DNA of 64,000 nt from an uncultured Opitutaceae bacterium. GTDB taxonomy: Bacteria > Verrucomicrobiota > Verrucomicrobiia > Opitutales > Opitutaceae. This document shows, piece by piece, positions 1 to 64,000 of this stretch. The notes under the pieces are model-generated. The model was not told the DNA's origin, made no database searches, and worked only from the letters and a program-made list of their open reading frames with translations. Position numbers and translations under genes: made by a program. The number at the start of each line of letters is the position of its first letter. Position 1 is the stretch's first letter. Where the stretch lies: positions 3,543,627 through 3,607,626 of the forward strand of contig OX638348.1 of the NCBI GenBank assembly GCA_951813085.1, read 5' to 3'.

Positions 1-87
1 GGCCAAACGACCCAGGACTTGATCCTTGGCGTCGACGATGACCCAGTCGCGTTTCACGGTTTCCTTCTTGGCGAGATATGTTTTCAT
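1..87 (-). CDS. rplM: 50S ribosomal protein L13, N-terminal part (cut by window start)
   Basis: The complement strand from an ATG at 85-87 reads 29 codons to the window edge, starting [20 protein letters not shown] and continuing KDQVLGRLA. This is the characteristic start of ribosomal protein L13: the W-x-x-x-D-A/G and VLGRLA segments are conserved in the family. L13 is an early assembly protein of the large ribosomal subunit. In most bacteria rpsI (S9) follows it, which here would lie outside the window. No good Shine-Dalgarno sits within 12 bases of the ATG. A TTGACA (complement of 134-139) lies about 50 bases upstream without a convincing -10. The porin gene upstream is on the same strand 108 bases away. 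Confidence 0.93.
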
Positions 88-195
88 CGGATTTCGAGAA
101 AAAGAGGAGAACTCCTACCTTCCGGAGAAAGCATGTCAATGATTTTGCGAGTTTTTTTGCTAGGCTTTCAGCCCCGAATTCCTGAGTTGCAAACC

Positions 196-876
196 CTAGA
201 ATCCGATACGAATCGAAGTCGACCCATGAAAGTGGGCTTCCGGTGTAGGCGACCCCGGATCGCTGTCTGAATAGTGCGCCCCGATCGACAGCACCGCGTT
301 TTCATTCAGCTCAAATGGGAATACGACGTCGGCGCCGTAATAGAGGTACTTGCCTAGATCGTCTACATCCACCAGCCCGATGCGAGCTCCCAGCTCCACA
401 ACCGAGTTCGGGCCGATAGGCAGGTTATAAGTCGCGGATCCCTCGGAAGTGGTCGCATCCAGCTCCAGGTCCCGGTAGAGATAGAGTGACGCCGCGACGC
501 TCTTGATTTCACGTGTGATTCCAACGTAGGGCTCGAGCCGGTTCTCTCCGGTGGGAAAATAATAGTAAGCGGCTCCCACATCGAAGCTGGTATCTTCACC
601 GATGACCCAGGCCTGCCCCAGGTAGAAGTCGATCTCATCAGCCCACCGCTCCGGGGCTCCTCGGTTTTCGATCGGCTGAGCCGCCCAGATACCTGCGTAG
701 AAATCATCCTTTCCGAACTCGATAGAGGGATAAAAGACATTGTCGGCGAGCTGCGCTCCGCGAAAGACGTATTTGGTATCGAAGGTGAGATCCAAATTCA
801 GCGTATAGTCCTCCGCCTGGGAGCAGACTCCGTAGACGGAGGCGAGAAGTCCTAGAAATGCAGTTTTCAGATTCAT
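196..876 (-). CDS. TorF-like outer-membrane beta-barrel protein
   Basis: This 226-residue protein has a signal peptide (MNLKTAFLGLLASVYGVCSQA, likely cleaved after about residue 21). A series of alternating aromatic/polar strands follows, and the protein ends in phenylalanine, the usual C-terminal signal of BAM-assembled barrels. The first mature strand (LDLTFDTKYVFRGAQLADN) fits the opening of TIGR02001/TorF-type putative porins, where a Y-V-F-R-G motif is typical. The length also fits that family. It should lie in the outer membrane; the substrate is unknown. It stands alone upstream of rplM on the same strand, with no obvious terminator between them. Confidence 0.72.
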   Translation of the reverse strand: MNLKTAFLGLLASVYGVCSQAEDYTLNLDLTFDTKYVFRGAQLADNVFYPSIEFGKDDFYAGIWAAQPIENRGAPERWADEIDFYLGQAWVIGEDTSFDVGAAYYYFPTGENRLEPYVGITREIKSVAASLYLYRDLELDATTSEGSATYNLPIGPNSVVELGARIGLVDVDDLGKYLYYGADVVFPFELNENAVLSIGAHYSDSDPGSPTPEAHFHGSTSIRIGF

Positions 877-1070
877 TTTCGACTAGTTCGTGTAGCGATC
901 GGACAAAGGATTCAATGTTTAGGAGCTGGCTTCATAAATGGCGAGCCGAGAATTGGAAGCGTCCTGAACCGATTTTTTTCATTCAGAGCCCATATCCTAT
1001 CGAAGACCACCGAAAATTCGTCGCTATGCGTTACAATTTTCTAGATTAAAAACGCCACAGGCGAAATTCT

Positions 1071-1439
1071 ATGTCTATGAACTTCCAAAATGCAGGAGCG
1101 ATCTGCGCGACAATCGGCATCGCCTTGGGCGCTTTCGGGGCACACGCGCTAAAAGAGAGCCTATCTTCCAATGGGATGCTCGATGCTTGGGAGACCGCGG
1201 TCCTCTACCACCTGATCCATGCGGTATCCCTTTTCTTGCTCGCTGCAATCAACGCTAGCCACCCAATCGAGCGGGCTCGGCTAGCTATGGGGCTCTGGCT
1301 AGCGGGGATCGTCCTGTTTTCCGGTTCCCTTTATGGTCTGGCGCTGACTCAATGGTCCCTGCTTGGCCCAATAACTCCGATCGGCGGGCTCTGCTTCATG
1401 GCGGGCTGGGTCGTCCTCGCTTTACCGCGCAAGGCATAG
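1071..1439 (+). CDS. DUF423 family small membrane protein
   Basis: A 122-residue protein with four predicted hydrophobic segments (about residues 7-25, 44-62, 72-92 and 97-117). The N-terminal GIALGAFGAHALK segment is the hallmark of DUF423 (the YgdD family), and the central ETAVLYHLIHAVSLFLL with its paired histidine also fits. It is an inner-membrane protein of unknown biochemical role. The start may be ATG 1071 or the second ATG at 1077; neither has a clear ribosome binding site. cca begins 12 bases downstream, so the two are probably cotranscribed. Confidence 0.85.
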   Translation: MSMNFQNAGAICATIGIALGAFGAHALKESLSSNGMLDAWETAVLYHLIHAVSLFLLAAINASHPIERARLAMGLWLAGIVLFSGSLYGLALTQWSLLGPITPIGGLCFMAGWVVLALPRKA

Positions 1440-1451
1440 CCTCCAACTCCG

Positions 1452-2891
1452 ATGCCCGATGTCCCACAGCGCGCTCGATTCAACTTCGAGGTCCCCGTAA
1501 ACCTGAGGACCGCGCTGGACCTATTAAAAAAGAAGGGGGGGCAGTGCCGACTGGTCGGCGGATGCGTCCGCGACGCGCTTCTTGGGACTAGACCAAAGGA
1601 TTTCGACATCGAAGTCTACGGATTGGAGCTGGAGGCGATCATAGAGACCCTGAAATCGATCGGTAAAACCGACCTCGTCGGTAAATCCTTCGCGGTAGTG
1701 AAACTCTGGCGAAACGGAAGCGAGTTCGACTTCTCCGTCCCGCGCAAGGAGTTGAAATCGGGCGCCGGCCATCGTGGCTTCGATATCCAGACAGACATCC
1801 ACCTAGACCCCAAATCCGCCCTGAAGCGCCGCGATTTCACCATCAACGCCCTGCAATACGATCCGGATACCGAAGAGATCGTCGACTACTTCGGAGGACG
1901 GGAAGATCTCGAGAAAGGCATTCTGCGGCACGTGAGCTCTGCGTTTGCCGAAGATCCGCTTCGCGCGCTGCGAGCCGTGCAATTCGCAGGACGATTCGGA
2001 CTTTCGCTCGATTCGCGAACCGCAGAACTTTGTAGATCCATGAAGCGAGAGTTCGCCACCCTGGCAAAGGAACGGATCTGGGGAGAATGGGAGAAATGGG
2101 CGACCCAATCGACTGCGCCCTCAAGGGGACTTGCAGTTTTAGTGGACTGCGGCTGGATAACGTTTTTTCCCGAGCTCAACGCGCTCGCGCGTCTCCCCCA
2201 GGACCCGGAATGGCATCCGGAAGGAGATGCGCTTACGCACACCCAGCATTGCGTCGATGCATTGGTTCAGTCCGAAGCCTGGCGCGAGAGCAATTCGCAC
2301 CAACGCGCAATTCTCATGTTCGGTGTCCTATGCCATGACCTAGGCAAGGCGCGGTGCACTCGATTCGCCGAGAAGAACGGGAAACTGCGGTGGATCAGCC
2401 CCGGACACGATCAAGAAAGCGGCTGGCTTTCGCAGGACTTCCTTGAGCGCATAGGAGCGCCGCTCTCTTTAGCAGAGAAAGTGAAGCCGTTTGTAGAGAA
2501 TCATCACTTTCTAAACTCGTTTTCCAATGGGGCCCCTTCGGATGCGTCTTTGCGTCGCCTTTCAAGTCGCATTCATCCCGCAACGACCTATGAGCTTCTG
2601 GAAGTGATGCGGGCAGACCACTTGGGCAGGCCCCGGCTCCTATCCGAACCTCAGGAAAAGCGGCTCGGTGAATTCGAGTGTCGCATCGAGGTGCTCGCAG
2701 TGAGGGACGCTGCCCAAAAACCGATTTTGCTAGGACGCCATCTTATCGAACAAGGGCATTCGCCTGGACCCGATTTCAAACTCATATTGGACAAGGCCTA
2801 TGACGCGCAGCTCGAAGGCGTTTTCGACGACCTAAAAGGCGCGCTGGAATGGGCGCGGGCTGAATCTTGGGGCAGTTCGAGCGACTCCTAA
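1452..2891 (+). CDS. cca: CCA tRNA nucleotidyltransferase / poly(A) polymerase family with HD domain
   Basis: A 479-residue class II nucleotidyltransferase. The N-terminal catalytic domain shows [12 protein letters not shown] (about residues 34-45) and the D-F-D metal-binding pair (D50, D52), followed by the R-R-D-F-T-I-N-A motif near 126-133 and the RNA-binding neck [16 protein letters not shown] (about 168-183). A C-terminal HD phosphohydrolase domain has H266 and HDLGK (H295/D296). The enzyme adds or repairs the 3'-CCA of tRNAs; the HD part gives phosphatase/phosphodiesterase activity in the E. coli type. A poly(A) polymerase role cannot be excluded by sequence alone. The stop codon overlaps that of the convergent tal gene (TAA 2889-2891 against TAG complement 2888-2890). 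Confidence 0.9.
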
Positions 2892-3862
2892 GAGAGCTTA
2901 TCCTGGATCATCGCTTCGAGCTTTCGGATATCGACAGCGAAATTCCGTATGCCTTCGGCCGTTTTCTCAGTGGCCATCGCGTCTTCGTTCATTAGCCAAC
3001 GAAACGATTTCTCCGTAATTTCGATGTGCTCAAGATCCTTCGTTTGAGCCGATTCAACGCTGAGCTTTCTTTTGATCGGGTCTGAACTCGACTGCAATTC
3101 GGACAATAAGCCCGGGGATATGGTTAGCAAATCGCATCCAGCTAACTCTATGATCTCACCTTTATTCCTGAAGCTAGCCCCCATCACTTCGGTATTGTAT
3201 CCAAATTTCTTATAATAATTATAGATGCTCTGTACCGACTGCACACCCGGGTCATCTTGCACCGTATATTCCTGACCCGTCTTCGCCTTGAACCAGTCCA
3301 TGATTCTCCCTACAAACGGAGATATGAGCGTAATGCCAGACTCCGCGCAATGAATCGCCTGCACGAGGGAGAATAAAAGTGTAAGGTTGCAATGGATACC
3401 TTCTTTTTCCAATTCCTTGGCTGCATTAATTCCTTCCCAGGTAGAGGCGATTTTAATGAGTACTCGATCCGAATCGATTCCTTTGGAGCGATACAATTCG
3501 ATTATCTCACGCGCTTTGGCAATCGTTCCTTCCGTATCGTAGGAAAGGCGAGCATCTACTTCCGTGGAGACACGACCGGGAATAATATTCAAAATTTCGA
3601 TACCGAAAAACACAAGCAATTCGTTAGCGACCGCGTCCACAAGAGCTTGCCCCGACAATCCGCTACCGCGGTGCACTGACACCGCTTGATCGGCCAAGCT
3701 CGCATATTCCGGTTTCTCTACCGCCTTTAATATCAGGGTCGGATTCGTCGTAGCATCACGCGGTTCATACTCCTGAATTGATTGAAAGTCGCCGATATCG
3801 GCAACGACGATGGTGAATTGCTTGAGTTGATCGAGTTGATTCAAGGCAGAGATATCTGTCAT
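2888..3862 (-). CDS. tal: Transaldolase
   Basis: 324 residues, close to the length of E. coli TalB (317). Conserved transaldolase segments are visible: DATTNPTLI (36-44), the strand [13 protein letters not shown] with the Schiff-base lysine K137, and [12 protein letters not shown]. The enzyme moves a dihydroxyacetone unit between sedoheptulose-7-phosphate and glyceraldehyde-3-phosphate in the non-oxidative pentose phosphate pathway, in the cytoplasm. It is divergent from the SIS gene, sharing a 162-base promoter region, and convergent with cca with overlapping stops. Confidence 0.97.
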
Positions 3863-4024
3863 AGGTCTATCGGTTTAGGGAACGCGCGGCTCGAATCGCT
3901 CGCCATGAGCCCGCATTCCTTTTGAATTGGCTTATTGCAAATCGGTTCCGAAACCGCAATTTCTAACTGCGACATAAGGGCTTATTCACGAGTCCTTTCA
4001 AATTCGTAACGCAAAACAATCGCT

Positions 4025-4747
4025 GTGCTAAAAGAAGAGTACCTTAAAACGAGCCTATCGCTACTCGAAAGGGTCTATCAGGAGAACCGATCAACACTGG
4101 AAACGGTAGCTCCCTTGATCGCTAAAACCGTGAGCTCGGGGGGAGTCATTCACACGTTCGGCAGCGGTCATTCAGAAATCATCGGGAGAGAGATGGTAGG
4201 ACGCGCAGGGGGGCTGGTTTGCGTCAGCGCCCTATTGGACACGACTGGTGGCTTCATCGAGAATCTGCCCGGCTACGGAAAAGCGCTCGCGGCTCGCTAC
4301 GACCGCAATCACGGTCTGAAGGAAGGAGAGTTCATTATCGTCATTTCGAATTCCGGCAAGAACTGCTCGCCCATTGAAGTCGCCGAGTACGCGAAAGAAA
4401 AGGGCCTTACCGTGATCGCTCTCACGTCGATGGAAATGACTAAGCAAGTCGAAACTACCCACGCGACGGGCGAAAAGCTGTATGAAATTGCTGATTACAC
4501 GCTAGACAGCTGCGGCGTTATGGGCGACGCGGTGGTAGAGCTGCCGGGCCGCGATCAATCGGCAGGGCCGACATCGACGATGGCAGGGGCGTTGCTTATC
4601 AATCTACTGCAAATGGAGGTTCTGGAAATTCTCGCCGCGAGCGACGCATCGATTCCTCTCCTTCGGAGCCAGAATATCGAGGGAGCCATGGAAGCCAATA
4701 TCGAGCTGGCCCGCAGCTACAGGGGTCGACTGAGCAAGCCGCTGTAG
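4025..4747 (+). CDS. SIS-domain sugar-phosphate binding protein (UPF0309-like)
   Basis: A 240-residue protein starting with GTG. It carries one SIS domain: GGVIHTFGSGHSEIIGREM (about 38-56) forms the first sugar-phosphate loop, EFIIVISNSGKNCSPIEVA (about 106-124) is the phosphate-binding strand-turn-helix, and LTVIALTSME follows. The overall pattern, including GRAGGL and DQSAGPTSTMAGALL, fits the UPF0309 group. SIS proteins of this kind isomerise, deaminate or sense phosphosugars; the exact substrate is not predictable here. It shares an intergenic region with divergent tal, which is compatible with a link to sugar-phosphate metabolism. Confidence 0.8.
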   Translation: MLKEEYLKTSLSLLERVYQENRSTLETVAPLIAKTVSSGGVIHTFGSGHSEIIGREMVGRAGGLVCVSALLDTTGGFIENLPGYGKALAARYDRNHGLKEGEFIIVISNSGKNCSPIEVAEYAKEKGLTVIALTSMEMTKQVETTHATGEKLYEIADYTLDSCGVMGDAVVELPGRDQSAGPTSTMAGALLINLLQMEVLEILAASDASIPLLRSQNIEGAMEANIELARSYRGRLSKPL

Positions 4748-4832
4748 CCGATCGATATCCGAGCATTGCGCCAGTGCATTATTGCGTTGAGTTCCCGACC
4801 TTTTCAATGCTGGTTCAAATCGCGCCCCGAAC

Positions 4833-5189
4833 ATGTTCCAAGTCACCTTCAGCGATCAGTGCCTGAAAGAGCTCAGCAAGATTGAAACCCTCGAGCAACT
4901 CGAGGTGATCGGTCCCTTGAGCCAGCTTTCCGAGTTGCAGCTCAACAATCCCAAAGAGCCGCTGGGGCGCCTTTCCCGGGGTAAAAAGACCGTCTACCGA
5001 TTGCGTTCAGGAGAATACCGCCTGTATTTTGAACGCGATGGAATTACGCTGCACACGGTTTGTATTCTCCACAAGAACACGCTCACCGACTTCATTTTCA
5101 GAACGAAGCTGCCTATTTCCGAAGAGCAGCTTGTGGAACAGCACTCGTCGTTCTGGAAATATCTGGAAACCTTGACTCGACCCAACTGA
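4833..5189 (+). CDS. RelE/ParE-fold protein without an adjacent antitoxin
   Basis: 118 residues. The middle and C-terminal parts (LSRGKKTVYRLRSGEYRLYF, then GITLHTVCILHKNTLTDFIF) have the arrangement of RelE/ParE-fold toxins: basic residues before a Y-R-L-R-x-G-E-Y-R strand, then two further beta strands. The N-terminal helices are longer than in a minimal RelE. No antitoxin-sized ORF lies next to it. It sits three bases before the likely TTG start of pssA, so the two are probably translated from one message. It may be a domesticated RNA-binding or RNase protein rather than a toxin; that is inference. Confidence 0.6.
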   Translation: MFQVTFSDQCLKELSKIETLEQLEVIGPLSQLSELQLNNPKEPLGRLSRGKKTVYRLRSGEYRLYFERDGITLHTVCILHKNTLTDFIFRTKLPISEEQLVEQHSSFWKYLETLTRPN

Positions 5190-5191
5190 TT

Positions 5192-6043
5192 TTGACCTCT
5201 CAAGACGCGCCGTCCGATTCCCAAAAGGAACCCATCGACAGCTCCCAGGCCAGCCGGATCTATTTGCTCCCCAATTTGTTTACGGCTGGGAACCTGTTTT
5301 GCGGGTTTATGGCGATTATGAAGTGCATCCAGGCCCGCTATAATGTCATTTTGGATGCCCCCGACGAAAGTCCGGCCCAGCTCTACACAGAGGCCGTGCT
5401 CTTTATCCTGGGCGGCATGCTTTGCGATTCCTTGGACGGACGCGTCGCCCGCCTCGGCGGAAGGGAGTCCCTTTTCGGGAAGGAATTCGATTCGATCGTA
5501 GACATGGTTTCGTTCGGTCTGGCGCCGGCATTGATGGTGCTCTTCCTGATTTTGAATCCTGAGGAAAGCCTGTTCTTCAAGAATATTGGGCTCTTCCTTA
5601 GCTTCATCTACTTGCTTTGCGCTGGAGTCAGGCTCGCGCGATTCAATGTCATCACGCATCCACTGATCTATCCGGCCAATATAGACCGATCTAACAGCGA
5701 CTTCATCGGTCTGCCCGTCCCGGCTGCCGCGGGAATGATCGCTACCCTCGTGCTCGTAATCAGCAAGCACGACCTGCAACGTTGGGCAGTAGCGCTCCCG
5801 TTCTTAATGCTCTTCATCTCTTACTTGATGGTAAGCCCTATCCGCTACCCGAGTTTCAAGAATGTGGACTGGAACACTAAGGTCCGACTGAGGACATTCA
5901 TTCTGATGCTAGCGTTAGGGGCTGCGGTGTACATGTATCGCCAATACGCGCTCGTTCTCGCCTTCCTCGGCTATCTCTTCTACGGAGTTGTTCGCCATCT
6001 CCTGATGATTCAGCGAATTAGACGCAAGTCGCAGTCGAAATAA
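5192..6043 (+). CDS. pssA: CDP-diacylglycerol-serine O-phosphatidyltransferase
   Basis: Integral membrane CDP-alcohol phosphatidyltransferase that makes phosphatidylserine, the precursor of phosphatidylethanolamine. The complete family motif D-G-x2-A-R-x8-G-x3-D-x3-D is present as LDGRVARLGG followed by FGKEFDSIVDMVSFG. The protein opens with YLLPNLFTAGNLFCGF, typical of PssA type II, and has about eight hydrophobic helices. The frame is open from ATG 5060, which would overlap the upstream gene by 130 bases and add 44 residues that do not look like the family. TTG at 5192, directly after the upstream stop, gives a normal N-terminus, so it is preferred; the exact start is uncertain. Confidence 0.88.
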   Translation: MTSQDAPSDSQKEPIDSSQASRIYLLPNLFTAGNLFCGFMAIMKCIQARYNVILDAPDESPAQLYTEAVLFILGGMLCDSLDGRVARLGGRESLFGKEFDSIVDMVSFGLAPALMVLFLILNPEESLFFKNIGLFLSFIYLLCAGVRLARFNVITHPLIYPANIDRSNSDFIGLPVPAAAGMIATLVLVISKHDLQRWAVALPFLMLFISYLMVSPIRYPSFKNVDWNTKVRLRTFILMLALGAAVYMYRQYALVLAFLGYLFYGVVRHLLMIQRIRRKSQSK

Positions 6044-6072
6044 GGTTTTCAGAAATCCACTAACAACTCGTG

Positions 6073-6099
6073 AAAAACCTCGTAACAAGAAGGTTTTTT
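6073..6099 (+). terminator. Possible intrinsic terminator after pssA
   Basis: An 8-bp stem AAAAACCT / AGGTTTTT (6073-6080 with 6091-6098) encloses a 10-base loop and runs into a T tract. It lies 30 bases after the pssA stop. The stem is A/T-dominated and therefore weak, but the position and the T run fit a terminator. Confidence 0.45.
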
Positions 6100-6308
6100 G
6101 GAAATTTTTCCACATTTTGGTGTGCAATCCCCAATGTTCTCGCCAACAATCGACATTTGGATTACCCAACAAGTTATTCGCAGGCACGTAGTTAAGCTTG
6201 TAATCCATCTAATTCACAGAGCATACTAATACGAATAAATTAGTTTATATATTAAAACCTTATTCATTCGAATTGTCAGTAACTAGAAATTACTCCTAAT
6301 TACACCCA

Positions 6309-7454
6309 ATGAAATTCAAAATCCACCGCGGCCACTTCAGCAATGGTCTCCAGCAAGTCCTCAACGTCGTTGGTTCGAAAGCGTCCATGCCGATACTCAG
6401 CAACGTGCTGATCGAAGCCGATGGCGAAACGCTTTCGTTGACCACCACCAATCTCGACCTTGGGATTTGCGCCCGGATTAAGGCCAACGTCGAAGAAGCA
6501 GGGGCGATCACGCTGCCGGTTAAACGCCTAGCGACGATTGCGAAGGAGCTGCCCAACAGCGATGTCAAAGTGGAAGCCTCCCCTAGCAACCAGGTGAAGA
6601 TCGCCTCAGGAGGGTCCCTGTTCAAGATCATGGGGATCAGTCGCGACGAATTCCCTGCATTGCCCGAATTTGCGGATGATCGCTCCTTTACGATCAAGCA
6701 ATCGAACCTAGCGGGAATCCTCAAGAGCGTATCTTATGCACAGTCTTCGGACGAGACGCGATACATGCTCAACGGCGTCTATTTTACGTTCACCGAACCC
6801 GAGGATTCCGATGGCTCCGGCAAGCTCAGCCTCGTCGCAACCGATGGTAGGCGGCTAGCTAAGATCGATCATGACATGGAGGTCGGAGAAGGCCTTTCGG
6901 GGAGCCTCATACTCCCAGCGAAGACGGTTTCGGAGCTGACGCGTTTGCTCGACAAAGGTGAAAACCTGAAGATTGCGTTCAATGATCGGCGGGTTGCTTT
7001 CCAGATTCACACAAAGGATGAGGCCGAAGGATTCGTCGGCGATATCCTGCTCGTATCGAAAGTCGTCGAAGGAAATTATCCAAATTATCAACAGGTTATT
7101 CCCAAGGAAACGCACCAGCGAATCAAGGTCGAGCGCGAGCTCTTCCTGCAGTCGATCCACCGCGCCGCCTTGGTCGCTACGGACAAGTCGAATTCGGTCA
7201 AGATTCAGATCAGCAACAATCTCATGGAGCTAAGTGCTTCGAGCCCGGACTTCGGTGAATCCCATGAGTCGCTAGCCATCGATTACAGCGGTCCCGATCT
7301 GCAAGTAGCGTTCAATCCAGCATTCCTGATGGACCCGCTAAAAGCGCTCTCGAAAGACGAGATCTTCTTCGAGTTGAAGGACGAGGTAAGCCCGGGCGTC
7401 TTCAAGACGCTGGAGAGCTTCCTATGCGTGATCATGCCGGTCCGTTACACCTGA
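6309..7454 (+). CDS. dnaN: DNA polymerase III beta subunit (sliding clamp)
   Basis: 381 residues, the usual length of the bacterial clamp (E. coli 366). It has the typical opening ([17 protein letters not shown], then [15 protein letters not shown]), [27 protein letters not shown], and a C-terminal VIMPVR that lines the binding pocket for polymerase and other clamp-binding peptides. It forms a ring-shaped dimer that tethers DNA polymerase III. dnaA is not adjacent in this window. The 265-base AT-rich leader upstream contains one near-match to a DnaA box (TTTTCCACA, 6106-6114) and may regulate dnaN. Confidence 0.97.
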
Positions 7455-7556
7455 TCGCAGAGGCCTATAATTTGTTTGATTCACCTGTCGTCAGGTCGCC
7501 ATTTTTGGTCGGATGACTTGACAGTCGGGCTATTCTAGACTTTGCGCTCTCGTTTA

Positions 7557-8450
7557 ATGGATTTAGCTAATACACTCGAAATAGACGGACAATGGGCGAT
7601 CTCATTGCTTATAGCGCTTTTGATCGCTCTTGGCTTCGTCAATAGCCGCACTAATTCGATCATGGTCGGCATCATGAATCGCTGGGCTCGATGGCTATGC
7701 GTTTCGGGCAGCCTCGCGTTCCTAGTATATAAAATGGAGTGGGCGGATCGACCTTTTTGGTCGCTCGCGATCATATTCTTCCTTTTCTGGCTTCTCATTG
7801 AAACGTTCTATACCTGGCTGGCGATCAGCGCTATGAGCCTAGGTAGCCTGAATCTATTCCCTCAGTTTCGGAGCAATAGCACGGGAGAGGAATGGCCCGC
7901 GCAAAAGACGCTGATCGATCTGCGGGCCTGGCTGAAGAAGAACCATTTCAAGAAGCGCCAAGCGCTCTTGGCGGATATTGGTGATGGAGTCGATATTCGC
8001 TCATCCATATATCAAGACGACACAGGCTCTATACGTGCGCAGATACTTTTTATACCTCAGGCCACCGGTCTTGTAAGCCACTGCCTTTCCTTTACCTCTG
8101 AGACGAAGGCGGGAGAGCGCTTGATCACGGACAATATGAATACGCCCTATGGCGGCTTCTATCCGGAAAATTGGAGCGTTATTCGAAAGCCTTGGTCAAG
8201 GAGCGCGGAAAAACTCTTGAAGGTACACCGCAACCGTATTCAAGATTTGGATTTAGATTTATATGAGATTGATCCGCTCGATGACATCAATCAACAGCAA
8301 GGCGTTTTGGAGCGAATCAACATTCAAGCTGGGTTTCTCTTCCCCCCTCACCTTCATGAGGAGATGGGGCGAATCACCTGGGAGGGTCGATATCGCGTCT
8401 GGAAGGAAGTTTGGCTTCTCAATTACTTTGGCGTAACGGGTAGCAGTTAG
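7557..8450 (+). CDS. Hypothetical membrane protein
   Basis: I do not recognise the family. From ATG 7557 (MDLANTLEIDG) the protein has 297 residues; an upstream in-frame TTG at 7542 would add five. The first third has three hydrophobic segments (about residues 13-30, 42-58 and 67-90). A soluble domain of about 200 residues follows and includes WSVIRKPWSRSAEKLLKVH and ends ITWEGRYRVWKEVWLLNYFG. A TTGACA at 7518-7523 lies upstream but no good -10 is at 17 bases. It converges on moaA with a 10-base gap. Confidence 0.7.
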   Translation: MDLANTLEIDGQWAISLLIALLIALGFVNSRTNSIMVGIMNRWARWLCVSGSLAFLVYKMEWADRPFWSLAIIFFLFWLLIETFYTWLAISAMSLGSLNLFPQFRSNSTGEEWPAQKTLIDLRAWLKKNHFKKRQALLADIGDGVDIRSSIYQDDTGSIRAQILFIPQATGLVSHCLSFTSETKAGERLITDNMNTPYGGFYPENWSVIRKPWSRSAEKLLKVHRNRIQDLDLDLYEIDPLDDINQQQGVLERINIQAGFLFPPHLHEEMGRITWEGRYRVWKEVWLLNYFGVTGSS

Positions 8451-8460
8451 GCGGCCAGGC

Positions 8461-9471
8461 CTAGCCACCAATATAAGACATCTCGATCTTGTCTGTGGCG
8501 CTCGACTCGTTCGAGCGTTCCTCCGAGTAACGATCTGCTCGATTGCTCCAGATTTTGGCTAGCAGTTCTACCATTTGATCCTCGCTCGAACTGTTCCTCA
8601 GGGATTGCTTCAAGTCGTGACCCTTAGTGGCGAAAAGGCAAGTAAACAGCTTGCCATCAGCCGAAAGGCGTGCCCGATTGCAATCGGAACAAAACGGTTT
8701 TGTAATTGAATTAATGATACCAAACTCAACGGGAATGTCGGTATATCGATATCGAGCGGCCACTTCACCGCGATAGTTTGGGTCTACTGGCTCAAACGAG
8801 AACTCGCTACGAATACTGTTTAGAAGCTCCTTGGCGGAGACCACCTCCGATGACTTCCACTGGTTGGTGTTTCCTACATCCATGTACTCGATAAATCGGA
8901 GCGTAATGCTCTTCTCTCGGAAGTAGCGAATCATAGGGAGCGTTTCTGAATCGTTGATGCCTTTTTGAACAACCATATTGACCTTAACTTTCAGGTCGGC
9001 AGCTTTCGCAGCGTCGATTCCATCAAGGACGGATTGAACGTTGCCTCGATCGCCATTCATTAATTTGAAGGTTTTCTCGTTCAGGCTGTCTAGGCTTACG
9101 TTAATGCGAGTTAGCCCTGCATTCTTGAGTGCGCCTGCGTATCGAGGAAGGAGCGCTCCATTGGTCGTAAGCGATAGGTCCTTTATTGTGCCTGTCTGGT
9201 GGATACGCTCCACCAACGAAACCAGATCTTTTCGGAGAAGCGGTTCGCCGCCCGTGAGGCGTACCTTTTCAATCCCAAGTCGAGCGAAACTCTTCACCAA
9301 GCTTACGATTTCCTCGTTCGTGAGAATTTCGCTCTTGGGAAGGAACGCATACCCGGGACCGAATACTTCCTTTGGCATACAGTAGGCGCATCTGAAATTG
9401 CATTGGTCCGTTACGGAAATGCGCAGGTCGCGAAGGGGCCGACGGAGCTTATCTATCGCAGCGCCGCTCAT
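8461..9471 (-). CDS. moaA: GTP 3',8-cyclase (molybdenum cofactor biosynthesis)
   Basis: A 336-residue radical SAM enzyme making (8S)-3',8-cyclo-7,8-dihydroguanosine triphosphate, the first step of molybdopterin synthesis. The N-terminal cluster cysteines are C24, C28 and C31 in CNFRCAYC; the C-terminal [4Fe-4S] cluster that binds GTP uses C261, C264 and C278 (CSDCNRARLSADGKLFTC). RLTGGEPLLR and the essential C-terminal Gly-Gly tail (SYIGG) are intact. Its start overlaps the end of the upstream cinA gene by four bases, indicating translational coupling. No other moa/moe genes are visible. Confidence 0.97.
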   Translation of the reverse strand: MSGAAIDKLRRPLRDLRISVTDQCNFRCAYCMPKEVFGPGYAFLPKSEILTNEEIVSLVKSFARLGIEKVRLTGGEPLLRKDLVSLVERIHQTGTIKDLSLTTNGALLPRYAGALKNAGLTRINVSLDSLNEKTFKLMNGDRGNVQSVLDGIDAAKAADLKVKVNMVVQKGINDSETLPMIRYFREKSITLRFIEYMDVGNTNQWKSSEVVSAKELLNSIRSEFSFEPVDPNYRGEVAARYRYTDIPVEFGIINSITKPFCSDCNRARLSADGKLFTCLFATKGHDLKQSLRNSSSEDQMVELLAKIWSNRADRYSEERSNESSATDKIEMSYIGG

Positions 9472-10763
9472 GTGTTTGCGGGAGCTCCGGAATTTAAGGG
9501 GTCGCTCTCGACAGGTTCGCTAGAGATAAGTTCGCGACGGAGCAATTCGAGGGCTGCATTGAGAGCGTGCTTCTTTATGCCGAGGCGCCCACCGTTCCAG
9601 CTAAAACGCTTTGACCGGACTCCATTGGGCGTGTGCAGCCCGATAAATATAGTGCCTACGGGGTTTTCCTTTGTACCTCCGCCAGGACCCGCGTACCCAG
9701 TGGAGCTCAATGCATAGTCGGATCCCAGTTTTGTTGCGACCCCGGATGCCATTGCTTCAGCCACTTCGGCGCTGACAGCTGTGCACGATTGTATCAAGCC
9801 TTCAGGGATGCCGAGCGATTCGATTTTTACCTTCTCCGAATAGCTGACAACGGAGCCCACGATGACGTCGGAAGCTCCTTGAAGATTCGTGAACTCATTT
9901 GAAATCATTCCACCTGTACAGCTTTCCGCGAGAGCAAGCGTTTCGTTTCGATCTCTCAATATATTGGATACAATTGTAACAGTGGAGTCGTGACCGAACG
10001 AGAGAAAGTGCTCTCCAAGCATTTCCTTGCAATGATTTGCGATTGTTTGGAGGTCGTCCATCCGCCCCGGCTGATCCGGAAAGCTTATGCGGCAGTCGAC
10101 CTGTCCCTGGTGAGCGCAATAGGCAACGCTTAGGCTTTTGCGGGAATTGAATACGGGCTCAAATAGCGTCTCAAGCGCAGATTCGCCGATCCCGATAGTC
10201 CTTAGCTGGAGATAGTTTTCCTTCTCGTCGATATAGCCGAGAGATTCCAGTCGAGGAATGACTTGGGATGCGAACATGGGCTGCAATTCATTCGGAGGCC
10301 CCGGCAGCATAACCAAGATCTTGCCCTCTTTTTCCAACCACAATCCAGGTGCCGTTCCCAAAGGATTCTCCAGCGCTTCCGCATTTTCAGGGCGATAGGC
10401 CTGCTTGCGGTTATTCTCGCTCATGGGTTTACCAATACGTTCGAAGCGCTCTTTGATTGATTCTAAGATTGCGTCGTCGAATACCAGCGATTCGCCGAGC
10501 GCCTCAGCGAGCGCTTCCTTGGTTCGGTCATCGACGGTAGGCCCCAAGCCACCGATTGTGATGAGAACGTCTGCTCGTTTCCAGCAATACTCGAATTGAT
10601 CGTCAATGTCATCGCTTTCGTCGGAAATGGTGTAGTTGCTGTGCAGCGTTACTCCACGTTGCCGCAACTGATCGCCGATGTAGGTCAAATGCCCATTTTG
10701 GGTAAGGCCGAGGAGGAGTTCCTCGCCTAGCGTGATGAGCATAAATTTTCTGGCTTTAGACAT
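9468..10763 (-). CDS. cinA: CinA family protein (nicotinamide-nucleotide amidase with molybdopterin-binding-like domain)
   Basis: 431 residues with the two usual halves. The N-terminal COG1058/MoCF-binding-like domain shows TLGEELLLG, TIGGLGPTVDD and VMLPGPPNEL. The C-terminal CinA domain shows ETLALAESCTGGMISNEF, VVSYSEKVK and SSTGYAGPGGGTKENPVGT, the NMN-deamidase signature. The protein recycles NMN to NaMN; the N-terminal domain is an ADP-ribose pyrophosphatase in related proteins. It is the first gene of a two-gene unit with moaA (ATGA overlap) and diverges from uvrC across 59 bases. Confidence 0.93.
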   Translation of the reverse strand: MSKARKFMLITLGEELLLGLTQNGHLTYIGDQLRQRGVTLHSNYTISDESDDIDDQFEYCWKRADVLITIGGLGPTVDDRTKEALAEALGESLVFDDAILESIKERFERIGKPMSENNRKQAYRPENAEALENPLGTAPGLWLEKEGKILVMLPGPPNELQPMFASQVIPRLESLGYIDEKENYLQLRTIGIGESALETLFEPVFNSRKSLSVAYCAHQGQVDCRISFPDQPGRMDDLQTIANHCKEMLGEHFLSFGHDSTVTIVSNILRDRNETLALAESCTGGMISNEFTNLQGASDVIVGSVVSYSEKVKIESLGIPEGLIQSCTAVSAEVAEAMASGVATKLGSDYALSSTGYAGPGGGTKENPVGTIFIGLHTPNGVRSKRFSWNGGRLGIKKHALNAALELLRRELISSEPVESDPLNSGAPANT

Positions 10764-10822
10764 TTGAATCGGGTCTGTTTGCTAGCATTGGTTCACTGGA
10801 TGGACAATATATCTAACGTGCA

Positions 10823-12301
10823 ATGCCTACGGTCGGATTGAGTAAATTGAAGGAAAAGGCGCGTCGGCTCCCGTCGACTCCAGGCGTCTACCTGATGAAG
10901 GACCGTTTGGGATCCGTGATTTACGTCGGCAAAGCCAAGAGCTTGAGGAAGCGCGTGTCGACCTATTTTCAACCGTCTCGTTCCTTCAAGAGCCAACCGA
11001 AGATTCGGGCGCTCGTTGAGATGATTCGTGATTTCGAGGTTGTTGAGGTGAAATCCGAACCCGAGGCGCTCTTGCTCGAGGGGCAATTGATCAAGAAGTG
11101 GCGACCGAAGTACAATACAGACTTCACCGACGATAAACGCTTTCTGCTTGTACGCGTCGATCAGACCCGCGAGCTGCCCCGTTTTACGCTCGCCCGGTTC
11201 AAGAAAGAAGATGGGGCGCGTTATTTTGGCCCTTTCGCTCACGCCCAGCACATCCGCAAGACTCTCGGCGAAATGCGCCGCCAGTTTGGAGTGCTCTTGA
11301 GCGATTCGAACCCAAAGACCTTGGGAGAGGGACGCTTCCAGCTCTACGAGGACGTCCGATCGGAGCTCTACGGATTTCCGAATATCGTCAGCGTGGACGA
11401 ATATCTCGATCGAGTTGAAAATGCCTGCGCGTTTCTCGAGGGAAAATCGAGGGAGTGGCTAGAGGAGATTAAGGAGAAGATGATTGCTGCGTCCGAACAG
11501 AAGCAGTTCGAGAAAGCGGCGGAGCTAAGAGACCTGGCGTTCGCGTTGGAAGCCTCGCTTAAGAAGACGCGGAAGTTCGAGCGAGAACGCCTTGAGCGCG
11601 TCGATCTGTCTACCGTGTTGGATGGACTGGGGAAGGCTCTTGGCCTAGAAGGCCCTCCCCAATCGATGGAGTGTTTCGATATCTCCCACATATCCGGAAC
11701 GTTCGTAGTCGCCTCGATGGTTCGCTTCGAAGGCGGCCACCCCAATAAGCAACAGTATAGGCGATACAAGATTAGGAGCTTTGAAGGGAACGACGACGTT
11801 CGCTCTATGGAGGAAGTCGTGGGTCGACGCTATCGACGATTGTCCGATGAAGGAAAACCGTTCCCCAATTTGATCGTCATAGACGGCGGGCTGGGCCAAG
11901 TCGGAGCGGCCCTCAAGGCGTTTATAGGGCAAGACTTGGAACCCCCGGCTATCGTTGGCCTGGCGAAGAAGCATGAGACGGTTATTTTTCCCGACGCCCG
12001 CCCGCCTTTACGGCTTCCCTTCAGCGATGAAGGCTTGCAGCTGCTGCAGCGGATGCGGGACGAAGCTCACCGATTCGCCAATAGCTATAACGCCGACCTG
12101 CGAAGCAAAAAGGTGAAAGAGAGCCTGCTGGACGACTTTCCTGGTCTGGGCCCGGAGAAGCGGGCGCGATTGTTGACGGTTTTCAAGAGCGTGGACCAGC
12201 TGAGGCAAGCGTCCCTAGCGGAGTTGGCCGGGGTGGAAGGGATTGGACCGATCACGGCAGATCGGTTGAAGGCCTTTCTGAGCGCGAATCGGAAAAGCTA
12301 G
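10823..12301 (+). CDS. uvrC: Excinuclease ABC subunit C, lacking the Fe-S cysteine region
   Basis: Nucleotide excision repair nuclease that makes both incisions around UvrB-bound damage. Domains in order: GIY-YIG (STPGVYLMK to VIYVGKAKSLRKRV, about 18-45), a UVR/UvrB-binding helix (about 213-248), an RNase H-like endonuclease with its DDH triad intact (D286 in CFDISH, D354 in VIDGGLGQV, H416 in DEAHRF), and C-terminal tandem HhH (about 435-490). At 492 residues it is about 100 shorter than E. coli UvrC. The region that normally carries four cysteines for a [4Fe-4S] cluster (here about 151-205) has no such motif; only two cysteines exist in the whole protein (C202, C284). Confidence 0.95.
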   Translation: MPTVGLSKLKEKARRLPSTPGVYLMKDRLGSVIYVGKAKSLRKRVSTYFQPSRSFKSQPKIRALVEMIRDFEVVEVKSEPEALLLEGQLIKKWRPKYNTDFTDDKRFLLVRVDQTRELPRFTLARFKKEDGARYFGPFAHAQHIRKTLGEMRRQFGVLLSDSNPKTLGEGRFQLYEDVRSELYGFPNIVSVDEYLDRVENACAFLEGKSREWLEEIKEKMIAASEQKQFEKAAELRDLAFALEASLKKTRKFERERLERVDLSTVLDGLGKALGLEGPPQSMECFDISHISGTFVVASMVRFEGGHPNKQQYRRYKIRSFEGNDDVRSMEEVVGRRYRRLSDEGKPFPNLIVIDGGLGQVGAALKAFIGQDLEPPAIVGLAKKHETVIFPDARPPLRLPFSDEGLQLLQRMRDEAHRFANSYNADLRSKKVKESLLDDFPGLGPEKRARLLTVFKSVDQLRQASLAELAGVEGIGPITADRLKAFLSANRKS

Positions 12302-12349
12302 GCGCCCGCTATGACGAGGCAGGGAGCGGAATGGCTTCTACCGATTGGT

Positions 12350-16894
<4,545 letters not shown>

Positions 16895-16940
16895 AGTGTG
16901 AAAGTTGCTGTTCTAAATCTGAGCCGCGCGGCGTCGGCTA

Positions 16941-16973
16941 AAAGGAAGGCCGGAAATCGCTCTCCCGGCCTTT
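16941..16973 (-). terminator. Hairpin terminator between the glutaredoxin gene and gltB
   Basis: An 8-bp G/C-rich stem AAGGCCGG / CCGGCCTT (16946-16953 with 16965-16972) with an 11-base loop lies 30 bases after the glutaredoxin stop. Read on the minus strand it is followed by CC and four T. It fits a terminator for the glutaredoxin gene, which would leave gltB with its own promoter or partial read-through. Confidence 0.6.
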
Positions 16974-17002
16974 GTCCTGAAAAAGGGTCGCAGGTCGCTG
17001 CT

Positions 17003-17341
17003 TTAGAGAAAGCGAACCGATTGCGATTGGCGCATTTTCTCGTGCTCTTCGTCCGAGCAGCCGCGGTCGGTAGGAGAATTCGCTTCCTTGCTAGTCGATC
17101 CGACCAAGCTATTTTCCAGCATGTATGCCTCGACTTCCTCGCCGCTTACGTCGGCAAGCATAATTCCATCGATCTCGACGCAAGGAGACAGCGGCTGGCC
17201 TGACTTGGAGACCATCTCGGCGTAGTTCTCTTGGCTGTTGATAATATCGATATCTTCATACTCGAGATCGTATTTAGACATAATGGCCCGGACGCCCATG
17301 CTCCAACCGCATTGTGGTTTCAAGTATGCTTTAATTTTCAT
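17003..17341 (-). CDS. Glutaredoxin-like protein with a C-x-x-S active site
   Basis: From ATG 17341 (MKIKAYLKPQCGWSMGVRAIM) the protein has 112 residues. An upstream in-frame start at 17383 adds 14 residues unlike the family. It has the glutaredoxin pattern: beta strand, C-G-W-S at residues 11-14 in place of C-P-Y-C, then DLEYEDIDI and the cis-proline segment SPCVEIDGIMLADVSGEEVE. The tail of about 30 residues is polar and contains one more cysteine. A single active-site cysteine suggests monothiol chemistry or Fe-S/metal binding rather than classical disulfide reduction. It lies upstream of gltB, an Fe-S flavoenzyme, on the same strand, separated by a terminator-like hairpin. Confidence 0.78.
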   Translation of the reverse strand: MKIKAYLKPQCGWSMGVRAIMSKYDLEYEDIDIINSQENYAEMVSKSGQPLSPCVEIDGIMLADVSGEEVEAYMLENSLVGSTSKEANSPTDRGCSDEEHEKMRQSQSVRFL

Positions 17342-17611
17342 GTGGTGTAATCGTTGTAGTTCTATCCCTCTCAGCAAGGCCAAGAACCCTCATGTTCAAC
17401 CCAGGAGGCTAGAGTCTGGCAAGCGTTTTTCGCTGCCAAGGAATCGAGAAGGCCCTGTTTTAGGATTATCTTGTAGCGCGTGAGGGTGAATATTGCGAGA
17501 TAGATTTTGTAAATAATTAACCAACAAATAGATAAACAGATATGGCGCATGCGGAATAGGTGGCACCCGCGTGCATCGAGGTATTGAAAGCGAGCTGAGC
17601 AATGAATTAGC

Positions 17612-17645
17612 GGAAGGGTCGGACAGCATATGTCCGACCGCTTCC
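17612..17645 (+). promoter_or_regulatory. Long palindrome upstream of recA (candidate operator or leader structure)
   Basis: GGTCGGACA (17617-17625) and TGTCCGACC (17631-17639) form a perfect 9-bp inverted repeat around GCATA. After one bulged G (17640) the pairing continues for five more base pairs (GGAAG / CTTCC), 14 bp in all. Only three T follow. No rightward gene lies upstream (the glutaredoxin gene is divergent), so a terminator makes little sense. It covers the -35 position of a TATTAT box at 17661-17666, as an operator would. An SOS (LexA-type) role for recA is plausible but the sequence does not match the E. coli or B. subtilis LexA boxes. Confidence 0.5.
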
Positions 17646-17660
17646 TTTAAGCTGGGGCCC

Positions 17661-17666
17661 TATTAT
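17661..17666 (+). promoter_or_regulatory. Candidate -10 element for recA
   Basis: TATTAT, one mismatch from TATAAT, lies 55 bases before the first recA ATG. The 17-base-spaced -35 position (about 17638-17643) falls in the right arm of the palindrome and has no consensus -35, as often seen for regulated promoters. Confidence 0.35.
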
Positions 17667-17720
17667 CTTAAACAAAGCCGCGCTTATTCTTGCGCATGCA
17701 AAAAGTCGGTCTCAAATTAG

Positions 17721-18824
17721 ATGCTCACGAACGCGAAAACTGAACAAAATACCAAAACACTAATGGCAAAAGGTAAATCAACTCCCCTCCCCTCATCGGA
17801 AAACAAGGCAAAGAACGTGGAAATGGCGATGTCTGCCATAACCAAGCAGTTTGGGGAGGGTTCGATCATGCGGCTAGGCAGCGGGTCGAACATGAAGGTG
17901 GAGACGATTTCCACGGGTTCGCTTTCCGTGGATCTTGCTTTGGGAGTCGGAGGCTTGCCCAGAGGAAGAATTTGCGAGATTTACGGTCCCGAATCGTCGG
18001 GTAAGACCACACTCTGTCTAAATGTTATAGCGGAAGCGCAACGCCAAGGGGGCATCGCTGCCTTTGTCGATGTGGAGCACGCGCTTGACCCGAAGTATGC
18101 TCGCAAGCTTGGGGTCGACGTGGATGAGTTGCTCGTATCGCAGCCGGACAGCGGCGAGGATGCGCTGAATATAGCCGAGGCCCTGATTCGTTCCAATGCG
18201 ATCGACGTGATCATCATCGACTCCGTGGCAGCATTGGTATCGAGGGCGGAGCTCGATGGCCAGATGGGCGATGCGACAGTGGGTTCGCAAGCGCGCTTGA
18301 TGAGTCAGGCGATGCGTCGGTTGACAGGTATCGTGAACAAGACGAAGTGCATTTGCATGTTCACCAATCAGATTCGTGAAAAGATCGGGGTCATGTTTGG
18401 AAGTCCGGAAACGACCCCAGGGGGCCGCGCTCTCAAGTTTTTCTCTTCCGTTCGAATGGATATTCGACGCATTGGCCAAATTAAGGATACCTCTGGAACC
18501 GTGATTGGAAACCGTACTCGGGTAAAGATCGTCAAAAACAAGGTGGCGCCTCCATTCACCGAGTGCGAGTTCGACATCATGTATAACGAGGGCATATCGC
18601 GCATGGGCTCGATCGTGGATCTAGGCATTCAGCATAAGATATTGGAAAAGAAAGGCGCTTGGATCTCCTACGAGGGCGATTTGGTCGGCCAAGGTCGAGA
18701 AGCGGCTAAGACATTCCTGGCTGAGAATCCTGAAATTACCGAAAAGATATCTGCGGGAATCATCCAAGCAGTGAATCCGGAAGAGGCTGAAACCAAGGAA
18801 CTGGAAGAGGCGCCCGCAAGCTGA
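17721..18824 (+). CDS. recA: Recombinase RecA
   Basis: 367 residues. Walker A is GPESSGKT (89-96), Walker B is [10 protein letters not shown], and loop L1/L2 segments ([38 protein letters not shown]) are intact. RecA forms nucleoprotein filaments for homologous recombination and triggers LexA-type self-cleavage. Translation may start at ATG 17721 or at ATG 17763 ([17 protein letters not shown]), the second giving a more usual N-terminus before [19 protein letters not shown]. The acidic C-terminal tail ([11 protein letters not shown]) is typical. A palindrome and a candidate -10 lie upstream and a strong terminator follows. Confidence 0.98.
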
Positions 18825-18846
18825 GGGGGTTAGTTTGAATTTTTAA

Positions 18847-18874
18847 GGGACCGCTGATGCGGTCCCTTTTTTTT
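18847..18874 (+). terminator. Intrinsic terminator of recA
   Basis: Stem GGGACCGC / GCGGTCCC (18847-18854 with 18859-18866), TGAT loop and eight T. It lies 23 bases after the recA stop codon: a textbook rho-independent terminator. Confidence 0.93.
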
Positions 18875-18951
18875 GTTTGTAGACGGATAGAATTTCGAGC
18901 ACGAAGAGAGACGGGCTACGAGATCGAGTAGTGTTCGAGCGCGGTATTCGT

Positions 18952-20310
18952 ATGGAACAAGTAGATACAATTGCAGCGGTTGCGACGCCGAAAGGTGAAA
19001 GCGCTCTCTCTGCCGTTAGAGCGAGCGGTCCTGATTGCGAATCGCTTGCCCAGGCGATATTTGGCCGGAAGCATGCCCTGAGCCCAAGGCACGCCTACTA
19101 CGGTTCGTATGCTTCTCAGGATGGGGAAATCGTTGATGACGTTGTCTATTGTTTCTTTGCCGGGCCGCGGTCGTTCACTGGGGAGGACTCGCTCGAAATA
19201 ACCTGTCACGGAAATCCACTGATTGCCTCGAAGATTCTTACGGATCTAATCGCGCGGGGTTGCCGACAATCCGATCCGGGCGAATTTTCCCGAAGGGCTT
19301 TCTTGAATGGAAGGATGGATCTGACTCAGGCAGAAGCCGTAATGGAGTTGATTCAAGCGCGTAGCGATCGAGCCCTCAAGGCCGCGAGCAATCAGCTGCG
19401 TGGCGCTTTTGGCCGTCAATTGGGTGTGTTTAAGGATAAGCTGCTTTCCAATATCGCTACGATTGAAGCGTACATTGACTTTCCAGAAGAGGACTTGCCC
19501 GATGAGCAATTGGAAGCGTACGTTAAAGGTATTCAAGAGCTGATGACGTTTTGTTCGCGTCTCATCGACAGCAGCCAATACGCAGCTTTCCTAAGGGATG
19601 GCGTTAAGACGCTTATACTTGGAGAACCGAATGCGGGAAAAAGCTCATTGCTGAATTTGCTGCTTGGATTTGAGAGAGCTATCGTGAGCTCGGAACCGGG
19701 AACCACTCGGGACTTCTTAAGGGAGCGAATTATTCTGGGGCCACATAGTATACAGTTGATGGATACTGCTGGCTTGCGGAAAGCTCAGAGCGATATCGAG
19801 CAGGAAGGCATTCGCCGAACCATCGAGCTCGCTGATGAAGCGGACATATTCCTCCTTGTAGAGGATTCATCCCTGCCCTCCCCTACTCTTCCAGAGCCAA
19901 TCCTGAAAAGACTATCGCGAGAAAACTGCATTCTGATTCGCAATAAGGTCGATCTCGGAAACGAATCGCCGAGCACGCTGCCAGTAGATGGGTGCTCGAG
20001 CATCGCCTTCTCGGCGCTTACCGGCGCTGGGCTTGATTCCTTGAAGTCAACGCTTCTCCAACTGATCGATTCGAGCTTCTCAAACGACGAGGACGACCTG
20101 ATTCTCGTGAATGCGCGTCATGGTGTCGCCCTCCAGGACCTTCAAGCCTGCTTGAATTCTGCCCTTCAAAAACTCGAAGCGGGCGATGCGATGGAGCTGG
20201 TTGCCAGCGATATGAGAGGCGCGCTGGACGCAATTGGATCGATTCTAGGCAAGATTGATAACGAGGCGATGCTCGACGTGCTGTTCTCCTCGTTTTGCAT
20301 CGGTAAGTAG
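18952..20310 (+). CDS. mnmE: tRNA uridine-5-carboxymethylaminomethyl modification GTPase
   Basis: From ATG 18952 (MEQVDTIAAVATPKGESALS) 452 residues, the normal length; an upstream GTG at 18931 adds seven residues and is less likely. The N-terminal tetrahydrofolate-binding domain (GPRSFTGEDSLEITCHGN) is followed by a helical domain and an inserted G domain with G1 GEPNAGKSS, G2 GTTRD, G3 DTAG and G4 NKVD. The C-terminal F-C-I-G-K motif with its catalytic cysteine is intact. With MnmG it installs the cmnm5 group on wobble U34 of several tRNAs. mnmG follows 171 bases downstream. Confidence 0.96.
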   Translation: MEQVDTIAAVATPKGESALSAVRASGPDCESLAQAIFGRKHALSPRHAYYGSYASQDGEIVDDVVYCFFAGPRSFTGEDSLEITCHGNPLIASKILTDLIARGCRQSDPGEFSRRAFLNGRMDLTQAEAVMELIQARSDRALKAASNQLRGAFGRQLGVFKDKLLSNIATIEAYIDFPEEDLPDEQLEAYVKGIQELMTFCSRLIDSSQYAAFLRDGVKTLILGEPNAGKSSLLNLLLGFERAIVSSEPGTTRDFLRERIILGPHSIQLMDTAGLRKAQSDIEQEGIRRTIELADEADIFLLVEDSSLPSPTLPEPILKRLSRENCILIRNKVDLGNESPSTLPVDGCSSIAFSALTGAGLDSLKSTLLQLIDSSFSNDEDDLILVNARHGVALQDLQACLNSALQKLEAGDAMELVASDMRGALDAIGSILGKIDNEAMLDVLFSSFCIGK

Positions 20311-20481
20311 CCCGTATAGAAGTGTTTACAAGGAGCGTTCCACAGGGAACGATGATGCCATACAAACATTGCTTTACATTTTATTAGCATGTTTCCGCAT
20401 CAGGCGCTGGCGAATGCCGCCATCACTTTCCGACTCTTTCATCCTTGAGGTCCCCTACTCCGCTTGTCTTTATCTGCCGAG

Positions 20482-22338
20482 ATGAACGATGGTGGAAATG
20501 CGTACGATGTGATTATTTGCGGAGCCGGCCATGCCGGATGCGAAGCCGCTTTGGCGTCGGCTCGCATGGGGGCTCGGACATTGATCCTTAGCGGTAACAT
20601 CGACACGATCGCAGCGATGAGCTGCAATCCGGCGATTGGAGGCGTTGCCAAGGGCCAGATTGTTCGCGAGATCGATGCCTTGGGGGGTGAAATGGCATTG
20701 AATACGGATGTTTCCGGTATCCAGTTCCGATTGCTGAACGCCTCTAAAGGACCCGCTATTAAATCCCCTCGCGCCCAGTGCGACAAGAAAGTGTACGCCT
20801 TGCGAATGAAGCATGTCCTGGAACATCAGGACAACTTGGATCTTTTTCAGGCGACCGTGACCGGTTTGATCTACAAGGGCGACGCCGTCGTGGGATGCCG
20901 CACCAATCTGGATGTGGAGTTCTTTGGAAAGACGGTGGTTATTACCACGGGAACCTTCCTTCGGGGATTGATGCATATCGGCAAGAATAAGAACGAAGGA
21001 GGCCGCATGGGCGATTACTCGGCTAAAACGCTATCGAGCAGTTTCCTGGAAGCCGGCATTGAGCTAGAGCGGCTAAAGACGGGGACCCCTCCTCGATTGC
21101 TTGGACGGTCGATCGATTTCAGCAAGTTGGAAGAGCAAAAAGGCGATGCGGACCCTACTCTGTTCGCGTTTTACGATACCCGTGACTCCTTTGACATGTT
21201 CCACGTGGAACATCACGGCGAGTCTTTCGCTGGATGGCGTCCTGGTTCGGACCCTGTTTCATGCTGGATAACGTATACAACTGAAGAAACTGCTGAAATT
21301 GTTACGAGAAATCTCCCTCTATCAGCGATGTATGGGGGCGAAATCGAAGGCACCGGTCCTCGATATTGCCCGAGTATTGAAGATAAGTTCGTGCGTTTTG
21401 AGGGCCGGCCGCGGCATATGCTATTCATCGAGCCCGAAGGGCGAAATACGAACGAGTACTATATCAATGGCCTTTCAACCAGTTTGCCGTTCGATGTGCA
21501 AAAAGAGATGATCGCATCCATTCCTGGATTGGAGAAAGCGCATCTCCTGCGTCCAGCTTATGCGGTTGAGTACGATTTTGCTCCGCCTACGCAAATTTAT
21601 CCTCATTTGGAATCGAAAAAGGTCGAGAACCTGTTCTTCGCGGGTCAGATAAACGGTACTTCAGGATACGAAGAAGCGGCCTGCCAAGGACTCGTGGCTG
21701 GGGTGAACGCTGCCTTGAAGACACGTGGCGATGCGCCATTCGTGCTGAAGCGCTACGATGGCTATACGGGAGTCCTTATAGATGATCTAGTGACCAAGGG
21801 AACCCAGGAGCCGTACCGGATGTTCACGAGTCGCGCGGAGTATCGATTGCTTTTCAATCACGGGAGCGCCGAGCTCAGGCTGCTCGATTACGCGAAGCGA
21901 TATGGGCTTCTCGCTGAGAGTCGAATAGCCCGAATCGAGCAAAAGAAGACTCAGATTGAGTCATCGGTGGCGTGGATGGAAACCCACAGAGTAGGGGAGC
22001 AAACTTGGGCAACTCTGGCGCGTCGCAACGATGGGGATCGAACGCTCCCGCAAGAAATCGAATCGCTTCCTAAGCCTGTTAAGGACGAGACTTTGTATCG
22101 TGTCCGCTACGATGGCTACTTGAAGCGAGAGTTGAGACAGGTGGAGAAGCTCAATAGCGTGGAGAGCATCAAGGTCCCCGGCGATTTCGACTTTCTATCG
22201 GTCTCGGGTTTGAAGAAGGAGTGCGCCTTGAAACTGAATCAGCTTAGACCTGCGAGCCTAGGCCAGGCCAGTAGAGTCAGTGGGGTAAATCCAGCGGATA
22301 TCAGCATATTGATGGTTGTTTTGGGTAAACGTAAATAG
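20482..22338 (+). CDS. mnmG: tRNA uridine-5-carboxymethylaminomethyl modification FAD enzyme
   Basis: 618 residues from ATG 20482; an in-frame TTG at 20464 is less likely. The N-terminal FAD-binding GAGHAGCEAALASARMG, the SCNPAIGGVAKGQ loop, the conserved TGTFLRGLMHIG and GTPPRL segments, and the C-terminal helical domain (GLKKECALKLNQLRPASLGQASRVSGVNPADI) all match GidA/MnmG. It partners MnmE in wobble-uridine modification. Its codons for D-M-F-H-V-E-H contain a perfect parS palindrome (21197-21212). Confidence 0.97.
   Translation: MNDGGNAYDVIICGAGHAGCEAALASARMGARTLILSGNIDTIAAMSCNPAIGGVAKGQIVREIDALGGEMALNTDVSGIQFRLLNASKGPAIKSPRAQCDKKVYALRMKHVLEHQDNLDLFQATVTGLIYKGDAVVGCRTNLDVEFFGKTVVITTGTFLRGLMHIGKNKNEGGRMGDYSAKTLSSSFLEAGIELERLKTGTPPRLLGRSIDFSKLEEQKGDADPTLFAFYDTRDSFDMFHVEHHGESFAGWRPGSDPVSCWITYTTEETAEIVTRNLPLSAMYGGEIEGTGPRYCPSIEDKFVRFEGRPRHMLFIEPEGRNTNEYYINGLSTSLPFDVQKEMIASIPGLEKAHLLRPAYAVEYDFAPPTQIYPHLESKKVENLFFAGQINGTSGYEEAACQGLVAGVNAALKTRGDAPFVLKRYDGYTGVLIDDLVTKGTQEPYRMFTSRAEYRLLFNHGSAELRLLDYAKRYGLLAESRIARIEQKKTQIESSVAWMETHRVGEQTWATLARRNDGDRTLPQEIESLPKPVKDETLYRVRYDGYLKRELRQVEKLNSVESIKVPGDFDFLSVSGLKKECALKLNQLRPASLGQASRVSGVNPADISILMVVLGKRK
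21197..21212 (+). other. parS: parS centromere site inside mnmG
   Basis: TGTTCCACGTGGAACA is a perfect 16-bp palindrome (18 bp with the flanking A/T) identical to the chromosomal parS sequence bound by ParB/Spo0J in, for example, Caulobacter and Pseudomonas. ParB loads and spreads from such sites to organise and segregate the replication origin. parAB themselves are not in the window; in many bacteria they sit next to mnmEG. The palindrome is translated as part of MnmG. Confidence 0.85.
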
Positions 22339-22493
22339 TTGATATGCAACAATTAATGAAATATTTAACCGCTTGGCTCTAGAATAGACGAGGGCATTGG
22401 GAAGCGTTCGATGGGCGTAACCGAATTGTAACGCTTAACCAGTTGCGCTATAGATAAGTTTCCCAACAATTTCGGCGTTTAATCGGCACGGTT

Positions 22494-23195
22494 ATGGTCT
22501 CAATGGAACAGCCTAAGAAGATACTGGTTGTCGACGACGAAGTCGACGTAACGGAATTGCTCACCTACAACTTGAGGCAACGCGGCTTTCTTTCGGAGTC
22601 GGTAAATGATCCGACGCGAGCCGTGGAGACGGTGAGGGCTTTCAAGCCGGACTTGATTGTGCTCGATATCATGATGCCCGAGCTCAATGGGTTGCAGGTA
22701 TGCCGGATGATTCGCCAAGACTCTACCTTGAAAGAGATTCCGATCATCTTCTTGAGCGCCAAGACGGAGGAGGGTGATCGGATAGAGGGATTTGAAAGCG
22801 GTGCAGATGATTATGTTTGCAAACCGTTTAGCCCTAAAGAGTTGATGCTCAGAGTCTTGGTGATTCTTAAGAGAGCAGGGGAGGACGACGAGCAGTCCGT
22901 ATTGAACGTGAACGGTATCGAGTTAGACGTGGAGCACCATAGTGTGCATGTGCATGACAATCCAGTCGAGTTGACTGCGACAGAATTCCGGTTGCTGAGG
23001 CTCCTGATGGAGCAGCGGGGCAAAGTTCAGACACGTGAGATCCTGCTGCAAAAGGTCTGGAATTACGAAAACGACATGGAAACGCGTACCGTGGATACGC
23101 ACATGCGACGTTTGCGCGAAAAGCTGGGCGATGAAGGTTCTGGGCTTGAGACCGTTAGAGGGGTAGGTTATCGGATGGTTGAAAGCCGGGTATAG
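22494..23195 (+). CDS. Response regulator, PhoB/OmpR type
   Basis: 233 residues. The receiver domain has the acidic pair D14/D15, phosphoacceptor D58 in LIVLDIMMPELNG, and the conserved lysine in YVCKPFSPKEL. The C-terminal winged-helix domain ends ETRTVDTHMRRLREKLG and LETVRGVGYRM, as in PhoB. It lies 15 bases upstream of a PhoR-like kinase, so the pair is likely the phosphate-starvation system; that assignment is by family pattern only, and no pst/phoU genes are present. ATG 22494 or ATG 22503 may be the start. Confidence 0.9.
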   Translation: MVSMEQPKKILVVDDEVDVTELLTYNLRQRGFLSESVNDPTRAVETVRAFKPDLIVLDIMMPELNGLQVCRMIRQDSTLKEIPIIFLSAKTEEGDRIEGFESGADDYVCKPFSPKELMLRVLVILKRAGEDDEQSVLNVNGIELDVEHHSVHVHDNPVELTATEFRLLRLLMEQRGKVQTREILLQKVWNYENDMETRTVDTHMRRLREKLGDEGSGLETVRGVGYRMVESRV

Positions 23196-23210
23196 CGGCT
23201 TAAATCACCC

Positions 23211-24506
23211 ATGTCCTATTTTCTCCTAGCAGTTGCTTCGGTAGTTGCTGCCATATACGCCTTTCGATACTACAAGCAGAAGCTCGCGATTCGGCTGCTG
23301 GCGGAGTCGTTGGCTTCCCGGACGTCGATACTGACTCATTCACGGGAATTTCGGGGCACGAACCAAAATTGGATTCGCCTGGTTGAGGAGCTCAACCGGG
23401 TTCTCAGCGAGTTAGATCGATTGGATAAGGAGAGCTCAGATCGACTAAGGCAGATTGAAACGACGCTTGGCAGTTTGCACGAAGGGGTGCTAATAATCGA
23501 CCGAGACAATTACATCTTGTTGGTTAACAATGCGTTAGAAAGAGAATTTCCGGCTCTAGGAGATGGTGTCGGAATGCGGGTGGAAAGCGCGTTGCGTAGT
23601 TCAGAGTTTCTGGAATTCGTTCGAGAGGTAAAGCAGAAGGGCGTTGGCTTTGGAAAGGAGCTCGTTTTTTCCGAGTCTGATGGCGATGTTTGGATGGAAG
23701 TATCGGCCTCTCGCCTAGATGCGGCCGATGAGACGAATACACCTTGGTACTTGTTCGTTCTCCATAACATAACCCGATTGAAACTGCTCGAGAGCATGCG
23801 TAAGCAATTCGTAGCGAACGCATCGCATGAGCTAAAGACGCCTGTATCGGTAATCAAGGGATACGCTGAGACGCTAGTGAGCGACCATGAAAGTATGGGC
23901 GAGTCCGATCGTCTCCGGTTTCTCAATGTAATCCATCGGCATTCGGAGCGATTAGCCTTGTTGATCAACGACTTGCTGAATTTATCTCGACTAGAAAGCG
24001 AGTCGACTTCGCTTCATTGGTCGGAGGTGGAAGTCGTGGGCTGGTTGCGGGAGGTATCGTTCGAGTATGCTCAGGGGTTGAAATCCGATGGCAGAGAGCT
24101 GCTGCTCGAGCTGCCGGAGGAGGGGGTGACGAGCCTCAAGTTCGATGTTCTGAAAATTAGGCAGGTGCTCGACAATCTCGTCGAGAACGCGAAGAAATAT
24201 ACGCCTGCAGAAGGGAAGATTCGCATTGGATGCTCAGTCGATGGCGACATCGTAGAAATTTGGGTCGAGGATGAGGGATCGGGAGTGCCCAAAGCCGACA
24301 TCTCGCGAATATTCGAGCGTTTTTACCGGGTCGACAAAGGCCGTTCTCGCGATACAGGAGGAACTGGTTTGGGTTTGAGCATTGTTAAGCACATCGTGGA
24401 ATCGCACTATGGACGCGTCTGGGCGGAAAATGTGGACGGGAGCGGGCTACGGGTGACGTTTAGGCTCCCGCTGATCGTATCTCGGGTTGAGGCGGATATC
24501 GTTTAG
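23211..24506 (+). CDS. Sensor histidine kinase, PhoR-like
   Basis: 431 residues. One N-terminal membrane segment (about 2-20) is followed by a short linker, a PAS-like domain (about 85-190, LHEGVLIIDRDNYILLVNNALE), HisKA with phosphorylated H206 in NASHELKTPVSVIKGYAE, and HATPase_c with N box DNLVENAKKY, G1 VEDEGSGVP, F box ERFYRVDKGRSR and G2 GGTGLGLSIVKHI. The single membrane anchor and cytoplasmic PAS domain match PhoR, which senses phosphate status through the Pst system rather than a periplasmic domain. Confidence 0.9.
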   Translation: MSYFLLAVASVVAAIYAFRYYKQKLAIRLLAESLASRTSILTHSREFRGTNQNWIRLVEELNRVLSELDRLDKESSDRLRQIETTLGSLHEGVLIIDRDNYILLVNNALEREFPALGDGVGMRVESALRSSEFLEFVREVKQKGVGFGKELVFSESDGDVWMEVSASRLDAADETNTPWYLFVLHNITRLKLLESMRKQFVANASHELKTPVSVIKGYAETLVSDHESMGESDRLRFLNVIHRHSERLALLINDLLNLSRLESESTSLHWSEVEVVGWLREVSFEYAQGLKSDGRELLLELPEEGVTSLKFDVLKIRQVLDNLVENAKKYTPAEGKIRIGCSVDGDIVEIWVEDEGSGVPKADISRIFERFYRVDKGRSRDTGGTGLGLSIVKHIVESHYGRVWAENVDGSGLRVTFRLPLIVSRVEADIV

Positions 24507-24543
24507 ATTGCAATGGGATCGAGAGTTCCTATCTTGATCGGGC

Positions 24544-25128
24544 ATGTCCTATAGCGAGCATTTGCGGCGTGTCGAAAACCGTAAGGCGCTTTTGAAAGAG
24601 GCGATGAGCGAATCCCTTGGCGATGAGAAGCGCATTGTCCTGGAAGTGGGTTGCGGGCATGGCCATTGGCTGACTGATTACGCCGCGACCCACAACGACG
24701 CGTTTTGCTTGGGAATCGACGTGATCGGAGACCGCATCGATCGGGCGAATCGAAAGGCGCGCCGTTCTGGAGCGGCTAACCTTCAGTTCCTCAAGGCTGA
24801 AGCCATGGAATTTCTTGAGCTGCTGGAGCCCTCGCTGTCCATCGGAGCCGTGTTCATTCTTTTTCCTGACCCTTGGCCGAAGAAGCGGCACTGGAAGAAC
24901 CGGATCATGAATCCTGCCTTTATGGAAAGTCTTGCCCGTTTCTGTCCGAAGGGCGCGCTGCTTCACTTCCGAACCGATCATGAAGGCTATTTCGAATGGA
25001 CCGTTGAATCGCTCAGTGCCTTCAAGGATTGGAGGCGAACATCGGGAGCTGATTGGCCATTCGAGCGGGAGACGGTATTTCAATCCAAAGCGTCATCCTA
25101 TCAATCGCTGATACTTGAGCGGCGCTAG
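24544..25128 (+). CDS. trmB: tRNA (guanine(46)-N7)-methyltransferase
   Basis: 194 residues, class I SAM fold. Motif I is LEVGCGHGHWLTDYA; LGIDVIGDRIDRANRKA follows; the TrmB-specific LFPDPWPKKRHWKNRI and FRTDHEGYFEW segments are present. It methylates G46 in the tRNA variable loop. It is shorter than E. coli TrmB (239), mostly at the N-terminus, but similar to Gram-positive forms. It may share a transcript with the kinase 37 bases upstream. Confidence 0.93.
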   Translation: MSYSEHLRRVENRKALLKEAMSESLGDEKRIVLEVGCGHGHWLTDYAATHNDAFCLGIDVIGDRIDRANRKARRSGAANLQFLKAEAMEFLELLEPSLSIGAVFILFPDPWPKKRHWKNRIMNPAFMESLARFCPKGALLHFRTDHEGYFEWTVESLSAFKDWRRTSGADWPFERETVFQSKASSYQSLILERR

Positions 25129-25148
25129 CGCCGCGTCCGGCTGAGCGC

Positions 25149-25355
25149 CTAGCTGTAGGAAACGAGAGCGACTACTTGAATCACGATGGCTAATACAAGT
25201 AGCGTTACGCAAAACAGATAGAACGTATCGAATGCGCGGCGCTTGAATAGCGAAGGGTTCTGCGGTTTCGGCGCATAGGATCTACGAGTTGGCTTGGAAG
25301 CGCGTTCCTTGTCTTTAACCTCGAAAATGGCGTCGGATAGATCTCGGTTCGGCAT
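25149..25355 (-). CDS. Small hypothetical protein with one C-terminal membrane helix
   Basis: From ATG 25355 (MPNRDLSDAIFEVKDKERAS) 68 residues; an upstream ATG at 25400 would add 15. A charged N-terminal part (about 40 residues, K/R-rich) precedes one hydrophobic helix (FYLFCVTLLVLAIVIQVVALV) that ends almost at the C-terminus. No family recognised. It lies between trmB and the atp operon on the opposite strand, where atpI or a similar small membrane gene is often found, but it has neither the orientation nor the two-helix pattern of AtpI. Confidence 0.5.
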   Translation of the reverse strand: MPNRDLSDAIFEVKDKERASKPTRRSYAPKPQNPSLFKRRAFDTFYLFCVTLLVLAIVIQVVALVSYS

Positions 25356-25541
25356 ATCTATAAATTGCGAGCGGTAGGGCGTTTTTAACACCCGTTTCAC
25401 AGCTCGGTATTAGGAATCTTTCTAAATCCGACATTTTTTACTACAATTCAAATCATATCGTTTAGAATTGTATTTAGAGAGTTGACGCGTGCAAATCGAT
25501 CTATCAACAACACAGCTTCTTAAGGCCGTTCCGCTATTAAG

Positions 25542-26402
25542 ATGCGAACTAAAAAGATAATCTCTCACATCCTAGCATTTGCGGGCATTCACGCTGCTCT
25601 TCCTTTGGCGAACGCGGCGGTTTCGCCGGTGCCGGAGGGATTGTTTTCCGTATTTGGAATGCCCATTACCAACAGCATGGTGACAAGCTGGGTGATCGTT
25701 ATTCTGTTGATAATTGGAGTTCGAATGATGATAGGCGGGAAGCCCCGGGAAATTCCAGGCCGGGGCCAGGCGATCATCGAAAACCTGCTCGTGGGTTTGA
25801 AAGAGATGATCGAACCGATCGTTGGCAAGAAAGCGGCTGCTGCGACCCTGCCTTTCGTACTTGGATTTTTTGTCTACATCTTGATCCAGAATTGGAGCGG
25901 CCTCCTACCCGGCGTGGGAACAATTGGCGGCGGCTACGAGGATGCGGAAGGCTATTTTCACATCACCCAGCCATGGATACGTCCTGGCAACGCGGATTGG
26001 AACGGGACGATCGCTCTTGCGATTGTAGCCATGGTCGCATGGGCCTACATCGTCCTCAAGTACGCAGGCTTCAAAGCGTTGATCGTCGACCTCTTCGGTA
26101 ACAAGGCGGACAAGGAAGAAGTGGGCAATGGAATGTGGCTGATGCTCATTCCCATTTTTCTATTCGTTGGAGTGATCGAGGTCGTATCCATTGCAATCCG
26201 GCCGCTGACCTTGTCGGTGCGGCTGTTCGGCAATATCTTTGGTGGGGAGAATCTTCTTCACGGCATGAACTTCATTCCTGTGTTCTATTTCCTAGAACTG
26301 CTGGTGGGACTGGTACAGGCGCTCGTTTTCGTGCTCCTGTTCAGCGTATACATCGGATTAATTTGCAACCACGACGACGGGCACGAAGGACAGGCGCACT
26401 AA
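25542..26402 (+). CDS. atpB: ATP synthase Fo subunit a
   Basis: 286 residues with about six membrane helices and a signal-like N-terminus. The essential arginine of the proton channel is R227 in LTLSVRLFGNIFGGENL (E. coli R210). It forms the stator channel next to the c-ring in the inner membrane. First gene of the operon order a-c-b-delta-alpha-gamma-beta-epsilon. No atpI precedes it. Confidence 0.96.
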   Translation: MRTKKIISHILAFAGIHAALPLANAAVSPVPEGLFSVFGMPITNSMVTSWVIVILLIIGVRMMIGGKPREIPGRGQAIIENLLVGLKEMIEPIVGKKAAAATLPFVLGFFVYILIQNWSGLLPGVGTIGGGYEDAEGYFHITQPWIRPGNADWNGTIALAIVAMVAWAYIVLKYAGFKALIVDLFGNKADKEEVGNGMWLMLIPIFLFVGVIEVVSIAIRPLTLSVRLFGNIFGGENLLHGMNFIPVFYFLELLVGLVQALVFVLLFSVYIGLICNHDDGHEGQAH

Positions 26403-26464
26403 CCACTTTTGCGAATCGGGACCATGCGCAACGCGTGGGCGATCGCATCAATAATAACAAGTAA

Positions 26465-26686
<222 letters not shown>

Positions 26687-26751
26687 TTATCAAAATTTGG
26701 CGGGTCGCCCGATAACGGCGGCTCGCTCATACAGTCCTCACCCAGTCACCC

Positions 26752-27315
26752 ATGATTGATCTCATTACAATAGTAGCAGCTACGGATCCTAACGCAGCAG
26801 TTGAATCTGCGGGCATAGTAGAAAAGTTCGGTATTCACGTCGGGCACATTGTGATGCAGGTGATCAGCTTTTCGATCCTTGCTTACGTCCTTTACCGTTT
26901 CGCGTTCAAGCCAGTGTTCGAGACCATGGACGAGCGGAACTCGAAGATCGCCGATGGGCTCAAGTATGCCGAGGAAATGCAGGTAAAGCTCGCGGAAGCG
27001 GAAGCGGAGCATAAGGAGATCATCAAGAAGGCTTCGCAAGATGCGCAGCAAATCGTGAATGACGCGCGCAGCGTTGCTGAAGAAAAAATTTCAAAGTCGT
27101 CGCAAGACGCAGTCGCTCGCGCGGAAGAGATTATCTCCAAGGCGGAGCAGCAGATCGAATTGGATCGCAAGAAGATGCTGACCGAGGCCCGGGGTGAAAT
27201 TGCCCGATTGGTCGTTGCGACGACAAGCAAAGTACTTTCGAAGGAACTTTCCGGCGAAGATCGAAATCGCTTCACGGAATCCGCTAGCTCTCAGCTAGTC
27301 GAGACAAGCAATTAG
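26752..27315 (+). CDS. atpF: ATP synthase Fo subunit b
   Basis: 187 residues. One membrane segment (about 28-50, HIVMQVISFSILAYVLYRFAF) is followed by KPVFETMDERNSKIADGL, the typical b-subunit start of the long charged helix, which runs almost to the end. It forms the peripheral stalk as a dimer. Confidence 0.95.
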   Translation: MIDLITIVAATDPNAAVESAGIVEKFGIHVGHIVMQVISFSILAYVLYRFAFKPVFETMDERNSKIADGLKYAEEMQVKLAEAEAEHKEIIKKASQDAQQIVNDARSVAEEKISKSSQDAVARAEEIISKAEQQIELDRKKMLTEARGEIARLVVATTSKVLSKELSGEDRNRFTESASSQLVETSN

Positions 27316-27328
27316 AAATTGAGTTTGG

Positions 27329-27724
27329 ATGAAGCAGGACAAGCAGATCAAGGAATTCGCCAAGCAGCTTTTAAAGATTAGCTTAGAAAATGGCGAGCTG
27401 TCTGCAGAACGTGTCGATGGTGTTTTGAAGTCGCTGGAGAAGAATCCACCGCGTCACCATCTGGCTACGCTAAAGGCGTATTTAAAGCTAGTAGCGCGCG
27501 AAGTTGCCAAAAGTACGGCCGTTATCAGCCATGCAGGCGCTATCAGCCCAGAAACGGCGACACGTATCGCCGCTCAGCTCTCCTCAAAATACGGCCGCTC
27601 GATCGCGTCCGTGACGCGCGAAGACCCTAGCCTGATTGCTGGATTGCGAGTTGTGGTCGATTGCGATGTATATGATGCGTCAATCGCCAGCTCGCTCGCG
27701 ACGCTCGAAACGGCCTTATCTTAG
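27329..27724 (+). CDS. atpH: ATP synthase F1 subunit delta (short form)
   Basis: 131 residues, clearly shorter than the usual 175-180. The C-terminal family signature is present: SVTREDPSLIAGLRVVVDCDVYDASI. The N-terminal six-helix domain that caps F1 appears reduced (KQIKEFAKQLLKISLENGEL, then about 50 residues). Position between atpF and atpA confirms identity. Confidence 0.88.
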   Translation: MKQDKQIKEFAKQLLKISLENGELSAERVDGVLKSLEKNPPRHHLATLKAYLKLVAREVAKSTAVISHAGAISPETATRIAAQLSSKYGRSIASVTREDPSLIAGLRVVVDCDVYDASIASSLATLETALS

Positions 27725-27761
27725 AATTTAAATCGTACCAGTTTAACAAATACAGAATACC

Positions 27762-29294
27762 ATGAGTTCCGTCATCGAACAGATTGAACAGCAAATCGCT
27801 AACCTCCAAACAAAGACGGTCGCTAGCAACACGGGCAAGATAGTCACAGTGGGTGACGGTGTCGCGAAAATCGACGGCCTTTCCGAAGTGATGTACAACG
27901 AAATGATCGAGTTCCCTGGGGAAACGATCGGGATCGCTCTCAATTTGGAGGAAGATGAAGTCGGAGCCGTTGTTCTCGGAGAAGCCACTCACCTCCGCGA
28001 AGGAGATCAGGTGACCTGCACTGGGAAGCTGCTCTCCGTCCCGGTAGGCAAGGGAATGCTAGGGCGAGTAGTCGATGCGTTGGGTCGCCCCGTGGATGGC
28101 AAAGGCAACATCGAATCAGATGAAACGTATCCCGTAGAAAAGATCGCGCCAGGAATTATCGAGCGTAAATCGGTTGACCAGCCGCTCATGACTGGTATCC
28201 AGGCGATTGACTCAATGATCCCGATTGGTCGCGGCCAGCGTGAGCTCATTATCGGTGACCGCGGTACAGGAAAGACGACCATCGCTATCGATACGATCAT
28301 CAACCAAGCGAATATCAACAAGGTAGGCTTGGCGTCCGGCGATCCGAATTTCCGTCCTGTGTATTCTATATATGTCGCAGTTGGACAGAAGAACTCGAAT
28401 GTCGCTCGTACCTTGGGTGTCTTGGAAGAAAAGGGAGCTCTTGAATACACGATCGTTGTATCCGCGCCCGCTGCCGACTCCGCGGCCAACCAGTACTTGG
28501 CGCCTTACACCGGCGCTGCCATGGGCGAGTGGTTCATGTCTAATGGCATGGATGCGCTGATCGTGTACGATGATCTATCTAAACACGCGGCGGCCTATCG
28601 CCAAATGTCTCTCGTCCTGAAACGTCCCTCAGGTCGCGAAGCCTATCCGGGCGATGTTTTCTACCTGCACTCCCGGTTGCTTGAACGATCCGCTCGCGTC
28701 AATGAAGACAACGGCAACGGCTCGCTAACCGCGCTCCCCATCATCGAAACCCTCGCGGGCGACCTTTCGGCGTACATTCCGACGAATGTTATTTCGATTA
28801 CAGACGGACAAATTTTCCTGGAAACTGACTTGTTCAACCAAGGTATCCGACCTGCTGTGTCGGTCGGTCTCTCTGTTTCGCGTGTAGGCTCGGCGGCTCA
28901 GGTTAAAGCGACGAAGCAAGTCGCGGGAAAGATTAAGCTCGAGCTGGCCCAGTTCCGCGAGCTCGCGGCTTTTGCGCAGTTCGGCTCGGATCTGGATGCA
29001 AGAACCAAGGCTCAGCTCGATCGCGGCTCTCGTATCGTCGAGCTTTTCAAGCAGCCTGCGTTCAACCCAATTCCAATCGAGCAGCAAGTCGGCGTGCTCT
29101 GGTCCATGCAGAACAATTACTTCGACGACATCGATGTTTCTCAGATGGTCTCGGCCAGCGATGCGCTCCGCGACTTCCTTGTTTCCCGCAAGGAGTCTTT
29201 GCTCACCGCGATTCGCGAGAAGGCGAAAATCGACGACGATCTCGCAGAGCAGCTCAAGACAGCAGTCGATGAGTGGAAGGCGAGCTTCGCTTAG
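27762..29294 (+). CDS. atpA: ATP synthase F1 subunit alpha
   Basis: 510 residues. P-loop GDRGTGKT, the segment [11 protein letters not shown], the arginine-finger region ([21 protein letters not shown]) and the AlphaE C-terminal domain are all normal. It binds non-catalytic nucleotides and supplies the arginine finger. In the usual operon atpG follows directly; here a GxxExxY cassette lies between. Confidence 0.98.
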
Positions 29295-29300
29295 TTTTTG

Positions 29301-29329
29301 AACCACGAAACTCACGAAAAGAACGAAAA
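29301..29329 (+). repeat. Left 29-bp inverted repeat of the GxxExxY cassette
   Basis: AACCACGAAACTCACGAAAA then GAACGAAAA. It matches the complement of 29710-29738 at 25 of 29 positions. It starts six bases after the atpA stop and its last A is the A of the GxxExxY start codon. Built of repeated CACGAAA/AACGAAA units. Confidence 0.85.
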
Positions 29330-29709
29330 TGGCTCCAGAGATTCTATATAAGGAAGAAAGCTACAGTATTATGGGAGCATGTTTCGAGGTATATAAAGAT
29401 AAGGGAAATGGCTTTCTCGAAGACGTCTATCAGGAGTGCCTCAGCATTGAGTTCGAAGAACAATCTATCCCCTTTAAGGAAAAACCAAAACTGAAGTTAG
29501 AGTACCGAAATCGAGTTCTTAGAAAAAGTTACGAGCCTGATTTTTTCTGTTTCGATAAGATCATTGTTGAGCTGAAAGCAGTTAAAACTCTCGCTGACGA
29601 ACATCGCGCTCAGATATTTAATTATTTGAAAGCGACTAAGAATAGACTAGGCCTTCTTGTGAATTTTGGTAGTCATCCAAAACTCCAATACGAGAGGGTA
29701 TTAAATTAG
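29329..29709 (+). CDS. GxxExxY family protein (PDDEXK-like), inserted in the atp operon
   Basis: 126 residues. The family-naming motif G-x-x-E-x-x-Y is seen as GFLEDVY (about residues 27-33), and PDFFCFDKIIVELKAVKTL (about 69-87) carries the D...E-x-K pattern of PDDEXK nuclease-fold proteins; RAQIFNYLKATKNRLGLLVNFG completes the domain. Such proteins occur as intervening-sequence ORFs of 23S rRNA and as scattered genes of unknown function. The gene lies within a pair of 29-bp inverted repeats and is more AT-rich than atpA and atpG around it. It reads with the operon, so downstream atp genes need not be silenced. Confidence 0.85.
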   Translation: MAPEILYKEESYSIMGACFEVYKDKGNGFLEDVYQECLSIEFEEQSIPFKEKPKLKLEYRNRVLRKSYEPDFFCFDKIIVELKAVKTLADEHRAQIFNYLKATKNRLGLLVNFGSHPKLQYERVLN

Positions 29710-29738
29710 TTTTCGTTATGTTCGTGTTTTTCGTGGTT
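29710..29738 (+). repeat. Right 29-bp inverted repeat of the GxxExxY cassette
   Basis: TTTTCGTTATGTTCGTGTTT then TTCGTGGTT. It is the complement of the left repeat with four mismatches (at left-repeat positions 11, 12, 19 and 21). It begins with the last stop-codon flanking base of the GxxExxY gene and ends 16 bases before atpG. Confidence 0.85.
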
Positions 29739-29754
29739 AAAAAAATCTAGCCCA

Positions 29755-30630
29755 ATGCCTAATCTAAGAGAAATTCGTCGCCGCATTAAGTCGGTCAAGA
29801 ACACTCGCCAAATCACCAAGGCGATGGAGCTTGTCGCGGCCTCGAAGATGAAGAAGGCGCAGCAGTCGGCGCTTTCTGGTCAGCCATACGCAGCGTTGCT
29901 TGCGGAAACGCTCTCCCATATCGCAACTCGTATTGAAGAAGTGGAACATCCATTCTTTGAGGAACGGGAAGTGAAAACTCGTGGTATCATAATGGTCACT
30001 ACGAATCGTGGATTGTGCGGACCACTCAATAGTAACTTGTTTCGGGAGGTTATGAAATCGGACGACGCGATGAAGTTCGTCAGTGTTGGTCGAAAGGGCA
30101 AACAATTCCTGAGCCGGTCGAGTCGCGAATTGCTCGCTGATTTCGAGATCGACGACAGTGTCCCCTATGTAAAGGTCAAGCAAGTGACCGAGTTCATGAT
30201 AGAGAAGTATCTCTCGGGTGAAGTTGACACGGTTGAGATTATGTATCCACGTTTTGTGAACGTATTGACCCAGGCGCCGACGGTGGCCAAGCTGCTTCCG
30301 ATCCGTGGACTGGACGAAATGATCACCGAATTGCGTGGCAAGGACGCGGAGCCGTACGAGTCTTCAGCCGATGACCGCAATTTCGTATTCGAGCCTGATC
30401 CCGTGAGCATCTTAAACAGCTTGCTCCCGCTCTTCGTGGACCGACAAGCGTATCAGGCCATCCTTAGCGCCCGCGCTTCGGAGCACAGCGCTCGAATGGT
30501 CGCCATGAAAACGGCTAAGGACAACGCGACTAAGCTTCTAGACTCTCTCACACTTCAATTCAACAAGGCGCGTCAAGCCGCCATCACCCAGGAAATCCTG
30601 GAAATCGCAGCGGCGACCTCGCAGGACTAA
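29755..30630 (+). CDS. atpG: ATP synthase F1 subunit gamma
   Basis: 291 residues. N-terminal MPNLREIRRRIKSVKNTRQITKAMELVAASKMKKAQ and C-terminal RQAAITQEILEIAAATSQD are the two conserved helices of the central rotor; TTNRGLCGPLNSN lies in the Rossmann-like middle domain. It turns inside the alpha/beta ring. ATG 29755 is well supported by the family start. Confidence 0.97.
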   Translation: MPNLREIRRRIKSVKNTRQITKAMELVAASKMKKAQQSALSGQPYAALLAETLSHIATRIEEVEHPFFEEREVKTRGIIMVTTNRGLCGPLNSNLFREVMKSDDAMKFVSVGRKGKQFLSRSSRELLADFEIDDSVPYVKVKQVTEFMIEKYLSGEVDTVEIMYPRFVNVLTQAPTVAKLLPIRGLDEMITELRGKDAEPYESSADDRNFVFEPDPVSILNSLLPLFVDRQAYQAILSARASEHSARMVAMKTAKDNATKLLDSLTLQFNKARQAAITQEILEIAAATSQD

Positions 30631-30661
30631 TTATTTGGCAAACCCGTCATTCACTTCTTAA

Positions 30662-32110
<1,449 letters not shown>

Positions 32111-32236
32111 TGAAGAAGTAAAATCGTTGGACGAATAAGAGTTAGTAGACCATCAATTGTTGCCAAGACCTTGATGGGCAAAAATTTAAATCAAAATATT
32201 TCTTAACTCTTCATTCCTAATTCTTAAATTATCACC

Positions 32237-32641
32237 ATGAACCTCGAAATCGTCACTCCAGAAGCCCGCGTCTACGAAGATACTGTGGACGGTGTCGTCA
32301 TGCCGACAACTTCGGGAGAGATCGACATCCTCCCGGGCCACATTCCTATCGTGACAGAAATTCAAGCTGGCGAGATAGTAGTCGAGCAGTCGGGACAGAA
32401 GCAATCTCTAGCAATCAGTAAAGGATTCGCCCAGTGCGTTGGTGACAAAATCTCAATCCTCGCAGAAAACGCCATCCACATCGACGAGATCGACGAATCC
32501 GCAGTTGAAGAAGCCCAGAAGAGAGCGGAAGAAGCCCTCGCCACCATGGATAAAATGTCTGACGAAGAAATTGCCATGCTAGAAACGCAAATATCCTATG
32601 CAAGGGCTCAATTAATTTTAAAGCAAAAAACTAAAAGGTAA
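32237..32641 (+). CDS. atpC: ATP synthase F1 subunit epsilon
   Basis: 134 residues. N-terminal beta-sandwich (MNLEIVTPEARVYEDTVDGVVMP, then GEIDILPGHIPIV) and the two-helix C-terminal domain are complete. Part of the rotor and inhibitor of ATP hydrolysis in many bacteria. The 126-base gap from atpD is long for the operon and AT-rich; TAATTCTTAAAT (32218-32229) lies just before the start. Confidence 0.95.
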   Translation: MNLEIVTPEARVYEDTVDGVVMPTTSGEIDILPGHIPIVTEIQAGEIVVEQSGQKQSLAISKGFAQCVGDKISILAENAIHIDEIDESAVEEAQKRAEEALATMDKMSDEEIAMLETQISYARAQLILKQKTKR

Positions 32642-32667
32642 AATATCTTTATATGCTAAAAAAAAGG

Positions 32668-32691
32668 CCATGATTTTTGTCATGGATTTTT
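32668..32691 (+). terminator. Terminator at the end of the atp operon
   Basis: Stem CCATGA / TCATGG (32668-32673 with 32680-32685), loop TTTTTG, then ATTTTT. It lies between the atpC stop and the ABC permease start, marking the end of the atp operon and the start of the AT-rich glycan island. Confidence 0.65.
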
Positions 32692-32698
32692 ATGTTTA

Positions 32699-33487
32699 AT
32701 GATGGGCTCGAAAACAAATTTACTTTCTGAGCTGATTCAGCAATCGAATGCTTTGTATTTCAGAAATTATTTATATAAATTTCAAGGAATGAAAATGAAG
32801 TATATGTGGCATATTGTTATGCCTTGTTTACCAATATTTTTGTATAATTTGTTAAATGCTATAGGTATATTCGGAGAGGGTAGTGATGGAGTTCCTCGAT
32901 CAATAACTATATCAATAGGAATAATATATTACTATATCTTTTCTGAAACGATAGTAGGATTTTCTGCTGCCTTAGAAAGTAATAAGAGCTATATAGTTAA
33001 AACAGGTGTGGCATTTAGAGCATGCTACCTCAGTGTTTTATATGCTGTACTAAGTAATTTTGTTATAAGATACTTAGTTTTTCTTATTATATATTTCTTT
33101 TATGATTACCGATTTTCCCCAAATTTAATCTATGCAATATTTTATTTTTTAGTTCCAGTTCTTGTAGGTGCTTCATTAGGCTTAATACTTTCAGTATTCA
33201 CTGTTTTTTACCGAGATTTTAATAACTTTGTTCAAACGATAGCATTCTATATGCTATTTGGATCTGGGGTTTTCGGTCTAATTGATGGAACAAGTACCCT
33301 TGAGATTTTTGTATCCAACCTTCCAAGCTACATTACAGTTGCAAATGCAAAAGGATTGATCCTACCCGAATTTGAATTCAATGGTTCTAATGTTTTGGTT
33401 TGGACTTCAATATCTTTGTTCCTTTGCTCTTTGTCTATCGTTGGAATTAGGAATTCGAAAGGATTAGTAGTCAATTACTTGAGATGA
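32699..33487 (+). CDS. ABC-2 type polysaccharide export permease (Wzm-like)
   Basis: 262 residues with about six membrane helices. Typical ABC-2 permease layout: a short cytoplasmic N-terminus (LSELIQQSNALYFRNYLYKF), helices, the interfacial YRDFNNFVQTIAFYMLFGSGVF segment that includes the E/D-loop-like coupling region, and a last helix near the C-terminus. It exports a lipid-linked polysaccharide across the inner membrane with the ATPase encoded next (4-base overlap). Translation can start at ATG 32699 or 32702. Base composition drops sharply from the atp operon to this gene. Confidence 0.85.
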   Translation: MMGSKTNLLSELIQQSNALYFRNYLYKFQGMKMKYMWHIVMPCLPIFLYNLLNAIGIFGEGSDGVPRSITISIGIIYYYIFSETIVGFSAALESNKSYIVKTGVAFRACYLSVLYAVLSNFVIRYLVFLIIYFFYDYRFSPNLIYAIFYFLVPVLVGASLGLILSVFTVFYRDFNNFVQTIAFYMLFGSGVFGLIDGTSTLEIFVSNLPSYITVANAKGLILPEFEFNGSNVLVWTSISLFLCSLSIVGIRNSKGLVVNYLR

Positions 33488-34806
33488 ATGACAATCTGTT
33501 GAAAGTTTCTAATCTTTCGAAGAAATTTACTCTAAATAGTAAATATGTAAATTCACCTAGGCTAGGTGATATTATAAAGAGCTTTTTTGGAATAGAGTTT
33601 AACTCAATTCGGAAAACAGAAGATTATTGGGCCCTTAAGAATATATCATTTGAATTGAAAAGGGGCGAAAACTTGGGTATTGTTGGGCTTAATGGAGCAG
33701 GTAAGAGTACTTTATTAAAGATAATTCTTAATCGTTTGTCATGCGACTCAGGTAGTTTCAAATTGGCAGGAGATGCAGGCGGTTTAATCGAATTGGGAGC
33801 AGGTTTTCATCCAGAACAAACGGGTAGAAAAAATATATATTTAAACGCCAGACTCCAAGGAATAAGTAAGAAAGAAGTTAATGAGAAAATTGATGATATA
33901 GTCGGGTTTTCAGAGTTGGAAGAATTTATTGATATGCCAGTAAAAACTTATTCTAGTGGTATGACAATTAGGTTGGGGTTCTCTGTCGCAATTCATTTTG
34001 TAAAAGATTTAATTATTTGTGACGAAATTTTGGCAGTCGGCGATTTCGAATTTAAGCAAAAATGCTACAAAAAAATACATGAATTGAAAGAACGTTGTAG
34101 TTTTATTTTGGTGTCACATAGCACAAGAGACATTGCTCTTTTTTGCGATAAGGCTATGTTTTTACACAAAGGTGAATTAGTACAATACGGTCCAACAGAT
34201 GAAGTATTGAAGACATATGGACTAGTTACGCGAAGTGATTCGGTTTCTGATTTAAAGAAAAAAATGATGAATAGGGAGATAGAAATAGATTTAAACCAGA
34301 AGAGGGGAAAACACATTAACTTAATACAAGCGATTCAATTTCAAGAAAGCGAAGAATCGCGGGTTGAACGTTATGGAAGAATTTATGAGGATTCTGAGTA
34401 TGTTAAGGATGTTATCGTTGAATGTTCAGGAAAGGTGATAGGAGATGAGTTGGTCATTGAAAATTCTAAGGCCTTTTTTCTAAAAATTACATTTACAATT
34501 CTTAAATCCGTCGCACATCTTCGTATAGGACTACCTTTTTTCAATGAAATGGGTGATATGTTGATTGGGCCTGATTCACGAAAACTTACCCTTGGGGATA
34601 GTGCGTTTGCGACTCGTGGGAAAAAGTCGATTGTAGTCTCTGCAAATCGGTACCCAGTCAATGAAGGCAGATTTATGATAGTCTTGGCAATAAACAATGA
34701 TCCTGGGTTTTTATACCGGAGGCACTTGTGTTACGTGACGGTAAAAAATGTTGATGGATCATTTGGACAAGTTGCGAGCAATATTGTTTGGAAAGTTGCG
34801 GTATGA
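33484..34806 (+). CDS. ABC exporter ATPase with C-terminal glycan-binding-like domain (Wzt-like)
   Basis: 440 residues. The ATPase half shows Walker A GLNGAGKS (68-75), signature YSSGM, Walker B LIICDE and the switch H in LVSHSTRDI; GAGFHPEQTGRKNIYLN is typical of polysaccharide exporters. About 150 extra residues (about 290-440) form a beta-rich domain in the position of Wzt-C, with EDSEYVKDVIVECSGK, a KIT/TILKSVAHLRIGLPF strand pair and a GRFMIVLAIN end. In E. coli O8/O9a this domain recognises the modified non-reducing end of finished chains before export. That role here is inferred from architecture and the neighbouring methyltransferase. Confidence 0.87.
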   Translation: MNDNLLKVSNLSKKFTLNSKYVNSPRLGDIIKSFFGIEFNSIRKTEDYWALKNISFELKRGENLGIVGLNGAGKSTLLKIILNRLSCDSGSFKLAGDAGGLIELGAGFHPEQTGRKNIYLNARLQGISKKEVNEKIDDIVGFSELEEFIDMPVKTYSSGMTIRLGFSVAIHFVKDLIICDEILAVGDFEFKQKCYKKIHELKERCSFILVSHSTRDIALFCDKAMFLHKGELVQYGPTDEVLKTYGLVTRSDSVSDLKKKMMNREIEIDLNQKRGKHINLIQAIQFQESEESRVERYGRIYEDSEYVKDVIVECSGKVIGDELVIENSKAFFLKITFTILKSVAHLRIGLPFFNEMGDMLIGPDSRKLTLGDSAFATRGKKSIVVSANRYPVNEGRFMIVLAINNDPGFLYRRHLCYVTVKNVDGSFGQVASNIVWKVAV

Positions 34807-37283
34807 ATTACCAGAATTTAGTAAAGTTGTTAAGAGGAATTGAAGGATCGCAAAGCAAGATCCGCCAACTTGAAGAGGAAATTAAAAAGCGCGATATCAT
34901 GATTGGAAATCGTGATATCGCAGTTAGAGTGTTGCGCGAGGCGTTGAAGAAAACTGAATCCCAACAATCGAAAACATCTGTAGAACTGATTGAAATAAGA
35001 GGATATGTCGCAGAACTAGTGCAAAAACTAGAATTTATAAAAGATGGTAGACTTCTCCAAAAGGTGCTTTCAGTTCTAGGCTACAGTAGAAGAGTAAGTA
35101 AAATTGGTCAGTTGGCACTTCTGGCAAAAAATAGAATCAGTAATCTAGGTACATTCGTGCCTGAAGTGTTAGATTTCTCAGAAAGCAAAAAGTACGTTCC
35201 TAGCGTTAATAATGCCCCGCCCCCTAGTTCAATAGAACTAGAATCTAGCTTAGTAAGTGGATCGCGTGAGTTAAATCTTGATTCTATTCATCCGAGTCAA
35301 TGGAAGCCTGTGGTTTCTGCGTTGTTAGCACGTGGCCATACATCTTTTATGTATTATGCATTTGGCGGTAAACTTCGATTGGTAGATCGTGATACAGCTC
35401 AAATAGAACTTGCTCGTACGAATGCATTCTTAAATCGTATAAGAGCAGAATCTTTGAGAAAATGTGTAGTAATTGGGAACGGGCCCAGCCTAAAAAAACA
35501 CGATTTTTCATATATACGTGATAAATTTTTGATAGGCTCAAACTATATTTTCTTACTGGAGAAAACAATCGGACGGCTACCGGATATTATTTCTATTACA
35601 AATTACCTGGTATTGGAGCAAAGACTTGAAGATGTTTTAAAACTTAATACTAATATAGTAGTCCCTCTCTATATGTACGATAAGATCGGCCGGAGAAGTA
35701 ACGTATACTATCTTAATATACATCACAACTTTGAATTTTCTTCAGAAATCGAACTAAGTGCGTCAACTCGCGCTACAGTAACATTTTTTAATCTCCAGTT
35801 AGCATATTCTTTAGGATTTAAGGAATGCTATCTTATTGGAGTGGACAATTCATACATTCAACCGACAAAACGAGAGGGGAAAGTAATAGTACAAGAGAGC
35901 GATGATGGCAATCATTTCGACCCCAACTACTTTAAGGGTTTAAAGTGGCAAAGTGCGGATACAGACATGATGGCGGAAGTTTATCGCCTTGTGAAGAAAG
36001 CATTTATTAGAAGTGGAAGGCAGATTTTCAATGCAGGAATTGGAGGAGCACTAGAGGTATTTGAGCGGGTTGACTATTCCAATGCCCTCTTATCAGGATC
36101 GACAGAAAAATCTCAAGTGGAGCGAACGAAATCCGCTCGAGACATTGTTATAAGCATAAATCCCGATCTTTGTGATGGCACAGGCCACCATCTTCATTTT
36201 GATCAGCGTCTTGCTATGGTATTGGTTCGGAAGGGATGCCAAATAGTCTCGCTCACGAGTAGGCAAATCGATGTTGATGTGAACGATCTGTACCCCTATG
36301 CAGTCCCAACATACAGTAGGTTGACTCATGAAATTGCAATGCGGGATTTCGATCAAAATTTAATCGATGAGTTCGTATCCGAGACGTTGATTGGCCTCAA
36401 GCGTACTCTTGAAACCTTATCTAAAGATGTTCGTGTGACAGTTTTTATGTACTGTAGTTCATTTTCTCATCTTTATGCCTTTAACAGAATTGCACCTGAA
36501 TTCCGCTTTATTAAGTTCAAGCTTCACCTTTTTTATCCATCGTTTGAATCTTCATTCGACAGAGACTCAACTGAATTTGGCAGAGAAGTATTGATTGAAA
36601 CCAATTCAATACCAAACATCGAGTTATTAGGTGGCAGTCATTCCTTTATCGCGTATTTTAATAATGAATTTGCGAGACGTTTGAGTTATCTGCCTTGGGC
36701 ATCAACTACATATTTAGAATCGCCGAAGCCAAAAAAGAATTCCGAAAATAGAATAGCGTTTCTAGGAAATATGAGACCGGAAAAGGGTGGTGATTTAACG
36801 ATCGAAACACTATTAAGATTATGTGCAGACCCAAGGTTTAAACATTACACTTTTTATTCCCGCCGACCTGATGCTGCGAAAGATGCAAGTGCCTTAAGCT
36901 TTGAAAATTTATTGGGAGAGCGAGTCGTTTGGATAAATTCGGATGTATCTTGTAATGACTTTCAAAATTTTATCGAAGTAGGTTCTATTAATGTGATTAC
37001 GTACAATAAAAAAGCATTCCATATGAGACCATCGGGCGTCTTCTCTGACACCCTTCTTGCAAAAAGACCATGCATCGTAGCAGAAGGGACTGAAATGGGC
37101 AAAATTGTTAAAGAGTTAGGGAATGGCCTGACTTTTGAATGTTCGAATGCGGAGGACCTTGTGGAAAAAATCTGGGAGTTAATTTCGGATTTTGATGCAT
37201 TCAGCGAAAAAGCAGAGATGGAGGCAAATGAATGGTGCGAAGAGAATTCGTGGCAAAAGTTACTAGAATTGCTGTTATATTAA
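34803..37283 (+). CDS. Coiled-coil / GNGPSL-domain / GT-B glycosyltransferase fusion
   Basis: 826 residues from ATG 34803, which overlaps the upstream stop (ATGA). Residues about 5-85 form a coiled coil with I-x-x-R-D-I-x-I-G-N-R-D units. Residues about 205-420 form a domain with VVIGNGPSLKKHDF (225-230 core), LIGVDNSYI, D-G-N-H-F-D-P-N-Y-F and FNAGIGGALEVFERVDY, the same set as in the 275-residue protein at 51040; it resembles DUF115/MptE-like and sialyltransferase-like Rossmann folds. From about 430 a GT-B glycosyltransferase follows, with RIAFLGNMRPEKGGDLTIE and a C-terminal domain. It probably adds sugars or caps in the exported glycan. Confidence 0.75.
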   Translation: MNYQNLVKLLRGIEGSQSKIRQLEEEIKKRDIMIGNRDIAVRVLREALKKTESQQSKTSVELIEIRGYVAELVQKLEFIKDGRLLQKVLSVLGYSRRVSKIGQLALLAKNRISNLGTFVPEVLDFSESKKYVPSVNNAPPPSSIELESSLVSGSRELNLDSIHPSQWKPVVSALLARGHTSFMYYAFGGKLRLVDRDTAQIELARTNAFLNRIRAESLRKCVVIGNGPSLKKHDFSYIRDKFLIGSNYIFLLEKTIGRLPDIISITNYLVLEQRLEDVLKLNTNIVVPLYMYDKIGRRSNVYYLNIHHNFEFSSEIELSASTRATVTFFNLQLAYSLGFKECYLIGVDNSYIQPTKREGKVIVQESDDGNHFDPNYFKGLKWQSADTDMMAEVYRLVKKAFIRSGRQIFNAGIGGALEVFERVDYSNALLSGSTEKSQVERTKSARDIVISINPDLCDGTGHHLHFDQRLAMVLVRKGCQIVSLTSRQIDVDVNDLYPYAVPTYSRLTHEIAMRDFDQNLIDEFVSETLIGLKRTLETLSKDVRVTVFMYCSSFSHLYAFNRIAPEFRFIKFKLHLFYPSFESSFDRDSTEFGREVLIETNSIPNIELLGGSHSFIAYFNNEFARRLSYLPWASTTYLESPKPKKNSENRIAFLGNMRPEKGGDLTIETLLRLCADPRFKHYTFYSRRPDAAKDASALSFENLLGERVVWINSDVSCNDFQNFIEVGSINVITYNKKAFHMRPSGVFSDTLLAKRPCIVAEGTEMGKIVKELGNGLTFECSNAEDLVEKIWELISDFDAFSEKAEMEANEWCEENSWQKLLELLLY

Positions 37284-37284
37284 G

Positions 37285-38697
37285 ATGAGTGTTTGGCAAA
37301 AGCTATGCGACGCGTTTGACGTAAGTTATTCGGGTGAAGATGAACGAAATATTGCACATGAGTTAGAACATATATATGCGAATTGGCCTGAGGGTAGAAT
37401 ACCGGGTTCAATGGATGACCATATGTTGCTCTATCTTATGCGAAAAAAAGCCTGTCTCCAATCTGGGGTAAACGATTCAGTACATGTTGAAATCGGGAGT
37501 CTTTTTGGTGCTTCTGCTGTAATTTCTTCGTTAGCCTTTTCGAGTTCAGGTGCTGGAAATCAAATACTAATTGATCCATTGAGTGGATACTATGGTGAAG
37601 AAACAGATCCATTCAGTGGATCTCGTGTTTCAGAAAAGGTTTTGCGATCGAATCTGGCTGCTTTTAAAGTTGAACAATACAGACTTGTAGCATCCTATTC
37701 AGATAGTGCTGAGGCACTAGCTGCGGTGAATTCTAATAAAATTGCGAGCTTATTTATCGATGGTGATCATTCGTTTGTTGGTGTTGCTAAGGACTGGGAG
37801 AACTATTGTCACAAATTGGCTATTGAGGGTTATGTTTTATTGGATAATTACAACGATCCTAATTGGCCTGAAGTCACAATTTTTGTAAAGTATTTAGAAT
37901 CTAAAATAAATGAATGGGAAAAAATTTGTGCAATTGGTAACGGCGTAGTATTTAAGAGAATCGGAGTGGTAAGTAGCCCGCTATTGTTTGAAATTGGTGA
38001 AATTGATGAAATTTTAAGTGTTAAAGAGAAACAGTTAAACTCAAGTGCCAAGTTGGCATCTACCCGTTTAGAAGGAATTGATAGCAGAGAGGCTCAAATT
38101 GCTAAGCTAAAAGTCCAGATCAAGAATCGAGGTAGTATTATAGATAGATTAAAGTCTCAGATTGACCAATTTAAAAGCCGAATGTGGACTAGAGACGAAG
38201 TAATTACTCAATTTAAATCTAATAGAGAAAAGGATAAATCTAAAATCTCGAACCGTGACGCCGCGATCGCCTCGCTGAAGGGGCGCAGGGCACAGCAGGA
38301 GCGGATGATCTCGAACCGTGACGCCGCGATCGCCTCGCTGAAGGGGCGCAGGGCACAGCAGGAGCGGATGATCTCGAACCGTGACGCCGCGATCGCCTCG
38401 CTGAAGGGGCGCAGGGCACAGCAGGAGCGGATGATCTCGAACCGTGACGCCGCGATCGCCTCGCTGAAGGGGCGCAGGGCACAGCAGGAGCGGATGATCT
38501 CGAACCGTGACGCCGCGATCGCCTCGCTGAAGGGGAATAAAGTGAAATTGGAAATAAAATTACAGAATCGAGATCATTTTATATATATTGCAAAACAAGA
38601 AAGGGTTAAATATGAGACTAAAATAGCTAATCGTGATAAACTCATCAAAAATTTAAAACAAGAATTAGAAAAACGTAAAAGAAAAAGTCGAGATTAA
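37285..38697 (+). CDS. SAM methyltransferase with long C-terminal coiled coil containing identical 21-residue repeats
   Basis: 470 residues; ATG two bases after the previous stop. Residues about 60-230 are a class I methyltransferase of the Methyltransf_24/CmcI type: VHVEIGSLFGASAVIS (SAM loop), ILIDPLSGYYGE, SLFIDGDHSFVGVAKDWENY, YVLLDNYNDPNWPEV. Residues about 250-470 are a charged coiled coil built of 21-residue units starting I-x-N-R-D-x-x-I-x-x-L-K; the middle 4.6 units are identical at DNA level (38245-38535). The layout methyltransferase plus coiled coil next to Wzm/Wzt resembles the WbdD chain terminator of E. coli O9a, where the coil length sets polysaccharide length. Function here is inference; the methylated sugar is unknown. 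Confidence 0.8.
   Translation: MSVWQKLCDAFDVSYSGEDERNIAHELEHIYANWPEGRIPGSMDDHMLLYLMRKKACLQSGVNDSVHVEIGSLFGASAVISSLAFSSSGAGNQILIDPLSGYYGEETDPFSGSRVSEKVLRSNLAAFKVEQYRLVASYSDSAEALAAVNSNKIASLFIDGDHSFVGVAKDWENYCHKLAIEGYVLLDNYNDPNWPEVTIFVKYLESKINEWEKICAIGNGVVFKRIGVVSSPLLFEIGEIDEILSVKEKQLNSSAKLASTRLEGIDSREAQIAKLKVQIKNRGSIIDRLKSQIDQFKSRMWTRDEVITQFKSNREKDKSKISNRDAAIASLKGRRAQQERMISNRDAAIASLKGRRAQQERMISNRDAAIASLKGRRAQQERMISNRDAAIASLKGRRAQQERMISNRDAAIASLKGNKVKLEIKLQNRDHFIYIAKQERVKYETKIANRDKLIKNLKQELEKRKRKSRD
38245..38535 (+). repeat. Tandem 63-bp repeat, 4.6 identical copies, in the methyltransferase coiled coil
   Basis: Units start at 38245, 38308, 38371, 38434 and 38497; the last is 39 bases. Copies read as identical. 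Each encodes the 21 residues I-S-N-R-D-A-A-I-A-S-L-K-G-R-R-A-Q-Q-E-R-M, exactly three heptads, so copy-number change keeps both frame and coil register. By my count 43 of 63 bases are G/C, against an AT-rich gene on both sides. This points to recent expansion of a unit of different origin. Confidence 0.97.
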
Positions 38698-38746
38698 CAT
38701 ATTCATAATTTTTGACAAATCGATTAAAACTCATTTAAATATTTGT

Positions 38747-39460
38747 ATGTTTGATATAATTACAAAAAAGGATCTATTTCAAGTACTTGATCGCAAACGA
38801 ATTAGTGACGCCAATCCATCATTAAAGAACATTCAAGATGGCTTTGCGGTAGATTGGTTGATAGGTGAAATAGGTACTAGTGGCGGCAAGAATTTAATAG
38901 AAATGGGAGGAGGAAATTCGAGAGTTGCTCGTAGAGTTGCTGCCTGGGACAATAAAATTACTAATGTAGATAAATTTGAAGGAGTTGGAGCTGGACCTAT
39001 TGAAAAACCAGATGAAGTTCCATATGAGATCATAAACTCTTATATCGGCGATTTTTCGGAAGCCTTACTAGACTCTTCATATGATATAATTTATTCCATT
39101 TCGGTTGTAGAACACGTACCGTTAAACCGTATAGGTTGTATGATGCGAGACTGTGCGAGACTCTTAAGGAAAGGGGGTAAATTATTGCATCTAATTGATA
39201 CTTATATGTTTGATTGTCCTGACTTTGCGGGGGCAGATTACTATTCGACTAGGATAAAAGAATATCTAAAACCCATAGAGGGTCTAGAGTTTATCGTACC
39301 ACCAGCACTAAATCCTTGCAGTAAATTTAGTTGCGAGTATGCTACTAATTCACCGTTTGAAATGTGGCGTTGGAAGATAAAGACAAAGGGTGAAAGAATT
39401 AATCACTGGAGAGAAATTGGCCAAGGCTGTTCCATTAAAGCTGTATGGGCAAAAATTTAA
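38747..39460 (+). CDS. Class I SAM-dependent methyltransferase
   Basis: 237 residues. KNLIEMGGGNSRVARRVAAWD is the SAM-binding motif I, TNVDKFEGVG the acidic-loop strand, YDIIYSISVVEHVPLNRIG motif IV, and MMRDCARLLRKGGKLLHLID the post-motif helix typical of small-molecule and sugar methyltransferases. AT-rich like its neighbours. It probably methylates a sugar or lipid intermediate of the exported glycan. Confidence 0.8.
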   Translation: MFDIITKKDLFQVLDRKRISDANPSLKNIQDGFAVDWLIGEIGTSGGKNLIEMGGGNSRVARRVAAWDNKITNVDKFEGVGAGPIEKPDEVPYEIINSYIGDFSEALLDSSYDIIYSISVVEHVPLNRIGCMMRDCARLLRKGGKLLHLIDTYMFDCPDFAGADYYSTRIKEYLKPIEGLEFIVPPALNPCSKFSCEYATNSPFEMWRWKIKTKGERINHWREIGQGCSIKAVWAKI

Positions 39461-39576
39461 GTAAGTAGCTAGAGCGATATACGCTTTATTCGTTTCATAT
39501 CTAATTAGGTTCTATTTACCTTGATGGTTCCCCTGTTTAAAAAGCCTCCAAAATTTTTTATTCGTCTGCTATAAAA

Positions 39577-41562
39577 ATGAGCTGCGCCAATTGCAAATAT
39601 TTATATTATATAATATTTATTATAAGTATTGGTATATCATTATATGAATATACATGGAATGAGAATACAAAGGAAGAACTAGTAATAAGTATTCAATTTG
39701 AAAGCTCTGAACCAGAAGAAAAGTTAAGAGAAAAAATAGTTTTTCACCACTTAGGAGAAAGATTTAGCAATCAAAGTCTAATAAATATTAAGGCGGGTAG
39801 TTGGAAAGTAACATACAAGAACAAGGAGAGTACAGACTACGGAGGTGTGTTAACTATAGATAATCAACAGTTAAAAAATGAAATACTGATTAGAGTAGCA
39901 GGCCCTGGTATTATATTGAAAGGGATATCAGAAACTAGTAAATGCAGTTTGAGCATTAAAGCACGAGGCGAGGAGCAAGAGTATAGTCTTGGATTAAACG
40001 AAACTTTTGAATATAAGCTAAACCGAGAAAATGCATACCATTGGATATTTACGAAAACGCTCATTTATGTATTTCTGTTAAATGTCCCGGTGTTTATCGC
40101 GTATTTATTTGCGAATGATCGCGGAGAATTTAATTTACTCCGAATAGAATATTTTGTACTATTGCTAATTGTAGCTAATGGGATTTGGCTTGTCTGTGAG
40201 CCAGGATTTTATAGTGGCGATGCGGATCAAATATTGAAACAGGTCAATGGGGGGGATGATGTAATTGCGCCTGCTTATTCAGCATTCTATCGTCTGTTTT
40301 CTGAGATCCTCGGTGCTAAGCCTTACTGGATTATACTGTTGCAAGTTTATTCATTTACTCTTTTCCCATATTTTATTGTAGAAAAGATACTTTCGATATC
40401 AAATGAAGCAAAATCAAAAACGAATTCTACTATAGCATTGATCGTTGCATCTGTCCTTCTTTTGAATCCTATATATGTTGGAAGTATGACATTGCTATAC
40501 GTAGATTATCTATTTATAGCGACTTTTCTTGCCTATATTTATATATATATAATTATCCTGAACGATCGTTTCAGAATAGCAAATTCGTTAGCTCTAATAG
40601 TACTAGTGCTTTTTATTCCGTTTTGTAGAACTAATGGATTTGTATTGTTTCCAATTCTTTCATTTTTCACAGCTTTTCTGGTAGTACATAAAGTTTTTAA
40701 AACAAACCAAGTTTGGTACAAAAATCTACGATTCCATCTTATTGTAGCTTTCATTTTTGCTGGATACTTTACCACGAGCTTTTTAGTATCCAAATATTAT
40801 ATCGTCAAAAGAGACAATTACTATATCACCGTTCCCATATATGAGATGGTGGGAGTCTATAGTTTAGATAGAGAGAGGGGTAAATTAGAGTATAAGTGGC
40901 TAGAAAAATATATGAATATTGATCGTGTAATATCTAGGTACAATAGAAGTAATTGTCTTATTCCCACTTTATGGACATCAATCCGATTTGGAGATTTTAA
41001 TTACACAAAAGTTAAGACAGATCACAAATTAATCAGAAATATGTATTTTGAATCAGTTTACAAAAACTTTTGGAGTCATTTACATATAAAAATAAGACAC
41101 TATCTATACACATTGGGGGTTGGTGGATATAATAATTCTCCATATTTTTATGACAATTTACCTCAATCTAGTCTTAAAACAACCATAGTTGAAGAATTAG
41201 AATCTAGGGGTTTATATAAAAATCGCGATATGATAAAGGCGTTGGATGATATTGGCAGAATTTCTAGACATCTTGAAAGTGGACCATTGAGATTTGTATT
41301 TGTTTCAGCATTAGTTCCGATATTATTCATGTTTTTTTATGTAGTATTAATATTAGTTAAATGTATAAAAACAAGAAGACTAGAGAATCAATCAATCGTC
41401 ATGTTGTTGATTGCTTTATTTTCCTTGTTTTATTCATCGAGTTACTTACTTGCTAGTCATGGAGGATTTTCTAAATATCAGTTTCCAACATACGTATTAG
41501 GAGTCATTTCAATTTTTGTGTATATATCTTTCTGGATTGATCGAAAGATTGTAAAGAATTAG
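39577..41562 (+). CDS. Large polytopic membrane protein, GT-C glycosyltransferase-like
   Basis: 661 residues. One N-terminal membrane helix is followed by a beta-rich domain of about 120 residues (ISIQFESSEPEEKLREKIVF onward) and then about ten hydrophobic helices. EPGFYSGDADQILKQVNG lies in the first large loop after a helix, where GT-C enzymes carry their catalytic acidic residues, and the layout (many helices, aromatic-rich loops, C-terminal helices with KYQFPTYVLGV) fits lipid-linked-sugar glycosyltransferases. The exact family is not certain; a polymerase or ligase is an alternative. Confidence 0.65.
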   Translation: MSCANCKYLYYIIFIISIGISLYEYTWNENTKEELVISIQFESSEPEEKLREKIVFHHLGERFSNQSLINIKAGSWKVTYKNKESTDYGGVLTIDNQQLKNEILIRVAGPGIILKGISETSKCSLSIKARGEEQEYSLGLNETFEYKLNRENAYHWIFTKTLIYVFLLNVPVFIAYLFANDRGEFNLLRIEYFVLLLIVANGIWLVCEPGFYSGDADQILKQVNGGDDVIAPAYSAFYRLFSEILGAKPYWIILLQVYSFTLFPYFIVEKILSISNEAKSKTNSTIALIVASVLLLNPIYVGSMTLLYVDYLFIATFLAYIYIYIIILNDRFRIANSLALIVLVLFIPFCRTNGFVLFPILSFFTAFLVVHKVFKTNQVWYKNLRFHLIVAFIFAGYFTTSFLVSKYYIVKRDNYYITVPIYEMVGVYSLDRERGKLEYKWLEKYMNIDRVISRYNRSNCLIPTLWTSIRFGDFNYTKVKTDHKLIRNMYFESVYKNFWSHLHIKIRHYLYTLGVGGYNNSPYFYDNLPQSSLKTTIVEELESRGLYKNRDMIKALDDIGRISRHLESGPLRFVFVSALVPILFMFFYVVLILVKCIKTRRLENQSIVMLLIALFSLFYSSSYLLASHGGFSKYQFPTYVLGVISIFVYISFWIDRKIVKN

Positions 41563-41860
41563 GGCAAAACAAAATCCTCTTATTCCTTGTTTGTTTTAAA
41601 TAAAATCATTCGTTTTCCTAATTCTTGAGTTCCTTATGAACAAGGATTATTTAAGTATAGCTGCCAAAAGATTTCGATTTATCTTTTGCGAAGATACGAA
41701 GACGGTCCGATGGGAGAGCATAAAACGCAACACCGTAAACTGCTACTATAACATCTCTCGAGAGCGTATATTGTCACGGCAGTTCTAGGGGGCAATGAGC
41801 CTTTTCCGACTAGATCGAGGTTGCGAGCCCTATTTTGGAGCTTGTCGGGTGCGTAGGAAT
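41563..41860. other. Gene-free stretch between the membrane protein gene and the IS3 element
   Basis: 298 bases. It begins AT-rich and becomes clearly more GC-rich from about 41690, before the transposon's inverted repeat. The GC-rich part may be a remnant of an older insertion. No coding sequence, tRNA or terminator that I can support. Confidence 0.5.
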
Positions 41861-41885
41861 TGGTTGGGACCCCGCGAACTAGCCC
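41861..41885 (+). repeat. Left inverted repeat of the IS3-family element
   Basis: TGGTTGGGACCCC and, after six unmatched bases, TAGCCC match the complement of 43039-43062 with one extra G and a few mismatches. Its start defines the left end of the element. Confidence 0.7.
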
Positions 41886-41932
41886 ACTTTTGATGAGGTG
41901 ATTTTCGTCGATCAACGAAAGGGAAATCATCG

Positions 41933-42199
41933 ATGAAAAAGACAAGACGCGCGACCGAGCAGATAATCCGCATACTGAGGGAGGCCGACACGGGGCTTCG
42001 GACCGAGGGGATCTGCCGCAGGCGCAACATCAACTCGCAGAGCTTCTATCGCTGGAAGAGCAAGTACGGAGGCATGGATCTTAAGGAGGTTCAGCGCCTC
42101 CGCGACCTGGAGAAGGAGAACACCGAGCTCAAGAAGCTGCTTGCCGACCAGCTGCTCAAGACCAAGGCCCTGGAGATCGCGCTGGGGAAAAACCTCTGA
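41933..42199 (+). CDS. IS3-family transposase OrfA
   Basis: 88 residues. Helix-turn-helix of the IS3/IS911 type (TEQIIRILREADTGLRTEGICRRRNINSQSFYRWKSKYGG), followed by a leucine-zipper-like helix (VQRLRDLEKENTELKKLLADQLL). The GGGGAAAAAC run at the 3' end lies where IS3 elements shift -1 into orfB. Intact, but useless alone because orfB is broken. Confidence 0.92.
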   Translation: MKKTRRATEQIIRILREADTGLRTEGICRRRNINSQSFYRWKSKYGGMDLKEVQRLRDLEKENTELKKLLADQLLKTKALEIALGKNL

Positions 42200-43045
42200 G
42201 CCCGGAGCGCCGGCGCGGGATTGCGGCGAAGGTCCAGTCCGCGCTGTCGCGTTCCGGGAGAGCCGTTTGCCGGTGGCTGGGGATCAGCCGCTCGACGCTC
42301 CGCTACCTTCCGAAGCCCAAGCCCGAGGGGAAGCGCTTGCTGGAGCCGGAGATCGTCCGCCTTCCGGGGGAGCATCCGACGCTTGGATGCAAGAAGATCT
42401 CGGCAAAGCTGAGGTCGCTTGGCTACCGCGCGAACAAGAGGCTGGTCCAGCGCGTCCGCAGGGAGGAAGGGCTGCAGGTTCCGCCTCGCCGCCCTCGCAG
42501 GCGGCGGCAGGGGCTCTGCGCGGGCCTTCGACCTGATAGGCGAATGCGCTCGCCAGCGCCATTGCATCCATGCCGACCGGGCGATCAAGGCCTCCGACGC
42601 GCTGGCCCTGCTGCAGGAGGCGATCCGCGAGCATGGGGCTCCCGAATGCATCCGCTCGGGCAACGGGCCCGAGCTCATCGCCAAGGCCATCCAGGGCTGG
42701 CTTGCCGAGAACGGGATCGAGGCTCTATGCATCGATCCGGGCCGCCCCTGGCGGAACGGATACGCCGAAAGCTTCAACGGCCGCTTCCGCGAGGAACGCC
42801 TCGACCGCGAGATGATCCGCGCGCTCAGCGAATCGCGCGTGATCTTCGCGGACTGGAAGGACTGCTGCAGCAATCATAGGCCCCATGGATCGCCAGGCGC
42901 GCTAACGCCCAGCGAGTTTGCCACAAGGCAAATCCAGCCTGCCTGCGGCTCCGACCGCCCTTCGGGCGATCTCCGTCCCAGGCAGCTAAAACCCAAACCC
43001 AACAACAATGAAACCGTCGGGAATCTCTCATTGAGACCGGGCTAA
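42199..43045 (+). pseudogene. IS3-family transposase OrfB, frameshifted and catalytically dead
   Basis: One frame from about 42199 to 42525 gives the N-terminal region (SPERRRGIAAKVQSALSRSG, EHPTLGCKKISAKLRSLGYR, EGLQVPPRRPRRRR). The other, to the TAA at 43043-43045, gives the integrase core (HADRAIKASDALALLQEAI, GWLAENGIEALCIDPG, YAESFNGRFREERLD). Between them the W-x-x-D-F-V segment with the first catalytic Asp is missing and the frame changes, so there is an internal deletion near 42520. The second Asp is also lost (RSGNGPE where the family has RSDNGPE). Only the glutamate remains. Confidence 0.88.
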
Positions 43046-43062
43046 ACTGTGGGGTCCAACCA
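43039..43062 (+). repeat. Right inverted repeat of the IS3-family element
   Basis: GGGCTAAACTGTGGGGTCCA then ACCA; complement of the left repeat at the outer TGGTTGG, ACCCC and TAGCCC blocks. It includes the stop codon of orfB. Confidence 0.7.
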
Positions 43063-43068
43063 GAAGCC

Positions 43069-43362
43069 TTGGTTGCCAGCTGTAGCAAGGCCGTGTTGAT
43101 GGTTTATAATAGAAGGGAAAGTGCTCGAGAGGGAAGTACGATATATTCTGATGGCTGGATATTCTCAACGGACTATTACCATTACAGTAACTTTCACAGG
43201 AAGAACAAGTTCGAGCGAGGGAAGAGCCACATAAACCTCATCAAAGAGGATAATTTCATTCTGCACTTAGCTGCGTGCCAATTTAGATACAAGAATCTAC
43301 GAAAGGTATTGGATAATAAATGTTCCATGCGAGTCTGGAGTCAAATATATATTTGGCATTAG
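43069..43362 (+). pseudogene. IS1595-family (ISXO2-like) transposase remnant
   Basis: The reading frame contains STIYSDGWIFSTDYYHYSNF and NKFERGKSHINLI, the D-G-W and H-x-N blocks of the ISXO2-like DDE transposase domain, directly followed by NFILHLAACQFRYKNL, which normally lies about 25 residues further on. The N-terminal two thirds and the part with the last catalytic residue are absent, so this is a C-terminal fragment with an internal deletion. It abuts the right end of the IS3 element. Confidence 0.72.
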
Positions 43363-44092
43363 TATATGGATGAGAAGATAAAATATTGAAAACATGATTA
43401 GCTTATGCCAGAATCGCTAGAAGTGAGCAAATCAGTCTTGGTGCAATTAAAAATTTTATTTATGTGCCTGTGTGATTAGCATATAAATGAGAAATCGTTA
43501 TACTGGTATTATAAATCAGTGCAGAGTTTCTAGAACATGACGAGAGTGGTTGATGCCGACATCTGGATGGAATGAGGTTAGGATCGATGATGGTCAGTTA
43601 AAATTTGATAATGTAGTAAGTAGTATATAGAAACCCTAGATAATGAATTTGCTAGCTAAAACAGTGATGGATTGCAAAACGAAGTATTCTTAGCTCTTTA
43701 TAGATAGGCAATATTCAAAAGGCAATCTTCAAGATCGTCAAAGATACCGATCTATAATCAGCTAAGACTAAGTATTCCATCACGCTCGATCTGTAATCGG
43801 CGTTATGGAATGAGGATCTTTCCGCGATTTCTAACAACAGGAGAGTAATATTCGGTTGGTTAATCAAAATGTGACTCTCAAGGCTATCTTCAATGATGAT
43901 TTAAAAAATCAGAATATATCAGGTGCTTATCAATGGATCCTATAGTATAACTCTAAAAAACGTATTCTTAATAGTCACACGAAAGGATAGCGTCATTTAG
44001 AAAGATTAGTATTAAAATAGTCTTTTACTGTAGAAATTGCAATATGTATGAACTCTAAAAAATGGAGTAAACAATAGTACTAAATATGAGAT
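43363..44092. other. 730-base gene-free, AT-rich decayed region
   Basis: Stops occur often in all six frames. Short degenerate repeats are visible (TGGAATGAGG near 43568 and a similar ATGGAATGAGGAT near 43807; GATCTATAATC and GATCTGTAATC near 43750-43800). I see no gene, RNA or terminator. Together with the transposon fragments to the left it looks like a decayed insertion zone. Confidence 0.6.
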
Positions 44093-44812
44093 CTACTTTC
44101 TATTTAGTGTAGATAACTCATTACTTAATGATTTCATATATTTATTCACTTGAAATAGTAGTGCTATAGATTTTAAAAAATTGTGACTTGTAGTACCTCC
44201 AAATCGTTCATGATGCTCTATTTCGACTTCATCTATCTTAAGACCTGATAATTTGGCTCTTGTATATAATTCAGGATTGGACATATTTATTCTGTGCTTG
44301 ATTACTGCAACTTCTAAAAATTTTCGATCAAACATTCTTATTCCGCAGTTGAGATCATTGAGAGGGCATTTAAGCCAATACCTGCCCATGGCGTTAAAGA
44401 GCATAGATGCTAGTAATCTTAAAACAGGGTCATTGCGTTTGCGTCTCCAACCATTGACAAAATTAGCTCCCGATTTGAGCTTATTAATAAACTTCTGGAT
44501 GTCAGTGGCGACGAATTGTCCATCGGAGTCCATTATTGCTATGTAATCCATTTTGGCTTCCTTTATCGCTGTTGCACAAGATCCAGAGTAAAGTAGATTC
44601 TCATCGTGCCGAATAAGTCTAACACCGGATACTTTTAAAGCGAAATTCTCGACCAGAAGAGAAGTGTTGTCATTAGAACAATTATCGATGACCAATATCT
44701 CCCATGAATTGCATACATTACATAACGACTTAACAGAATCATCAAGTACTTTGACTATATTGGCCTGTTCATTGTATGCTGGTAGTGCTAATGTTATGGA
44801 ATCAGTATTCAT
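44093..44812 (-). CDS. Glycosyltransferase family 2 (DPM1/polyprenyl-phosphate type)
   Basis: 239 residues. Nucleotide-binding ITLALPAYNEQANIVKVLDD, EILVIDNCSNDNT, and the metal-binding D-x-D as IMDSDGQF (about 94-101). SGANFVNGWRRKRNDPVLR and LNDLNCGIRMFDRKFLE are typical of GT2 proteins that transfer sugar to polyprenyl phosphate or act in cell-surface glycan assembly. No C-terminal membrane helices, so it is probably peripheral. First of a minus-strand run with the flavoprotein, epimerase and CDP-sugar genes. Confidence 0.85.
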   Translation of the reverse strand: MNTDSITLALPAYNEQANIVKVLDDSVKSLCNVCNSWEILVIDNCSNDNTSLLVENFALKVSGVRLIRHDENLLYSGSCATAIKEAKMDYIAIMDSDGQFVATDIQKFINKLKSGANFVNGWRRKRNDPVLRLLASMLFNAMGRYWLKCPLNDLNCGIRMFDRKFLEVAVIKHRINMSNPELYTRAKLSGLKIDEVEIEHHERFGGTTSHNFLKSIALLFQVNKYMKSLSNELSTLNRK

Positions 44813-44824
44813 TAAATTCTATTT

Positions 44825-46114
44825 CTATTTTTGAAACTCTTTATGTATTTTATATGCTGTATTCTGCCCAGAATAATACGCGATATCGGACCACATATAC
44901 TTCCAATTACCATACAGTCCCATACTATAAATTTTGTTTGCTTCCAGCCATTCGAGAATTTGGGAAACGGCAGACTCCCGTTCCTTGTCGGATATAACAT
45001 AAGAAAATGGGGCTGTTATTGTACTGGTAGAGGATACGTCATTGTCGCAATAACCAAAAATATTTTGCATACTACGATTGGTATTTTCTTGCAAATACTC
45101 GATATCATAAGTTTCTTCATTATGTCGAAATATTTCTGCTTGAAAGCAGTTTGTGTTATTGGATGTAGATGTAATGTTGCTAGGAATTGAAACTCTCGAC
45201 GCTTCTATTTCTTCATTATATATATAAAACCAGTGTTCGTTACGAAGAATAGGAGAATTTAATATAAAGTTTATAATCACAGATTGAGTCCACTTAAGTT
45301 TCGCGGAAAGATACATTATATTAGAAGGTACGTCTTTGATAGAATTGACCAATACAGGAAGAGGTACTGAGCTAGCAAGTATATCATAACTAGTGGTAGT
45401 TCCGGATTCAAAATATAAATTCTTATTTATAAGATCTATTTCAACAACTTTTTCTCTATAACTTATATCTAGGTCTAAATAGAGAGGTTTGAAGAAAGAG
45501 AAAAATCCCCCTTTTTTTGGATAATAAAATTTTGAGAATTTGGTTTGATCTTCAGCTCTTTCGTCAAATGCACCATGTATGATGGAAGGTAGAACAGATT
45601 TTAGAAGTCGTCCTCCCAACCAATCGGTAGACATCTCTTCCATATCTGATCTCCAGTATTTTTTTGTAAATACTTCATAGAAAGTTTCGGTAAGAGTTTG
45701 TCCATATTGTCTCAAGCACCAATCTCTATAGTTCAACGACTGGGAGTCCTGACTATCTATTTGTGCTATGACGAGATCAGTTAGTGCAGGTATTCGAGTT
45801 TCCAGTGGTAATTGGCGCAGATGATTTTGGACCGGATACGTCAACCATTTATCTCCCCAACGATTGGATACAATGCTTTGGTTAATCTCGCAAATGTCCC
45901 CGGCTTGTTTGGTTATTAAATTGAGAAATTCTGAATTCTGTGTATGGCATATATGTGCACCTTCATCGAAATGATGGTTCTTCAAAGTGTGTGAATAAGC
46001 ATGGCCGCCTGGATGGTGCTTTGCCTCATAAATACGAGCACCTGGTAAGTTTAACCCACAACCGAGGCCGGATAGGCCAGCTCCAAGAATTACTACGTTA
46101 TCATATTTAGTCAT
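44825..46114 (-). CDS. FAD-dependent amine-oxidase-fold protein (UDP-galactopyranose mutase-like)
   Basis: 429 residues. N-terminal dinucleotide motif VVILGAGLSGLGCGLN, then RIYEAKHHPGGHAYSHTLKN (the acidic ribose-binding and GG FAD contacts), GAHICHTQN, and a C-terminal FAD segment GLYGNWKYMWSDIAYYSG. The fold is that of amine oxidases, protoporphyrinogen oxidase and UDP-galactopyranose mutases. Position among sugar-nucleotide genes favours a sugar mutase or oxidase. The substrate is not predictable. Confidence 0.75.
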   Translation of the reverse strand: MTKYDNVVILGAGLSGLGCGLNLPGARIYEAKHHPGGHAYSHTLKNHHFDEGAHICHTQNSEFLNLITKQAGDICEINQSIVSNRWGDKWLTYPVQNHLRQLPLETRIPALTDLVIAQIDSQDSQSLNYRDWCLRQYGQTLTETFYEVFTKKYWRSDMEEMSTDWLGGRLLKSVLPSIIHGAFDERAEDQTKFSKFYYPKKGGFFSFFKPLYLDLDISYREKVVEIDLINKNLYFESGTTTSYDILASSVPLPVLVNSIKDVPSNIMYLSAKLKWTQSVIINFILNSPILRNEHWFYIYNEEIEASRVSIPSNITSTSNNTNCFQAEIFRHNEETYDIEYLQENTNRSMQNIFGYCDNDVSSTSTITAPFSYVISDKERESAVSQILEWLEANKIYSMGLYGNWKYMWSDIAYYSGQNTAYKIHKEFQK

Positions 46115-46132
46115 ATTTAATTCACGGATTAG

Positions 46133-47113
46133 CTACGGGGAGTTAGCGGTAAACCATCTATTATTCTTATACCATTCGAAAACATCTTTTAGTCCTAATT
46201 CAATATCAATTGGGTTTTGTTGAAAAAGGCTTTCGGCTAGACTAGTTTCAGGCCATGCTTGTTTCATTTCATGTCTTCGATCGGGTAAAGCTCCGATTTT
46301 TAATAATTCCCTAGTCCCTGCTATTGCTGTAATAGTTTGCGATAGTGATTTTATTGAAATTGGATAACTCGCAGGTGCGTTCAATAAAGACGGAATATCT
46401 CGTTTTTGAATATGTAAGGACGCAATTTCTATAAACATTTTAACTGCATCTTGAGAGTGAAGAATACGACGTTTTTGGATGCCGGAAGTTACTAAAACCT
46501 CTTCACAATTTAGACATTTTACCATCACCTCTGGAATCAACATTCGTGACGTCTGCCCTGGACCGTAGACTAGAGGAAGTCTGAGGACACAAGCACGAAT
46601 GGAATTGGATCGTATTGCAGATAAAACTAATTCAGTAGATAATAGTTTTGATGCCCCGTACGCATTTATTGGTTTGCATTTATTGGACTCGGACCAAGGC
46701 ATTTCAGAAATTCCATATTCCATTTGAGAACCAGCTGTTATGAGTATCGGACTTTCTGCTAAGTCTAAAGAAGCAATTGCGGATATTACTGTAGATGTTG
46801 TGAGTACATTCTTACGAGTAAGATTATCCCAGAGTTCAAACCCATCAGTGCGGTCTAAACCTCCAATCATATTGAAAACTACATTAGGGCGATATGTTGA
46901 TAATACTTCCCTAAGGATTCCAACTTCTAGAGACTTAATTTTATAAAAGGGCGGAGGCCCGTATCCCATAGATTTGAGAATTTCACATGATATGTTGAAC
47001 GATTGAGACGATCCAACCACTAAAGTCTCATTCCCGGTTTTTAATAACTCAGCAGCTAGTTGCCGACCTAAGAACCCGTTGCCACCTAGAACAAGAGCAC
47101 GAAGTTTACACAT
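46133..47113 (-). CDS. NAD-dependent epimerase/dehydratase (extended SDR)
   Basis: 326 residues. Cofactor loop LVLGGNGFLGRQLAAELL, active-site INAYGASKLLSTELV (Tyr and Lys four apart), and LRLPLVYGPGQTSRM. It lies directly downstream (minus strand) of rfbG and rfbF, so it probably epimerises or reduces CDP-4-keto-6-deoxyglucose. The usual ddhC/rfbH dehydrase for 3,6-dideoxyhexoses is absent. Confidence 0.82.
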   Translation of the reverse strand: MCKLRALVLGGNGFLGRQLAAELLKTGNETLVVGSSQSFNISCEILKSMGYGPPPFYKIKSLEVGILREVLSTYRPNVVFNMIGGLDRTDGFELWDNLTRKNVLTTSTVISAIASLDLAESPILITAGSQMEYGISEMPWSESNKCKPINAYGASKLLSTELVLSAIRSNSIRACVLRLPLVYGPGQTSRMLIPEVMVKCLNCEEVLVTSGIQKRRILHSQDAVKMFIEIASLHIQKRDIPSLLNAPASYPISIKSLSQTITAIAGTRELLKIGALPDRRHEMKQAWPETSLAESLFQQNPIDIELGLKDVFEWYKNNRWFTANSP

Positions 47114-47154
47114 AGCTTATCATGTCTCTGGCGAGTATTAATTCAAAATTACTA

Positions 47155-48279
47155 TCAACTCAACGATAATTCCGTTGAATCGGCTATATACTGTTGAATT
47201 TGTGTTTCGGTCATCGCGTTCAGGCTATTTGAGTCAAAACTGGTCTTGTAAGCCAGTTTGTACCAATCCACGGTCTGCTTAATTGAACTTTCAAAATCCC
47301 ATACAGGGTTCCAATTCAAATAATGTCGGGCTTTTTCAATTGCTAATTTCAAATATTTAGCCTCGTGTGGATTGAATTGATTTGAGGAGCTCTCCCATTG
47401 GCCACTGCCCCAATGATGAATTAATCGCTCGCACAATTCATGTACAGGTCGAGCGGATGATTGATTTGGGCCGAAATTCCATGTGGGAGAGCATCTGGAA
47501 GCTGGATGCGATCCGTCGCTCAAAGTATATCCTAGTTGAAGGTATCCTGAAAGCGGCTCGAGTACATGTTGCCATGGCCTAATTGATTGTGGATTACGAA
47601 CTGATATGGGCTTGTTCGTTGCGAGCGAACGTACGCAATCTACAACGATTCTATCTTCAGACCAATCACCACCTCCGATAACGTTTCCTGCACGAACGGT
47701 TGCGATGTTGACACACCTTTTTGAGCTAGTGTTCTCCGGAAAAAAAGATCTTCGCCATGCACTTGCTACAAGCTCAGCACATCCTTTGCTCATGCTGTAA
47801 ATATCGTGACCTCCCACTCGATCGTCTTCACGATATGCATCGTGAGTTTCTCTATTTTCGTAACACTTGTCTGATGTAGCTATAATTACAGTACATGGCG
47901 ATTCATTGCTGTGATCTGATTCATTGACTGCATGTAGTAAGTTTGCGGTACCCGTCACATTGGTTTCGATTGTTAGCAAAGGGTCGCGGTAGGAGCGGCG
48001 TACTAGTGCTTGCGCTGCGAGATGAAACACAATTTCGGGTTTGTGCTTCTGAACACATTTACGAAGAGCATCTGCGTCGCGGATATCAATTACATAGTGA
48101 TGGTGTAGGTTAGATGAAAAAGCTATTGAATGCAACGAGTGCTCGTACTCAGGTTCGAGTCCTATTCCGATAACTTGGGCCCCTAGCATTTCGAGCCATT
48201 TTGCTAGCCAAGCTCCTTTGAACCCGGTATGTCCTGTTACCAGAACGCGCTTTCCATGATAAAAGTTCTCAAAAAGCAT
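47155..48279 (-). CDS. rfbG: CDP-glucose 4,6-dehydratase
   Basis: From ATG 48279 (MLFENFYHGKRVLVTGHTGF) 374 residues, the family length; an upstream start at 48312 would overlap rfbF. Rossmann loop VTGHTGFKGAWLAKWL, LAAQALVRRSYRDPL, NVTGTANLLHAV, the Y-S-M-S-K-G-C-A-E active site (YSMSKGCAELVASAWR) and RAGNVIGGGDWSEDRIVVD are diagnostic of RfbG. It converts CDP-glucose to CDP-4-keto-6-deoxyglucose. 11 bases after rfbF. Confidence 0.95.
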   Translation of the reverse strand: MLFENFYHGKRVLVTGHTGFKGAWLAKWLEMLGAQVIGIGLEPEYEHSLHSIAFSSNLHHHYVIDIRDADALRKCVQKHKPEIVFHLAAQALVRRSYRDPLLTIETNVTGTANLLHAVNESDHSNESPCTVIIATSDKCYENRETHDAYREDDRVGGHDIYSMSKGCAELVASAWRRSFFPENTSSKRCVNIATVRAGNVIGGGDWSEDRIVVDCVRSLATNKPISVRNPQSIRPWQHVLEPLSGYLQLGYTLSDGSHPASRCSPTWNFGPNQSSARPVHELCERLIHHWGSGQWESSSNQFNPHEAKYLKLAIEKARHYLNWNPVWDFESSIKQTVDWYKLAYKTSFDSNSLNAMTETQIQQYIADSTELSLS

Positions 48280-48290
48280 ATAGAAATATA

Positions 48291-49076
48291 TTAACCTCTT
48301 TTGGGCGACCAAACTGCTTTCTCATTGTTCCACATTTCGTTTAACAATGAGTATTCCCGTGAAGTATCCATGGGCATCCAGAATCCAGAGTGATGGTATG
48401 ACATCAATTCGCCCATTTCAGCGAGTGCTTGGAGAGGCTCCTTTTCGAAGATGCAGTTTTCATCGGCATTGATAAAATCAAATATTTTTGGTTCACAAAC
48501 AAAAAATCCACCATTTATATAGCCATCTGGCACTTGCGGTTTTTCTCGAAATGAAGTCACGCAATTATCAGCTATTGTCAATTCACCAAATCGTGAAGGT
48601 GGTCGAACTGTAGTCATTGTTGCTAGTTTTCCATGTGATTTGTGAAAAGTAATAAGTTCTTCAATATTGATATCTCCTACACCATCGCCATAAGTTAACA
48701 TAAATGTTTCGTTAGAAATAAATTTTTGTATTCGTTTGACACGAGATCCAGTCATTGAATTCAATCCAGTTTCCGCAAATACGATATTCCATGGAAGAAT
48801 ATCTTCATGTTGCTCTAGGTATCTAATGCTACCATTCTTGCGAAAATCAATCTCCAGAGTTTCTGTCATCGATCGATAGTTCAAAAAATATTCTTTAATT
48901 TTCCATCCTAGATATCCGAGACACAGTATGAATTCGTTGCATCCATATTTAGAGTATATATCCATAATATGCTTAACGATCGGATATGGCCCAATAGGTA
49001 TCATTGGTTTTGGTATATTTTGAGATACGTCTCGTATTCTAGTTCCTTGGCCGCCGCACAAAATGACTGTTTTCAT
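48291..49076 (-). CDS. rfbF: Glucose-1-phosphate cytidylyltransferase
   Basis: 261 residues. Nucleotidyltransferase signature VILCGGQGTRIRDVSQNIPKP, GPYPIVKHIMDIYSKYG, TYGDGVGDI (metal Asp), GGFFVCEPK and the late MDTSREYSLLNEMW are typical of RfbF. Forms CDP-glucose from CTP and glucose-1-phosphate, feeding rfbG. Confidence 0.95.
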   Translation of the reverse strand: MKTVILCGGQGTRIRDVSQNIPKPMIPIGPYPIVKHIMDIYSKYGCNEFILCLGYLGWKIKEYFLNYRSMTETLEIDFRKNGSIRYLEQHEDILPWNIVFAETGLNSMTGSRVKRIQKFISNETFMLTYGDGVGDINIEELITFHKSHGKLATMTTVRPPSRFGELTIADNCVTSFREKPQVPDGYINGGFFVCEPKIFDFINADENCIFEKEPLQALAEMGELMSYHHSGFWMPMDTSREYSLLNEMWNNEKAVWSPKRG

Positions 49077-49407
49077 TGATTTTGGATAAATTTTAATTTT
49101 TTGTACTGGAGTGTGACAATTATTTTTTGATTAGTTGAGACTAAAACTGTCTTAAATTGGACTCGTTTGAGTGCTATTTTAAAGAAAGAAAAAATCTAGA
49201 CAACATTTTATTGTGCGCAGACAGTTGTGAGTATAGACATGTATTTTCATTGAGGTTGTTAATAGCAGCAATATTATGATATAACTATATTAGGAAAGTT
49301 TTGATACAATTTGCCACAATTAATATTAGATGATTATATATACTCTGCGTATGAATAACTAGAGTACATGTCAATGGGCTGGTTGGGGGATGTGATCTAA
49401 TTTGCGG
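49077..49407. other. 331-base AT-rich intergenic region before rfbF
   Basis: No ORF or RNA gene recognised. On the minus strand a TATAAT (complement of 49333-49338) could be a -10 for the rfbF unit; its -35 is poor and the leader would be about 250 bases. A TTGACA on the same strand (complement of TGTCAA near 49369) is too far from it. Confidence 0.4.
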
Positions 49408-50112
49408 CTAGTGATTAGAGTGTGAGCGGGCAAGCATTGCTGCGAGGGCCATAACCTCAGCTATCCTCCAATCAACATTGTTATCGATATCTTGAGACTC
49501 GATTGTGGGAGTTTCGAACAGAATTGGAGATTGGCCGATCCTAGCTTTAGTTTTGTAAAAAGAATCTCTTGAAAATATGTAAAGATTTGAGTTTTCTTCA
49601 AACCAAGGCTCGAGATCCTGAGTGCGCAGGAGATTGTTTGGGTCGTGATTTACTGGATCGCCATTTCTTCGGTAGAATCGCGTTTGATATTTATTTACAG
49701 TGAAGAGACAATCTTTTCCAGTAATTAAACCTTCTGAATATGCTTTAAGAGCGGACGTCATGGTGGATGATGATATTAGCGGGTTAGTGGTGTGCGTCAT
49801 AAGGTACGTATCTGCGTCTACATTAGTAATGTCATCCTCGAGAATCTTGTTCATACTAACCATATCACCGCAATGTTCTGCCTTTCGGTCACGGATCATT
49901 ATACGATTTGATTCCTCTAAGCCATGTTTTGCTAAGATAGAACGAGCATCAGTATTGATTATAATGCAGTCTATTGCTGCCACACCCAATAGTGTATCCA
50001 ATATCCAACGAAAAAGGGGCTTTCCGGCGAACTCTCGAAAGTTTTTCCCCTTAACGCGTTCGCTATTCGCCTTCATTGGCAGAAGCGCAACAAGATTGTA
50101 TTTCGTTGCCAT
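49408..50112 (-). CDS. CMP-N-acylneuraminate / CMP-Kdo type cytidylyltransferase
   Basis: From ATG 50112, one base after the aldolase stop, 234 residues; a GTG at 50124 would add four. ALLPMKANSERVKGKNFREF is the CTP-binding signature of acylneuraminate cytidylyltransferases, followed by GKPLFRWILDTL, CIIINTDARSIL and HTTNPLISSSTM. ESQDIDNNVDWRIAEV carries the metal-binding D-I-D pattern. It activates an ulosonic acid as a CMP-sugar. It is tightly coupled to an HpcH/HpaI aldolase instead of the usual NeuB-type synthase. Confidence 0.87.
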   Translation of the reverse strand: MATKYNLVALLPMKANSERVKGKNFREFAGKPLFRWILDTLLGVAAIDCIIINTDARSILAKHGLEESNRIMIRDRKAEHCGDMVSMNKILEDDITNVDADTYLMTHTTNPLISSSTMTSALKAYSEGLITGKDCLFTVNKYQTRFYRRNGDPVNHDPNNLLRTQDLEPWFEENSNLYIFSRDSFYKTKARIGQSPILFETPTIESQDIDNNVDWRIAEVMALAAMLARSHSNH

Positions 50113-50113
50113 G

Positions 50114-50908
50114 TTATTGTCCACTTGAACCTCTTATTTCCCTAATTTTAGAAAGTCCGTGTAATAGAGTTTTCTGAACCATCGTAATGTCTAGGCTATA
50201 GGCAAGTAAGTTGAATCCGTCATTTATCCGTTCAGTTGCTTCTTGGGGGCAAGGCTGAACTACATGAATGCCAGGAATGATATTATTTTTGACGCATGAT
50301 TCCAATATTCGAGTTCTAGCCTCGATATAATCTGGGTGATCAAATTGTGCGGTAATGCCCATAGAGGCACTGAGATCGTAGGGGCCAATGAAGGCGGCAT
50401 CAATTCCTTCGACCGCCAGAATATCGTCGATATTTTCGACAGCTTTAATGTCTTCAATCTGAACCGCCACTAGAATCTGATCGTTTCCTTCCGCAAAATG
50501 GGATTCAACTTGCAGCCCGTATTGATTCGCTCTACAGAATCCTACTCCGCGCTTTCCGAGGGGAGGATACTTGCAGGCTTTCACTAAGACCGCTGCCTCA
50601 TCTGCATTTGTAACTAGGGGACCAATTATACCGGTTGCTCCAGCGTCAAGATAACGTTTCGTGAGCGAATAATCTACTCCGGGAAGTCGAACAAAGGCTT
50701 CTGCCCTTGGGTTGCCAGATCGGATCGCTTGAAAAATCCGCTGTGTTTCGGCGAGGCTAACCGCCGAGTGCTCGGCGTCGACTGTTATGAAATCGAGCCC
50801 TGTTTGGGCCATTAGCTCCCCGATTATCGGAGATCCTGAATTCAGCCAGGTACCTATCACCGGGATCCCATTCTTGAGGCGCTCCCTGACGGATATGTGT
50901 TTGTTCAT
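50114..50908 (-). CDS. HpcH/HpaI family aldolase
   Basis: 264 residues. Family features: GTWLNSGSPIIGELMAQTGL, DAEHSAVS (catalytic His), RLPG, GATGIIGPLVTNADEA, RGVGFCRANQYG, VQIEDIKAVENIDDIL (metal Glu) and DAAFIGPYDLSASMG (metal Asp). These enzymes make or cleave a C-C bond between pyruvate and an aldehyde with a divalent metal. First gene of a two-gene unit with a CMP-sugar synthetase, which suggests synthesis of a 2-keto-3-deoxy sugar for the glycan rather than aromatic or glucarate catabolism. Product unknown. Confidence 0.87.
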   Translation of the reverse strand: MNKHISVRERLKNGIPVIGTWLNSGSPIIGELMAQTGLDFITVDAEHSAVSLAETQRIFQAIRSGNPRAEAFVRLPGVDYSLTKRYLDAGATGIIGPLVTNADEAAVLVKACKYPPLGKRGVGFCRANQYGLQVESHFAEGNDQILVAVQIEDIKAVENIDDILAVEGIDAAFIGPYDLSASMGITAQFDHPDYIEARTRILESCVKNNIIPGIHVVQPCPQEATERINDGFNLLAYSLDITMVQKTLLHGLSKIREIRGSSGQ

Positions 50909-51039
50909 TCTGTTTGTGGGTACTTCCCGCGGATATCGATGGCAAGTTATTTGATCCGATTTTGAGATCGGTCTCTTTTCTGCTTGAGTTGCGAAGTGGG
51001 CGGACCCCTTTATTTGTAGATGGATAAGGTCGAAACCTG

Positions 51040-51867
51040 ATGAAATTTTGGTTCAAGAGACAAAGTCTAAGAATGGTCCCGGTTCCCCCGCTTAAGAGTA
51101 CCGACGTATTCATAATTGGAAACGGCCCGTCGTTAAATAACCATGATTTAAATAGACTGATAGGCGTCCCCACCTTCGCTTCAAACGCAATCTATCTGTT
51201 GTTCGATCGGGTACAATGGCGCCCTGACTATTACAGCTGCGTGGATACGGCGGTGCTTCCAGACCAAAAGGAGGAAATTAATCGCTGCATTAAAGAGTTG
51301 CGAAAAACGACTTTCTTTTTCCCGAACCAAATCTTCACTCACGATGATTCACTCAACGCAACAAGCGTTGATGAGATTATTCCGCCTCGCAGAAACGTTT
51401 GCTATTTCGAGACGTGCACTCTGAATCTCGAAGGGAGTCAGTCTGAGGTTTTCAGCCTGAAAGATGATCCGCATTTGGTTGAGCCGATGACTGTTACCCT
51501 AACGTTGATGCAACTAGCGGTTAAGCTTGGGGCTAGGCGGCTCTTCCTAATAGGCTGTGATACGGAATACTCGATTCCTGATGGAGCGGTTGTGCTGGAT
51601 AAAGACTCCGAGAGGGTAGACAAAAGAATTGTACTGGAGGATGATAGTGATCCAAACCATTTTGACCCGCGTTACTTTGGAAAAGGCCGAGTTTGGCACA
51701 CACCCAATCCAGAATTGATGATCCACCACTATGAGAAATCGTATGAAATTTGTCTCCAAAATGGCATCGAGGTCTTCAATGCAGGTATCGGTGGCAAGCT
51801 AGACGTGTTTCCAAGAGTCGACTTCGATGAGGCCGTTGCGGGTTGCATGCGGAGAGGCCACAAGTGA
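51040..51867 (+). CDS. GNGPSL-domain (DUF115/MptE-like) protein of the glycan locus
   Basis: 275 residues. DVFIIGNGPSLNNHDLNRL, then FASNAIYLLFDRVQWRPDYY, LFLIGCDTEYSIP, DPNHFDPRYFG and FNAGIGGKLDVFPRVDFDEA match the middle domain of the 826-residue fusion at 34803, in the same order. The fold is probably Rossmann-like, related to DUF115/MptE and sialyltransferase-like proteins. It overlaps the next GT2 gene (GTGA). A role as glycosyltransferase or glycan modifier is likely; substrate unknown. Confidence 0.72.
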   Translation: MKFWFKRQSLRMVPVPPLKSTDVFIIGNGPSLNNHDLNRLIGVPTFASNAIYLLFDRVQWRPDYYSCVDTAVLPDQKEEINRCIKELRKTTFFFPNQIFTHDDSLNATSVDEIIPPRRNVCYFETCTLNLEGSQSEVFSLKDDPHLVEPMTVTLTLMQLAVKLGARRLFLIGCDTEYSIPDGAVVLDKDSERVDKRIVLEDDSDPNHFDPRYFGKGRVWHTPNPELMIHHYEKSYEICLQNGIEVFNAGIGGKLDVFPRVDFDEAVAGCMRRGHK

Positions 51868-52736
51868 GCGGTGCTGAACTGTCAATATCCATTGTCGTTC
51901 CTTCGTATCAACAAGGAACTTTCATCGATGCATGTCTAGACAGCATTCTCTCCCAATCGTATTCAAACGTCGAAATTATTGCGTTTGATTCAGAATCGAC
52001 GGATGACACATTAGAAGTGCTGGAGCGGTACCGAGATCGCGTCGAAGTGATTGTGGAAAAAGACCTGGGCCAAGCGCATGCGATCAACAAAGGGCTACGA
52101 CGATGCAAAGGGGATGTGATAGGCTTCCTCAATAGCGATGATCTTTTACTTCCTGGGAGCCTCGAGAAGGTAGCTGACTACTGGGGAAAGGTGCCTTCAA
52201 CTGATTTGTTGTATGGGAAAGCTAAATACATAGACATCTTGGGGGACACAATTGGAGATTATCGTACAGCCGAATGGGATCTGGAGAAATTTTATGGAGA
52301 ATGCTTCATCTGCCAGCCGGCTGCATTTTGGAGCAGACGAATTATGAATGAGATTGGATTGCTAGACCAGTGCCTTAATTGTAGTTTGGACTATGATTAT
52401 TGGCTCCGAATTGCCCAAGCAGGCGGTAGTGTTTGTTCAACGGATGATTATTTGGCTTGTTCAAGGGACTATTCTGCAACAAAAACTCGCAGTTTGAGAG
52501 GCCAAATTTTCATTGAAAATTTCCAGATATCTTTGAGGCGACTAGGTTATATACATCGGTCGTGGATATCTCAATACTTGAATTATTTAAAGTATGAAAG
52601 AAAAGGATTCGCCTCGATATTCGTCCCTTCCTATGGTGAAGCTCAGACTCGATTTGCGTCGATATTGGAATTCTTTTCATCATTCTTAGCTAAAGACGTG
52701 TATCAAACACAATACCCGTATAGGCGGATTGTTTGA
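51864..52736 (+). CDS. Glycosyltransferase family 2
   Basis: 290 residues from GTG 51864, which overlaps the upstream stop (GTGA); a TTG at 51843 is less likely. SISIVVPSYQQGTFIDACLD, NVEIIAFDSESTDDT, GDVIGFLNSDDLLLPGSLEK (the D-D metal site) and CSLDYDYWLRIAQAGG are classic GT-A fold GT2 motifs. Soluble or peripheral; it probably adds one residue of the surface glycan. Confidence 0.9.
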   Translation: MSGAELSISIVVPSYQQGTFIDACLDSILSQSYSNVEIIAFDSESTDDTLEVLERYRDRVEVIVEKDLGQAHAINKGLRRCKGDVIGFLNSDDLLLPGSLEKVADYWGKVPSTDLLYGKAKYIDILGDTIGDYRTAEWDLEKFYGECFICQPAAFWSRRIMNEIGLLDQCLNCSLDYDYWLRIAQAGGSVCSTDDYLACSRDYSATKTRSLRGQIFIENFQISLRRLGYIHRSWISQYLNYLKYERKGFASIFVPSYGEAQTRFASILEFFSSFLAKDVYQTQYPYRRIV

Positions 52737-52755
52737 TCGCGAAAGGAGTAGGTGA

Positions 52756-54483
52756 ATGAATATCCTCATCGATTTGCGCTGGATGACGATTGGAAAAGCC
52801 GGCGGAATGGAGCAGCTGGCATTCGAGCTGGTCGCGTCGATTGGTCGAATTTGTCGAGAAGGGATCGTGTTCGTGTATTGCCCGCAACGAACGTTTCGAG
52901 AATGGCGATTCGATTCCCCGAGCGTCGTCCAGTGTATTGACAGTGATGTGACAACGCTCGTCCCACAGGCCTCGCTTTTAGCCTACAATGGAAACGGGGC
53001 CGTGAGCCCGAGCTGTAAGCTCGGGTGCGTTCTAAATGATTACGGCGCGAGCTCCGTAGAGAGAGTTGCCGACATCGATCTGGTTCATTCAATTGGCGGC
53101 TACATTTCACCGGAATTGCGTCAGTACCGTCATGTACTGACGATTCTGGATTTGCAGCACGTCCACTTCCCCGAGTTTTTCTCCCCTGACGAAATCCGTG
53201 CTCGCGAGCAAAACCACGCGGAAGCAATCAGGATTAGCGAACGAGTGATCTGCATATCGGAAGCGGTGAAGCGCGACGTGATTCGTCATTTTAAGGTTGA
53301 AGAAGAAAAGCTGAGCGCGAGTTGGGTCATCCCGAGTGGCCATGCCTGGTTGCGGCCCTCGAAGAGGCTCGTTGAAAAGGTCTTAGGTCCCTTGCGGGCG
53401 CCGACCGATTTCCTGCTATTCCCTTCGCACGCTTGGCTTCACAAGAACCACGCGAGGCTCGTCGATGCCTTTGCAATCGTCCGAGAGTCATTCCCGAATT
53501 TGACGTTGGTTTTTACAGGAGGCGAAATAGGGGAGAGCCACCCTGCAAAAACTCAGATTGAGCGACACAATCTGAGCGAATCTGTCGTCCATCTGGGCTA
53601 CTGCACTCCGCTGGAGATTCGCTGCTTGTTGGAAAGGGCTCAGGCCTTGGTCTATCCTTCTCTATTCGAAGGATTTGGACTACCGGTTGCGGAAGCGATA
53701 CTTGCGGGGACGCCCGTTGTTTGCTCGGATATTGCGCCGCTAAATGAAATTGGGGGCGAAGCGCTGGTTACCTTTGATCCGACCGATGAGAAAGATATCG
53801 CCCGCAAAATTATCTCAGTCCTTCAAGACGATACGCTTCGAAATGAGAAACTAGCATTGTGCAAAGAACGCAGGTCCTTGTTCTCGCCGGATACTCTGGG
53901 GCTGCAAATATTGAACACGTATCGCGAGGCTTGCGGGCTCGACTTGATTGATTCGGTTGAATCGGATTGGAAGCCTAACCTGAAGCATGAACTCGCCCGA
54001 CACTGGGTGAGACGCAGCGATCGGAATAGAAAGGAAGGGCAGCGATTGCTTGGGTTGTTCGACTGGTTTCGAGCCCTCCTGAATTCACCTCGTTTGGCAT
54101 TGAGCGGAATCGGGAAGCGGAAGGAGCCACTGCCGGGGCCCTTTCGTGGACGTTATGGCGATGGCTGGATCGGGACGGAGTTCGAGGAATGGCTTATGGT
54201 TCCGGAAGGAGCGTCGGGACTCGAGATTGATTTAGAGGGTCGGCCCGCGGCTTGCGACGGCCAAGTCGGTTTTCAGATTCATATGGAAGGCAAACACACG
54301 TACGAGGGGTCGATCACGGATGGAGCGACCGAGACTGTAGTAGTTAATTTGCCAGAGTCGCCGCCGGAAATCAGCTCGATCCACATCCGATGCGACCATT
54401 CATTCACTCCTCGGGAAATTGGAGCGAGTGATGATTCCCGAAAGCTGTCTCTAAAATTGAATTGCATCCGCTGGCGTCGCTAG
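52756..54483 (+). CDS. GT4 glycosyltransferase with C-terminal extension
   Basis: 575 residues. ATG 52756 is preceded by AAAGGAG (spacing about 7), a good ribosome binding site for this genome. The GT-B core runs to about residue 390: MNILIDLRWMTIGKAGGMEQ, VICISEAVKRDVIRHF, FLLFPSHAWLHKNHARLVDA, and the E-x7-E motif in LFEGFGLPVAEAILAGTPVV. The last 170 residues (from about 400) form a separate, partly beta-rich domain with W-I-G-T-E-F-E-E-W and a strand-rich end, perhaps carbohydrate-binding. Convergent with the epimerase, with a four-base overlap at the 3' ends. Confidence 0.88.
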   Translation: MNILIDLRWMTIGKAGGMEQLAFELVASIGRICREGIVFVYCPQRTFREWRFDSPSVVQCIDSDVTTLVPQASLLAYNGNGAVSPSCKLGCVLNDYGASSVERVADIDLVHSIGGYISPELRQYRHVLTILDLQHVHFPEFFSPDEIRAREQNHAEAIRISERVICISEAVKRDVIRHFKVEEEKLSASWVIPSGHAWLRPSKRLVEKVLGPLRAPTDFLLFPSHAWLHKNHARLVDAFAIVRESFPNLTLVFTGGEIGESHPAKTQIERHNLSESVVHLGYCTPLEIRCLLERAQALVYPSLFEGFGLPVAEAILAGTPVVCSDIAPLNEIGGEALVTFDPTDEKDIARKIISVLQDDTLRNEKLALCKERRSLFSPDTLGLQILNTYREACGLDLIDSVESDWKPNLKHELARHWVRRSDRNRKEGQRLLGLFDWFRALLNSPRLALSGIGKRKEPLPGPFRGRYGDGWIGTEFEEWLMVPEGASGLEIDLEGRPAACDGQVGFQIHMEGKHTYEGSITDGATETVVVNLPESPPEISSIHIRCDHSFTPREIGASDDSRKLSLKLNCIRWRR

Positions 54484-55484
54484 CGGGAATCGGTTCGCCA
54501 AGAATCGGGTAGGTTCTTCTCAATCTCGATCTTCCCAAATCGCTCCGGCGTACCGGGTTCCGCGCTCAATGCCCAGTCGGCCATTCTTCCAATACCTACC
54601 TCCAAGGAGATGGGCTCCGGGCAATCGAAGAACTGCCGAATCTTCTCGTGGTCCGCGTACGCGTCGACCACTTCGTTTCGGGCCGCTAGATGCTGGATGG
54701 AATTGGGCTTGCCCATCGCCTTGGAAACCTCTTGGGCGAGTTCGAGAACCGTGTAGGGCTGATCGGCGCCGATGTTGAACGCCTCCTGGTAAGCCTTCGG
54801 ATTGCGTGGAGACCGAGCCATGAGCGGGGCGACGTCGTCGATGTACGAGAAGGCCCGTGTCTGCTGGCCGTCCCCGAAGATGGTCATCGCCTCACCGTTG
54901 AGGAGCTGGTGTATGAAGATGCCGATCACATTCCTGTATTTGTCGGCGATATTTTGGCGCGGGCCATAGACGTTGTGCGGGCGGAATACGATGTAGTTGG
55001 CGCCGAACATCTCGTGGGCCGCCTTCAAATCTAGCTCGAAAGCGTATTTGGAAATCCCGTACGGATCCTCTGGCTGCGGTGTCAGCGATTCCATCATAGG
55101 CACCTGATTCGCGCCGTAAACCGCGATCGAAGAGGCGAACACGAAGCACCTGACGTCGTGATTGACCGCCTGATTGAGCAGATTGATCGATGCCAGCAGG
55201 TTGGTCTTGTAATTGTACGAGCGTATGAAGTGGGACAAACCTTCCGCGGCGTAGGCGCCGAGATGATACACGTAGTCGAAGGAACCGCTGGCCCAAAGCG
55301 AAGCGACAAATGCCTCGTCCCTCAAGTCACCTTCGATAAACGAGCACGCTTTCGGAACGTTTTCGATTCGCCCCCCGCTCAAGTTGTCGGTGGCTACCAC
55401 GTCCATCCCGAGAGCGATGCAATGCTCGGCGACATGCGAGCCGATGAAGCCAGCAGCTCCGGTTACCAGGACGCGTTCGTTCAT
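54480..55484 (-). CDS. NAD-dependent sugar-nucleotide epimerase (GalE/WbpP-like SDR)
   Basis: 334 residues. VLVTGAAGFIGSHVAEHCIA, YHLGAYAAEGLSHFIRSYNY, FASSIAVYG, the Y-G-I-S-K active site (DPYGISKYAFELDLK), RPHNVYGPRQN and TRAFSYIDDVAPL are UDP-sugar 4-epimerase-type motifs. It overlaps gmd by four bases, so the pair may make a GDP- or UDP-sugar for the glycan. It is not clearly GDP-fucose synthase (fcl). Confidence 0.87.
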   Translation of the reverse strand: MNERVLVTGAAGFIGSHVAEHCIALGMDVVATDNLSGGRIENVPKACSFIEGDLRDEAFVASLWASGSFDYVYHLGAYAAEGLSHFIRSYNYKTNLLASINLLNQAVNHDVRCFVFASSIAVYGANQVPMMESLTPQPEDPYGISKYAFELDLKAAHEMFGANYIVFRPHNVYGPRQNIADKYRNVIGIFIHQLLNGEAMTIFGDGQQTRAFSYIDDVAPLMARSPRNPKAYQEAFNIGADQPYTVLELAQEVSKAMGKPNSIQHLAARNEVVDAYADHEKIRQFFDCPEPISLEVGIGRMADWALSAEPGTPERFGKIEIEKNLPDSWRTDSR

Positions 55485-56503
55485 GATTTGCTGGATTGGT
55501 TTGCTCGCTCGTGATCGATCATTTTCGAGATAAATTCGTCGAGCGCGGTTTTAGGGACCCAACCGAGTTGCTCTCGAGCTTTAGACGCGTCGCCGCAGGT
55601 CCCTGCGATATCCCCAGGTCGGTAAAAACGTTTTTCAATATTCACTAGCGTGCGTTGCGTCTCTGTGTCGCGGCCCTCTTCAGCAAGTCCTTCACCCGTC
55701 CATTCCAATTTGATCCCGACTTTGTTGAATGCGATTTCCACAAATTCTTTCACTGAGTGGAGTTGACCGGTAGCGAACACGTAGTCGTCGGGCGATTCGC
55801 GCTCCATCATTTGCGTTATGCCCTCCATGTAGTCTCCCGCATAGCCCCAGTCGCGTTGAGCGTGGATGTTGCCGAGCGACAGCGTTTCGTCGCCCCCATT
55901 CGCGATTCGAACCACCGATTGTATAATTTTCTTGGTTACGAATTGCTCTCCCCTATATTCGCTTTCATGGTTGAATAGGATAGCGGTGGCAGCCCATAGT
56001 CCGTAGTGCTTGCGATAGGCATTCACGAGCTGAAATCCGAATGCCTTGGTCAGGCCGTAGGGGCTTTGAGGATTGGGAGCGGTCAGTTCAGATTGCTGGC
56101 CGTCCACCAGATCGCCGAACATTTCAGAGCTGCCTGTAAACAGAAGTTTGGTTTGAGGGGATTTGTCTCGTATGGACGTCGCGATATTCGTCAATCCTAG
56201 CACATTGCTTTCGATTGTCTCGCGCGGGTGATTGATGCTACGGGCGACTGAGCTCTGCGCGGCGAGATGATAAACCTGATCGAATTGGCCCTCGCTAATG
56301 AGTGTGTCGATCGGGGCTTTTTCCGCTATATTGACGACTCGCAGTTCGATCTTGTCGCGGACGTCTTCTTCAAGGTGGGCGAGCGTGCCCAGGTCGCTCG
56401 ATTTTGTTATGCCATGAACCTCGTAACCCTTCTCGATCAGAATCCTAGATAGGAATAGCCCATCCTGGCCTCCGATGCCGGTTATCAATGCCTTGTTGCT
56501 CAC
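55481..56503 (-). CDS. gmd: GDP-mannose 4,6-dehydratase
   Basis: 340 residues. ALITGIGGQDGLFLSRILIE is the Gmd-specific cofactor loop; YHLAAQSSVARSINHPRETI, TGSSEMFGD (catalytic), PYGLTKAFGFQLVNAYRKHY, LFNHESEYRGEQFVTKKI and ATGQLHSVKEFVEIAF follow the family. Converts GDP-mannose to GDP-4-keto-6-deoxymannose, precursor of fucose, rhamnose or perosamine. First gene of the pair; tRNA-Gly lies just upstream. Confidence 0.93.
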   Translation of the reverse strand: MSNKALITGIGGQDGLFLSRILIEKGYEVHGITKSSDLGTLAHLEEDVRDKIELRVVNIAEKAPIDTLISEGQFDQVYHLAAQSSVARSINHPRETIESNVLGLTNIATSIRDKSPQTKLLFTGSSEMFGDLVDGQQSELTAPNPQSPYGLTKAFGFQLVNAYRKHYGLWAATAILFNHESEYRGEQFVTKKIIQSVVRIANGGDETLSLGNIHAQRDWGYAGDYMEGITQMMERESPDDYVFATGQLHSVKEFVEIAFNKVGIKLEWTGEGLAEEGRDTETQRTLVNIEKRFYRPGDIAGTCGDASKAREQLGWVPKTALDEFISKMIDHERANQSSKS

Positions 56504-56567
56504 TCGGTCTTAGTCTGTCCGTTATCCTTGATGTGGTCTGCTCCGCTTGGGAGGATCGAGTGGAAAA

Positions 56568-56641
56568 TGGTGCGGGTAGACAGAATCGAACTGACGCAAC
56601 CAGCTTGGAAGGCTGGGGTTCTACCACTAAACTATACCCGC
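56568..56641 (-). tRNA. tRNA-Gly (anticodon TCC)
   Basis: The minus strand folds as a full cloverleaf: acceptor GCGGGTA / TACCCGC, D arm TAGTTTAGTGGTAGAAC, anticodon stem CCAGC / GCTGG with loop CTTCCAA (anticodon TCC), T arm with GTTCGATTC, discriminator A and encoded CCA (56568-56570). It reads GGA/GGG codons. It lies between gmd and a non-coding region at the right edge of the glycan locus. Confidence 0.96.
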
Positions 56642-57159
56642 GATAGAATTGAGAGGCTTAAAATCAAACGGATCGACTTCAGGTCAAGTTCTTTTCTCAG
56701 GCCACTTTGGAGCGGATTGGCTCTTCGGGAAGGAATACGCATCGAGGAGAATGCTCAAAAGTGATTCAAAAACCGCAATTCCACACGCCGTTGTAGGTAT
56801 TGAAATTGTGTGTACGTACATATTCTTAGGATGAACTGCCAGCGGCACGGATAGACTTAAATTTGCAATAGTGTACTCTCTTTCGGGGTTTAAGAACTCA
56901 TTGGATCGTCTCTTCGGAGACAGCTAGGGTAACAGCAGGCTTATATCCTTTGAGAACTTTTACTCACATACAAGAGTTGGATTCCTGGGCCGACGATCTC
57001 TGATCGTCGGCTCTTCTTGTATCTAGGCAGGACGAGCGAACGCCTTCAGGGGAAGCATCGCAAGGGTCCGCATTGCCGGTAAGCAGATCGTATTTGCCCC
57101 TCGCTTTTACCCTTTGATTTCCGTTGCTTTGGCAGACCAATCCTGAACTATCGGATTCC
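56642..57159. other. 518-base non-coding region before hflK with a nested hairpin
   Basis: No convincing ORF. The right half holds a strong nested hairpin (56968-57020), listed separately, and further short self-complementary stretches. It may contain the hflK promoter and leader or a small RNA. I could not match it to 6S, SRP, tmRNA or RNase P RNA by eye. Confidence 0.55.
56968..57020 (+). promoter_or_regulatory. Nested hairpin upstream of hflK (leader element, small RNA or terminator)
   Basis: A perfect 10-bp stem GCCGACGATC / GATCGTCGGC (56989-56998 with 57002-57011) has a TCT loop. Outside it, ATACAAGA on the left and TCTTGTAT on the right pair as an outer stem. TCTTCTTGT follows the inner stem. 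No plus-strand gene precedes it within 500 bases, so a plain terminator is less likely than a leader structure of hflK or an independent small RNA. Confidence 0.45.
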
Positions 57160-58152
57160 ATGAGCGAGAATATTGAATTCAATCTGCCGAACAACTTCCG
57201 CGAGCTGAAAGCGCGGGCGCGTTCCTTTATCTGGATCGGAGTCGTAGCGTTCCTCCTCGTTGCCGGCTTCACAATGGTCTATACCGTCGAGGCTCAGTCC
57301 CAAGGTGTCGTGCTTCGATTCGGAAAGTATGTGAGCACGGTCGATCCGGGCTTGAGGATCAAGATGCCCTTTGGCATCGACCGGGTCTACATCGTTCAGG
57401 TTAAGCGGCAATTGAAGCAGGAATTCGGATTTGGGACACGCGGGGGCTCGAATCCAACCCAGTTCAACACCTCCCAAACCGAGCGCAATTTCGAGCGCAG
57501 CATGGTGACAGGCGATCTCAACGCGGCGACGGTCGAGTGGATTGTGCAATACCGAGTACGCGATCCGCAGCTCTTCCTGTTCAAGGTGCGCGAGCCGGAA
57601 GATACCTTGAGAGACATCTCTGAGTCGGTGATGAGAACCGTAGTGGGAGATCGGACGGTCGACGAGGTCATCACGATCGGCCGCCAAGAAATCGAAGGTG
57701 AAGCGCTTCTCAGTATGCAGGAGCTCGTCGACAAGTACGAGCTCGGGCTGAGCATCGACCAAGTGCAGCTCAAGGACGTAAATCCGCCGCAGCCCGTTCA
57801 GCCGTCTTTCAACGAAGTCAACCAGGCCCAACAGGAGCGGGAAAGATTGATCAATGTCGCAAACGGCGAGTACAACAAGGTCGTCCCTCGCGCCCGAGGT
57901 GAAGCGGAGCAGAAAATCCAGGCCGCAGAGGGCTACGCTCTCAAGCGCGTGAACGAAGCTGAAGGTGACGTGGCTCGATTCAACGCCGTCCTGAAGGAGT
58001 ACATCAAGGCGCCCGAAGTGACTAAGAGACGCCTCTATTTGGAAACCATGAACGAAGTCCTCCCGAAAATGGGAAAGAAAATCATAATCGATGCGGAGGC
58101 GCAGCAAATCCTCCCGTTGCTTCAACTCAACCAGGAAACCCTATCACGCTAA
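57160..58152 (+). CDS. hflK: FtsH protease regulator HflK
   Basis: From ATG 57160 (MSENIEFNLPNNFRELKARA) 330 residues; an upstream in-frame TTG is unlikely. One membrane helix (about 24-45), then the SPFH/prohibitin domain: SQGVVLRFGKYVSTVDPGLR, GDLNAATVEWIVQYRV, RTVVGDRTVDEVITIGRQEI. A charged helical C-terminal part contains ARGEAEQKIQAAEGYAL. With HflC it forms a large periplasm-facing cage around FtsH. Pairs with hflC four bases downstream. Confidence 0.93.
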   Translation: MSENIEFNLPNNFRELKARARSFIWIGVVAFLLVAGFTMVYTVEAQSQGVVLRFGKYVSTVDPGLRIKMPFGIDRVYIVQVKRQLKQEFGFGTRGGSNPTQFNTSQTERNFERSMVTGDLNAATVEWIVQYRVRDPQLFLFKVREPEDTLRDISESVMRTVVGDRTVDEVITIGRQEIEGEALLSMQELVDKYELGLSIDQVQLKDVNPPQPVQPSFNEVNQAQQERERLINVANGEYNKVVPRARGEAEQKIQAAEGYALKRVNEAEGDVARFNAVLKEYIKAPEVTKRRLYLETMNEVLPKMGKKIIIDAEAQQILPLLQLNQETLSR

Positions 58153-58156
58153 AGCC

Positions 58157-59119
58157 ATGAAAAACATAGCTGGATTTCTTATTTTCATACTAGGCATCGC
58201 CGCGATCGTGGTGCTATTCGCCTCCGCCTACACGGTCCCCGAGACCAAGCAGGCGATCATCACCCAATTCGGAAAGCCCGTTGGCGAGCCGATTACGAGA
58301 GCGGGCCTGCATTTCCGCACTCCCTTCGTGCAAGACGTCAACACCATTGAAAAGCGTATCTTGGAATGGGACGGGCGGGCCACGGAAATGCCCACCAAGG
58401 ACAAGACCTATATTCAGGTCGATACCTTTGGCCGTTGGCGCATTAGCGATGCGAAGCAGTACTTCTTGCGCCTCCGCGACGAAAGGAGCGCCCAATCTCG
58501 GCTCAACGATATCCTTGGCAGCGAAACGCGCAACGCCATCGCGAAGCACGAGCTCATCGAAGTGATTCGCACGACCAAGGATCGCGTCCCAAATAGGGAC
58601 TCATCGTTGGTGGACACTCCGGGCAATATTGGGATCTTGTATCCGATCACCCTGGGCCGAGCCAAGATCGAGCAGGAGATTTTCGAAAAGGCTGCGGCAA
58701 AACTTACCGATTTCGGTATCGAGCTGCTGGACGTACGCTTCAAGCGAATCAACTACAACAGCAGCGTGCGGGCTCGCATCTACGAGCGCATGATTAGCGA
58801 ACGCCAGCAAATCGCGGAGCGCTTCCGTTCCGAGGGAGCGGGCGAGGCAGCAAAGATCACCGGTAAAAAAGAGCGCGACCTTCAGGAGATCGAGTCGGAA
58901 GCCTACAAGCAAGTGTTGACGGTTCGAGGTGAAGCTGATGCGCGGGCGACCGAGATTTACGCGAACGCGTTCAACCAGTCCGAGAAATCCATCGAATTCT
59001 ACGAGTTCGTAAAGACCTTGGAAACCTACGAGCAGATGCTCGGGGACGATACGACGCTTATCCTATCGACGAACAGCGATATCTTCAAGTTTCTCAAAGA
59101 TATCGAGCCTAACGAATAG
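58157..59119 (+). CDS. hflC: FtsH protease regulator HflC
   Basis: 320 residues from ATG 58157; an in-frame start at 58091 inside hflK is spurious. N-terminal membrane helix (about 4-24), then the SPFH domain: VPETKQAIITQFGKPVGEPI, GLHFRTPFVQDVNTIEKRIL and DARATEIYANAFNQSEKSIEF at the C-terminal helix. Partner of HflK in the FtsH-modulating complex of the inner membrane. Confidence 0.95.
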   Translation: MKNIAGFLIFILGIAAIVVLFASAYTVPETKQAIITQFGKPVGEPITRAGLHFRTPFVQDVNTIEKRILEWDGRATEMPTKDKTYIQVDTFGRWRISDAKQYFLRLRDERSAQSRLNDILGSETRNAIAKHELIEVIRTTKDRVPNRDSSLVDTPGNIGILYPITLGRAKIEQEIFEKAAAKLTDFGIELLDVRFKRINYNSSVRARIYERMISERQQIAERFRSEGAGEAAKITGKKERDLQEIESEAYKQVLTVRGEADARATEIYANAFNQSEKSIEFYEFVKTLETYEQMLGDDTTLILSTNSDIFKFLKDIEPNE

Positions 59120-59147
59120 CGGGTCCGTTTGAAAGGAGGAGGGAGAC

Positions 59148-60409
59148 TTGCTGGATTCGCTCAAAATTGCCTGCGCTTTTTTAGTCCTGGCCGGAGTAGG
59201 GTATCAGTTGGCTCAATGGGCGGACCGGCTGTCGAAACCCGCCTCTGGCAGAGGGAGCGTTCCAGCCCCAATACCTATCCAAAAGGTCGAGAAATCGCCG
59301 GCTCCAGTTGCGGTGGACGATACGCCCAAAGGCCCAACCGATTCGATAGTCGCTTCTTTTCTGGATTCGGATCCTGCCGAAGGAAGGGCGACCTTGGGGA
59401 AAAAACTTACCGCGCTCGACGCAGACGAGCTGTTCATAGAAGCCCTTTCGTTCGACCTGCAGGATCGCAGAGCCTTCGATGCTGCGGGTCTGGCTATCGA
59501 GGCGATCGCTGAAATGGCCCCGACTCAAGCTCTTGAGTTGCTTTTCGCCCTATCTCCTTCGGAACGGGAAAAGCTCGTGACTTCCCTCGCGCGTGGTTGG
59601 GCGACGGGCGATACGGTTTCTGCGTGGAATTGGATAGATTCCTCCTGGATTGATATGGGAGGGGAGTTCATCGACCGAACGATTCAAAATCGTATGTTTC
59701 GGGAAGCTCTGGACGTGGTCCTGACAGAGCGCGGCGACTATCAGCTCGCCGTAAACCTGCTCAATAGCGTGGTCGAGCCGACCCTTCGGCTGGAGCTCGC
59801 GGACCAGATCGCGTTTCAAGTTGTATCCGAAAACCCTGCTCTAACCTTAGACCGGCTTGCATTCGAAGGCGGTGAGCTGGTGGACTCCGCGATAATGGAT
59901 GCCGTCATTGACGAGTGGGCGCAGCGAGACTCGAAGGGAGCGATGACATGGACCTTGGAAAATGAACGCCATGTTTCAAGCGCTGGCGCCCGGATGATCG
60001 CCAAAGACCTGCTACTCAATGGCGTCTATCAGGACTTGGCCAATTTCCATGGGGGATTGACGAGTACATACAAGCGCGATGCGGTCGCTTCAGAGAGCGC
60101 CCGCTTGCTTGCTCGACGCGATCCTAGCGATTCGATCGTTTGGCTTGGGGCTATCGAAATGCAGTCTACCCGATTGGATGCGTATTATGATTCTCTATAT
60201 ACGAAATCGGCCATGACGATTTTCGCAGTTCCGTGGACTACGCGGAAATGGCCCATAGCCATGCGGACCTTGACAGAAAGATTGTCCTCCTGGAGGCGCT
60301 CCAAAGCTGGACGCTTGTAGATCCGGATAAAGTAAAAACGTATCTAAACTCTGGTGACCCAATTTTTGAGAGCCCTGAGTTGGATTCGCTGAGAAGATCA
60401 CTAAACTAG
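59148..60409 (+). CDS. Hypothetical anchored helical protein, frameshifted near the 3' end
   Basis: TTG start at 59148 is decided by a strong AAAGGAGGAGGG just upstream (59133-59143, spacing about 5). The first frame runs to 60320 (390 codons): an N-terminal hydrophobic helix (LKIACAFLVLAGVGYQLA), a Pro-rich linker, then about 300 residues of short helical repeats. The last 43 codons look foreign. From 60191 the frame one base earlier is open to the TAG at 60407-60409 and reads GHDDFRSSVDYAEMAHSHAD to DSLRRSLN, in the same style as the rest. A one-base indel near 60192-60213 explains this. The family is not recognised; whether the shift is real, programmed or an error cannot be told here. Confidence 0.7.
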
Positions 60410-60512
60410 AGGGCTGACTTCGCCGGTGCCATTTGGATTCGAGCCGTTCGGGCTCGTTTCGTAAAAATGCGTGGTGGGCGACTTTTTCCTTAACATCAGC
60501 CCCCTCAGTCGC

Positions 60513-60869
60513 ATGATATCGGACATGTACGAATTGGAAGGCACGATAAAGGTTATCGAAGACACCCAGACGTTTGGGGGTGGGTTTCAGAAACGCGAGT
60601 TTGTGGTTACGTCAGAGGACAAGTTTCCTCAGGATATTAAGTTTGAATGCACGAAGGAGAAGATAGAGCTGCTCGAGAAAGTGCGTACCGGCGACAAGGT
60701 GAAAGTAAGCTTCAATATCCGAGGCAACGAGTACAAGGGGCGCTACTACGTGAATCTTCAAGCCTGGCGCATCGAAAACGGCGGTGGCGAAGTGGATAGC
60801 CAACTCGCGGACGTGACTGAGGATCGAGGAAGCGGCAATCTGGACGACTTGGAAGAATCTCCCTTTTAA
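60513..60869 (+). CDS. DUF3127 protein (OB-fold-like) with SSB-type acidic C-terminal tail
   Basis: 118 residues from ATG 60513 ([15 protein letters not shown]); ATG 60525 is also possible. DUF3127 pattern: [21 protein letters not shown]-x-K-R-E-F-V-V-T, [20 protein letters not shown] and [20 protein letters not shown], a five-strand OB-like core. The tail [11 protein letters not shown] resembles the acidic, phenylalanine-ending tip of single-stranded DNA-binding protein SSB. It may be a minor ssDNA-binding protein; inference from fold and tail. Confidence 0.82.
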
Positions 60870-60884
60870 GCCCAAGCTGAGGGC

Positions 60885-61379
60885 CTAGGGCGTCCGTTCC
60901 CATTGGTCGCCCATTAGCAGGGTAGCGGATGCCGGGGGGCGTTCACAACCGTACGCCCATGCAGGCGCTGGCGCGCCATCTTCGCGAAATGTCATGATTG
61001 CGAATCGGCGGTAGGCGCTTTTCCCGCCAATCTCGAATCCCTCCCAAGCGTCGGGAGCGGACAGTGAATCCGCGGCGAGTGGAACTTCCAAAAGCTCTCC
61101 CACAATGGAATCGCTGGATGGCTTCTGGGTTTCGAATGGCCTAGAATTGATCAAGACCTGTTTCCAATCCCGGAGCCAATCGCTCGATGCCTCTAGCAAT
61201 AGGGAAGAAGATTGGATCGCTAGGATGGGATATCCTTCTTCAAGCAAGTAGAGCCTGCCGGGTGCGCGGCAACGAGAGCGACTTAAAATGGGTTTGGGAC
61301 CGTGCAGCTGGTATTCTGGTTCGTCAGGTCGCAAGGTACCGTACGCGAAAAGAAACTGGGATTCAGGTGCTTGAGACAC
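60885..61379 (-). CDS. Gamma-glutamylcyclotransferase-fold (AIG2-like) protein
   Basis: 164 residues. LFAYGTLRPDEPEYQL is the conserved substrate-binding loop (Y-G-T-L-R), and GELLEVPLAADSLSAPDAWEGFE matches the later strand and E-G motif of the family. Members cyclise gamma-glutamyl amines or act on gamma-glutamyl peptides; the substrate here is unknown. Convergent with the DUF3127 gene. Confidence 0.85.
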   Translation of the reverse strand: MSQAPESQFLFAYGTLRPDEPEYQLHGPKPILSRSRCRAPGRLYLLEEGYPILAIQSSSLLLEASSDWLRDWKQVLINSRPFETQKPSSDSIVGELLEVPLAADSLSAPDAWEGFEIGGKSAYRRFAIMTFREDGAPAPAWAYGCERPPASATLLMGDQWERTP

Positions 61380-61631
61380 GTTTTGAGCGAGTTTGGGAAA
61401 AGAGAGATATTCCCTACTGGATTAGGGGATGTTCGAGCTCCTTCCGCTCTGGGTCACGGTAAAATTCTATAAATTCGCTTATCCGACCGCCCCTAAGGAA
61501 CAACGGGCTCGTAATCCACTCCTGTTTTGATTGAGAGAAACCTTGCTTATCCTGCAATTACTGAAACCGCAAAACCGTTTCGTTCGAAAGAACTTTGAGC
61601 AGTCAGGTTGCGTTCTCCCCCTTGATTCTGT

Positions 61632-62795
61632 ATGAGTCGGCCATTCTCTTTATTTTCCTCCAAGTCGACGCGGATACTAGCGTTCGCAGGCTACCTCTAT
61701 CTTGCCGGTCTCCGGCTCTCAGTCGCCGAGGATCACATTTCCGTAAAATGGCAGGACTATAGCGAAGACGATGATCGTATTCGCGTCATTTCCCGCTACG
61801 TCGGCTTCGAGAAGCAAATCAACAATCAGCTGAACCTCAAGGGCCATGGAGTCCACGATGCGATCTCCGGAGCCACGCCAACGGGTGTGCCCGCGGACGA
61901 TGGAGTCAATGTGCCGCTCTCCAATCTCGTCGATGTTCGCGAAGCGGGCGTGTTCGATTTGGATTGGACGCATGGCATCCACACGTCAACTTTCCAGTTC
62001 TCCTACAGCTCGGAAAGCGATTTTCTCTCTCGTGGTTACGCCTATTCTCAAACCACCGAGGTAAACAAGCGCAACACGGGCATTAGCTATGGCATCTCAT
62101 ACGTGGATGACACCATTCGGCCCGCATTCTTCGACAATCAAGAGGCGAAAGATAGCTACGACTATTTCGTTGGGATCAGCCAAGTGGTCGACCCCAATAC
62201 GATCGTAGCCCTCAATTTCACGTATGGGGATTTCAGCGGCTATCTTAGCGACCCGTACAAGATCATTCGTCGGGAAACCGAGGTGGTTCCCGGAATCTCC
62301 CTGCCGCTTACATTTGGCGAAAACCGACCGAGCGAGAGAGCCCGACGCATCTGGTTCTTTAACGTTAAGCGCTTTTTCGACAATATCGGGGGAAGCTTGG
62401 ATTTCGACTATCGTTATTTCAGCGACAACTGGAGCGTCGAAAGCAATACATTCGATTTGGAGTGGTATCAGAAGATTGGCGAGAATCTGATCATACGCCC
62501 GAAGTATCGCTACTACTCCCAGAACGCAGCCAGTTTCTATATACTCGATCTTACGGGAACGCCGATTGACCCGCGCGATTCTATAGCCGGCGTCGCTCCC
62601 AACTATTCTTCAGATTATCGATTGGCGAAATTCGATTCGCATACCTATGGCGTTAAGGTAATCTATAAAATCAACGAACGCTATACTATCGACGCCGCTT
62701 GGGAACGGTATGAGATGGAAGGCAAGGACGAAACTCCTCAATCAGCATTTCCGGATGCGGATGTGCTAACTCTGGGAGCATCGATATGGTTCTGA
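61632..62795 (+). CDS. DUF3570 outer-membrane beta-barrel protein
   Basis: 387 residues. Signal peptide (about 1-32, ending LAGLRLSVAE), then many amphipathic strands and a C-terminal phenylalanine (LGASIWF). RIRVISRYVGFEKQINNQLN and WYQKIGENLIIRPKYRYYSQ are in DUF3570 style. In other bacteria DUF3570 genes occur with DUF4266 lipoprotein, thioredoxin and apbE genes. Here apbE overlaps its stop codon. Probably an outer-membrane component of a flavin- or redox-linked system. Confidence 0.85.
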   Translation: MSRPFSLFSSKSTRILAFAGYLYLAGLRLSVAEDHISVKWQDYSEDDDRIRVISRYVGFEKQINNQLNLKGHGVHDAISGATPTGVPADDGVNVPLSNLVDVREAGVFDLDWTHGIHTSTFQFSYSSESDFLSRGYAYSQTTEVNKRNTGISYGISYVDDTIRPAFFDNQEAKDSYDYFVGISQVVDPNTIVALNFTYGDFSGYLSDPYKIIRRETEVVPGISLPLTFGENRPSERARRIWFFNVKRFFDNIGGSLDFDYRYFSDNWSVESNTFDLEWYQKIGENLIIRPKYRYYSQNAASFYILDLTGTPIDPRDSIAGVAPNYSSDYRLAKFDSHTYGVKVIYKINERYTIDAAWERYEMEGKDETPQSAFPDADVLTLGASIWF

Positions 62796-63775
62796 TGAGC
62801 AAGCCAGAGCCGATGAAAATCGACGCTCGCGTCACATTGGACAGCAAGCGAGGTTTATACGATTTGCGATTCCGAGCCCTCGGAACGAATTGCCGTATTC
62901 AGTATACGGCGACGAGCAATGATCACGCTGCAAGTTTCGCGAAAGAAGCGGTTCAATGGGTAGCTGCGTTCGAGACCAAGTATTCACGTTTCCGAGAGGA
63001 TAGCCTGATCAGTGAAATCAATCGCAACGCAGGAGTCCGATGGACTGAAATCGATGCGGAGGTCGAGTCGCTATTCGCGATCTGCGACGATTTGAATTTC
63101 ATGACGCACGGCGTGCTCGATCCAACCATGTTGCCGCTAATCAAGCTTTGGGACTATCGTGAGCGCCATACTTCGATTCCGTCAGACGATGCGGTTGCGT
63201 CGGTCAATGCGTTGGTAGGCTGGGGAAAGGTTCAGCGCAGACCCGGAGGCGTATACCTGCCGGAAGCGGGAATGAGCCTAGATCTGGGTGGATTTGGCAA
63301 GGAGTACGCGGTGGACAAGGTGGCCGCTATCGCAGTAGGACAGCGAATTCCTGCCTGCCTTGTCGATTTCGGAAGAGATATCCACGCCGTTGGGGCGCCG
63401 CCGAACGCGCCCGCCTGGCACATCAGACTGGAAGACCCGGAGCGTCCCGGTAGCTCTTGGGGGAGCCTTGCTGCCACTGATACAGGAATCGCTACCTCGG
63501 GTGACTATCGCCGCTTTTTCGAGCATAGCGGCCAGCGCTTTGGTCACATTCTCGACCCGCGTACAGGCAAACCCGTTTACAACGGGATCCTGTCGGTAAC
63601 AATTACGGCGAATTCTTGTCTAGAGGCAGGAGTTCTTTCGACTGCAGTATTCGTATTGGGCGAGGAAGAGGGATTAAAGCTCGTTGAAGGCGTTTTTGGA
63701 GCGGAAGGATGCATTGTCATGAATTCTGGAATACAGCAAACCACTAAATTCTATGAAAAGTTGGTTGATAATTAG
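62786..63775 (+). CDS. apbE: FAD:protein FMN transferase (ApbE family)
   Basis: 329 residues if ATG 62786 is used; ATG 62795, overlapping the upstream stop, gives 326. Family motifs: GTNCRIQYTA, RFREDSLISEINRNAG, THGVLDPTMLPLIKLW, SLDLGGFGKEYAVDKVA, ATDTGIATSGDYRRFF and GHILDPRTGKPVYNG with the metal-binding acidic residues. It attaches FMN to a threonine of target proteins (D-x-x-T/S-G-A-T/S motif). No lipoprotein signal, unlike many exported ApbE proteins, so the site of action is uncertain. Overlaps the following thioredoxin-like gene by 23 bases. Confidence 0.93.
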   Translation: MVLMSKPEPMKIDARVTLDSKRGLYDLRFRALGTNCRIQYTATSNDHAASFAKEAVQWVAAFETKYSRFREDSLISEINRNAGVRWTEIDAEVESLFAICDDLNFMTHGVLDPTMLPLIKLWDYRERHTSIPSDDAVASVNALVGWGKVQRRPGGVYLPEAGMSLDLGGFGKEYAVDKVAAIAVGQRIPACLVDFGRDIHAVGAPPNAPAWHIRLEDPERPGSSWGSLAATDTGIATSGDYRRFFEHSGQRFGHILDPRTGKPVYNGILSVTITANSCLEAGVLSTAVFVLGEEEGLKLVEGVFGAEGCIVMNSGIQQTTKFYEKLVDN

Positions 63776-64000
63776 TTTAATGGTCGGAGCGCTCATGCCG
63801 CTCTCCGCCTGGGCAGAAGGGTGGGCTCCGGACACAATCCTGCCATCGTCTCTCAAAGAGTATGGATTGGAAGGCGATTTGCCAGAGCTTGAGGGGAAAG
63901 TAACGCTCATCGATTTTTGGGCATCGTGGTGCGCTCCCTGCAAAGCCGCGTTCCCAGAGATGGAAAAGCTGTACCAAAGCTTTAATGACAAAGGATTCCA
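63753..64000 (+). CDS. Secreted thioredoxin-like protein, N-terminal part (cut by window end)
   Basis: ATG 63753 opens a frame that stays open to the window end (82 complete codons). A signal peptide (MKSWLIISLMVGALMPLSAWA) is followed by VTLIDFWASWCAPCKAAFPE, the thioredoxin/TlpA strand with active-site W-C-A-P-C. It should act in the periplasm as a thiol reductant or oxidant. Its coupling to DUF3570 and apbE fits the known cluster. The C-terminal half with the cis-proline loop lies outside the window. Confidence 0.87.
   Translation, partial: MKSWLIISLMVGALMPLSAWAEGWAPDTILPSSLKEYGLEGDLPELEGKVTLIDFWASWCAPCKAAFPEMEKLYQSFNDKGF

What the first reader, a model, noticed from the sequence alone, without database searches (positions are those of the whole stretch)
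37285..38697. Methyltransferase with a tandem-repeat coiled coil next to a Wzt-C exporter: possible tunable glycan-length ruler
Seen: a methyltransferase domain is fused to a long coiled coil in which 4.6 copies of a 63-bp unit are identical; 21 residues are exactly three heptads. Known: in the E. coli O9a system WbdD, a capping methyltransferase/kinase, has a coiled coil whose length sets O-antigen length, and Wzt-C recognises the cap. Inference: here repeat slippage could change chain length in a heritable, reversible way while keeping frame and coil register. Wzm, Wzt with a C-terminal domain, this gene and a second coiled-coil glycosyltransferase are consecutive. I know of no described bacterial ruler with a DNA-level tandem-repeat switch.
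Basis: partly seen in the sequence, partly recalled or inferred. Interest (0 to 1): 0.85.

Follow-up and report, generated by a model that had tools for sequence, protein, structure and literature searches.

The report
Repeat-built glycan-length ruler candidate
A bacterial enzyme that probably caps an exported sugar chain sits on a long rod partly built from identical DNA repeats, and related bacteria have such rods in other lengths, so repeat copy number might set how long the sugar chains grow; that last step is untested.

Summary
The repeat is real: 63 bp x 4.6 copies, 100% identical, in frame, 38245-38535, found at one place in this 4.85-Mb genome. The gene encodes a sugar-methyltransferase-like domain plus a predicted 233-residue helix, in a Wzm-Wzt exporter island of an Opitutales (Verrucomicrobiota) bacterium; the Wzt C-domain resembles cap-binding Wzt domains by fold. 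That architecture is known from coiled-coil chain terminators (WbdD; Klebsiella O4/O7/O12). What is new is the DNA repeat, and it recurs: in 60 Wzt_C neighbourhoods 7 of 31 coil genes carry near-identical in-frame arrays, against 0 of 680 non-coil genes there and 0 of 34 coil genes in control stretches. Six of ten array periods are whole heptads. Two congeneric orthologues differ, over the compared stretch, by one 528-nt indel lying mostly in the array. E. coli WbdD is 2127 nt in all 48 full-length rows listed. Coil-length change by repeats is thus supported between species; change within a population and any effect on glycan length are untested. The array is oddly GC-rich (GC3 0.91 against 0.13-0.28). 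YscP is a known repeat-variable ruler, not of glycans.

The parts
32699..33487 (+). Wzm-type ABC permease (262 aa)
   Evidence: ABC2_membrane PF01061 at E 0.0043, under its cut-off; position before Wzt
33484..34806 (+). Wzt-type ATPase (440 aa) with C-terminal cap-binding-like domain
   Evidence: ABC_tran E 1.2e-16; best solved relatives by sequence are O-antigen ABC ATPases 6amx, 8dku, 7k2t; model of C-domain matches Wzt C-domains 5hno (E 3.3e-6) and 2r5o
34788..37283 (+). 831-aa protein: N-terminal coil with NRD motif, MptE-like, GT1-like; candidate polymerase partner
   Evidence: Pfam scores under cut-offs
37285..38697 (+). MT-coil gene (470 aa), candidate chain terminator with rod
37285..37992 (+). 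folded methyltransferase part (residues 1-236; Pfam Methyltransf_24 match 68-189)
   Evidence: E 9.4e-10; Foldseek best hit MeT1 6g80, E 1.1e-12
37993..38691 (+). predicted continuous helix, residues 237-469, 21-residue period
   Evidence: AlphaFold model, pLDDT about 55-75 there; self-identity at lag 21
38245..38535 (+). 63-bp x 4.6 identical tandem array; GC 0.68, GC3 0.91
38747..39460 (+). second methyltransferase (Methyltransf_11)
   Evidence: E 2.3e-7
39577..41562 (+). 661-aa protein, membrane-protein-like by eye
   Evidence: no Pfam or NCBIfam family

Best explanation
The gene encodes a chain-terminating sugar O-methyltransferase at the end of a coiled-coil rod, working with the neighbouring coil-glycosyltransferase and the Wzm-Wzt exporter. 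The methyl cap would stop chain growth and be recognised by the Wzt C-domain; the rod would set a minimum chain length by the distance between polymerase and terminator. In this and other Verrucomicrobiota the rod's length changes by gain and loss of in-frame tandem repeats, here in steps of 63 bp = 21 residues = 3 heptads. At 0.1485 nm per residue (recalled) one step is about 3.1 nm and the array about 14 of about 35 nm. Shown: repeats, domains, synteny, fold of the Wzt C-domain, recurrence of arrays, length differences between species. Inferred: cap chemistry, ruler action, recombination or slippage as the cause. Not shown: variation within a species.
For: Array in frame and in the 21-residue register of its flanks. 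MT part like sugar O-methyltransferases MeT1 and SpnH by fold. Wzt C-domain like 5hno/2r5o. Wzm-Wzt plus a coil protein near the atp genes in all 5 genus relatives examined of 10. Arrays in 7 of 31 coil ORFs within about 10 kb of Wzt_C, 0 of 680 non-coil ORFs there, 0 of 34 control coil ORFs. G091/G134 differ by one 528-nt indel, 517 nt of it within the 563-nt array. Coil spans 273, 374, 619 aa in orthologues of one genus. Published coil terminators (PMC11231755, PMC5082667, passages).
Against: No within-species data. No kinase and no sequence kinship to WbdD. 24 of 31 survey coil ORFs and 4 of the 6 island-bearing genus members seen (G001, G006, G007, G009) show no array in the assembled sequence. 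Four of ten array periods are not whole heptads, so register is not always kept. The textbook ruler WbdD is constant in length, so rulers need no repeats. Weighted by coil residues the enrichment is only p = 0.02, and two thirds of the control come from one genome. MT relatives from other phyla (23 loci) and viral contigs (16) show no coil array.
Confidence: 0.55

Rival explanations
1. The coil is an oligomerisation or docking device, perhaps for the NRD coil of the 831-aa neighbour, and its repeats are neutral: coils tolerate in-frame duplications, so arrays come and go without setting chain length.
For: The neighbour's N-terminal coil also holds NRD (by eye). Four of ten periods are not whole heptads. 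Most coil ORFs near Wzt_C lack arrays (24 of 31).
Against: 0 of 34 control coil ORFs carry arrays, so tolerance alone does not explain the enrichment, though control coils are shorter (4332 against 5848 coil residues in all). Coil length is known to set chain length in related systems (PMC5082667).
Confidence: 0.3
2. The methyltransferase is not a terminator but decorates internal sugars, and the coil only tethers it to the synthase complex.
For: Methyltransf_24 is a broad family; the best solved relatives act on sugars but not, as far as the listing shows, as chain terminators. A second methyltransferase lies next door (38747).
Against: The exporter has a cap-binding-like C-domain, and such a domain in A. 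aeolicus binds a methylated end (PMC9445017, passages).
Confidence: 0.12
3. The copy number or the array is an assembly artefact.
For: Repeats are hard to assemble; in G006 and G615 a contig ends inside a coil.
Against: The window genome is one contig, the array is in frame with in-phase degenerate flanks, and arrays recur in other assemblies.
Confidence: 0.03

Closest known systems
WbdD of E. coli O9/O9a (MT-kinase chain terminator with coiled-coil ruler)
   Same: Beside Wzm-Wzt with cap-binding Wzt C-domain; methyltransferase at the N-terminus, coil after it; separate polymerase gene next door (PMC3482155 passages)
   Different: No kinase found; methyltransferases do not align; E. coli HS wbdD has no long array (only 15 bp x 2.2) and constant length 2127 nt in 48 of 48 full-length rows listed, 60 of 263 records listed
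Klebsiella O7/O12/O4 terminators and the E. coli O101 MT with C-terminal coil
   Same: Terminator or MT with coil in an ABC-exporter cluster; fusions MT-coil-GT resemble L193 and L197
   Different: The passages read mention no tandem repeats ('tandem repeat' 0 occurrences in PMC11231755); genes themselves not compared here
YscP needle-length ruler (Yersinia)
   Same: Ruler whose repeat number varies among strains, with a linear relation of protein size to needle length (PMC3469391 passages)
   Different: Measures a secretion needle, not a glycan; no homology tested

Membership tests
Coiled-coil chain terminators of ABC-exported glycans | gene in a Wzm-Wzt cluster | tested here: met
Coiled-coil chain terminators of ABC-exported glycans | extended coiled coil attached to a terminating-type enzyme | tested here: met
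   MT plus 233-residue predicted helix; monomer model only, oligomer not tested
Coiled-coil chain terminators of ABC-exported glycans | Wzt with cap-binding C-domain | tested here: met
   by fold; under the Pfam cut-off
Coiled-coil chain terminators of ABC-exported glycans | enzyme caps the non-reducing end and coil length sets chain length | not testable with these tools
   needs biochemistry
WbdD (O9a type) | kinase domain after the MT | tested here: not met
   no kinase family in Pfam or NCBIfam; the coil follows the MT directly
WbdD (O9a type) | sequence kinship of the methyltransferase | tested here: not met
   BLASTP best E 0.90 and in the coil
WbdD (O9a type) | membrane-binding C-terminal region that recruits the polymerase | not tested
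   the window protein ends in a basic stretch (by eye)
Tandem-repeat contingency locus | perfect in-frame tandem repeat | tested here: met
Tandem-repeat contingency locus | copy number differs between isolates of one species and switches back and forth | not testable with these tools
   one genome per species held; only between-species differences seen

The most novel reading that the evidence does not exclude
Verrucomicrobiota use tandem-repeat-encoded coiled coils as adjustable glycan rulers: the copy number of coil units, often whole heptads, in exporter-linked chain terminators changes by recombination often enough to tune surface-glycan length heritably, reversibly and in frame. It would be a contingency system for length rather than on/off.
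Probability: 0.3. Interest if true: 0.85.

Novelty: new variant of a known kind. Interest (0 to 1): 0.66.

Why it matters
Coil rulers are established for a few enterobacterial O antigens (PMC11231755, PMC5082667, passages). Here the rod itself is partly made of near-identical units, in steps that keep reading frame and in six of ten arrays the heptad count. Natural length series exist among orthologues of one genus (273, 374 and 619 residues; or with and without a 176-residue insert). That makes the relation of coil length to glycan length testable with natural alleles, and spanning long reads would show directly whether unit number varies within a culture.

Tried and rejected
Donor of the GC-rich unit: no match in phages, plasmids or, for an exact 26-base pattern, viral contigs; among 372 order genomes only three weak hits outside G000 (L016-L018), none in a coil gene by eye. 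L037 62-bp repeat: period not a multiple of 3 and no coil there. L059/L060 coil matches: long coil proteins without a methyltransferase. The 23 genome-contig loci of MT relatives and 16 viral-contig loci: only L024 (21 bp x 2.0, 85%) and L037 have a repeat inside the MT frame. G006: its two contig ends share GGTAACCAAA and, listed side by side, keep the 21-residue phase, so the contigs may simply adjoin; a hidden array is possible but not shown, and a search of G006 found only the one place. Plasmids held no relative of the MT part.

Counting rules: with period >=15 and no identity limit 12 of 45 coil ORFs had repeats; the stricter rule (period >=40, identity >=85%) gives 9 of 45, and 7 of 31 in the survey alone. 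Dropped by it: coil ORFs L153 (42 bp, 78%), L171 and L195 (21 bp, about 80%); non-coil ORFs L163, L180, L203 (two) and L204. The Fisher line printed used numbers I had typed before seeing the counts; one search replaces it. The threshold and the heptad test were chosen. The coil detector is my own heuristic. The 60 survey places come from 60 of 158 genomes with Wzt_C, chosen by kinship and Wzt_C score, some on short contigs; not a random draw. The 60 control stretches are 40 from G000 and 20 from nine other genomes, picked away from the Wzt_C places listed but not checked for others. GC-biased conversion as cause of the array's GC: array richer than gene in the window, L145, L150 and L174, poorer in L158 and L189, about equal in L086, L193 and L197; left open. 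More genus members: of 6 genomes of G091's genus only G091 and G134, and of 19 of G618's genus only G618, G615 and G540, matched the query used.

Full report
OBSERVATION. The window holds one tandem array, 38245-38535: 63 bp, 4.6 copies, 100% identical. It is in frame in ORF 37285-38697 and encodes ISNRDAAIASLKGRRAQQERM. Its copies lie at this one place in the single-contig genome G000. Chance is excluded by codon shuffles (0 of 200) and by 800 kb of the same genome without an array of period 30 or more.

THE GENE. The folded part (residues 1-236) holds a Methyltransf_24 match at 68-189 (E 9.4e-10). By fold it is closest to MeT1 (6g80, E 1.1e-12), with the rhamnosyl O-methyltransferase SpnH (4cdz, E 1.5e-7) among further hits; that MeT1 works on a mycobacterial methylated polysaccharide is recalled. 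Residues 237-469 are predicted as one helix, pLDDT about 55-75, in a monomer model from five sequences. The coil has a 21-residue period also outside the array: self-identity at lag 21 is 0.24 before it and 0.42 after it, against 0 to 0.05 at lags 20 and 22. So the array is a homogenised stretch within an older degenerate repeat, and adding or removing a unit keeps frame and heptad phase. The G006 orthologue (36% identical in the MT) keeps an NRD-type motif every 21 residues on two contig ends.

SURROUNDINGS. Wzm, Wzt, a coil + MptE-like + GT1-like protein, the MT-coil gene, a second methyltransferase and a 661-aa protein follow each other. The Wzt C-domain is under its Pfam cut-off, but its model (pLDDT 77.6) has the Wzt C-domains 5hno and 2r5o as best Foldseek hits. 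In A. aeolicus such a domain binds a methylated non-reducing end (PMC9445017, passages). The exporter lies near the atp genes in all five genus relatives examined (G001, G006, G007, G009, G010), each with a coil protein: with the MT in G001, G006 and G007 (in G001 a few genes lie between), with a sulfotransferase-like domain in G010 (Pfam) and G009 (by eye). G002-G005 and G008 were not examined for it. The bacterium is placed in Opitutales because contigs of genus-mates G001 and G007 have the lengths of NZNM01000132.1 and JAJFLS010000760.1.

RECURRENCE. In 60 Wzt_C neighbourhoods (1.01 Mb; 60 of the 158 genomes with Wzt_C among 367 searched) 7 of 31 coil ORFs carry an array of period >=40 and identity >=85%; 0 of 680 non-coil ORFs do. 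In 1.2 Mb of control stretches (40 from G000, 20 from nine other genomes) 0 of 34 coil ORFs and 0 of 840 others do. Fisher p = 0.004 against control coils and 1.5e-10 against neighbouring non-coil ORFs; weighted by coil residues p = 0.02. With the window and G091 there are 10 arrays in 9 ORFs, periods 42, 63, 84, 96, 105, 168, 171, 186, 231 and 297: all multiples of 3, six of ten multiples of 21 (p = 0.001, a test chosen after seeing the data). The 7 survey ORFs carry Methyltransf_24 (L174), Methyltransf_11 alone (L189, cut by a contig end inside its array) or with GT2 and GT1 (L193, L197), Methyltransf_23 after the coil (L150), a sulfotransferase with GT2 and GT1 (L145) or GT2 alone (L158). 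They lie within about 10 kb of Wzt_C; that each is a terminator is not shown.

LENGTH CHANGE. G091 and G134, two species of one genus, have orthologous coil-MT proteins. Their genes align at 81-82% with a single indel of 528 nt (176 residues), of which 517 nt lie in the 563-nt array of G091 (186 bp x 3.0); no other gap over the compared stretch. G134 is cut by its contig end within the MT. In another genus orthologous MT-coil-GT proteins have coil spans of 273, 374 and 619 residues. By contrast E. coli WbdD spans exactly 2127 nt in all 48 full-length rows of the 60 listed (263 records matched, 203 not listed), down to 89.9% identity; the HS gene holds only a 15-bp x 2.2 repeat.

MECHANISM. Published coil terminators keep the capping enzyme away from the polymerase, so that only chains long enough are capped and exported (PMC11231755, PMC5082667, passages). 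The anatomy here fits that model with a methyl cap. The new element is a rod extended by DNA repeats. Whether that happens within populations, and whether glycan length follows, cannot be decided from one genome per species.

COMPOSITION. The array has GC3 0.91; the gene has 0.28 before and 0.13 after it. G010's first array is also GC-richer than its gene (GC3 0.61 against 0.28-0.40), its second is not (0.36). The G006 coil turns GC-rich at the contig break. Other arrays depart either way. No donor was found. Introgression or GC-biased conversion during repeat recombination are both possible; neither is shown.

PRIOR ART. YscP shows that a repeat-variable bacterial ruler is not new as such (PMC3469391, passages). 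For glycan rulers, six searches of the open-licence library listed no title or abstract on tandem-repeat coil length; one search listed 15 of 22 and 12 of 50 papers found. The main ruler paper (Hagelueken 2015) is not held.

VERDICT. Observation confirmed. The WbdD-like ruler reading fits by architecture, not by sequence family. Repeat-linked change of coil length is supported between species and enriched in coil genes near Wzt_C. The reversible switch remains a hypothesis.

Noticed in passing
38245-38535: Array GC 0.68 and GC3 0.91 inside a gene with GC3 0.13-0.28; no donor found.
   Followed up: partly
L061 end and L062 end (G006): A congener's assembly breaks inside the same coil; the ends share GGTAACCAAA and the sequence turns GC-rich there.
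   Followed up: partly
L145:12068-16906 (G010): At the same island position a congener has sulfotransferase-coil-GT2-GT1 with two arrays (171 bp x 4.1, 297 bp x 2.5).
   Followed up: partly
32.6-41.6 kb: AT-rich exporter island right behind the atp genes, GC about 0.29-0.42 in most 500-base steps; same site used in congeners with other gene content.
   Followed up: partly
42.0-43.0 kb: GC-rich block (about 0.65-0.67) with transposase-like frames, looks like an IS3-type element by eye.
   Followed up: no
34788-37283: MptE-like domain (GNGPSL motif) with GT1-like domain and an NRD coil; in G007 an MptE-like/coil/MT protein of 1462 aa is one gene.
   Followed up: partly
L195:10459-14586 (G540): Coil shows a second, more distant repeat of about 50 residues by eye, not caught by the array rule.
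   Followed up: no
L037:1723-1960: 62-bp x 3.8 repeat upstream of an MT relative in a Planctomycetota contig, out of frame with any coil.
   Followed up: partly
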